DNA from: Candidatus Neomarinimicrobiota bacterium
GTDB taxonomy: Bacteria; Fidelibacterota; Marinisomatia; SCGC-AAA003-L08; TS1B11
Length of the DNA: 36,939 nucleotides
Direction: 5' to 3'
Assembly: GCA_022560655.1 (NCBI GenBank)
Contig: JADFSS010000014.1
Location: 1 to 36,939, forward strand
Each line of letters starts with the position of its first letter. Positions within the stretch are counted from its first letter, which is position 1. A model generated the notes under the pieces. It was not told the origin of the DNA. It did not search any database and saw nothing but the letters and a program-made list of their open reading frames with translations. Made by a program: the position numbers and the translations under genes. This document shows positions 1-36,939 of this stretch, in pieces.

Positions 1-2203
1 GTTGAAGACCGAGCTCATAAATGACTGTACGCTGTGGCTTGAGTTCGCCATTACCCATCGTGGAAGTCAACCCGCCAGGCCAGACTTCAAATTCCGAATT
101 ATCGTACAAATGCTCAAAGGTTGGTATCTGGGAAAAATGACCATATGAAAAATGGATAACACCTCGATCAGTAATCGGATAGGAAATCCCAATCCGAGGA
201 CTCATATCATGTACAGGCTTTGTTTTTCTATAATTATTAGTCCATTCCTTACCCCGTACATTAACGGTATCGATAATTTCGCCCATTGCCGCTTCATATT
301 CATCTATTCTCACCAGCCTGGTGCCGTCGTCGGAAATAGAAATTGATAAATATTTCGCGTTGTCCGGGTCTCTAACATCAATGGGGACTTTTGTGTTGGC
401 ATTGAAATAGTCATATCTCAAGCCTATATTGACAATCATGTCCTCAAATTCCATTTTGTCCTGGATGTATGCTGCAGCCTCCACCGGCAGGTGCCGATAG
501 CTATTATTGGCGATGGAGGAGGCAATAGCAATAAAGGGTTCAAAGGGTTTGATTTCAATCCCGGCATTATTTTTTTTGGGAATGATTTCAAATTCGTTGA
601 AAGACAAGACGTGTTTCCTGAATTCCATACCGGTTTTTACCAAGTGTACAGCATGAATTTGACTGGTTAGATCCAGCTTGCCCTGCAATGAACGCGTATT
701 GCGGTTGAAATGCCACATCTCGGTACCACCCGTTATAAAAGCGTTCCTGGAGGCATCATCCAGTCGCTTTGGGTCCACATAGCTAGTATCGAGCGGCTCT
801 TCATATACATACCTTTTAAAATCAAAATATGTGTCGGAGAGCTTAACGGTATAAAAAGTTTTAGAACTTAAGGAATGGTTCCAATTAAATGCTTGGGCAT
901 ATCCATTTTTGAAACGTTGATAATCTCCCTCTGGATTGAGCTTGAATAGGTGGGAATATTCACGAAATTTAATTTCATCCCAGAAAAAACTGTAGGATAC
1001 TTTAATCGAGGGAGAAATGCGAAAGGTAAGTTTTCCTTCCGTACTTATTTTGGCGAACCGGTTCATGGCACTAAAGGTGCCATCACCCGTCTCTTCAACA
1101 TACACATTGGGTTCGCCGGGAGTTGCGCTGCCATCCGCTTCGCCAAAGTCTCCCGTGTCCGGGATTCCATCCTGGCCTACATCATCACTTCTAAAGTCCC
1201 AGTTCTGAAAACTGGAGGAATCGGCAGGCATGAATCTTTCTAGTCCGTAAAGCCAGCCCTTGGTATTGTACGATCTACCCGTTAGGAAAAAAGTTAATCT
1301 TTTACCAAACAGTGGAACGGGACCAGAAAAACTTATTTGCACATTTGTTATGTCGGCCGGGGTGAAATCACTGATATTCAAGTAGGTATCAGCATCGTTA
1401 CTCAAGTAGTCCCCGGAGTAAAAGGATATATTGCCCTGGAATTTATCACGCCCTTCTTTCGTCACGACGTCTATGATGCCCGACATTGCCTGTCCATACT
1501 CAGCATTGAATGTCCCGCTAATGACCTGTAATTCCTGAATCGAAGTATTTTCAATTTCAATAGCGATCTCACCAGAGAAGGGGTCTGTTACCGAAAGGCC
1601 ATCCACCAGGTAAGAGATTTCACTGGCCCGCCCTCCTCGCATGTGGATCTCGCCTCCGGCGCCGATTACAATTCCGGCCTGCAAGGCTATGATATCTCCA
1701 AATTCCTCTACCGGTATTTCCGCCAATTCCTCACTACCTACGATGGCAAGTGTGGAAGTTCGGTCCTTTTGAACGATCGGTCTACTGGCGATGACAAACA
1801 ATTCCTCTAACTCCACTACCGTATGCCCCAATTGAAAGTCAAGCCGGGTGGTAAAGTCTATGGAAACCCTGACGCCCGTGGATCGGATGAGGTTGTAGCC
1901 AATCATAGTGACTTGCACTTCGTAGATTCCCGGTGGAACGTTCAGGATCACGTAGTATCCGTCTACATTGGTGGCCGCACCCAGATAGGTCCCTTGAATA
2001 ACTATATTTGCGCCCACCAAGCCCTCCCCCGTCAAAGCATCCTCAACAAGACCGGTAATCTTACCGGTGGTTCCTCCTTTCAAGATTGAACCTGGGATAC
2101 TCATCAGGAGACAAACAAGGAGGGTATGAATCAGCAGGGGTAATTGGTTTTGGGTCAGAGTACCCTTTATCCGGCGGAGATGTTTAGGTGAAGCAGCTGA
2201 CAT
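1..2203 (-). CDS. TonB-dependent outer-membrane receptor, 3' end beyond window
   Basis: The frame is read from ATG at 2203 and the stretches I translated, including the last codons, stay open to the window edge, so the C-terminus is missing. An N-terminal hydrophobic segment (about residues 21-37) suggests export. It is followed by a CarboxypepD_reg-like domain (GKITGLVEDALTGEGLVGA, then DGYYVILNVPPG) and a plug domain containing MRGGRASEISYLVDG and AEYGQAMSGIIDVVTKEG, typical of TonB-dependent receptors. The visible barrel part contains GLRYDYFN and ends in LKPQRTVIYELGLQ, a usual late-barrel motif. Such proteins take up large substrates through the outer membrane using TonB energy. The substrate cannot be told, and no SusD-like partner is visible. 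The architecture is common in FCB-group bacteria. Confidence 0.9.
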   Translation of the reverse strand, partial: MSAASPKHLRRIKGTLTQNQLPLLIHTLLVCLLMSIPGSILKGGTTGKITGLVEDALTGEGLVGANIVIQGTYLGAATNVDGYYVILNVPPGIYEVQVTMIGYNLIRSTGVRVSIDFTTRLDFQLGHTVVELEELFVIASRPIVQKDRTSTLAIVGSEELAEIPVEEFGDIIALQAGIVIGAGGEIHMRGGRASEISYLVDGLSVTDPFSGEIAIEIENTSIQELQVISGTFNAEYGQAMSGIIDVVTKEGRDKFQGNISFYSGDYLSNDADTYLNISDFTPADITNVQISFSGPVPLFGKRLTFFLTGRSYNTKGWLYGLERFMPADSSSFQNWDFRSDDVGQDGIPDTGDFGEADGSATPGEPNVYVEETGDGTFSAMNRFAKISTEGKLTFRISPSIKVSYSFFWDEIKFREYSHLFKLNPEGDYQRFKNGYAQAFNWNHSLSSKTFYTVKLSDTYFDFKRYVYEEPLDTSYVDPKRLDDASRNAFITGGTEMWHFNRNTRSLQGKLDLTSQIHAVHLVKTGMEFRKHVLSFNEFEIIPKKNNAGIEIKPFEPFIAIASSIANNSYRHLPVEAAAYIQDKMEFEDMIVNIGLRYDYFNANTKVPIDVRDPDNAKYLSISISDDGTRLVRIDEYEAAMGEIIDTVNVRGKEWTNNYRKTKPVHDMSPRIGISYPITDRGVIHFSYGHFSQIPTFEHLYDNSEFEVWPGGLTSTMGNGELKPQRTVIYELGLQ

Positions 2204-2342
2204 CCCGGTCCTTTTTTATCCCGATTTACCTGATGACGAAGGAGCTTAGGTCTTCAGAGCCTTTTAAACATTTGGGGCTAAAAACTAATGGAGACATTAT
2301 GCCTTTCCAAGGTTTAATTGACGCCTCCTCTGAATCGTACAA

Positions 2343-2440
2343 CTTGGTCACCACTGGTCACCGTAGGGCATATTCCTGACCCATTTTCCGGCGTCCTTTT
2401 CTATTTCACGAGGGAAAGTACATGAACTGAAAATCCATTG
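2343..2440 (-). repeat. att-like repeat, copy A (inverted)
   Basis: Read on the minus strand, this begins with GGATTTTCAG (2436-2427), the sequence of a tRNA-Phe anticodon arm. It continues with TCATGTAC, TCGTGAAATA, GGAAAA and two GGTGACC elements 10 bp apart (2361-2343). The same order of blocks recurs at 7131-7230 and 7472-7555 on the plus strand. It is best read as an attachment site with integrase arm sites left by an element that targets tRNA-Phe. Confidence 0.65.
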
Positions 2441-2554
2441 ACCGGTAAAACAAAGGCCCCATCGATCTGTCAACCGGCTGAACCTCTGGCAGTGCGGTCA
2501 CGATTTAGTCACGTTGGCCTCATAAACTGCTGTTTTTTTTCATAACCGACCGCG

Positions 2555-2598
2555 AGCTCATAACCCGAAGGTCGCAGGTTCAAATCTTACCCCCGCTA
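2555..2598 (+). pseudogene. 3' half of a tRNA-Met(CAT) gene
   Basis: The sequence from GCTCATAACCC through the T-loop GGTTCAAAT to CCCCGCTAC matches the anticodon-loop-to-acceptor half of a tRNA with a CAT anticodon. The 5' side is unrelated, and the T-stem carries a mismatch, so it cannot be a working tRNA. A terminator follows at 2610-2640, as after a real tRNA gene. It is probably a remnant of site-specific integration into tRNA-Met. The isoacceptor (elongator, initiator or Ile2) is uncertain. Confidence 0.6.
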
Positions 2599-2609
2599 CG
2601 CGTCGATAG

Positions 2610-2640
2610 CCCTCGGTACCATCAGCCAGCCGAGGGTTTT
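2610..2640 (+). terminator. rho-independent terminator after tRNA-Met remnant
   Basis: CCCTCGG (2610-2616) pairs with CCGAGGG (2630-2636) across a 13-nt loop and is followed directly by TTTT. It lies 11 nt after the tRNA half and fits the original tRNA terminator. Confidence 0.7.
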
Positions 2641-2655
2641 CCAAATATAGCCCGA

Positions 2656-2691
2656 TTGTCGTTTGGTGCTGCCGAATGTCGCTGAGTGTCG
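2656..2691 (+). repeat. phased TGTCG repeats, possible integrase arm sites
   Basis: TGTCG occurs at 2657-2661, 2677-2681 and 2687-2691, that is at 20 and 10 bp spacing on one helical face. They sit just downstream of the tRNA-Met 3' half and its terminator. This resembles arm-type binding sites beside a core site. The role is inferred from spacing and position only. Confidence 0.35.
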
Positions 2692-2761
2692 TCCAGGCGG
2701 GCCCCAAATGGCCCCACCGGGTCACGTGTAGTGATGACGAGTGGATGGGCTTCGGACAGAT

Positions 2762-3586
2762 CTATTTCTGGCCAGAAAGGTCCCCGAAAAATTCAATTAT
2801 CAGATTATTTAGATCCGCTGCATGATGAGAGTGAAATAACTCCATGGAATGATAGTCACCGGAATATATCTTCAGTCGCTTCGGTTCCACTGCGATATCA
2901 TAGAGGTCCATGGCATATTGAGCAAATGGTCTTCCATTGGCATAGTCATACTCGGCTGAGATGAACAACTTTGGGTACGGCGAGCTCAAATCACTTTCAT
3001 CCAATCCTAACCGGTTATTCACCACTGGGGGAATGGAAATGGTGATTAATCCGTTCAACGCCGGCCCGTTTTTGGCAGATCCAAAGCCCCCCAGGCCGAC
3101 CCCGAGACTGGCGATATTGTCATAGCCAAGGTCTCTGAGATATCCGATGATGGCCTCTACATCAGTGTGTACTTCTGCATATCGTGGCGATCCGCCCGTG
3201 AGGCCGCGGCCTTGAAAGTCAAATGCCAGAGCGGTCATGCCGTTGCGAGCCAGTTCCTCGGCCAGGGGAAGTAAACCTGTTTGGTTCTGACCCAGCACAA
3301 ACGAATGGGCCAGCACCACAGCCTGATCTGCATGCGGCACCTTGAACAACGTTCCGGCAAGCATGACTCCGCTAACATTCCTTACCCAGACCTGTTCCAC
3401 CGAGAATCTGTCCGGCTGGTCTGATTGCTGCTCCTCGGGTCCCTGGTGGTTGAAAAGATTTGTGGCTGGCATTGAGGATCCCAGCCGTGGCGAGCCTTGG
3501 CTGAGCTCAGCGGCCGTTGTGGCCCGGATGGAACCACCGAGCATGGCGACTAAAGCCAGGGCAATTAGGGTGTACTTGCAGCTCAC
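2762..3586 (-). CDS. exported alpha/beta-hydrolase-like protein lacking the nucleophile serine
   Basis: The 274-residue protein has a signal peptide (about residues 1-26). The alpha/beta-hydrolase fold is indicated by VVLAHSFVLGQ (residues 90-100, oxyanion-hole region), TALAFDFQGRGLTGG (118-132), a late acidic strand FISAEYDYANG and a C-terminal GDYHS histidine. At the nucleophile elbow it reads SLGVGLGG (160-167), so the expected GxSxG serine is Gly164, encoded GGC, one base from AGC. Family members are periplasmic esterases or peptidase-like hydrolases. This one is probably inactive in classical serine hydrolysis or uses another chemistry. It lies alone inside the integration scar zone, so a partner cannot be inferred. 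Confidence 0.8.
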   Translation of the reverse strand: MSCKYTLIALALVAMLGGSIRATTAAELSQGSPRLGSSMPATNLFNHQGPEEQQSDQPDRFSVEQVWVRNVSGVMLAGTLFKVPHADQAVVLAHSFVLGQNQTGLLPLAEELARNGMTALAFDFQGRGLTGGSPRYAEVHTDVEAIIGYLRDLGYDNIASLGVGLGGFGSAKNGPALNGLITISIPPVVNNRLGLDESDLSSPYPKLFISAEYDYANGRPFAQYAMDLYDIAVEPKRLKIYSGDYHSMELFHSHHAADLNNLIIEFFGDLSGQK

Positions 3587-3696
3587 CAGCTACTTATTGC
3601 GAATCCGGATGTCATGATCCCTCAAGTTGGATGGCATCTATTATGGGCGGCCAGCTCAGCTATGATTGAAATTCTGCTCGATGCAAGCTGCCGTAC

Positions 3697-4182
3697 CTAA
3701 TTCGTACTCATTCCGATGCTGTCTAAAAACTCCAAATAGCCGTCCTTTTTCAAAGTATCCCGTTCTTTCATGTAATAGGCTTGAATTCTGCCGAGACGTA
3801 TCCACGTAGTCAAGTAATAGAGACTCATTGGGGAACTCGTTTGAGCTGTGAGACTCCCCGCCATGTCGCTTTTCAGGACAATGATAATACCCGGATGATC
3901 CTGCTTCATTCGGCGCGTGCCCGAAGCAATCAGTCCCCGGGCGGTCTTCGTAATGATCACCCCAACTGAACTATCCCAGGACGGAGCAATGCCAATTCTG
4001 GCTCCAGTGGCCAAGGGCTCGAAAAGCATGCTGTTTGTCTCCAGCCAGGCCTGCCATTGGCCAACCTCTGGGCCGTCGATTTTTCCAGCCCCATCGGCTG
4101 AGGTCGATCTCGTCGCCAGGTTCCGGAAGCCTCCCAGGAGATTGATGGCCAGCGTTAATCCCAGCAGTGACATCACAAGCAA
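3697..4182 (-). CDS. hypothetical membrane-anchored protein
   Basis: A 161-residue frame begins at TTG 4182. ATG at 4173 is an alternative, and translation could begin as early as CTG 4203, directly after an in-frame stop, which would add LIKKYWY before the first hydrophobic stretch. Residues 1-19 are a single hydrophobic segment (MSLLGLTLAINLLGG), so the protein is probably exported or N-terminally anchored. The rest (for example GVIITKTARGLIASGTRR, then a tail rich in charged residues) matches no family I recognise. It lies between the hydrolase and the sigma/anti-sigma genes on the same strand but is separated by gaps of over 100 nt, so co-transcription is unclear. Confidence 0.5.
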   Translation of the reverse strand: MLVMSLLGLTLAINLLGGFRNLATRSTSADGAGKIDGPEVGQWQAWLETNSMLFEPLATGARIGIAPSWDSSVGVIITKTARGLIASGTRRMKQDHPGIIIVLKSDMAGSLTAQTSSPMSLYYLTTWIRLGRIQAYYMKERDTLKKDGYLEFLDSIGMSTN

Positions 4183-4373
4183 GTACCAATATTTCTTGAT
4201 CAGTTAATTAGCCCGCCGTGATGAGGTCCCTAAATGATGCTGTCAGCGCTTGATTCGGGAGCGGTCTTTCGAGGGAGCTTTTCGGATCATGGGAGTGAAA
4301 CCCTGCTTCTCAAATACTGCGACAGATATTCTAGTTAAGGTTTGTGGTTACTATGCTGGTAGGTAGAATCTGG

Positions 4374-4520
4374 TTAGATATCCCAGTTTGAGCAACAGCC
4401 GCTCAATGTGGTGCACTGACCATATTCATACTCGACTTCATTCGTACCCATTGAAAAGGCGAAGCTTCCCAAGGTGAGAACGGCCATTGCAATCAACGCG
4501 AAGGTCTTTCTCTTGATCAT
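4374..4520 (-). CDS. 48-residue secreted cysteine-containing peptide
   Basis: ATG at 4520 follows a G-rich ribosome-binding stretch (GGGGGGTGA) at close spacing, and the frame runs to TAA at 4374. Residues 1-24 form a clear signal sequence: MIKRK, then a hydrophobic core of FALIAMAVLTLG type. The mature part is about 25 residues, acidic, ending in YEYGQCTTLSGCCSNWDI with three cysteines. It lies 61 nt downstream of the anti-sigma gene on the same strand, so it may be the last gene of that operon. I recognise no family. Candidate roles are a signalling peptide sensed by the anti-sigma factor or a product of the regulon. Confidence 0.55.
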   Translation of the reverse strand: MIKRKTFALIAMAVLTLGSFAFSMGTNEVEYEYGQCTTLSGCCSNWDI

Positions 4521-4581
4521 AGTCACCCCCCTTTCTTCTGCCGATAGTCTTCTTGGAAGCAGGGTTCACTCCATCATGTAT

Positions 4582-5448
4582 TTAAGATTGCTCGATCAGG
4601 GCGATCAATCTTGGCAATTCATCATAGATTGATTCTCCAACCAGCACGATCTTGCTGGTGCTGGTCACCCAGCTGACCACCTGATATTTACCCGCCTCAG
4701 AAACGTGGAACCAGCGTCCACCAATGAGTGTCCGCTCCAATTTGTACCTGCCAAACGTAAAAGGATGTTCCTGGGGTTGTTGGAACAGCACAATCTCATT
4801 GTGTCCGCTCGATATGCTGCACTGCACGGAATGGCAGCAGGCAGTTTTTAACAGTCTGGCATCAGTAATCTCATAATCCTGCGAGAGTAGCGCATAGGAC
4901 GCCAGAGCAAAGGAGATGGAGGCCCCTGCCGACTCGTATTCCACGGGCTCGCTGTGATACAGCTGGTCAAACTGCGTTGGCTCACGGTCGCGTGACACCG
5001 CGTCGAGATATATCCCGTAGTCAAAATCATAGTGGCTCAGCATTTCTGCCCTTTGGGCTTGGGGGCTATAGAGTATTTTGTAGATCACCACCAGATTCGC
5101 CGCGAGCAGAACAGTCAAAGCTCCCATCATCGCAGGCCTGCGAATTGCTGGCGAAATAGTCCCCACCCAGCGCGGCGCGGCCGCCAACACAGCGCGAAAG
5201 CCGCCCGCGGCCCGCATTCGATTTCCAGATTCCAGTCGCTGCCCTATCCCTGCCCATAGTTGCTCGCGATTAGGCAGCGGCGATTGATCAAATTGCGAGG
5301 CCATGTGCGCCCCCTGGACGACTTTCTGGTAAGCTGCCCCACAAGCCGCACAGGAAGCCAGGTGCTCGCGTACTCTATTTGCGAATGCCTCATCCAGTTC
5401 CCCGTCCAGGTAGGCGGAAAAAAATCGTCGCATCCGAAAGTGTTTCAT
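4582..5448 (-). CDS. membrane anti-sigma factor with zinc-finger domain
   Basis: The 288-residue protein opens with an anti-sigma zinc-finger (zf-HC2) domain: the HxxxCxxC motif is His29-Leu-Ala-Ser-Cys33-Ala-Ala-Cys36. A single transmembrane helix spans about residues 108-127 (ALTVLLAANLVVIYKILY). The C-terminal ~160 residues would be periplasmic and contain a cysteine cluster ACCHSVQC. The start lies one base after the stop of the ECF sigma gene, implying translational coupling. It should hold the sigma factor inactive in the cytoplasm until the periplasmic domain receives a signal. The signal is unknown, and the cysteine cluster could bind metal or sense redox state. Confidence 0.85.
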   Translation of the reverse strand: MKHFRMRRFFSAYLDGELDEAFANRVREHLASCAACGAAYQKVVQGAHMASQFDQSPLPNREQLWAGIGQRLESGNRMRAAGGFRAVLAAAPRWVGTISPAIRRPAMMGALTVLLAANLVVIYKILYSPQAQRAEMLSHYDFDYGIYLDAVSRDREPTQFDQLYHSEPVEYESAGASISFALASYALLSQDYEITDARLLKTACCHSVQCSISSGHNEIVLFQQPQEHPFTFGRYKLERTLIGGRWFHVSEAGKYQVVSWVTSTSKIVLVGESIYDELPRLIALIEQS

Positions 5449-5449
5449 A

Positions 5450-6052
5450 CTATGCTTTCTGCAGGTAGGTTCGGTCTACCGCCATTTTACTGAGGATATC
5501 TCTGAGGCGCGTACGGCCCCGATTCAACCGTGAACTGACGGTTCCCAACGAACAATTCAGGATACCTGAAATATCCAGCAGAGATAATTCTTCAATATGC
5601 TTTAAGATGATAACGGTCCTCAATTTTGGACTGAGCTGGCTCAACGCATATTGCAACAGCTCCTGAGTATCCATTTGCCAACGCTGATTCTTTGACACTT
5701 TTTCAAGGTTCATGTCCCTGTCCGCGCCGTCTGCTGCCCCTTCCCCATCGACAGAAGTATCAGCATATTGCCGGTAATATCGCAGCCTCTGGCGCTCTTT
5801 ATCCCGGCAAACATTGAGCGTGACGCGGTATAGCCAGGTGTGGAACTTGGAACCTCCTTTAAACTGAATCAGGTCTCTTAAGACTTTCACAAATACATCC
5901 TGAGTAATATCCTCGGCCTCCTGGGTATTCCCCGTATAGCGTAGGCCCATCCGATAAACCCGTTCGTAGTGCTGCAGGAACAGTTCCTCAAAAGCCCGTT
6001 TGTCACCACGTTGGCAGGCGGCTATTAGTTCATCTTGGGCCGATCCGCTCAT
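5450..6052 (-). CDS. ECF-type RNA polymerase sigma factor
   Basis: The 200-residue protein has the two usual ECF domains. Sigma-2 covers about residues 10-85, with GNTQEAEDITQDVFVKVLRD and FHTWLYRVTLNVCRDK. Sigma-4 covers about residues 135-190, with LSPKLRTVIILKHIEELSL and the helix-turn-helix LLDISGILNCSLGTVSSRL. The length is normal for the family. The gene directly precedes its zinc-finger anti-sigma factor with 1 nt between them. It redirects RNA polymerase to a stress or envelope regulon. I could not identify a confident autoregulatory promoter upstream. Confidence 0.92.
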   Translation of the reverse strand: MSGSAQDELIAACQRGDKRAFEELFLQHYERVYRMGLRYTGNTQEAEDITQDVFVKVLRDLIQFKGGSKFHTWLYRVTLNVCRDKERQRLRYYRQYADTSVDGEGAADGADRDMNLEKVSKNQRWQMDTQELLQYALSQLSPKLRTVIILKHIEELSLLDISGILNCSLGTVSSRLNRGRTRLRDILSKMAVDRTYLQKA

Positions 6053-6174
6053 GGGCCAGAATTGATCGGCTCAATTGGGAGTCTGCTTAGGATATCCACG
6101 CCAGCTTCAATTGATTAGACGTTTGATAGTTCGAAATCATCCCTGAAATTATTCGGAATTGGGGTGTAGTAGAT

Positions 6175-6990
6175 ATGTCCCATGATGCCATCAGTCTGCC
6201 GTGCACGCCTGCCAAGATCGAAGGCTACATCAAGCGTCGGCTCGAGACTGGCCATTAGAAGGGCGGTATCAATGTCGATCTGCGCACCCTGAAAGCCCTC
6301 TTTTCATGGGCGTCAAAAGAGATTACCTGGATACCAACGCATTCGTAAAGGTTGAGATGTTCCAGGTGGCCCCTAGCACGCCAAGACCATTGACACCGGA
6401 AGAGCTCGAGGGGCTTTTTACGGGGTGTCAAAGGGAAAGTCGCTGGTACCCTCTGGTAATGGTTTACTTGCTGACAGGGGCACGGCTTTCTGAGGAGCTG
6501 AAGCCGAAACTATCATGGAAGGATATCGACCTAGAGAACGGGATACTGATACTGCCCTTCCGAAGGGGCCAGAAGTCAACCGAGTTTCCGATGGAGCCAG
6601 TACTCTTGGAAATATTCCGTGACCTCAAGGCGAATCCATACACGAAGGAGAATAGCAATCTGCCTGAAGACCAAGGAGTATCCATTCCCGTTCATTGCAT
6701 CGTACGTTGGCCATAAGATCAAGGCCATCTTGAATAGGGCAGGCATTGACGCAACCGCTCATGATTTAAGGGACTCGTTTGTCAGTCACTTGATTTATCT
6801 GGGCTACTCCCTTGAGGACGTGAGCAAGATCGCCGGACACTCGACGATCAAGGTGACAGAAAGGCATTATTATGAGCAACTGCAGGAGCGCTGGCGGAGC
6901 ATGCTCGCGGATTTGGGAAGCTACTTAGTCCGGAGCCAGCCTGGCGGCAAAACTGAGGCCGTAGAAAAAACGAGTCCGGAAAACGGGTAG
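6175..6990 (+). pseudogene. tyrosine recombinase/phage-type integrase, frameshifted
   Basis: The remnant starts near ATG 6175 with a SAM-like core-binding piece (TPAKIEGYIKRRLETG). It hits an in-frame TAG after about 26 codons and shifts frame near 6317 (KALFSWASK to RDYLDTNAF) and again near 6690 (SNLPEDQ to YPFPFIASYVGHKIK). The catalytic domain is otherwise recognisable: LLTGARLSEEL (first Arg), HDLRDSFVSHLIYLGYS (HxLR), GHSTIKVTERHYYE (His and tyrosine nucleophile). At least two frameshifts and one nonsense codon make it non-functional. It lies about 110 bp from the tRNA-Phe 3' half, as expected for an integrase of an element that used that tRNA. Confidence 0.85.
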
Positions 6991-7061
6991 AAAACGCCCC
7001 TATAGGTGCCCAATCCTGACCAATTCAGGACTTTTCCTGCAATCGGCAATAACAAATGGAA

Positions 7062-7092
7062 AAGCCCCTTCTCTCGATGGGAGAAGGGGCTT
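7062..7092 (-). terminator. terminator hairpin of the tRNA-Phe remnant
   Basis: A perfect 12-bp inverted repeat AAGCCCCTTCTC (7062-7073) / GAGAAGGGGCTT (7081-7092) encloses a 7-nt loop. On the minus strand it follows the tRNA-Phe 3' end by 8 nt and is trailed by TTCCATTTGTT, a loose U-rich tract. It may also end transcription from the integrase remnant on the plus strand. Confidence 0.65.
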
Positions 7093-7100
7093 ATCTTAGG

Positions 7101-7142
7101 GTGGCTCGGGGCGGAATTGAACCACCGACACATGGATTTCAA
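7101..7142 (-). pseudogene. 3' half of a tRNA-Phe gene
   Basis: On the minus strand the sequence runs TTGAAATCC (anticodon loop), a short variable region, the T-arm GGTGG-TTCAATT-CCGCC (five pairs, one G-U) and the acceptor strand CCGAGCCACC. The other half of the anticodon stem and everything 5' of it is missing, replaced by the att-like repeat. It is the tRNA tail left at the edge of an integrated element. The anticodon loop is slightly changed from a regular GAA context, so the assignment to Phe rests on the whole 3' half. Confidence 0.7.
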
Positions 7143-7230
7143 GATCATGTACATCTCGTCGTGAAATAATAAATGAGGCAGGAAAACGGGGCAGGAAATT
7201 GCCTAATGGTGACCAGTGGTGACCAGTTAC
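7131..7230 (+). repeat. att-like repeat, copy B
   Basis: It starts inside the tRNA-Phe half at CATGGATTTCAAGATC and continues TCATGTAC, TCGTGAAATA, GGAAAACGGGGCAGGAAA, ending with a perfect tandem of the decamer GGTGACCAGT (7208-7217, 7218-7227). The order of blocks matches copies A and C. The tandem decamer with helical period looks like integrase arm sites. Confidence 0.65.
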
Positions 7231-7471
7231 TATGGCAACTGCGGATCATGCGCAGCCTTCAAGATGGTGCTGCTGAAGTAGGAAAAGCCTGCCTTTCAAG
7301 CCAGAACTAGCCCCTCATCTGGATACATAGCGGAATTACCCTCGTGGAAAATGGAGGGTACCGCTAGTTCAGTGATCGGGGGGACAGGTAACATAGTTCG
7401 GTAGTAGATTTTGAACAAGGGAGACGTGGTATCATATCACCGTGTGTTTTCCTCGGCAGCCAGGGTCATAA

Positions 7472-7555
7472 ATTGGATTTTCAGATCATTTATCTCTCAT
7501 CGTGAAACGGAAAAAGAGTATGGAAAACGAGGCAGTAGAATGCCTATTGGTGACC
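7472..7555 (+). repeat. att-like repeat, copy C
   Basis: GGATTTTCAG (7475-7484) is followed by ATCATTTATCTCTCATCGTG, GGAAAACGAGGCAG and TGCCTATTGGTGACC. It is a more diverged direct copy of 7131-7230, about 340 bp further on, with the second GGTGACC decayed. The 240 bp between B and C contain no gene that I can support. Confidence 0.55.
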
Positions 7556-7603
7556 TACCCTGACTAGGATAGGGACCTGGGTCTTATTGAGGCTATTTTA
7601 ATG

Positions 7604-7629
7604 GTTTTAAAGTTTTAAAAGTATTAAAC
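7604..7629 (+). promoter_or_regulatory. candidate ArsR-type operator
   Basis: Three near-identical AT-rich units, GTTTTAAA (7604), GTTTTAAAA (7612) and GTATTAAAC (7621), lie in tandem immediately upstream of the regulator's GTG at 7637. ArsR-family repressors usually bind AT-rich sites overlapping their own promoter. This is inference from position. Confidence 0.4.
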
Positions 7630-7636
7630 TCGAAGC

Positions 7637-7939
7637 GTGAATGATTTCCAAGCACGAGCCGTACGCGCATTTAGTGCATTAGCCGACCCTACTCGGTACA
7701 AGATTGTATGCCTGCTGCTGGAAAAGGGAGAGCTTGGCTGTAGTGACTTCAACGAGCTGTTTGCCCTAAGCAAATCCGCCCTTTCTCACCACTACCGCAT
7801 TCTGGAAAATGCTAACCTGATCCTGATTCGAAAAGAAGGCAATCACGTCTATTCTCGAATAAATCATAGCGTATTGGATGAATTGATCCCCGGATTTGCC
7901 GATGCGCATTTAAAAGGTGAATATCTGGAGGTTGGCTAA
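7637..7939 (+). CDS. ArsR-family winged-helix transcriptional regulator
   Basis: The 100-residue protein begins at GTG 7637. The fold is a classic ArsR winged helix: AFSALADPTRYKIVCLLLEKG (helix 1-2), DFNELFALSKSALSHHYRIL (recognition helix-turn-helix) and a beta-wing ILIRKEGNHVYSRIN. I see no CxC metal-binding motif, so metal sensing is not supported, and a redox or small-molecule response is more likely. Its stop lies 68 nt upstream of the NmrA-like gene on the same strand, so the two probably form a regulator-enzyme unit, comparable to many ArsR/NADP-oxidoreductase pairs. Confidence 0.85.
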   Translation: MNDFQARAVRAFSALADPTRYKIVCLLLEKGELGCSDFNELFALSKSALSHHYRILENANLILIRKEGNHVYSRINHSVLDELIPGFADAHLKGEYLEVG

Positions 7940-8007
7940 TGGAAATCTGGCATCATGCCAGAATCGAATGGATACAACAAATCTATTAAAATGTAAGGAA
8001 TGGAAAA

Positions 8008-8886
8008 ATGTCTAGAAAAATAACTATTACTGGAGCCACGGGAAATATAGGACAATTGGTGGTGCCAGCTTTGTTGGCAGGCGGGGCCGAAGTAACCGCA
8101 TTGGTCCGTGATGCTCAAAAGGCAGAAGGGCTTAGAAGCCAGGGAGTCAACATTGTGGCCGGTGAATACACAGATGCAGAGGCCGTTCAAACGGCCATTG
8201 AAGGTTCCGACGCCATACTGATGATTGCGCCTCCTAATCCAGACGCTGCGAAACAGATGAGCGGGCTAATCGCTGCCGCAAAACACGCTGGCACCCCGCA
8301 TGTTGTACGAATGTCAGCCATAAAAGCAGCAGCTGACGCCCCGACGGAAAATGGCAAGCTGCATCATGAATCCGATAATGAACTTATGGCGTCGGGACTG
8401 CCTTATACCATTCTGCGCCCTCACTTCTTTATGCAGAATATTTGGATGTCTATTCCCACGATTCAGGAGCACAGTCAAATGTACTGGGGCATGGGCCATG
8501 GTAAGCTGGGCATGATTGACGTTCGGGACATTGCAGATATGACAGTGGAAATATTATTGAAGGGCTCTCATCTGGCTGAGATTCTTAACCCCACGGGTCC
8601 GGATTCAATAACCTTCTCACAGGTGGCTGAAGCCATTAGCAAATTCCTGGGTAAAGAAGTTTCATATATCAACGTGACCAACGAGCAGGTCAGACAAAGC
8701 ATCATAGAGATGGGCTGGGGTGAATGGGGTGGTCAGGTGATGTCCGACTATGCCAAAGCTTGGTCCGAAAACTGGGGCGATTTCACCACAGACGATGTTG
8801 AAAAAGTTACAGGCAACAAACCCCGTTCCATCAATCAGTTTGTAAACGAAGTGCTTGCCTATGGATTTGAGCAGCCAACCGCCTAG
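8008..8886 (+). CDS. NmrA-like NAD(P)-binding oxidoreductase
   Basis: The 292-residue protein has an N-terminal Rossmann motif ITGATGNIG (residues 7-15) typical of atypical SDR/NmrA proteins related to quinone oxidoreductase 2. It lacks the standard YxxxK pair, consistent with NmrA-type sensors. Other family signs are AILMIAPPNP, RMSAIKAAADAP and YTILRPHFFMQN. The start ATG is preceded by AAGGAATGG, a good ribosome-binding site. It follows the ArsR gene and is probably repressed by it. It may reduce quinones or sense the NAD(P) redox state; substrate unknown. Confidence 0.82.
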   Translation: MSRKITITGATGNIGQLVVPALLAGGAEVTALVRDAQKAEGLRSQGVNIVAGEYTDAEAVQTAIEGSDAILMIAPPNPDAAKQMSGLIAAAKHAGTPHVVRMSAIKAAADAPTENGKLHHESDNELMASGLPYTILRPHFFMQNIWMSIPTIQEHSQMYWGMGHGKLGMIDVRDIADMTVEILLKGSHLAEILNPTGPDSITFSQVAEAISKFLGKEVSYINVTNEQVRQSIIEMGWGEWGGQVMSDYAKAWSENWGDFTTDDVEKVTGNKPRSINQFVNEVLAYGFEQPTA

Positions 8887-9278
8887 GACATTTACTGTCG
8901 CGGCCGCGCCCACAGATCGCACGGTACGGACGGGGTGCTGCGGGCGGATCCTTTGATCAATTATCGCTTTGAGGGGGTTGAATGGAGCCCCGTTCGTCGT
9001 CATTTCATGCTTCTGTAACATTAAAATTCCTCGCGGGTGATGATGGGGCACTTTTATCCGTCCTTAAAAGACGACCTGGCAGTGGTCTCAGGCTGAACCA
9101 GCAGGGAAGACCCCAAGTGGTACCGCTTGATCCCCGATTCCTAGGCGGCAGCCAGACCCGGGTGCAGCACTTTAGCGGATCCATGCTGGTTGCTGCCAGC
9201 AGTCTTCTCGCACTTAAAGCAGCGAGTGCCGGCGGAATTGTGATTGTGCCACCGGGGTTGGCATCACGCTAGCGATGA
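8887..9278. other. gene-free stretch
   Basis: About 390 bp between the NmrA-like gene and the stop of the DUF5916 gene. The only open frame (8982-9272, plus) has low-complexity composition and no recognisable domain, so I do not call it. No strong hairpin with a T-tract was seen. Confidence 0.4.
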
Positions 9279-11453
9279 TTAGAAACGATAGTTGTACGAA
9301 GCCTTAAAAAAGATTCCCCGGCGCGTTTCCTGGTATCGGTTGAAGACCTTCGCCACGGCGCTATCAGTGGTCTCGGCTAAATTCACGCCATAGCCCAGAA
9401 ACAGCACGCTACCGGGAAAATAACTGAAGCTGGCCAGCAGGTCGGTAGCTATCGACTCCTCCCCCGAGTTGGATTCGCTGATAATACGCAATGACAGGTA
9501 TTTGTTTATTTGGTAGTTCAGTTTGCTGCGGATAATCTGAACATCAAATGCTAGCTCACCTGACGCCCGATTACGAAATTTCTGGTTCTGCCGATTGACA
9601 TCGATGGTCAATTGGTCGGTAGGTTGAAAGACCAGGCCCACGCTGGTTACCACAAGATCGCCCTGAAAGGCGTCATCTGGGTCGAAATTTGGGCTACCCG
9701 CCAGCGAAGATGACCACTTGACCTGCAGCATCCTGTGGATTTGCGTTTGGCCATTTGTATTCCACTGATTCGCATCAAATACCTTACCGTTATACGCGAT
9801 AGTTGCTCGTGGGAATTCCGTCGATATGCTGGTTGATCTTGCGAGACCCGCATTAAGCCATATTGCAGCCCAATGTTCCGGGAGATTCTGGTAAAGATCG
9901 CGCTGGCGGAAGCCATAAAACCCCGTATTCGCGAATTGGATGATGGGATTGTCGAAAAACCAGGTACGGTAGGCCATCCAGTTAAACTTGTTGAGGCCAT
10001 CGCGGGGCACGAACCCATTTTGCAGCACAAAATTCTTGCTGATCTGGTGCAGTCCGAAGGTGATGTGCCAAGTGCGGCTGATGTACCAATAGTCAAAATC
10101 GGCGTTATGTGATCTTTGGACTTCGGCACCCGATGATTCAGCAAATTGGCTCAGTACCACGTTAGACTGTACGAACATATTGCCGTCAATGCGATAGTAC
10201 CCATCCAAAGCAAACGAATGGTTGGCAGCTCCCCTATAGCCTCGGGAAGAAGTCATTGCGCCAATAAAGTTTTCTTCCCCAAAAAGCCGTTTGTAGCGCA
10301 ATATACCCACCGCTGCGTTCTCGCCGGAGCCATCTTCAATTCCAGCCGCTTCGTCAATCGCAAGGAGCGCCGATATACCATTCTGGTCGCCTAGCCTGCC
10401 AGTCACTTTAGCGCCCAAGAGCGGGGCGCCAATCCGCCTGGTATGGGTGCTTGACCTGATACTACTGAAGTTGCTGGATGCCGCCAGTGCGAAATCCTCG
10501 GCACCCTCAAGGAAAAATGGCCGCTTCTCAGGAAAAAACAACGGGAAGCGGGTGTTGGCATCGATTTGGCCCGCATCCGATTCGACCTGGCTGAAGTCGG
10601 GCCGATAGGTCAGGTCCATGGTCAAGCTGGAGGTGAGACCCAGCTTGGCAGTCAACCCGAGACTGTGGCCCGAAATCGCCGGCTCTTTCGCGAGGGTACC
10701 GTCGTTCAACACTTTGACGTCCGATTGTGTCAGCGCGGGCAGCACCTCGTACGTTCGCTTAAATTTCAGATCAATGAAGGTTATGATTGCCATCTGACTT
10801 AACGCTGATCCTCTGTCGGGTGACACTGATGGGAATATGGCAGTTTCGGAGAAACGGATTATTTGCCGGCCGAATTGGATCCCCATTTTCACTGACTTAC
10901 CCACGTTGTAGCGTAGCGACTTGAAGGGTATTTTCAACTCAACTGAATAACCCTCGCTACTAAGTTGTCCACCTGCATCCCAAATAATATCGATAGAATT
11001 GTCTGCGGCTCCGTCTTTAGTTACCAGCCCATCGCCCTGGGAACCTACGCCATTCACCATGAAATAGAGACCGGATTGAGAATCGTTTAATCCATCAATG
11101 GTGACCCCTACCACGTCGTCCTCAAATAGGCCGTCCCATTTGGCCACATTTGCCCGAATCTTGTCAGCCTCCCTGTCGAAAGCTTGGATTGCGAAATAAA
11201 TATTATCATCATCATAAGCAACTTGGACGGTTGTCGTCTCGCTAACCGGTTTGCCGTAGTCGGGCTGAATCGTCTCATAGCCCGAGTAGATTGTGGCCCT
11301 GTTCCAGAAAGACTCATCAAATTTACCGTCGAGGGTCGGAACCTGGTCGATCTTGAGCGGGACGATTCCAAATGGCTGGACTTCATCTGCAGCCGCGACA
11401 AAAGTGCTGCCCACCAATACGAACAGAGTCATCAGAGCATTCAATTTTTTCAA
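9279..11453 (-). CDS. DUF5916 outer-membrane protein with N-terminal CBM9-like domain
   Basis: The 724-residue protein has a signal peptide (about 1-22, ending AAADE). Residues ~30-230 form a carbohydrate-binding family 9-like domain (PTLDGKFDESFWNRAT, VAYDDDNIYFAIQAFD, SVELKIPFKSLRY). It continues into the DUF5916 region with the family's hallmark PLFFPEKRPFFLEGAEDF and GAKVTGRLGDQNG, then alternating beta strands ending in aromatic FFKASYNYRF, a typical outer-membrane barrel C-terminus. The family is widespread in FCB bacteria; the function is unproven, though glycan or peptide handling at the outer membrane is often suggested. It appears monocistronic. Confidence 0.88.
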   Translation of the reverse strand: MKKLNALMTLFVLVGSTFVAAADEVQPFGIVPLKIDQVPTLDGKFDESFWNRATIYSGYETIQPDYGKPVSETTTVQVAYDDDNIYFAIQAFDREADKIRANVAKWDGLFEDDVVGVTIDGLNDSQSGLYFMVNGVGSQGDGLVTKDGAADNSIDIIWDAGGQLSSEGYSVELKIPFKSLRYNVGKSVKMGIQFGRQIIRFSETAIFPSVSPDRGSALSQMAIITFIDLKFKRTYEVLPALTQSDVKVLNDGTLAKEPAISGHSLGLTAKLGLTSSLTMDLTYRPDFSQVESDAGQIDANTRFPLFFPEKRPFFLEGAEDFALAASSNFSSIRSSTHTRRIGAPLLGAKVTGRLGDQNGISALLAIDEAAGIEDGSGENAAVGILRYKRLFGEENFIGAMTSSRGYRGAANHSFALDGYYRIDGNMFVQSNVVLSQFAESSGAEVQRSHNADFDYWYISRTWHITFGLHQISKNFVLQNGFVPRDGLNKFNWMAYRTWFFDNPIIQFANTGFYGFRQRDLYQNLPEHWAAIWLNAGLARSTSISTEFPRATIAYNGKVFDANQWNTNGQTQIHRMLQVKWSSSLAGSPNFDPDDAFQGDLVVTSVGLVFQPTDQLTIDVNRQNQKFRNRASGELAFDVQIIRSKLNYQINKYLSLRIISESNSGEESIATDLLASFSYFPGSVLFLGYGVNLAETTDSAVAKVFNRYQETRRGIFFKASYNYRF

Positions 11454-11766
11454 GGGTTCACCTCCAACCGTTAAATCAGATTATCGGGAATGCCAGCTAT
11501 AGGGTTAGACGTTGGATAGGATGGAAATCATCCCTCCCACACCAGAATTCGGTGACCACGATTCAGTTTTTGGTCGCAGGAATCCTACTGCGTCGCCAAG
11601 CTGCTGCCATCATTGTGTATGTGCGTGCCAGGCACCAACTGATGATGGCCGCATCATGACTATTGGCAGCCCCACCCATAGAGAGATTGGGGGCAATATT
11701 ATCTGCAGGATGTCGGTTGGATTCGGCGATTGACAAACGCTCGCCGCTACAATAAGTTGCCTCAGC
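11454..11766. other. divergent intergenic region
   Basis: 313 bp between the DUF5916 start and the DUF1801 start. It must hold promoters for both directions, but I see no consensus pair with normal spacing. Base composition changes here from moderate GC on the left to clearly GC-rich on the right. Confidence 0.4.
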
Positions 11767-12276
11767 ATGCATTCCAAAGCAGAGACGGTTGCCGCCTACC
11801 TGGACGAACTCGCTCCCCATCGGCGGGCCGCCCTTGAAGTTGTCCGCGAGCTGATTCTGAGCAATCTGCCCACCGGCTACGAGGAGGCCATGAACTGGGG
11901 CATGATCACCTACCAGTTGCCGCTGGCCATGTATCCTGACACCTACAACGGGCAGCCACTCATGGTTGCGGCGCTGGCCTCACAAAAGCGGCATATGGCG
12001 GTCTATCTTACCGGCATCTACGCTAACGAGGTGGCCCGCCAAAAGTTTGTGGCGAGCTACAAGGCTACGGGCAAGCGCCTGGATATGGGCGCAGCGTGTG
12101 TCCGTTTCAGAAAACTGGACGATCTGCCCCTTGAGCTCATCGGCAAGTCCATTGCCGCCCTGTCGCCGCAACGATTCATCCAGGTCTACGAGCAGTCTCG
12201 TACCAGGCCCAGGGCGGGCACGAGACCGGTGGGCCAAGTCAACCCATCGGCAGCGCACGGACCAACGCGCTCCTAG
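11767..12276 (+). CDS. DUF1801 (YdhG-like) domain protein
   Basis: The 169-residue protein matches the DUF1801 pattern: an N-terminal helical start TVAAYLDELAPHRRAALEVVR, then GYEEAMNWGMITYQLP, then VAALASQKRHMAVYLTG, DMGAACVRFRKLDDLPLELIG. This is a small frataxin-like fold of unknown function. Residues beyond ~145 are low complexity. Its stop is 7 nt before the cysteine desulfurase start, so the two are probably co-transcribed. The frataxin-like fold beside a desulfurase could hint at an iron-sulfur or sulfur-transfer role, but that is speculative. Confidence 0.8.
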   Translation: MHSKAETVAAYLDELAPHRRAALEVVRELILSNLPTGYEEAMNWGMITYQLPLAMYPDTYNGQPLMVAALASQKRHMAVYLTGIYANEVARQKFVASYKATGKRLDMGAACVRFRKLDDLPLELIGKSIAALSPQRFIQVYEQSRTRPRAGTRPVGQVNPSAAHGPTRS

Positions 12277-12283
12277 CTGGCAA

Positions 12284-13462
12284 ATGAGCACCGAACAGAC
12301 CCGCATCTATCTTGACTATCACGCCACGACGCCCGTCGACCCCAGGGTTTATCACGCCATGGAGCCGTACTTCACGGAACTGTTTGGCAATCCGGCCAGC
12401 AAGAACCACGCTTTCGGCCGCGAAGCCAGCGGGGCGGTTGAGCGGGCCCGGGCTCAGGTTGCCGCGCTCATCGGAGCCGTACCCAAAGAGATAATCTTCA
12501 CCAGCGGCGCCACGGAATCGGATAACCTGGCTATCAAAGGCGTGGCGCGACAGGGCGGCAACGGGGCTGGCCACATCGTCACGCTGACAACCGAGCACAA
12601 GGCTGTGCTGGACCCCTGCAACGTCCTTCAGCACGGCGGCACTGAAGTCACCTACCTGGAGGTGGGGCACAGCGGCAGGGTGGACCTCGACCCGCTACGC
12701 CACGCGCTCAGAGACGACACCATGCTGGTGAGCGTGATGCACGCCAACAATGAGATTGGCGTCATCCAGCCGGTGGCCGAGATCGGAGCCCTGTGCCGTG
12801 AGCGCGGCATTCCCCTGCATGTGGACGCCGCCCAGTCCGTGGGTAAGATTTCTGTGGACGTAGCGGCCATGAACATCGATCTGCTGTCCATTTCCGGCCA
12901 CAAGCTCTACGCGTCCAAAGGCATTGGCGCCCTCTATGTCCGCAGCGGGAGGCCCAGGCTTAAGCTCCAGCCGCAAATGGATGGGGGCGGCCACGAGCGG
13001 GGCTTGCGATCCGGCACCCTGCCCGTAGCACTCATTGTCGGGCTGGGGCTGGCTTGCGAGATTTGTGATCAGGAAATGGAGGCCGAGGCCGAGCGCATCA
13101 CCGCGCTCCGGAATCAATTGGTAGACGGCCTCCTTGCAGGCCTGGCCGACGTGCGCATCAATGGAGATTTGTCTCACCGGCTGCCGGGCAACGCCAACAT
13201 GAGATTTGCCCAGGTGGACGCCGAATCGCTCCTGCGCGCCCTGCCTAACATTGCCCTCAGCACCGGCTCGGCCTGCACCACCGCCAATCTGGAGCCATCG
13301 CACGTCCTTAAAGCTATTGGCCTGGACCATGAGTCATCGCTCTCCTCGGTGCGCTTTGGGCTGGGACGGTTTACCACCGCCCAGGAGGTGGCCACCGTCG
13401 TAAACGACGTGATCGCCGCAGTCAAACGGCTGCGGGACGCTCTATTGATCAAGTCGCACTGA
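12284..13462 (+). CDS. cysteine desulfurase (IscS/NifS class)
   Basis: The 392-residue PLP enzyme removes sulfur from cysteine as an enzyme-bound persulfide. Seen: YLDYHATTPVDPRV at the N-terminus, FTSGATESDNLAIKG, the PLP-binding SISGHKLYASKG with Lys207, His104 in the TTEHK motif, and the persulfide loop STGSACTTANLEPSHVL with Cys331. The short loop lacks IscS's extended LVRALG-type end, so it could be NifS- or IscS-like. ATG 12284 gives the usual family N-terminus. The gene converges on the cox operon, whose Mo-S-Cu centre and Fe-S clusters need sulfur, so it may serve their assembly (inference). Confidence 0.9.
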   Translation: MSTEQTRIYLDYHATTPVDPRVYHAMEPYFTELFGNPASKNHAFGREASGAVERARAQVAALIGAVPKEIIFTSGATESDNLAIKGVARQGGNGAGHIVTLTTEHKAVLDPCNVLQHGGTEVTYLEVGHSGRVDLDPLRHALRDDTMLVSVMHANNEIGVIQPVAEIGALCRERGIPLHVDAAQSVGKISVDVAAMNIDLLSISGHKLYASKGIGALYVRSGRPRLKLQPQMDGGGHERGLRSGTLPVALIVGLGLACEICDQEMEAEAERITALRNQLVDGLLAGLADVRINGDLSHRLPGNANMRFAQVDAESLLRALPNIALSTGSACTTANLEPSHVLKAIGLDHESSLSSVRFGLGRFTTAQEVATVVNDVIAAVKRLRDALLIKSH

Positions 13463-13495
13463 TCTGAATGTTGGGGAAGTGGTGGCCGGGCCGCG

Positions 13496-14086
13496 CTAAA
13501 CCCAGCCGAAGCGAATCAGCGTCCGGTTCACCCGGATGGCAAACAGGGCGGCCAGGGCCAGCAGGGTGATGGTGAGGGCCGTGCTGAAGCGTCCGTAGAC
13601 CTGCAGCCCCAGGATGATCAGGGTGATGACCAGGAACAGGCACAGGGTGGCCAGCTGTTTCCTGCGCACCCGGAATGGACGCAGCTGGTCAGCAAAGCCT
13701 TCCGCTACCGGGTGATCGGCGTCTACCGTCGCCATGAGGCTTTCGATGCGCGGCTGCAGCACCAGGTGAACATAGCTCAGCACGACGGTCAACAGCGCCA
13801 GCAGGAGCAGCTTGGTGAGCAGGATAGCGTTCGTCCACAGAGCTCCAAGGCCGCTGGGACCCACGACCAGCAGCAGGACCCCGGTGACAAAAGCCGACCC
13901 CTGGAAAACGAAACAGCGGTAGGCGCCCCGCCGGATGATGTTCTCAAAGTAGCGGTCGGTATTGTAATCAAAAGCGGTGGCGATCTGCGCCCGCTCGTTT
14001 ACGATGATCAGGTTAAACAGGGGTATGGCCATGAAGACAAAGCTCATGGTGTGCAGGAATTTCAGCAGCTGGTATCCGTCAGTCAC
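13496..14086 (-). CDS. five-TM integral membrane protein, distal gene of cox operon
   Basis: GTG at 14086 gives a 196-residue protein opening VTDGYQLLKFLHTMSFVF; a longer in-frame start at 14176 would add a hydrophilic tail overlapping the upstream gene and is less likely. Five hydrophobic segments lie near residues 8-28, 58-78, 84-107, 143-164 and 168-187. The HTMSFVFMAI start recalls the DUF2269/CopD-like family of small membrane proteins, a weak match by eye. It begins 44 nt after the XdhC-YHS gene stop on the same strand, so it is the last gene of the cox transcript. It might anchor or electronically couple CO dehydrogenase to the membrane. Confidence 0.7.
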   Translation of the reverse strand: MTDGYQLLKFLHTMSFVFMAIPLFNLIIVNERAQIATAFDYNTDRYFENIIRRGAYRCFVFQGSAFVTGVLLLVVGPSGLGALWTNAILLTKLLLLALLTVVLSYVHLVLQPRIESLMATVDADHPVAEGFADQLRPFRVRRKQLATLCLFLVITLIILGLQVYGRFSTALTITLLALAALFAIRVNRTLIRFGWV

Positions 14087-14130
14087 GTCCCGCCCCTGAT
14101 GCCCCCTGCTCCCGTGACCCCGGAACCAGC

Positions 14131-15108
14131 CTAGGGGGCATATTTTTCGGGGTTGCTCTCGAACGATTCCAGGCAACCCAGTGAGCAGAAGTAGAAGGTC
14201 GTGCCCTCATATTTGGACGAGCCGGCCGCGGTGGCCCGGTCCACCGTCATCCCGCACACCGGGTCTATCTCTGTGGCTGCGGGCGTGGCTTTTGCAGCCC
14301 CGTTGCCGCTGTTGGGAGCCAGGCCGCCGGCACGCGTCACTTGGATAATCTCCGCCAGAACGCTCACCGCGATTTCTCCCGGAGTCACCGCCTTGATGTC
14401 GAGCCCGGCGGGCACCTTCACCTTGCCCAGGGCTGCTGCCGGGATGCCTCGCTTCTCCAGCCCCGCGAAAAGGCTTTCTGACTTTTTCCGGCTGGTGATC
14501 ATAGTTAGATAGCCTACCTGGGCCTTGATGGCCGCCGCCAGCGCCTGCTCGTCCCCGTGCCCCTGGGTTGCCACCACGGCCGCAGACACCTCGCCTGCCT
14601 GGGCCGGTTTGGCATCAAAATGATTGTAATATGCAACATTACTGGGCAGTTCGCCGCCCTGGCCACCGGGGGCATACAGAGCGATGTCGTAATCCAGCAC
14701 GGCCGCCAGACCAGCCAGGGCGTGGGCCACGGGACCGTCGCCAAAGATGAGCAACTTCATGCCCGGCAGGACCGGTTCGATGTGTATTTCAAGGGTCCCT
14801 CCACTCTCGCATCTCATGGCCAGCTCTTTCACCGCTTGGTTGGATTTTGTGTCCAACTCCACGTCGGGGCTCAGCCTTATCAGCCGGGCGCCACCCGACT
14901 GCAGCGCCGCCAGCGCCTCTTCAATGACCACCGACTGGGCACAGCCGCCGCCGATCCACCCCTCCAGTGTGCCGTCAGCGGTAATGATGGCCTTGGCGCC
15001 GGGCTTGGCTGAGGTGGGGGCCGTCGCTGCCACCACCGTCGCCATGGCGAAAGGATCGCCCTTGGCCTGCAGCTCGCTGGCCCGTTTCAGCCAGTGATTC
15101 ATCGGCAC
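14131..15108 (-). CDS. XdhC/CoxF-family maturation factor with C-terminal YHS domain
   Basis: The 325-residue protein carries the XdhC N-terminal domain ([36 protein letters not shown]) and the Rossmann-like XdhC C-terminal domain ([41 protein letters not shown]). From about residue 280 a YHS domain is fused: DPVCGMTV, then [12 protein letters not shown] with Cys285, Cys308 and Cys312, a metal-binding arrangement. XdhC proteins hold the molybdenum cofactor during sulfuration and deliver it to the apo-enzyme. The YHS domain could handle copper for the Mo-S-Cu site (inference). It follows coxG by 42 nt. Confidence 0.88.
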
Positions 15109-15150
15109 CCTCCGTTCGAATCGCTGGGCCGTGGCAAGTTGGGTGCGGGG

Positions 15151-15789
15151 CTAGTCCCCGTTGTTGACTGTATTGGGTGATGGTCCATCGGAGGCACTGG
15201 CACCGCGGCGCGATTTGCCTTTGGCGCCGCCGAATGTGCGGCGCACCGCCCCCTTAATCGCCGCCGCGGCCAGCGAGCCGCCGCTTACGGCAGCCATCCC
15301 CTCGCCGACGCCAACCTTGGACCCGTCATCGGTAGGGCCTTCCAGCTGGGTCCGCAGCGCCTCGGTAAACTGCTCAAACAGTTGGTCGGATACGTCTTGG
15401 ATCATGCGCGAACCGAACTGTGCCATGAGCCCCGATATGGTCAGGCTGGAGTCGCCGTGCACCACTGTGGCGTTGCGGCCATCGGCCTTGAGCTCGCCGG
15501 TGAGCTCCATGGTCGCGCCGCCTTTGCCCTTCTTGTCCTGACCCTTGCCCTTGATGAGGATGCGGTGCCTGCTGGCGTCCCGTTCCTCAATCGTCACCTC
15601 GCCTTTATAACTGGTCTTGATGGGCCCGACCTTGATCGTCACGGTAAAGGCATGGCGGTTCTCGTCCAGGGCCTCCCCATATTCCGCCCCCGGCAGACAG
15701 CCGATCACTTTCTCCATATCGCTCATGAACTCCCAGACCCGTTCAATGGGGGCCTCCACCCGGAACGATTTTGACATCCCCGCCTGCAT
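15151..15789 (-). CDS. coxG: CoxG, SRPBCC-fold CO dehydrogenase accessory protein
   Basis: The 212-residue protein starts MSKSFRVEAPIERVWEFMSD, the common start of the CoxG/SRPBCC family, with CLPGAEYGEALDE, KVGPIKTSYKGEVTIEE and GDSSLTISGLMAQFGSRMI following. A variable tail from ~165 contains an amphipathic GGSLAAAAIKGAVRRTF and a basic stretch, consistent with membrane association. CoxG is reported to recruit CO dehydrogenase to the membrane and help pass electrons to quinone. An alternative start is Met5. It lies 29 nt downstream of coxL. Confidence 0.9.
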   Translation of the reverse strand: MQAGMSKSFRVEAPIERVWEFMSDMEKVIGCLPGAEYGEALDENRHAFTVTIKVGPIKTSYKGEVTIEERDASRHRILIKGKGQDKKGKGGATMELTGELKADGRNATVVHGDSSLTISGLMAQFGSRMIQDVSDQLFEQFTEALRTQLEGPTDDGSKVGVGEGMAAVSGGSLAAAAIKGAVRRTFGGAKGKSRRGASASDGPSPNTVNNGD

Positions 15790-15818
15790 AGGTTGCTCAG
15801 TCCGCCTGCAGGCGGGCG

Positions 15819-18197
15819 CTAGGAGCCGTTCCCCGCTTGGGTGGCGCTACGGATGGCCTGCCAGACCCGCTCCGGCGTCATGGGAATTTCCAGGTGGCGA
15901 ACCCCCAGGTGGGACAGGGCATCCACCACGGCATTGACGATTGCAGCAGGGGCGCCCACGGTGGCCGACTCGCCCACCCCCTTGGCGCCCAGCGGATGAT
16001 GGGGTGATGGGGTGGTCGTCTTATCGGTTTCCCATTTGGGCGTCTCCATGGCCGTGGGCATCAGGTAATCCATAAAACTGCCGCCCCGTATATTCCCCTC
16101 CTCGTCGTAGGAGATCTCCTCGAAGAGCGCCGGAGCCAGCCCCATGGTGAGGCCACCGTGGATTTGGCCTTCCACGATCATGGGATTGATGATGTTCCCG
16201 CAGTCGTCCACGGCCATGAAGCGCCGCACCTTGACTTCACCGGTCTTACCATCCACATCCACCACGCAGATATAACTGCCGAACGGGTAAGTCATATTCG
16301 GCGGATCGTAATAGGACACCGCCTCCAGGCCGGCCTCCATGCCTTCAGGGAAGTTGGTGTAGGCGGCAAAGGCCACGTCCTGGATCGTCTTGAACTTGTC
16401 CGGCACGCCCTTGACGAAAAACTTACCCGGTTCCCACTCAAGATCGTCCTCGCCCACCTCCAGCAGGTAGGCGGCAATCTTCCTGGCCTTGTCCCGGATC
16501 TTCCGGCTGGCCACGGCCGTTGCGGCCCCTGCCACCGGTGTGCTTCGGCTGGCGTAAGTGCCCAACCCGTAGGGGGCCGTGTCGGTGTCGCCGTGCTCCA
16601 CCTTTATGTCGGCGATGGGAATGCCCAGCTCTTCAGCGACGATCTGGCCGAAGGTGGTCTCATGACCCTGACCCTGGGTCTGGACACCGATGCGGCAGAT
16701 GACCTTGCCGGTGGGGTGGACCCGGATCTCGGCGCTGTCGAACATCTTCAGCCCCAGAATATCGAAGTCCCGCGAGTTACCGGCCCCCACGACCTCAGTG
16801 AAGCTGGAGATGCCGATGCCCATGAGTTCGCCCTTGGCGCGCTTCTCCTTTTGCTCCTTGAGCAGGTCGGCGTAGCCGATCCGTTTCATGGCCAGATTCA
16901 GGGCGCCGGCATAATCGCCACTGTCGTACTCCCACCCCAGAACGCTCTTGTAGGGAAAGGCCTCCTTGGGGATGAAGTTCTTCAGGCGCAGTTCCGCGGG
17001 GTCCATGTCAATCTCATCCGCCAGGATATCCACCAGGCGCTCGATGGCGTGTACCGCTTCGGTCACTCGGAAGGAACAGCGGTAGGCGATGCCCCCCGGC
17101 GGCTTGTTGGTATAGACGCCGTCCACCTCCACAAATGCGTTTTCGAAGGGGTACGAGCCCGTGCAGATGGAGAACAGCCCCGCCGGCCACTTGGACGGCT
17201 GCGTGGCGGCATCGGTGTAGCCGTGGTCCGCGATGGTCTTGATGCGCAGCGCCTTCATGGTGCCGTCCTTGTCGGCGGCGAGCTCGGCGGTCATGTGATA
17301 GTCCCGGCCGAAGGAATCGGCCTGCATGTTCTCCCGCCGGTCTTCGATCCACTTGATGGGCGCACCGGTTACCACGGTTGCCGCTATGGCGATGACGTAG
17401 CCCGGATAGATGGGCACCTTCCCGCCGAAGCCCCCGCCCAAGTCGGGGGAGATAATGCGGATTTTTTCTTCGCTGAGTCCCACATGGCCAGCCACCATCG
17501 CAAACACCGTGCGGTGGGCATGGGGTGCCTGCGATGTCATCCAACAGGTGAGCTGGCCCTCGACGCTGTCGAACTCGGCCACGATGCCGCAGGTCTCGAT
17601 GGAGGCCACGGTGATGCGCGGTATGTAGATGTCCTGTTTGATGGTGACATCGGCCGACTCGAAGGCCTTGGCAGTGGCGTCGCGGTCTCCCGCCTCCCAG
17701 TGCCAGATGAGGTTGTCCTTCTGCCCTTCTTTATCATGACGCAGAACGGGGGCCCCTGGTTCCAGCGCCTTGAAGGGATCGACGAGCACCGGCAGCGGCT
17801 CGTAGTCCACCTCCACCAGTTCCACTCCATCGGCCGCGGCGTAGCGCGATGTAGCAATGACCGCCGCCACTTCCTGGGCCTGGTACATGACTTCGTCCGT
17901 CGGGAGCACCATCTGGGTGTCCGACATGAGGGTCGGCATCCAGTGCAGGTTGTATTCCTTCAGCGTCTCGCCGGTGATAACCGCCGCCACGCCTGGATGG
18001 GCCAGCGCCTTTTCGGAATTGATACTCTTGATCTTGGCGTGGGCGTAGGGGCTGCGCACGATGTCCATATACAGCATCCCGGGGCGGATAATATCGTCCA
18101 CGTAGGTGCCCTTGCCGCGAATGAAGCGGGGGTCTTCCTTGCGCTTCACCGAGTGTCCCATGCCCCCGATCTCCGCCGATGTCCGTAATTCACTCAT
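15819..18197 (-). CDS. coxL: aerobic carbon monoxide dehydrogenase large subunit, form I
   Basis: The 792-residue molybdenum hydroxylase subunit oxidises CO to CO2 at a Mo-S-Cu centre. The form I active-site loop AYRCSFR is at residues 371-377, with Cys374 the copper ligand; form II homologues carry AYRGAGR instead. Also seen: GGGFGGK (254-260), GQGHETTFGQI (509-519), YASRSTPVAGAA (548-559) and KGVGESATVG (739-748) with the catalytic base Glu743. The length is usual for the family, and no residue is missing. It is third of coxM-S-L-G-xdhC-membrane genes. It works with CoxM (FAD) and CoxS (2Fe-2S) as a heterotrimer dimer on the inner face of the cytoplasmic membrane. Confidence 0.96.
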   Translation of the reverse strand: MSELRTSAEIGGMGHSVKRKEDPRFIRGKGTYVDDIIRPGMLYMDIVRSPYAHAKIKSINSEKALAHPGVAAVITGETLKEYNLHWMPTLMSDTQMVLPTDEVMYQAQEVAAVIATSRYAAADGVELVEVDYEPLPVLVDPFKALEPGAPVLRHDKEGQKDNLIWHWEAGDRDATAKAFESADVTIKQDIYIPRITVASIETCGIVAEFDSVEGQLTCWMTSQAPHAHRTVFAMVAGHVGLSEEKIRIISPDLGGGFGGKVPIYPGYVIAIAATVVTGAPIKWIEDRRENMQADSFGRDYHMTAELAADKDGTMKALRIKTIADHGYTDAATQPSKWPAGLFSICTGSYPFENAFVEVDGVYTNKPPGGIAYRCSFRVTEAVHAIERLVDILADEIDMDPAELRLKNFIPKEAFPYKSVLGWEYDSGDYAGALNLAMKRIGYADLLKEQKEKRAKGELMGIGISSFTEVVGAGNSRDFDILGLKMFDSAEIRVHPTGKVICRIGVQTQGQGHETTFGQIVAEELGIPIADIKVEHGDTDTAPYGLGTYASRSTPVAGAATAVASRKIRDKARKIAAYLLEVGEDDLEWEPGKFFVKGVPDKFKTIQDVAFAAYTNFPEGMEAGLEAVSYYDPPNMTYPFGSYICVVDVDGKTGEVKVRRFMAVDDCGNIINPMIVEGQIHGGLTMGLAPALFEEISYDEEGNIRGGSFMDYLMPTAMETPKWETDKTTTPSPHHPLGAKGVGESATVGAPAAIVNAVVDALSHLGVRHLEIPMTPERVWQAIRSATQAGNGS

Positions 18198-18232
18198 GAT
18201 ATTGCTCCTAAATCAGGCGCCCCCGGCGCGGC

Positions 18233-18700
18233 CTACAGGTTGTCGGCGGCGTACTGAACCGCCTTGACGATGTTCACATACCCGGTGCAGCGACACAGGT
18301 TGCCCGAGATACCCCAGCGAATTTCCTCTTCCGATGGGTGCGGGTTCTTTTGCAGCAGGGCGTGGCTGGACATGATCATCCCCGGTGTGCAGAAGCCACA
18401 TTGGAGGCCGTGCTTCTCCATGAATCCGGCCTGCAGCGGGTGTAATTCGCCATTCTTGGTCATGCCCTCGATGGTGGTGATCTCCTTGCCGTTGGCCTGC
18501 ACGCTGAAGACCGTGCACGATTTCACGGCCGTGCCGTCAAGCATCACCGTGCACGCTCCGCAATGGGTGGTGTCGCAGCCAATGTGGGTCCCGGTGAGTC
18601 CCAAATTCTCCCTGATGAAATGCACCAGCAGCAGCCGGGGCTCCACCTCGGAGGTGTGGGTGGTACCGTTGACGGTAATGCTGATCTCTTGGGTAGCCAT
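18233..18700 (-). CDS. coxS: CO dehydrogenase small subunit, two [2Fe-2S] clusters
   Basis: ATG 18700 gives 155 residues opening [12 protein letters not shown] and lies one base after the coxM stop, so the longer in-frame upstream start inside coxM is rejected. The plant-type ferredoxin cluster uses Cys42, Cys47, Cys50 and Cys62 ([10 protein letters not shown], then SC). The second cluster uses Cys101, Cys104, Cys136 and Cys138 (CGFCTPGM and CRCTGY). It relays electrons from the Mo-Cu site in CoxL to the FAD in CoxM. The length is standard. Confidence 0.96.
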
Positions 18701-18701
18701 C

Positions 18702-19577
18702 CTAGTGCCCTCCTTGTGCCCGTTTTTTTGCTCTTTGCAATGCCCGCACCGTGAATTCCCGCACCATGGCCCGCTTGTATTCAATCGAGCCGCGGTGGTC
18801 GCTGGTTGGTTGCGACTCTGCGGCTGCCAGGTCAGCGGCGGCGCCCATGCTGTCGTCGCTCAGCGGCCTGCCCAGCAGTGAATTTTCGGCCTTCTCGGCC
18901 CGCAGTGGGGTGGCAGCCGCGTTGGTCAGACCGATGCCTACCTGAGCGCATGTGCCGTCAGCATTGAGCACAACCGCTGCGGCCACGCCGGCAATGGCGA
19001 AATCGCCTACCTTGCGCTCAAGTTTCAGGTAGCTGGCGCCGCTCCGTTCCAACGGTATAGGTACTCGCACGGCAGTCAAGATCTCGTTGGGCGCCAGTGC
19101 GGTGGTGAGCGGCCCCACGAAGAAATCGTCGATGGCGATGGTACGGCTGCCGGACGGCCCCTGAACATCGAGTTCCGCCCGCAAAGCCAGCATGGTCGCC
19201 GGGTGGTCATTGGCCGGGTCGCCGTGGGCCAGATTCCCCCCCACGGTTGCCAGGTTCCGCACCAACGGGTCGGCAATAACGCGGGACGTTTCGTGCAGGA
19301 TGGGATAACGCGACTTGATCAACTCGGACTCATCCAGGTCGACCTCCCGGGTCATGGCCCCGATGGCCAGCCAGCCGTCTTCCTCCTTGATATAGCTTAG
19401 ATCCCCAATACCGTTGATATCGATCAGCTGCGGTGGCTCCGCCAGGCGCAACTTCATCATGGGAATCAGACTTTGTCCGCCGGCCAGGACCTTGGCGTCG
19501 TCTCCGAATTTGACGAGCAGCGCGACGGCCTCGTCAAGGGTGCTGGGGGCGTAGTAATCAAATGATCCAGGTATCAT
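18702..19577 (-). CDS. coxM: CO dehydrogenase medium subunit, FAD-binding
   Basis: The 291-residue flavoprotein subunit carries the two FAD-binding motifs of the family: AGGQS (residues 32-36) and [17 protein letters not shown] (111-127). It is the first gene of the leftward operon, and a 383-bp divergent region separates it from coxD. The C-terminus ends in basic residues ([14 protein letters not shown]). It accepts electrons from CoxS and passes them to the quinone pool. Confidence 0.95.
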
Positions 19578-19960
19578 ATTACTACCTCCGTGGGAACGCT
19601 AGGCTATGCCCGCGATGGAATAGCTTAGTTGGAAAAGAAGGGGCGTTTAAGGTGAGGGCAAGGGATGGTCGGGGGAGGTGCTTAAGAACAGGGCGCGATG
19701 GATATGGTTGCAGCAGACAGACATGTCGCAGTCGCTGCCGCGTCATTTTGTACAAATTCAACGCCGGTTTCCCCCCGAGGCGAGATTTTCGTTAATTTAC
19801 GCCCCGAATCTTGGCGCACAAGCGAGGTGAAAGTCAAGGTATTTTTGCAAATGGGTCTTGTTTACTACGTCCGTAATGGCAGCGCGCTGGACGGCGTACT
19901 GGCCACGGGTCTGGTCGCTCCCGCGGTGCGGCCTCCCCGCCCGAGGGGCCGCAGCTTGCC
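19578..19960. promoter_or_regulatory. divergent coxM/coxD control region
   Basis: 383 bp without a convincing gene. It contains an AT-richer patch (about 19,745-19,800 and 19,840-19,875) flanked by GC-rich sequence, where promoters for both arms should lie. Near the coxD end a GCGGCC...GGCCGC inverted repeat (about 19,929-19,953) could form a hairpin in the coxD leader. No regulator gene of the CoxC/CoxH type sits in the window. Confidence 0.5.
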
Positions 19961-20878
19961 GTGATGCTGCCTGACTCAATTGAAGCCACCCGGGAGGCCC
20001 TGGCGGCGCACCATTATTTCGCTGACCGCGCGCTGGCCACCGCCGTCTTCCTGTCCCTGAAATTGGAGCAGCCCCTCTTCCTGGAAGGGGAGGCCGGGGT
20101 GGGTAAGACCGAGGTGGCCAAGGTGCTGGCGGAGATGCTGCCGGCCAAACTCATTCGCCTGCAGTGCTATGAGGGACTGGATGTCCACAACGCCGTTTAC
20201 GAGTGGAACTATGCCCGCCAGATGATCGAAATTCGCCTGCGGGAGGCTGCGGGTGAGCAGGACCGGGATCAAATGGCCCGGGACATATTCAGTCAGGATT
20301 TTCTGATCCGTCGCCCCCTGCTTCAGGCGGTGGACCACGATGATGCCGCGCCGCCGGTCTTGCTGATCGATGAAATCGATCGCGCCGACGAGGAGTTCGA
20401 GGCCTACCTGTTGGAAATACTCTCCGATTATCAGGTGACCATCCCTGAGATCGGTACCCTGCGCGCGAAGGTCAAGCCCATTGTGGTGGTTACCTCCAAC
20501 CGCACCCGCGAAGTTCACGACGCCCTCAAACGGCGCTGTCTCTACCACTGGATCGATTACCCTTCCGCTGAGCGCGAGCTGGAGATCGTGCGGCGCAAGT
20601 TACCGGCTATGGCCGCGTCGCTGGGGCAGCAGGTGGTTACGTTTGTGCAGGCGCTCCGCGAGCAGGACCTCTACAAACACCCCGGCGTGGCGGAGACCCT
20701 CGATTGGGCTGCGGCCCTCATGGCGCTGGCAACCGTCGATATCACTGCCGGCCGGGTGGAAGACACCCTGGGCACACTGCTGAAATACCAGGACGATGTG
20801 GATAAGATCAAAGGCGATTTGGCCAGTCGCCTGGTGGAGCAGGCCCTGGCCGCTGAGACCGGGCTGCCACCCGCCTAG
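19961..20878 (+). CDS. coxD: CoxD, MoxR-type AAA+ ATPase
   Basis: The 305-residue AAA+ protein has Walker A GEAGVGKT (residues 43-50), Walker B LLIDEID (134-140) and a sensor-1 region VVVTSNRTREVHDALKRRC. The start is GTG 19961 or ATG 19964. CoxD is reported to act in sulfuration of the molybdenum site of CO dehydrogenase, as a chaperone-like ATPase partnered with the VWA protein CoxE. The following coxE begins 3 nt after its stop, so the two are coupled. Confidence 0.92.
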   Translation: MMLPDSIEATREALAAHHYFADRALATAVFLSLKLEQPLFLEGEAGVGKTEVAKVLAEMLPAKLIRLQCYEGLDVHNAVYEWNYARQMIEIRLREAAGEQDRDQMARDIFSQDFLIRRPLLQAVDHDDAAPPVLLIDEIDRADEEFEAYLLEILSDYQVTIPEIGTLRAKVKPIVVVTSNRTREVHDALKRRCLYHWIDYPSAERELEIVRRKLPAMAASLGQQVVTFVQALREQDLYKHPGVAETLDWAAALMALATVDITAGRVEDTLGTLLKYQDDVDKIKGDLASRLVEQALAAETGLPPA

Positions 20879-20881
20879 CAG

Positions 20882-22108
20882 ATGGCCGCGGCCCACTCCA
20901 TCAACCTGTCCCGGGCTGATCTGCCCGCCAGCCTCACAGCTTTCTGCCGCTTCCTCCGTCAGGGCGGCCTTACGGTTGGTTCCGGTGACATCGTGAACGC
21001 AATCAGCGCCGTCAGCCTGGTGGGCATCGAGCGCCGGGTTGACTTCAAGCAGGCGTTGCAAAACACCTTGGTTATCCGCCGTGACGCCATCCCCTTTTTC
21101 AACTGGGCCTTCGAGCTCTTCTGGCAACAGCCGGCCGCCTGGGCTCAGGCGGCGGAGCGCCTGCAGCTGCTGGCGGAGGCGCGCGGCCGGCCCCCTGCCA
21201 GCGCTGACCTCCGGCACTGGCGACTCTCCCGTTCCACCCATCCCGGCCAGGGGCGCGCGGAAAGTGTCCGGCCTGAGCACGAATCCGAGGAATCCGATGG
21301 GTCGCCGCTCTACAGCCCCACCGAAGTGCTGAGGTCAAAAAACTTTGAGGACTACACGCGCGAGGAACTGCTCCAGGCCCGGCAATGGCTGGCAGCCAAC
21401 CCCTGGAGCCTGGGCTTGCGCCTGACGCGCCGACAGACTCCCGGCCACCAGCGCCACCGCCTCAGCCTGAGAAACACCCTGCGGAAGAGCGTCGTGCGTT
21501 CCCCCGACCTTTTGCGGCTGGCCTGGACGGAACGCAAGCGCAAGCCACGCCCCATAGTTGTGCTTTGCGACATCAGCGGTTCCATGGAGCGCTCCACCCG
21601 CATGTTGCTGCACTTTATACATAGCCTGACCACCCAGCACCACCGGGTGGAAACCTTCACTTTCGGCACGCGCCTCACCCGCGTCACCCGCTACCTCAAG
21701 CGCCGTGACACCAACGCAGCCATCGGGCGGTTGGGCCAGGAAGTGCGCGACTGGGCCGGCGGCACCCGTATCGGCGAGGCCTTGCGGGCTTTCAATCTGC
21801 ACTGGGCCCGGCGTACCCTCGGTGGGGGCGCAGTGGTGCTCATCTTCAGCGACGGCTGGGATACCGGCGACCCGCAGCTGCTGGAGCAGGAGGTGGCCCG
21901 ACTGCACCGCAGCTGCCACCGGCTGATCTGGCTGAATCCCAACCTCGGCTACGATGGCTACCAGCCCCTCACCCAGGGCATTCAGACGGTGTTGCCCCAC
22001 GTGGACGATTTCCTGCCGGTGCACAACCTCCAGAGTCTGTTCGATCTGGGTCGGACACTGGACCGTCGCCCGGGTAAGCTGGCCACAATGAGGGCATGGG
22101 CAGCGTGA
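20882..22108 (+). CDS. coxE: CoxE, von Willebrand factor A domain maturation protein
   Basis: The 408-residue protein has an N-terminal helical region and a VWA domain from about residue 222 with the metal-ion-dependent adhesion site DISGS (Asp230, Ser232, Ser234). Further MIDAS elements are GGTRIGEALRAF and VLIFSDGWDTGDP. The middle (~105-145) is a low-complexity charged linker. CoxE pairs with the MoxR ATPase CoxD and is implicated in building the Mo-S-Cu centre, probably copper loading. It overlaps the next gene by 13 nt. Confidence 0.92.
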   Translation: MAAAHSINLSRADLPASLTAFCRFLRQGGLTVGSGDIVNAISAVSLVGIERRVDFKQALQNTLVIRRDAIPFFNWAFELFWQQPAAWAQAAERLQLLAEARGRPPASADLRHWRLSRSTHPGQGRAESVRPEHESEESDGSPLYSPTEVLRSKNFEDYTREELLQARQWLAANPWSLGLRLTRRQTPGHQRHRLSLRNTLRKSVVRSPDLLRLAWTERKRKPRPIVVLCDISGSMERSTRMLLHFIHSLTTQHHRVETFTFGTRLTRVTRYLKRRDTNAAIGRLGQEVRDWAGGTRIGEALRAFNLHWARRTLGGGAVVLIFSDGWDTGDPQLLEQEVARLHRSCHRLIWLNPNLGYDGYQPLTQGIQTVLPHVDDFLPVHNLQSLFDLGRTLDRRPGKLATMRAWAA

Positions 22109-22722
22109 AAGTGAGCGCCCTGGTCCTGGCTGCCGGTGGCTCGTCACGCATGCGCGGCGCCAACAAGCTGTTGCTGCCCATCGAGGGCCTGCCCATGATC
22201 GCCACCGTGTGCGGGGCTGTGCTCAACGCCGGGTGCAAGCCAACCATCGTCATAACCGGATTTGACCCCACCGCATTGCGCGCGGCGTTGCAGGGTGTGA
22301 ACGTCCGGTTCGCCCACAACCCCCGCTGGCAGACCGGCATGTCCAGCTCCATCAAAGTAGGCTTGGCGGCCCTTCCGAAGGATGCTGACGGGGTGCTCAT
22401 CGCCCTGGCGGACATGCCGCTGGTGACTGTCGCCACCCTCAAAGAACTGCTCGCCGGTTTCGCCGCTGGGGGCGGCCGGAAGATCGTTTATCCGGTCTTT
22501 GACGGCGTCCAGGGCAACCCGGTCCTGTTTCCCGGGAAATATTTCCAGGAAATCGCCGCCCTTACCGGTGACCGGGGCGCGAAGGCGGTGCTGCAGCGGC
22601 ATGCGAACGATGCCACGGCTGTCGCGGTGGCGACGCGCGCCGTGATCCTTGACTGCGATGAGCAGGAAGACTACCTTAAATTACAGGCGAGCTGGGAAGA
22701 GGAGCCGCGTGCCGCTGCATAA
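22096..22722 (+). CDS. mocA: molybdenum cofactor cytidylyltransferase (MocA-like)
   Basis: The 208-residue nucleotidyltransferase begins SALVLAAGGSSRMRGANKLLLP, matching the MocA-type LAAGxSxRMG rather than MobA's LAGGxSRRMG. NPRWQTGMSSSIKVG, VLIALADMPLV and VQGNPVLFP follow. It should convert molybdopterin plus CTP to the cytosine dinucleotide form, which is what CO dehydrogenase binds. It overlaps coxE upstream and the xdhC gene downstream (14 nt), indicating tight co-translation. Confidence 0.88.
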   Translation: MGSVKVSALVLAAGGSSRMRGANKLLLPIEGLPMIATVCGAVLNAGCKPTIVITGFDPTALRAALQGVNVRFAHNPRWQTGMSSSIKVGLAALPKDADGVLIALADMPLVTVATLKELLAGFAAGGGRKIVYPVFDGVQGNPVLFPGKYFQEIAALTGDRGAKAVLQRHANDATAVAVATRAVILDCDEQEDYLKLQASWEEEPRAAA

Positions 22723-23506
22723 AGACCTGTTCAGAACTGTCGCCGATCTCAGGGATGAGAACAAGGCCTTTGCCATCGCCACGGTGATTATGGTGCAGGG
22801 TTCTTCATCGGGCAAGCTGGGTGACAAGGCGGTCTATGATGAACAGGGGGAGCGCATCATCGGTTGGGTGGGTGGCGCCTGCGTCGAGAACCGCGTGGCC
22901 GCTACGGCCAGGGAGACCTACAGCGATGGTATCCCTCGCATCATCAATATCGACCTCGACAGCGACGAAATGGAGATGGGCATTCCTTGTGGAGGGCAAA
23001 TGGCCGTTATGGTGGAACCCCAGTTGAGACCCCCGGTCCTGCTGATACGCGGGATGGGGCGTGTGGCGGAGGTATTGGCCGAGCTGGGCAACCTGCTCAA
23101 CTACCGCGTGATGGTGCAGACTTCCGAAGAGGAATCGGCCCGCTATCCCCATGCTGAGCAGATCATCAACCAGCCCCTCGAACTGGACGAACTCGATTTT
23201 TCGGTGGACTATTTCGTGTTGGGAACCCACCATCGGGACGATGACAAGATGTCGTACAAGGCGCTTCAGATGGGTGTGCCTTATGTGGCCGTGGTGGCCA
23301 GCAAGAAGAAGACCGGCATCATGGTTCGGAATATGCAGGAGCTGGGCGCCACAGAAGACGAGCTGAGCCGCTTCCATGCCCCGGCGGGCCTGGACCTGAA
23401 GGCCAAGGCAGCCGAGGAGATCGCTCTGAGCATCATGTCGGAAATCGTCATGCATCATAATGGCGGCACCGGCGCTTCGCTGCAGCTGGAGCCGGCCGGC
23501 CAGTGA
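22709..23506 (+). CDS. XdhC-family molybdenum cofactor maturation factor, second copy
   Basis: The preferred start is GTG 22709, which follows GGGAAGAGGAG at good spacing, giving 265 residues from VPLHKDLFRTV. Both XdhC domains are present: FAIATVIMVQGSSSGKLGDKA with GWVGGACVENRV, and a Rossmann-like PVLLIRGMGRVAEVLAELG followed by FHAPAGLDLKAKAAEEIALS. There is no YHS domain, unlike the copy at 14131-15108. It probably stores and delivers the cytosine-dinucleotide cofactor to CoxL, comparable to CoxF/CoxI roles. It overlaps moaA by 4 nt. Confidence 0.88.
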   Translation: MPLHKDLFRTVADLRDENKAFAIATVIMVQGSSSGKLGDKAVYDEQGERIIGWVGGACVENRVAATARETYSDGIPRIINIDLDSDEMEMGIPCGGQMAVMVEPQLRPPVLLIRGMGRVAEVLAELGNLLNYRVMVQTSEEESARYPHAEQIINQPLELDELDFSVDYFVLGTHHRDDDKMSYKALQMGVPYVAVVASKKKTGIMVRNMQELGATEDELSRFHAPAGLDLKAKAAEEIALSIMSEIVMHHNGGTGASLQLEPAGQ

Positions 23507-24558
23507 GCATCACCCCCCTCGCGGAGACCTACCTCGGCGTCCTGCCGGCGCCCACCCCGCCCCAGCTGCTGGACCGCTTCGGCCGCAGCTTTACTTATCT
23601 GCGCATTGCCGTCACCGACCGCTGTCAACTGCGCTGTATCTACTGCATGCCCGAAGCCGGCATTGACTTCACACCCAGCGATCGCCTCCTCACTACGGAG
23701 GAGATATTACGGCTTGTGGGCGTCGCCGCATCGTTGGGTGTCTTTAAGGTTCGATTCACAGGCGGCGAGCCCCTGCTGAGGCGGGACATGGTGGAACTCA
23801 TCCGCGGCGCCGCCCGTACCCCGGGCATTACCTCGGTCAATCTCACCACCAACGGCCTGCTGTTCAAAGACCGGGCGATGGCCCTGCTGCGAGCCGGACT
23901 TACCGGTATCAATATCAGTTTGGATACCCTGGATGCGGCCAAGTTTGCCCGCATTACCCGCCGGCAGGGGGTGGAACAGGTGCTGGCTGCTCTGGAAGCC
24001 GCCCTGGCTGTGGGCATTCCAGCGGTGAAGCTGAACGTGGTGGCCCTGCAAGGCTTCAACGACACGGAACTGGGCGACTTTGGCCTGCTTACCAGGGACG
24101 AGCCCATCACGGTGCGCTTTATTGAGCTCATGCCCTTCGATGCCCATCAGATCTGGAAGACCGGCCGCCACATGTCTGCCGCGCAGATCAAGACGCTGCT
24201 CGCTGAGCTCTACCCCCGTTTGGATCATGCCGTTGGCACCGCCACGGAGCAGCATATCTACCGTATACCGGGTCACCTGGGCAAACTGGCCATCATTCCG
24301 GCTTACACCCGCAGTTTGTGTGGCAGCTGCAACCGTATCCGCCTCACCGCCGACGGCTGCATCCGCAACTGCCTCTACTCCGAGGATGAGTACAGCCTCA
24401 GGGAGCTCATGCGCTCCGGCGCCACGGATGGCCAGCTGGCCCGCATTCTCACCTCGGCCATGCGCGACAAGCACAAGGACGGTTGGGTGGCCCAGCGGGC
24501 GGCGAAGGATACGCCTGAGTCCCAGCGCCGCGACAGCATGACCCAAATCGGCGGGTGA
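23503..24558 (+). CDS. moaA: GTP 3',8-cyclase MoaA (radical SAM)
   Basis: The 351-residue radical SAM enzyme starts at GTG 23503. The N-terminal cluster motif is CQLRCIYC (Cys41, Cys45, Cys48) and the C-terminal cluster uses Cys273, Cys276 and Cys290 (CGSCNRIR...CIRNC). FTGGEPLLR and the C-terminal GG needed for activity are present. It performs the first committed step of molybdopterin synthesis from GTP. The N-terminal ~22 residues are a little longer than in E. coli. Confidence 0.96.
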   Translation: MSITPLAETYLGVLPAPTPPQLLDRFGRSFTYLRIAVTDRCQLRCIYCMPEAGIDFTPSDRLLTTEEILRLVGVAASLGVFKVRFTGGEPLLRRDMVELIRGAARTPGITSVNLTTNGLLFKDRAMALLRAGLTGINISLDTLDAAKFARITRRQGVEQVLAALEAALAVGIPAVKLNVVALQGFNDTELGDFGLLTRDEPITVRFIELMPFDAHQIWKTGRHMSAAQIKTLLAELYPRLDHAVGTATEQHIYRIPGHLGKLAIIPAYTRSLCGSCNRIRLTADGCIRNCLYSEDEYSLRELMRSGATDGQLARILTSAMRDKHKDGWVAQRAAKDTPESQRRDSMTQIGG

Positions 24559-24594
24559 CCAGCCGTTCCCGGGTCCAAAACCAGTCAGAAGGAT

Positions 24595-25560
24595 GTGGCG
24601 CCGCTTTCCCATCTGGATGAGCAGGGCCAGGTGCGCATGGTGGATGTCTCGGCCAAGCCGGGCACCTTGCGTACGGCCCGCGCCGAGGGATCGATCCACC
24701 TTTTGCCCGCCACCCTGGCTGCCATCACCTCCGGCCAGGTCCCCAAGGGCAATGTCCTCACCGCGGCCAAGTTGGCCGGCATTCAGGCCGCCAAGGAGAC
24801 TGCCCGGCTCATCCCCCTCTGCCATCCTTTGGCCCTCAGTTGGGTGGATATCGAGTTCGAATTAGGCCCGGACCGCATTCGGCTCAGCTCGGTGGTGAAG
24901 GCCAAGGAGTCCACCGGCCCGGAAATGGAGGCCCTCATGGCCGTCAGCACAGCCGCCCTCACCATCTACGACATGTGTAAGGCCATCGACCGGCAGATGC
25001 GGATCGGTGAGATCCGCCTGCTGGGCAAAAGCGGCGGGCAGTCCGAACATGCGGCCAACAAGCCACACGGCACCGCCTTTCGGCCCCGTACCGGCATCGT
25101 CATCTTGTCCGACTCCGTCGCCGCCGGCCAGCGTGAGGACGCCTCGGGCCAAATCTTGACCGAGGGGTTCAAGGCGGCCGGTTGCGAAATCGTCGAGGTC
25201 GTCGCTCTGCCGGATGAACCCGACCAGCTGGTCGCCACCGCCCGGCGGCTCCTCTCCCAGGGCGTCGAGCTGCTCGTCACCTCCGGCGGCACCGGCCTCG
25301 GCCCTCGGGACCGGACCATCGCCGCGCTGGAGCCGCTGCTGGAGAGCCGGCTCCCCGGCGTGGAGCAGGCCCTGCACGCCTACGGCCGCGCCCGCGTCCC
25401 GGCGGCCATGCTCTCGCGGCTGGTGGCCGGTACGGTGGGACAGAGTATCGTTGTCTGCCTGCCCGGCAACCCCACTGCCGCCAGCGATGCCCTCCAGGTG
25501 CTGGTCCCCACGCTCTTTCACGCTTACGACATCATGAAGGGTGGGGGCCATGATTCCTAG
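24595..25560 (+). CDS. moaCB: MoaC-MoaB/Mog fusion protein
   Basis: GTG 24595 is the only useful start after an in-frame stop. Residues 1-155 are MoaC, cyclic pyranopterin monophosphate synthase (MVDVSAKPGTLRTARAEG, LIPLCHPLALS, MCKAIDRQMRIGEIRLLGKSGG split in the protein over 128-148). Residues ~163-322 are a MoaB/Mog-type molybdopterin adenylyltransferase with TSGGTGLGPRDRT (229-241) and LPGNPTAASD. The protein thus joins the second and the adenylylation steps of the pathway. Similar fusions are known in other bacteria. Confidence 0.92.
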   Translation: MAPLSHLDEQGQVRMVDVSAKPGTLRTARAEGSIHLLPATLAAITSGQVPKGNVLTAAKLAGIQAAKETARLIPLCHPLALSWVDIEFELGPDRIRLSSVVKAKESTGPEMEALMAVSTAALTIYDMCKAIDRQMRIGEIRLLGKSGGQSEHAANKPHGTAFRPRTGIVILSDSVAAGQREDASGQILTEGFKAAGCEIVEVVALPDEPDQLVATARRLLSQGVELLVTSGGTGLGPRDRTIAALEPLLESRLPGVEQALHAYGRARVPAAMLSRLVAGTVGQSIVVCLPGNPTAASDALQVLVPTLFHAYDIMKGGGHDS

Positions 25561-25577
25561 GGGCACGCCCGCCTCAA

Positions 25578-26333
25578 TTGCCGGGACCTCCCCTGCCTGT
25601 TGAGCTGCTGCCGGTACTCTTTTTCCTCGTGGCGCTCATGTATTCCAGCGTCGGTCTGGGTGGCGGCTCGTCCTATACCGCGTTGATGGTGATCTTTGGG
25701 CTCAGCCACCGGGTGATTCCCACCACCTCGCTCACACTCAACTTGCTGGTGAGCTTCCTTGGCATGGTAAACTTCTGGCGCGGGGGCCACCTATCGTTAC
25801 GTCTGGTGGCCCCCTTTCTGCTGGCCTCTGTGCCCCTGGCATACCTGGGTGGCGCGCTCAGCCTCTCCCGGGAGCTATTCCATTGGCTCCTGCTGGGCAG
25901 TTTGGTGCTGGTGGCGGCGCGCATCTACCTGTGGCGCGGCCAGTCTATGGCGATCACGTTCACCCCGGGCCAGCGCTGGGCCGTGTCGCTGACCCTGGGG
26001 GGCGCCCTGGGGTTTATCGCCGGCACGGTGGGCATCGGCGGCGGCATCTACCTGGTGCCGCTCATCCTGGCCTTAGGCCTGGCCGCGGAAAAGGAGGCCG
26101 CCGCCGCCGGGTCCATCTTCATCTGGAGCAACTCACTCGCCGGGGTCATCTCCCGGACCCAACGGGGCACTTTCGAGACCGCCACCATCCTGCCGTTGGC
26201 CGTGGCGGTGGTGGCCGGCGGCTATCTGGGTTCGCGCCTCGGTGCCACCCGCCTGGGGCCCGACACCATCCGGAAAACGCTGGGTGTCATCATTCTCATC
26301 GGCATCGTTTTTCTCATCGGTCGGCTCATATGA
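25578..26333 (+). CDS. TauE/SafE-family membrane transporter
   Basis: The 251-residue polytopic protein has the family's duplicated glycine motifs: YSSVGLGGGSSYTALMVIFG near the N-terminus and GFIAGTVGIGGGIYLVPL in the second half. About seven to eight hydrophobic segments are visible. It starts at TTG 25578 with no strong ribosome-binding site. The family exports sulfite, sulfoacetate or other anions, and some members may move sulfur compounds inward. Its position between moaCB and moeA, overlapping moeA by 4 nt, suggests a service for cofactor synthesis such as sulfur or oxyanion transport. Confidence 0.85.
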   Translation: MPGPPLPVELLPVLFFLVALMYSSVGLGGGSSYTALMVIFGLSHRVIPTTSLTLNLLVSFLGMVNFWRGGHLSLRLVAPFLLASVPLAYLGGALSLSRELFHWLLLGSLVLVAARIYLWRGQSMAITFTPGQRWAVSLTLGGALGFIAGTVGIGGGIYLVPLILALGLAAEKEAAAAGSIFIWSNSLAGVISRTQRGTFETATILPLAVAVVAGGYLGSRLGATRLGPDTIRKTLGVIILIGIVFLIGRLI

Positions 26334-27565
26334 TCTCGGTGGCCCAGGCACATGAGTCGATTCAGGCGCATCTGACCCCGCCGCAACCGGGCGAATCGGT
26401 CAGTTTTCAGGCCGCTGCGGGCCGCGTTTTGGCACAGGACATACGGGCCACCATGCCCCAACCCCGTTTCACCAACTCCGCCATGGACGGCTTTGCTGTC
26501 CGGTCAGCCGACACGGCGACGGCCAGCAGGGAACAGGCCGTGCCCCTGCGCGTCACGGGGGTTGTGTCGGCGGGGGATGGTGGCGAGCTGGCCATCAAGC
26601 CGGGGGAGTGCGCCCAGGTCATGACCGGCGCTGCTCTGCCGCAAGGGGCCGATGCGGTGGTGAAGGTAGAGGACACCGCCGGCTTCGGCGCTGACACGAT
26701 TCACATCAAGACGCCTATCGACGGCGGTCACTTCGTCCGTCAGCGGGGCGAGGAGGTGACGCAGGGCCAGCTCTTGGTGCCCGCGGGCGCCCGCGTTACC
26801 GCCGGTGAGATCGGCATGCTGGCGACCTACGGCTACGCCCAGGTGGAGGTCGCTCCCCGGCCCACGGTGGCTCTGCTGGTCACGGGCAACGAGCTGGTTG
26901 AGCCCGGCGTGCCCCTGGCGCAGGGACAGGTTTACAATTCCAATCTCCACGTCCTCGCCCGGTTGGCCGCTCAGGTGGGCGCGGAGGTGGTCCACTCCCG
27001 CACCATCGGCGATGATCCGGCCGCGCTGCAGGTCTTCCTAAACGAGGCGCTGGAGGCCTGCCGGGTGGTGGTCACCTCCGCGGGCGTTTCCATGGGGCAG
27101 GCGGATCACGTTCGCGCGGCGCTCGCCGCCGTTGGCATGCAGGAAATCTTCTGGAAGGTGGCCCAAAAGCCCGGCCTGCCCCTGCTGTTCGGGCGCAAGG
27201 GTCAAAGCCTTGTTTTCGCCCTGCCCGGCAACCCCGTCTCCGCCTTCATCTGCTTCATGGAGTATGTCTGGCCCGTGTTGGAAGCACTCCAGGGGCTGGC
27301 CCCGGCACCCAAGCTGGCCGCAACGCTCGCCCAGCCCTTCATCGTGGAGCCAAAGAAGCACCGCTTCATGTTCGGCGCCGCCTGGCTCGATGGTGCCCGG
27401 CTCACGGCCGCACCCAGCGACAAGCTGGGCTCCCATATGCTCTCATCGGCCGTGGGCGCCAACTGCATCCTGGAGGCTCCACCCGGCCCGGGACCCCTGC
27501 CGCCCGGCGACTCCGTTACGCTAAATCTGCTCCCCTGGGCGCAGCCGCTAAGCAGCCGGCCCTAG
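26330..27565 (+). CDS. moeA: molybdopterin molybdenumtransferase MoeA
   Basis: The 411-residue protein starts at ATG 26330, overlapping the transporter stop. Domains in order: the N-terminal domain with FTNSAMDGFAVR (48-59), the MoCF-binding Rossmann-like domain with ALLVTGNELVEPG and TSAGVSMGQADHV, LPGNPVSAFICFMEY, and a C-terminal beta domain. It inserts molybdate into adenylylated molybdopterin. The longer upstream frame is antisense-like noise within tauE. It is followed by moaD after 5 nt. Confidence 0.95.
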   Translation: MISVAQAHESIQAHLTPPQPGESVSFQAAAGRVLAQDIRATMPQPRFTNSAMDGFAVRSADTATASREQAVPLRVTGVVSAGDGGELAIKPGECAQVMTGAALPQGADAVVKVEDTAGFGADTIHIKTPIDGGHFVRQRGEEVTQGQLLVPAGARVTAGEIGMLATYGYAQVEVAPRPTVALLVTGNELVEPGVPLAQGQVYNSNLHVLARLAAQVGAEVVHSRTIGDDPAALQVFLNEALEACRVVVTSAGVSMGQADHVRAALAAVGMQEIFWKVAQKPGLPLLFGRKGQSLVFALPGNPVSAFICFMEYVWPVLEALQGLAPAPKLAATLAQPFIVEPKKHRFMFGAAWLDGARLTAAPSDKLGSHMLSSAVGANCILEAPPGPGPLPPGDSVTLNLLPWAQPLSSRP

Positions 27566-27570
27566 ACGGC

Positions 27571-27825
27571 ATGCCCGGCACGGTCCACGTCAAGGTGCTC
27601 TGCTTTTCGCTGGTGAAATATGCCCTGGGCAAGGACCGGCTCGCCGTCGAACTGCCCGCCGGGGCCACCACCGCCGAGCTGGAGGCGCACATCCGCGCTC
27701 TCGCCGGTGACAAACTGGCCCCCGTGCCCCTGCGGGTGGCGGTGAACCAGGTCTACGTCCCCGCCGGCGCCGTTCTGAACGACGGTGACGAGGTGGTCTT
27801 CATCCCGCCGGTGCAGGGGGGCTAG
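27571..27825 (+). CDS. moaD: molybdopterin synthase small subunit MoaD
   Basis: The 84-residue ubiquitin-like protein ends in FIPPVQGG; the terminal Gly-Gly is adenylylated and thiocarboxylated to carry sulfur. AVNQVYVPAGAVLNDGDEV is the expected late strand pattern. The gene is 1 nt from moaE, with which it forms molybdopterin synthase. No MoeB-like activating enzyme is encoded in the window. Confidence 0.93.
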   Translation: MPGTVHVKVLCFSLVKYALGKDRLAVELPAGATTAELEAHIRALAGDKLAPVPLRVAVNQVYVPAGAVLNDGDEVVFIPPVQGG

Positions 27826-27826
27826 C

Positions 27827-28291
27827 ATGGTGGAGACCCGCATCATCGACGGCCCCCTGCCACCCATTGAGGTGACCCTCGCCCAGCTCGATGCCGCCGG
27901 CGCCAGGGACCAGTCCGGCGCTCAGCTCATCTTCCACGGCCAAGTCCGCGGCACCGAGGGCGGCCGCTCCATCACCGCCCTGGACTACGAGGCCTACGAC
28001 GGCATGGCCCAGGCCGAGCTCCAGTCCATCGCCCAGGAGACCGCCCACCGCTTTTCCATCCACCACCTGCTCTGCCTCCACCGCATCGGCTTGGTGCCGG
28101 TGGGGGAGGCCTCCCTACGCGTTGCCATCCGCTCGGCCCACCGCGCCGAAGCCCTGCAGGCCCTGGCTCACTTCATCGATCGGCTCAAAGACCGCGTCCC
28201 CATCTGGAAATGGGGCCTCACGGCCGAGGGGGAGCGCTTTCCCAGCGAGCACAGGGACGGTGACCACAATCTCGGGCTAGAGCATCAATAA
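27827..28291 (+). CDS. moaE: molybdopterin synthase large subunit MoaE
   Basis: The 154-residue catalytic subunit has FHGQVRGTEGGRSITALDYEAY split in the fold over about residues 40-60, HRIGLVPVGEASLRVA and the active-site RLKDRVPIWKWG with both expected lysines. It receives sulfur from MoaD-thiocarboxylate to build the dithiolene. ATG 27827 is chosen over a longer start inside moaD because it lies 1 nt after the moaD stop. It is the last recognisable cofactor gene of the island. Confidence 0.93.
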   Translation: MVETRIIDGPLPPIEVTLAQLDAAGARDQSGAQLIFHGQVRGTEGGRSITALDYEAYDGMAQAELQSIAQETAHRFSIHHLLCLHRIGLVPVGEASLRVAIRSAHRAEALQALAHFIDRLKDRVPIWKWGLTAEGERFPSEHRDGDHNLGLEHQ

Positions 28292-28301
28292 GGAGTTCGC
28301 T

Positions 28302-28595
28302 ATGGCCGACGACTGGGATGCAACTGAAATCACCGGCAAGCCGCCTGAGGAGGTGGGCCGCGACCTCATCAGTTTTATGGAGCGGGCGGAGCGCTCGTTC
28401 TTCATGCCGCTGATGGGCACAATCTTCTTTGCGGCCTACCTGTTCCTGAACCGTCCCGCCTCACCCCTTAGCTATGCCCTGGCGGTTCTGCTCCTGGCGG
28501 TGCTGGGCGGCGGCGTCTGGCTGGGCCGCTCCGGCCTCAACGCCTACCGCGCGGCGAAGCAGAAATACCCCACGGCGTACAAGGCGTTGAAGTAA
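28302..28595 (+). CDS. small two-TM protein after moaE
   Basis: The 97-residue protein begins MADDWDATEITGKPPEEVG after a clear AAGGAG site. Two hydrophobic segments (about 34-50 and 57-76) are separated by LNRPASPL, and a basic tail follows (RAAKQKYPTAYKALK). It is 10 nt after moaE and probably shares the transcript. I recognise no family. A membrane subunit for the CO dehydrogenase electron path is possible but unproven. Confidence 0.7.
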   Translation: MADDWDATEITGKPPEEVGRDLISFMERAERSFFMPLMGTIFFAAYLFLNRPASPLSYALAVLLLAVLGGGVWLGRSGLNAYRAAKQKYPTAYKALK

Positions 28596-28998
28596 GCGTA
28601 CATGGCTTTGGAGCACGCCTCCTCGGCATGGCGGGCCAGGTCGACATTTTGCCTGAGTGAGTCTCGAACCGGCAACTGGGAATTCAAGAGCCAGGGGAAC
28701 TCCTGGGAAATTTTCTCTGGCCAGGGCCCTGGCCCGCTTCGGCCGTCCACAGGCCGGATCTTCATGCCTCACGCCCTCATCCCATCTTTTCGCTTGCGAC
28801 CGACATGATTTTACCTTACCGTTATCGTATCGCGTCGTGAGTTCATCTTTGTTCGCTGGGCGCGTAAACCATTGGGCATGGATTCGGAGCCCGCAGTACG
28901 CTTCCGGCAGGCTCCCTTCAGCATCCGTTTGTATCGTGTTGTATCGTGACAAAGGGCTACCTGGTTCCAAGGCCTCAGGTTAGCCAGAGGTCTGGAGC
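28596..28998. other. gene-free stretch with palindromes
   Basis: 403 bp between the last island gene and the CsgG-like gene. It contains a perfect 16-bp palindrome GGCCAGGGCCCTGGCC (28719-28734) and a smaller stem CCAGG...CCTGG nearby (about 28690-28705). Open frames on either strand lack recognisable domains. A direct TGTATCGTG repeat lies at about 28930-28950. Confidence 0.4.
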
Positions 28999-30498
28999 GT
29001 GAGCAGAATAAGTCTACTCAGAATTGGCGCCGTCATCTCCCTTGCCCTTCTCTGGTCAATGGGTCCCCGCCTCCGTGCGCAGGAGATCGACCACGTCACA
29101 CTCGAGAAGAAGAGACTTCTGATCCTCCCCGCTCGGGGCGACGCTTACGATCCGTTTGGCATCAACAGGGAAGCGACGAGCACCATCGCGAGTTTGGCCG
29201 TCAGGCTTGGCCGCTTCACTATAATGGATCGGAATACCTTGGAGAGCATCATTCTTGAGCAGGATTTGGTCCTGCTGGGTCTGCTGGATGACGCCCATGC
29301 CGTCGAACTGGGGAAGATTACATCCGCTCGTGAGGCGCTGCTGGTGACCGTGCTGAACTTTTCGCAGAAAGCGGTCCCGCCGGAAGATAAAGCTGCGGAT
29401 GACAAGGATGACCGGCAAGCTCATGATTCCGTGAGCCCTGCGGTCCGCGTCCTGGCATGGATATTCCGCCGGTCGTCTGACAAGCCTCCGCGTACGGACG
29501 AGCAAAAGGTGCAAGACCCGGAGGTCAAGTATGCCCACAATATCCAGACGCAGCTCACGGTCGAGGTCAGAAGTCTTGATGTTGAAACCGGCGAGTCACT
29601 GTACTCGTTCGTCGTCGATGCCTCCCATACCGGTGGCGCGAAGGGGAAGTCCCGGGCAGCTGCCATGGCCCAGTTCAGGCAGCGCGCCAGATTCGAGCTG
29701 CGGGCCTTGTATCTCCTGAGCACCCAGGTGATCTCGGCGGAGGGAAACGAGGTCGTTCTGCTTCTGGGCACCAGCGTCGGCGTCCGCCCCGGTATGCTCT
29801 TTACCATCAAGGAGCCCGACCGTGAGCAGCTCTTGGGGGAGCGCAGCATCACGATCCCTGGGCGCGAAGTGGCCTATGCCCGCGTGAGCGAACTATCAGA
29901 TGATGTAAATCGCTCGGTGTTCCTGCGTCAATGGCGGCCGGTCGAACCGGGCTATCAGGCGGTTGAGAATCTGGGAGTCTTTGGGATCGCCCAGTTGGAG
30001 TTCCTTTCCGGGCCAGGCTTCCTGCCGATGTCCCTTGGTTTTCGCGCCCTCATAGGCGGGCTCCGCAACGCCGACGTTGGTGTCGGCGTGCGCTATATCC
30101 GGGCCAGGGACACCTATGATCATATTGATCAGGGCTTCAACATCGGCGCCATGGTCGGCCTGCGGGCCAAACTGACCCCCCGCTTCTCCCTGGTAGGTCG
30201 AATGGCCTTCGATTTCGATGTGGCCTTTCGTAGGGACGATGCGGGGCATTCGGTCAGCACCCCGCTCCTGTCCGCCTCGCCGGCGCTGTACACCGAGACT
30301 CTCCTGACCCGCTCGGTCGACATTGTCGTCGGGGCCGGCTATCGGTTGGGCGGCAGGTCCGATGAATGGACCTACAGTGAAGATGATCCCGACTCGGACG
30401 AGTCTCTCTCGCTCGATGCCGTGTGGGATGGCGACCCCCCCGAGGTCGATATCTCAGGCCCGTTCCTGACGGTCGGGTTATACCCGACAAATATATAG
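28999..30498 (+). CDS. exported CsgG-like protein with C-terminal barrel-like region
   Basis: GTG 28999 gives 499 residues with a signal peptide (about 1-28, ending RLRAQ). Residues ~37-110 resemble the CsgG/HfaB nucleotide-fold domain: KKRLLILPARGD, LGRFTIMDRNTLESIILEQD and LGKITSAREALLVTVL. Residues ~180-330 continue that domain type (TGESLYSFVVDASHTGG, GNEVVLLLGTSVGVRPGML). From ~335 glycine-rich alternating strands (LGFRALIGGLRNADVGVGVRY, VGAGYRLGG) suggest an outer-membrane barrel. It lacks the CsgG lipobox cysteine. The function may be secretion-channel-like or sensing at the outer membrane. The 3' end overlaps the convergent methyltransferase by 21 nt. Confidence 0.7.
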   Translation: MSRISLLRIGAVISLALLWSMGPRLRAQEIDHVTLEKKRLLILPARGDAYDPFGINREATSTIASLAVRLGRFTIMDRNTLESIILEQDLVLLGLLDDAHAVELGKITSAREALLVTVLNFSQKAVPPEDKAADDKDDRQAHDSVSPAVRVLAWIFRRSSDKPPRTDEQKVQDPEVKYAHNIQTQLTVEVRSLDVETGESLYSFVVDASHTGGAKGKSRAAAMAQFRQRARFELRALYLLSTQVISAEGNEVVLLLGTSVGVRPGMLFTIKEPDREQLLGERSITIPGREVAYARVSELSDDVNRSVFLRQWRPVEPGYQAVENLGVFGIAQLEFLSGPGFLPMSLGFRALIGGLRNADVGVGVRYIRARDTYDHIDQGFNIGAMVGLRAKLTPRFSLVGRMAFDFDVAFRRDDAGHSVSTPLLSASPALYTETLLTRSVDIVVGAGYRLGGRSDEWTYSEDDPDSDESLSLDAVWDGDPPEVDISGPFLTVGLYPTNI

Positions 30499-31275
30499 TG
30501 GTGAGCGCTTCGGGATACCGAAGTAACCTTTTTCGTCTATTTCCGTTTTTACGATCGCTGCATAGCGCTCATAGAAATCGTCGGCAACTTTCATGCCCCG
30601 AGGTGTCACTCCAGACGCGACGTATTCGATTAGGAACCGTAAATCATCTACTTTCAGGAGATCTTCCTGAACATGCTTCTCGATGCCTGAGAAGTGTTTC
30701 GGAAGCATTTCATCGGCAATTTCCTCGGTGAAACTGTCGATGATTCGATCCGTCGGGAAATTCGGGTCGAGCCGCCTGCCGATGTCGTATACGACCCGCA
30801 TATGACGTGCGCTGTTCGTTGTAATCGTCGCATAACCGTCCTGCTTCAGAACTCTTTTGATTTCTCGGAACGCTTTCTCCTTATGGCTTGCGTGATAAAT
30901 GACGTGATGGGCGTTGACCAAATCAAACCTCGAATCCGGGTAAGGCAACGCCTCTACGTCTGCGATCTCAACCTTGACGAATGGCCGGTCGAAATTCGCC
31001 CTGCATTTCTCCACCATCGCTTCGGAAAAATCCGTTAGGTGCAGTTGTGAGCCTTGTGGAAGGCGATGGAGGTTTTCCTTCCAGAAAATTCCGGTGCCAC
31101 AGCCAACTTCAAGAACATCGATTGCCATGTCGATTTTCAAATGTCCACCGACCCAAGAATGGAAGCTCTCCGGGTCGGTACTGAACAACTGGTGAATTTT
31201 GATTCGTACTTCCAGGTTCTTCGTGGTCCCGTATTGCAGGTTCTTCAAGTATTCCTTCGTAAGCGCCTGGCCCAT
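30478..31275 (-). CDS. class I SAM-dependent methyltransferase
   Basis: The 265-residue protein shows the Rossmann methyltransferase motifs: VLEVGCGTGIFWKENL (motif I, about 53-68), LHLTDFSEAMVEKCR (acidic residue binding SAM), VEALPYPDSRFDLVNAHHVIYH (motif for UbiE-like enzymes) and LKQDGYATITTNS. The substrate is not predictable. The C-terminus SPLYICRV overlaps the end of the CsgG-like gene on the other strand. An IS5-type remnant starts about 40 nt upstream of its start, so its natural promoter may have been replaced. Confidence 0.87.
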   Translation of the reverse strand: MGQALTKEYLKNLQYGTTKNLEVRIKIHQLFSTDPESFHSWVGGHLKIDMAIDVLEVGCGTGIFWKENLHRLPQGSQLHLTDFSEAMVEKCRANFDRPFVKVEIADVEALPYPDSRFDLVNAHHVIYHASHKEKAFREIKRVLKQDGYATITTNSARHMRVVYDIGRRLDPNFPTDRIIDSFTEEIADEMLPKHFSGIEKHVQEDLLKVDDLRFLIEYVASGVTPRGMKVADDFYERYAAIVKTEIDEKGYFGIPKRSPLYICRV

Positions 31276-31313
31276 GTCTCTCTCCTCGACTGAAGCTAGG
31301 TCATGTACTCATA

Positions 31314-31700
31314 AGAGGGATTCACAGAACGCCCGTAATGTGATTCAAGCTTCCAAACCATGGCAGATTGCACACGAGCGGACGCTACGATCTGACGGAC
31401 TTTGAATGGTCGGTCATCGAACCTCTTCTTCCAAACAAGCCGCGCGGGGCGCCGCGAGGTGATCACCGGCGGGTGTTGAATGGCATATTCTGGGTGTTGC
31501 GCTCCGGCGCACCGTGGCGCGATCTGCCGGAACGCTATGGTCCCTCTATACGACCTGCTACAACCGCCTCAACCGGTGGCGCAAGGCTGGTGTCTGGGAC
31601 CGGATCATGGACGCCGTTAGTGAGACCTGCGACGGCGACGTTCAGATGATCGACAGTTCGGTTGTCCGTGTTTATCAGCATGCCGCCAACGTAAAAAAAC
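31314..31700 (+). mobile_element. IS5-type transposase, 5' fragment, frameshifted
   Basis: GAGGGATTCACAGAAC (about 31316-31331) looks like the terminal inverted repeat of an IS5-group element. The transposase starts at TTG 31368 with [39 protein letters not shown] and [11 protein letters not shown]. Near 31540 a 1-nt shift continues as [19 protein letters not shown] and [20 protein letters not shown], including the first catalytic Asp. It stops matching at about 31,695-31,705, losing the other DDE residues. The element is therefore inactive. Confidence 0.85.
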
Positions 31701-31881
31701 GACCGAGCGTCATCGACGAAGTCCCGCTTCTTCCACGTCATAACAGTCTTTGGGTTGAGATCGCTGTATTGCGCTCTGATCGCGTGCGTCGTCTTGGCGC
31801 TGCCGTGTAGTACCTGTCCCATAGTGCCTCCGGTGATGATCGTTCAGTATAATCGATACCACCACACTCCGGGACTAAACA
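31696..31881 (-). mobile_element. IS481-type transposase, 5' fragment
   Basis: The sequence read from 31881 leftward begins TGTTTAGTCCCGGAGTGTGG, an IS481-like terminal repeat. The coding start at 31822 gives MGQVLHGSAKTTHAIRA and then NPKTVMTWKKRDFVDDA, the N-terminal helix-turn-helix of IS481 transposases with an internal deletion of roughly a dozen residues. It runs head-on into the IS5-type fragment within an A-rich tract. The terminal repeat abuts the stop codon of the next gene by 1 nt. Confidence 0.75.
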
Positions 31882-31882
31882 C

Positions 31883-33466
31883 CTAACGGAAGGGGTCGTA
31901 ACCGTAGGTCGGCTTGGGCAAAATGTCCGCCGGCGCGATGGCCCCGCCGCTCATGTAGGCGACGCCGGCGCTGAGCGCCCATTTGCCGACGGACGCCCTG
32001 TTTACCCCGTGGGCGAGGGTCCTCAGACCCTTGGCCTCGGCGGCGCCGACGAAGGCGGCGATGTCCGCGCGCCCCGCCGCCCCCTTGCCGTCGAGATGAC
32101 CGAGATCGGTCGAGAAGGCATAGAGCTTGGGCGTCTCTATTCCGTCCATGACCGGATTGGCGAGGGGCAGGCGGACGATGATCGAAAGACAGTAAGGTTG
32201 CAGTTCCTGCCACACCCGGTTGGCTTCCGGCCAGGGCGCGTATCCGGCCAGATTGCATATCTCGAACAATATGAATTTTCTGCTGGATGACGGCACCCGC
32301 CGGCACAGGTCCATGAACTTCTCGCGCGGGTCTTTGCTCGTCAGCGTCTGGAAATCCACCGCCGCGATGAGAAGCGCCGATGACTTACGGTGATCGTAGG
32401 TCTCGAAACCGCGGATGATATTGCCGAGCAGAAGCCGGTCGCGATCGGCCTGGCTCATGGCGGGCGCGGGACCGGGGGCGGGCGGAAGCGCGCAGGCATA
32501 GGTGGAGACGACGCTCTGCACCGCCCCCCAAACCGGCTGGAAGACGATCGGCGCGGCGGACAAGGCGGCATCGGTTTGGGCCTCGCCGTCATGGGGGAGC
32601 TCTTCCGCTTCCCCGGCAAACTCGTTCGCCGATCCGTTGAATGTGTGGCCGCGGAGCGCCCGTTGCCTGGGCGCGCCGTATGTGCGCCGTTCGTCGGCCT
32701 GCCCTCCGTACGACTTCGGGAGGCGGGCCTCGCCGCCGGCGGCGGCGGCTCCACGGCGGCTTTTGGCAGGCTGCTGACCGTTGTGCCGGGAAAGGCCGGG
32801 GCCTCCATCCTCGCCGTTCACGAGATCACCATTCGCCTGGCCGCCGTTGACCGGGCCGTCCGCCGGCTCGGTGGTTTTCACGCCGAGGCCATTGGCGATG
32901 ACATCGAAGATCGTCCCGCCCGACCCCGCATTCGCGCAATCGATCTCGGCGACCTCGCCACGAACGTCGATGGCATCGCGCGCCGCCTTTTGCTTGGGCA
33001 GTGCCTTGGCGAGATAGCGCTTGAGGAAGGAATTCGCCTCCTTGGCGATCGTCGACGTCTTCTTCTCGGCCTCGCCGATGTCCCGCTGGCAGAACAGCAC
33101 GAAAAAGTTTTCGTCGTCATAGCGGGTATAGATGTCGCTCGGATGGAGGTGGCGCTGCATCGCCGTGGCTATGAGATCCTGCACCTCGTCGGAAATTTCA
33201 TCCCACTCCGCGGCGGCATGCTTGCGCAGGCCGTAGAGCCCCAGCACCTGGAGCTTCCCGGCCGTCAGCTTGGGATCGGGGAAGGTCTCGAGCAGTTTCC
33301 GGGCACGCTCGTTGAACTCATCCCGGGCCGCCGGGGCGCCTGGCCCTATTGGCGCGGTGCCTTCGCCCTTGCCTTTGCGCCCCTTGGCAGGACCAATCGG
33401 CACGTCCTCGTAGAAATATTCGGCAACCCGGGCCCTGAGACCCTTGAGACCCTGTTTCGACGGCAT
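31883..33466 (-). CDS. degenerate GGDEF/EAL-like protein
   Basis: ATG 33466 is preceded by GGAAAGAGT, giving 527 residues; the longer frame upstream is rejected. Residues ~90-150 resemble a GGDEF domain in which the signature is replaced by RYDDEN (HPSDIYTRYDDENFFVLF), so no cyclase activity is expected. Residues ~165-330 are low complexity. The C-terminal ~180 residues resemble an EAL domain end (KLYAFSTDLGHLDG, RTLAHGVNRASVGKWALS, YMSGGAIAP) without the catalytic signature. It is probably a non-catalytic regulator in alphaproteobacteria (inference). An IS481 end sits right after its stop, so the true C-terminus could be altered. Confidence 0.6.
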   Translation of the reverse strand: MPSKQGLKGLRARVAEYFYEDVPIGPAKGRKGKGEGTAPIGPGAPAARDEFNERARKLLETFPDPKLTAGKLQVLGLYGLRKHAAAEWDEISDEVQDLIATAMQRHLHPSDIYTRYDDENFFVLFCQRDIGEAEKKTSTIAKEANSFLKRYLAKALPKQKAARDAIDVRGEVAEIDCANAGSGGTIFDVIANGLGVKTTEPADGPVNGGQANGDLVNGEDGGPGLSRHNGQQPAKSRRGAAAAGGEARLPKSYGGQADERRTYGAPRQRALRGHTFNGSANEFAGEAEELPHDGEAQTDAALSAAPIVFQPVWGAVQSVVSTYACALPPAPGPAPAMSQADRDRLLLGNIIRGFETYDHRKSSALLIAAVDFQTLTSKDPREKFMDLCRRVPSSSRKFILFEICNLAGYAPWPEANRVWQELQPYCLSIIVRLPLANPVMDGIETPKLYAFSTDLGHLDGKGAAGRADIAAFVGAAEAKGLRTLAHGVNRASVGKWALSAGVAYMSGGAIAPADILPKPTYGYDPFR

Positions 33467-33654
33467 ACTCTTTCCAACTCCATGGCTTGGCCGCCAAAAT
33501 CTTAGGCCCGGGCGCCCTAAAAATCTGTTAACTACTGGTAATGCCAAAGCCTCCGTCGGGCGCGCGAAACGCCAACGGCGGCACAATCCGGCCGTCTTGC
33601 ACCGGGGGTTCCAGGGTGGGTATCCTGAGAGGAGCGCCCAGGCGCCTAGAGGTG

Positions 33655-34791
33655 ATGATGGAATCGGCTGAAGCGAAATCGACGATCCGCGCCATGGCGC
33701 GCCAGCTTGGCTTCGATGCCGCCGGTTTCGCGCCGCCGGAGCTGGATGCCGAGGCCGGCCGGAATCTCGCCCGCTACCTCGATCTCGGCTTTCACGGCGA
33801 CATGGACTGGCTTTTCCGGCGCGCCGAGTCGCGGGCCCAGCCCAAGCATCTCTGGCCCGAGGTCAAGAGCGTCATCGTCCTGGCGCTTAACTATGGCCCC
33901 TCGCTCAACCCCCTGGCGGCCCTGGACCGCCCCGATACCGGCGCCGTCTCGGTCTATGCCCAGGGCGGGGATTACCACGGGGTCGCCAAGAAGCGGCTCA
34001 AGGCGCTCGGCCGCTGGCTGGTCGGGACCTACGGCTGCGACGTCAAGGTGTTCGTCGACACCGCGCCGGTGATGGAGAAGCCCCTGGCCGAGCGGGCCGG
34101 GATAGGCTGGCAGGGCAAGCACACCAATCTGGTCTCGCGCCAACACGGATCGTGGCTGTTTCTCGGCGAAATCTTCACCACGCTCGAGCTTCCCCCCGAC
34201 GCCGCCGAGGCCGATCATTGCGGGTCATGCCACAGATGCCTCGACGTCTGCCCGACCGGCGCCTTTCCGGCGCCCTATCGGCTCGACGCCAGGCGCTGCA
34301 TCTCCTATCTCACCATCGAACATAAGGGCCATATCGCCAGGGAGTTCAGGGAACCCATGGGCAACCGCATCTATGGCTGCGACGACTGCCTGGCGGTCTG
34401 CCCGTGGAACAAATACGCCTCCAGGACCAAGGAGTACGCCTTCGAGCCGCGCAGCGAGCTGACGGCGCCAAAACTTGCCGACCTCGCCAAGCTCGATGAC
34501 GCCGGGTTCCGCAAGATGTTCGCGGGCTCCGCGATCAAACGTACAGGGCGGGCGCGTTTCGTCCGCAATGTCTTGATCGCGCTGGGGAATTCCGGTGACG
34601 CCGCGATGGTCCCGGTGATCGCCGGCCTGCTCGCCGACCCCTCTCCCCTGGTCCGCGCCATGGCGGTGTGGGCGCTAACGCGGCTCATGGACCCTGGCGA
34701 TTTCGATCGCTTGCGCGCCCAGCATGCCCCAAGCGAATCCGATGCCGACGTCGCCGCCGAATGGCGGGCGCCGGTCGCGGCGCCGGCATGA
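33655..34791 (+). CDS. queG: epoxyqueuosine reductase QueG
   Basis: The start at ATG 33655 (or the next ATG, 33658) follows CTAGAGGTG, giving 378 residues. QueG reduces epoxyqueuosine to queuosine in tRNA using cobalamin and two [4Fe-4S] clusters. Seen: VDTAPVMEKPLAERAGIGW with the conserved Asp135, CGSCHRCLDVCPTGAF (Cys189, 192, 195, 199), Cys215 and CDDCLAVCPWNKY (Cys242, 245, 249). A HEAT-like C-terminal region follows (LLADPSPLVRAMAVWALTRL). It is followed 61 nt later by what begins as queA, the preceding enzyme of the pathway. Confidence 0.95.
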   Translation: MMESAEAKSTIRAMARQLGFDAAGFAPPELDAEAGRNLARYLDLGFHGDMDWLFRRAESRAQPKHLWPEVKSVIVLALNYGPSLNPLAALDRPDTGAVSVYAQGGDYHGVAKKRLKALGRWLVGTYGCDVKVFVDTAPVMEKPLAERAGIGWQGKHTNLVSRQHGSWLFLGEIFTTLELPPDAAEADHCGSCHRCLDVCPTGAFPAPYRLDARRCISYLTIEHKGHIAREFREPMGNRIYGCDDCLAVCPWNKYASRTKEYAFEPRSELTAPKLADLAKLDDAGFRKMFAGSAIKRTGRARFVRNVLIALGNSGDAAMVPVIAGLLADPSPLVRAMAVWALTRLMDPGDFDRLRAQHAPSESDADVAAEWRAPVAAPA

Positions 34792-34803
34792 CGATGACTT
34801 GCC

Positions 34804-34854
34804 GGCGATGCCCTGAACGGCGATACCGTGATTGGCGATGCTCTGAACGGCGAT
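34804..34854 (+). repeat. 21-bp direct repeat before queA start
   Basis: A 21-bp unit starting GGCGATGCCCTGAACGGC occurs at 34804-34824 and again at 34834-34854 with a single C-to-T difference, offset 30 bp. The second copy runs into the ATG at 34853. It may simply reflect slippage. Confidence 0.6.
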
Positions 34855-35542
34855 GAAAGTCTCTGATTTCGATTTCGATCTGCCGCGCCAGATGATCGCC
34901 GGCCGGCCCGTGGCGCCGAGGGATAGTGCGCGCCTGCTCGAGGTGGGTGAGAGTTTGGGCGATCATTCCATCCGCGACCTGCCCGGCCTCCTCCGGCCGG
35001 GCGACGTGTTGGTGCTGACCAAAGCACTTGGCACGGGCTTTATCACGACCGCGTTCAAAGCTGGAAAATGCCCGGACGATGTCATCGCGACGGCGAGCGA
35101 AAGCATGGCGGCGCTGAACGCGGCCGGCAGCGCAGCAGCGATTGCCGTTGGCGCTCGCGCCTCGACGGACATCACCGGATTCGGCTTGGCTGGTCATGCG
35201 GGCGAAATGGCGCAGGCAAGTGATGTGACTATCGTTATTGACTTGCACCGTTTGCCGCTGTTGCCGGGTGCCGAAGCTCTCGCCCGCCAGGGCAACAAGA
35301 CACGCGCCAGTGTCAGCAATCGCGGCTTCGCCGAGCCAATGTTGCGCATCGAGGGTGAACCAGACCCCCTGCGTCTGGAGTTTGCCTTCGATGCTCAGAC
35401 GTCTGGCGGGCTGCTGATCAGCGTTGCCGAAGATCGAGCGGAAGACTTGGTCGCGCGAGCAAAAGATGCCGGCGCAGCGGCAACCAGCGTGATTGGCGAA
35501 GTGCGTGAGAAGTCAGACGTTTCACTCGTCTTGCGAGGCTAA
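34853..35542 (+). pseudogene. chimeric ORF: QueA N-terminus joined to SelD C-terminus
   Basis: Residues 1-~50 match S-adenosylmethionine:tRNA ribosyltransferase-isomerase QueA (VSDFDFDLPRQMIAGRPV, then RDSARLLEVG). The usual LLRPGDVLVF-N-DTRVIPARL context breaks after LRPGDVLVL. From residue ~50 onward the protein is the C-terminal part of selenophosphate synthetase SelD: TKALGTGFITTAFKAGK, ASTDITGFGLAGHAGEMAQ, FDAQTSGGLLISV. The SelD catalytic N-terminus and most of QueA are absent, so neither enzyme is intact. The two families share a PGDxLVL stretch, and the join falls there (about 35,000-35,020). Confidence 0.85.
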
Positions 35543-35560
35543 GGTTAGTGGTCAATCACA

Positions 35561-35610
35561 GTTGCTCGACTCTCCGAGTCGTGAATACTCGACTCGGAGA
35601 GTCGAGCAAC
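35561..35610. repeat. perfect 21-bp inverted repeat
   Basis: The arms 35561-35581 and 35590-35610 are perfectly complementary and enclose an 8-nt loop. Each arm contains a smaller palindrome GACTC-TCC-GAGTC, so it can also form a cruciform. There is no T-tract after it on either strand. It resembles the GAGTC-type hairpins common between planctomycete genes (recollection, not checked) and lies between selD and the ABC transporter genes. Confidence 0.85.
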
Positions 35611-35677
35611 AGTCACAAGTTAGATTTTGCGGCGAAGCCTGAGGCTAGCAGCCGGGCTGCTGATTCCAAGTGATCTG

Positions 35678-36430
35678 ATGTTTGAACTGCGCGGCACCAG
35701 CAAGGCATTTGGAAAAACTCAGGCTCTGCAGCCCACTGACTTGGCGATTCCGCGAGGTAAAACAACGGCGCTGATTGGGCCCAGCGGTTGTGGAAAGTCG
35801 ACAATCTTGCGACTGATGGTGGGGCTCATCCGCCCTGACACCGGATCGGTTTTGTTCAATGGCGAAGAGTTGACGGCCAAGAACGTATGCGACCAGCGGC
35901 ATCGCATGGGCTACATGATTCAGGACGGTGGCCTGTTTCCTCATCTGACGGTCAACGGAAACGTGACGCTGCTCGCTCGCTATCTTCGCTGGGATCAAGA
36001 CCGAATCCGCGATCGGTTACAAAAACTCGCTGAGTTAACGCACTTTCCGATTGACGCGCTCGAGAGATATCCCAGCCAGATCTCAGGTGGTCAGCGACAA
36101 CGCGTCGCGTTGATTCGTGCGCTCTTTCTGGATCCCGACGTTTTGCTACTCGACGAGCCCATGGGTGCTCTCGATCCCCTGATTCGTTCTGAACTGCAGG
36201 AGGAACTACGCCAAATCTTTCGGGCACTCAACAAGACGGTTGTTCTGGTCACTCACGATATCGGCGAGGCAGGGCACCTTGCCGACCTGATCTGTGTCTT
36301 GAAGGATGGCGAAATCGTTCAGCGTGGCACTTTGGAGGAGCTGGTTCGCTCGCCAAAGGAAGAGTTTGTATCGCGGTTCATCAATGCTCAGCGAAGTCCA
36401 CTCGAATCGTTGCGGGGACCGCACCAATGA
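35678..36430 (+). CDS. osmoprotectant-type ABC transporter ATP-binding protein
   Basis: ATG 35678 gives 250 residues, beginning MFELRGTSKAFGKTQ; the longer frame lacks homology-like sequence. Walker A GPSGCGKST (34-42), the ABC signature SGGQRQR (136-142) and Walker B VLLLDEPMGALD (155-166) are intact, with a late switch His in LVTHDIGEA. It lacks the C-terminal CBS pair of OpuA/OpuC ATPases, as in the short YehX/OsmV-like type. It overlaps the binding-protein gene by 4 nt. It is typical of glycine betaine, choline or related importers. Confidence 0.85.
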   Translation: MFELRGTSKAFGKTQALQPTDLAIPRGKTTALIGPSGCGKSTILRLMVGLIRPDTGSVLFNGEELTAKNVCDQRHRMGYMIQDGGLFPHLTVNGNVTLLARYLRWDQDRIRDRLQKLAELTHFPIDALERYPSQISGGQRQRVALIRALFLDPDVLLLDEPMGALDPLIRSELQEELRQIFRALNKTVVLVTHDIGEAGHLADLICVLKDGEIVQRGTLEELVRSPKEEFVSRFINAQRSPLESLRGPHQ

Positions 36431-36939
36431 ATGCCGCCTTCATCGTTCTCTCAATTCTTTCGGCGGGCCAACCGGCGGATGTGAAGATCACGGTCGCTTC
36501 CAAGGCGTTTACCGAATCTGTGATCTTGGGAGAAATCGTCAAGCAGGCGGCTGAACACGCCGGGTTCAAAGTGGATCACAAAGAGCAACTGGGGGGTACG
36601 GGCTTCGTTTTCGACAATCTCGAAAACGGCAGCATCGACATTTATCCCGACTACACGGGCACGATCGTCAAGGACATATTGAAAGACGACTCGCTAAAGG
36701 ACTTGGCGTCTATCCGAAAGGCGCTTGCCAAACGAGGCCTTCGCATATCGGAACCACTCGGGTTCGATAATTCGTACGAGATTGGCATGCAAGAGGACGT
36801 GGCAAAGCGGCTTGGCATCCGCAAGATTTCTGATCTGAAGCGACATCCACGACTGGCGTTCGGTTTTGCAAACGAGTTCTTGGACCGGCGCGACGGCTGG
36901 CCTGGGCTGAAACAGGCTTACGTCCTGCCTCACAACAAT
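36427..36939 (+). CDS. osmoprotectant-type ABC transporter substrate-binding protein, truncated by window
   Basis: The frame runs from ATG 36427 to the window end (171 residues visible). A hydrophobic start (about 1-15) suggests export or an anchor. The OpuAC-like domain begins with KITVASKAFTESVILGEIV and continues with GGTGFVFDNLENGSIDIYPDYTGT split over about residues 56-80 and KRLGIRKISDLKRH. Such proteins bind quaternary amines; some are fused to the permease, which the truncation hides. Confidence 0.85.
   Translation, partial: MNAAFIVLSILSAGQPADVKITVASKAFTESVILGEIVKQAAEHAGFKVDHKEQLGGTGFVFDNLENGSIDIYPDYTGTIVKDILKDDSLKDLASIRKALAKRGLRISEPLGFDNSYEIGMQEDVAKRLGIRKISDLKRHPRLAFGFANEFLDRRDGWPGLKQAYVLPHNN

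Follow-up and report, generated by a model that had tools for sequence, protein, structure and literature searches.

Is the 48-codon reading frame found behind an ECF sigma/anti-sigma gene pair a gene, and if so, what does its small exported product do? The frame lies in the window, by which we mean the whole 36,939-nucleotide stretch of DNA that was analyzed. The initial annotation described a secreted 48-residue peptide with three cysteines, linked it to the sigma/anti-sigma pair and proposed that matching cysteine elements in the peptide and the membrane regulator form a sensing or feedback pair. Coordinates are collected in Table 1.

Table 1. Features of the peptide locus in the window and of context genes in two relatives.
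Feature	Coordinates	Strand	Description
Fourth operon gene	3697..4182	minus	protein of ~161 aa; one N-terminal span, cysteine-free extracytoplasmic domain
Inverted repeat, 3' arm	4292..4309	minus	GAAGCAGGGTTTCACTCC in mRNA; repeat encloses the peptide gene
Exported cysteine peptide gene	4374..4520	minus	48 aa; signal sequence ~residues 1-23; tail with C36, C42 and C43
Ribosome-binding site of peptide gene	4526..4534	minus	AAAGGGGGG; strong, ends 5 nt before the ATG
Inverted repeat, 5' arm	4556..4572	minus	GGAGTGAACCCTGCTTC in mRNA; repeat encloses the peptide gene
Anti-sigma factor gene	4582..5448	minus	288 aa; zf-HC2, one membrane span (~105-127), periplasmic domain
ECF sigma factor gene	5450..6052	minus	200 aa; Pfam and TIGR02937 matches
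Predicted ECF promoter of the operon	6115..6142	minus	GGATGATTT-N10-AACGTCTAAT; pattern and matrix scan
Broken tyrosine recombinase gene	6201-6990		two reading frames (ORFs of 171 and 123 aa); adjoins the sigma gene
tRNA-Met fragment	2553-2599		47 nt; 94% identity with the 3' part of the intact tRNA-Met gene that this genome has on contig C11
DUF5916/CBM9-like exported protein gene	9279..11453	minus	outer-membrane type; downstream of the second promoter copy
Second promoter-motif copy	11505..11533	minus	GGATGATTTCCATCCTATCCAACGTCTAAC; pattern and matrix scan
Exported HMA-domain protein gene (GMTCAGC)	TS1B11 L009 7404-7799		sigma promoter motif upstream
MerR-family metal-type regulator, disulfide-reductase flavoprotein and DUF302 genes	TS1B10-1 L008 4768-7244		divergent from the sigma operon

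A very short gene under purifying selection

Translation of the minus-strand frame (4520-4374, with a TAA stop at 4376-4374) gives MIKRKTFALIAMAVLTLGSFAFSMGTNEVEYEYGQCTTLSGCCSNWDI, and the length, signal and three cysteines are as first described. The top 12-residue stretch of the signal sequence has a mean Kyte-Doolittle value of 2.4, and the AFS/MG junction that follows the hydrophobic stretch is, by eye, a plausible signal peptidase I site. The mature tail would be ~25 residues long and contains CTTLSGCC. The gene lies 61 bp downstream of the end of the anti-sigma gene.

A search of 100 relatives returned homologues in TS1B10-1 (E 1.4e-15, 60% identity to the window peptide) and TS1B11 (E 1.8e-6, 42% identity), both members of the same family as the window genome. 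In each, the peptide is encoded in the same frame and directly behind a homologous anti-sigma gene, with GGAAGGAGG and AAAGGAGG at the place equivalent to the ribosome-binding site. The initial annotation had proposed a search for the order sigma, anti-sigma, peptide in related genomes, and had named frameshifts in relatives as evidence against the peptide; both relatives keep the order, and the frame is intact in both. Non-synonymous changes are depleted relative to random substitution, with 0, 1 and 10 of 5000 simulations as low in the three pairwise comparisons, and the frame stays open in only 15-17% of random substitution sets. Between the window and TS1B10-1 genes, dN is 0.25 and dS is 1.28. 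Because the frame and position are kept in two relatives and non-synonymous changes are depleted, we regard the reading frame as a gene and not a chance occurrence: the substitution patterns indicate that the 48-residue peptide is a real, conserved gene under purifying selection.

Among the positions invariant in the three genomes are LTLGSF of the signal sequence, three cysteine columns and an E-Y pair. A vicinal Cys-Cys is present in each copy, within a C-x5-CC arrangement in the window and TS1B10-1 and C-x4-CC-x2-C in TS1B11. The mature tail is more variable than the signal sequence and is poorly conserved in TS1B11.

The window peptide has no family match in Pfam or NCBIfam (E up to 10 and 0.1) or in PADLOC, and no match by tblastn in the plasmid collection. 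The literature searched, on small secreted peptides linked to ECF sigma factors and on sigma factors of Marinimicrobia, contained no account of the operon. The peptide is previously undescribed.

A rare operon flanked by probable remnants of mobile elements

The operon set occurs in three of the 245 genomes of the phylum (the window genome, TS1B10-1 and TS1B11), and a scan of the genome collection returned the same two relatives and no others. The anti-sigma periplasmic domain likewise has no credible relative outside these three among the 245 genomes. A phylum-wide search with a profile of the three peptides gave 33 extra matches, with per-genome E values of 0.006-0.09; five short-frame loci among them were inspected and attributed to chance, being antisense of enzymes or interrupted by in-frame stops.

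A tRNA-Met fragment and a broken tyrosine recombinase gene flank the operon. The tRNA-Met fragment, for which ARAGORN makes no tRNA call, looks like an integration-site remnant, and the recombinase gene probably represents a decayed integrase that belonged to a small island carrying the operon. By their position, the flanking elements, together with the patchy distribution, fit such an acquired island. On a larger scale, G+C climbs sharply from ~0.51 to 0.63 at about 12 kb of the window, and given this step the initial 12-kb part of the contig may have another origin.

The regulators and the fourth gene

Sigma, anti-sigma, peptide and a fourth membrane protein are encoded in this order in all three genomes, which bears out the initial linkage of the peptide to the regulator pair. 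The sigma factor matches sigma-70 regions 2 and 4 (PF04542, 1.6e-15; PF08281, 9.5e-14) and scores 101 bits against TIGR02937 (cut-off 42.9). The anti-sigma factor has a zf-HC2 domain (PF13490) above the cut-off in three of three genomes, with H29, C33 and C36 of the zinc motif H29xxxC33xxC36 invariant. The ACCHSVQC that drew the initial comparison is present in the anti-sigma protein at residues 203-210, and within it CCxSVQC (C204 C205 x S V Q C210) is invariant in the three genomes. The periplasmic domain that carries this motif is the best conserved part of the protein, with 70% and 52% identity to the relatives.

An AlphaFold2 model of the anti-sigma factor, built from three sequences and usable for the periplasmic domain only, reaches a pLDDT of about 80 across much of the 141-288 segment. 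In Foldseek, the periplasmic model matched RseB (E 7e-3) and TM1622 (E 5e-3); these fold matches range from E 5e-3 to 1e-2 with probabilities of about 0.99-1, and are weak in that none falls below E 1e-3.

The fourth protein is 52% and 39% identical to its counterparts in the relatives, and its gene is present in all three genomes. The gene start was placed at a TTG at 4182, yet homology reaches to ~4200, where there is no clear standard start codon. Pfam and NCBIfam gave no known family and the PDB no sequence match, and a structure model was discarded as too poor (pLDDT 45). Comparison with a viral fold library gave no useful match.

A shared promoter motif and a small predicted regulon

The pattern GGANGATW-N(13-14)-CGTCTAA was formed by eye from the regions upstream of the three sigma genes, each of which it precedes. 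Genome-wide, it has two sites each in the window genome, TS1B11 and TS1B10-1, against at most one for a reversed control pattern. No sites occur in four other family members, and looser patterns gave no additional ones. The second TS1B11 site precedes the exported HMA-domain gene, but it helped to form the pattern and so is not an independent match. The second TS1B10-1 site (contig C16) was discarded, as it falls inside a coding region.

The second site in the window genome, at 11533-11505 in the window, was independent of pattern building. It lies ~50 nt before the DUF5916/CBM9 gene on the same strand, and has 12 and 9 contiguous bases in common with the sigma promoter. In a matrix scan it scores as high as the sigma promoter, with the next best window site far below (28.4 vs 15.5), although the matrix was built from the very sites scored, so that the scan shows only the gap to background. 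The DUF5916/CBM9 gene is thus a predicted regulon member, and the regulon is predicted to comprise one or two transcription units per genome. Its composition suggests a tiny regulon that responds to thiol or soft-metal stress, in which the peptide would be the effector.

We also noted, in TS1B11, a gene with a CBM9/DUF5916-like start (by eye) ~7 kb from the operon (L009 481-3138). GCGTCTAACC is present upstream of it and a matching -35 element is absent.

An inverted repeat around the peptide gene

In the window and TS1B10-1, an inverted repeat has one arm just past the end of the anti-sigma gene and the other beyond the stop codon of the peptide gene (TS1B10-1 arms at about 8960-8980 and 9225-9250 of L008), so that a helix of about 23 pairs encloses the peptide gene. 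The flank-to-flank duplex energies of -52.2 (window) and -48.5 kcal/mol (TS1B10-1) are 5.2 and 4.7 SD below those of dinucleotide shuffles, with 0 and 1 of 1000 shuffles as low. Between the two genomes, the core helix shows one two-sided change (G-C to A-U), one change to G-U and a shared bulge. Since the energy by itself is not exceptional within the GC-rich part of the window, the case for the inverted repeat is made by comparison with shuffled versions of that sequence and by its reappearance in a relative. No such pairing was found in the TS1B11 flanks, where a 15-bp hairpin instead lies right after the peptide gene. A search of Rfam gave no match.

A possible thiol or soft-metal stress operon

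What, then, might the peptide do? We put at roughly one half the probability that it is a small exported effector of a compact, self-inducing thiol or soft-metal stress operon. From the domain matches and what is known of the family, the zinc-type anti-sigma domain would keep the sigma factor at the inner membrane. Binding of a soft metal (copper, mercury or similar) by the CCxSVQC-bearing periplasmic domain, or its oxidation, would release the sigma factor, which would then drive transcription from the shared motif, both of its own operon and of one or a few envelope genes. Sec would export the peptide, which would be trimmed to about 25 residues; its three or four cysteines, the vicinal pair among them, could bind metal or serve as a sacrificial periplasmic thiol, lowering the signal that began the response. 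The RNA helix may, we guess, cut out or stabilize the peptide message, which would yield more effector than regulator.

Vicinal cysteines are a usual ligand of soft metals, and this supports the effector reading, as do the precedents of sigma-F/NrsF and the bufferins considered below. It is further supported by the four-gene order kept in three genomes, by purifying selection on a peptide with conserved cysteines, and by the invariance of CCxSVQC in the anti-sigma factor. The promoter motif precedes the sigma gene in all three genomes, and the only other site in the TS1B11 genome precedes the HMA gene, whose product matches PF00403 (7e-10) and is CopZ/MerP-like but below the curated cut-offs. 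This HMA protein has homologues in four family genomes. The TS1B10-1 operon stands divergent from the MerR-type regulator and a flavoprotein of the MerA/lipoamide dehydrogenase type, which scores 303 bits against TIGR02053 (MerA) and 335 bits against the lipoamide dehydrogenase model, in each case under the cut-off. The N-terminal part of this flavoprotein is apparently in another frame.

Other observations weaken the effector reading. In the window, what follows the second promoter site is the DUF5916 gene rather than a metal gene, and the window genome yielded no close homologue of the HMA protein. The MerR and flavoprotein neighbors occur in one genome only, and the mature tail is poorly conserved in TS1B11. 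We hold the metal or thiol reading at even odds because neither the HMA gene nor the MerR, flavoprotein and DUF302 neighbors are conserved across the three genomes.

Comparison with known sigma/anti-sigma systems

ZAS (zf-HC2) pairs such as RsrA and RsiW also have an anti-sigma cistron with an N-terminal HxxxCxxC directly after the ECF sigma gene. The anti-sigma factor described here differs in its periplasmic, predicted RseB-like domain with CCxSVQC, and we know of no description of such a domain.

The operon resembles sigma-F/NrsF of Caulobacter crescentus in pairing an ECF sigma factor with a membrane anti-sigma factor that has conserved, probably periplasmic cysteines, and in its very small regulon with a shared promoter motif; the sigma-F regulon includes genes later named bufferins. 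NrsF is a multi-span anti-sigma factor of another class, whereas the anti-sigma factor of this operon is a single-span zf-HC2 protein with no NrsF/DUF1109 match in Pfam. The two conserved, probably periplasmic NrsF cysteines matter for control of the heavy-metal response (PMC3511200). The effector peptides of sigma-F/NrsF are bufferins with MNIO enzymes, and neither is found in this operon.

Bufferins are Sec-exported cysteine peptides of copper stress, some of which are encoded with sigma/anti-sigma genes (PMC12452194). Like these metal-stress peptides (Buf1/DUF2282, Buf2), which are sometimes encoded beside sigma/anti-sigma genes, the peptide is small, Sec-exported and cysteine-containing. 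In contrast to them, it has no match to Pfam or NCBIfam models, its three or four cysteines are in another arrangement, and its operon has no MNIO or DUF2063 partner. By analogy the peptide may work like a bufferin, yet with no modifying enzyme and no family match it falls outside the group.

Sigma factor, anti-sigma factor and short cysteine peptide are also grouped in methanobactin operons (mbnI/mbnR/mbnA), as they are here. MbnA has a leader and not a Sec signal, and requires MbnB/MbnC; by contrast, the peptide has a Sec-type signal and its operon is missing any MbnB/MbnC-type enzyme.

Alternative readings

The operon might instead answer misfolded or mislocalized envelope components, in which case the peptide would be just another small envelope protein, with its cysteines in a disulfide. 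The RseB and TM1622 fold matches of the anti-sigma periplasmic model and the outer-membrane-type DUF5916 protein, the second regulon gene of the window, point this way. The weakness of those fold matches, the shared promoter motif before the TS1B11 HMA gene and the odd number of cysteines (three) in two of the three peptides lead us to consider an envelope-quality response unlikely.

The feedback idea of the initial annotation can be put more specifically: the exported peptide would bind its cognate anti-sigma factor in the periplasmic domain, perhaps exchanging disulfides with CCxSVQC, and so raise or lower sigma activity. The conserved gene order is consistent with this, the peptide and the anti-sigma factor each retain vicinal cysteines, which lie on one and the same side of the membrane, and the anti-sigma domain model weakly resembles RseB, the periplasmic sensor of the sigma-E pathway. 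The cysteine elements do not match as proposed, however: the two motifs have no residues in common beyond Cys-Cys. A ligand-receptor pair is unsupported because, across these three genomes, the peptide spacing drifts while CCxSVQC stays, where mutual fit would predict otherwise, and variation is greater in the mature tail than in the signal sequence. We know of no precedent for an exported peptide binding its own anti-sigma factor in this way, and consider it quite doubtful that this one does so. That the promoter motif stands before the HMA gene in one relative is explained by an effector role no less readily than by a feedback signal. A further form, in which the secreted peptide is itself the signal, reporting the extracellular metal or redox state by disulfide or metal exchange with CCxSVQC at a dosage set by the RNA helix, seems to us improbable.

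We think it very improbable that the peptide is the precursor of a modified metallophore, a RiPP like bufferin or methanobactin with its cysteines turned to heterocycles before export. Bufferin precursors are indeed Sec-exported cysteine peptides, some linked to sigma/anti-sigma genes, but the conserved operon holds no modifying enzyme, the peptide has no Pfam or NCBIfam match, and the MNIO enzyme (PF05114) is absent from the window genome and TS1B11, with one in TS1B10-1 on another contig. That the conserved element is an RNA, with the inverted repeat and enclosed segment acting in regulation or processing and the reading frame incidental, is scarcely credible: a helix does enclose the gene in two genomes, but selection acts at the codon level on the frame in all three pairs, TS1B11 keeps the peptide without the helix, and Rfam has no match.

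Significance

With this family, the outputs of ECF sigma stress operons gain very short exported cysteine peptides, of a size that gene callers often drop. Were it true that the peptide signals, it would represent a new way of controlling an anti-sigma factor. For the phylum Neomarinimicrobiota/Fidelibacterota, for which there is little experimental data on regulation, the operon offers a promoter motif that can be tested and, in CCxSVQC, a candidate periplasmic thiol sensor.
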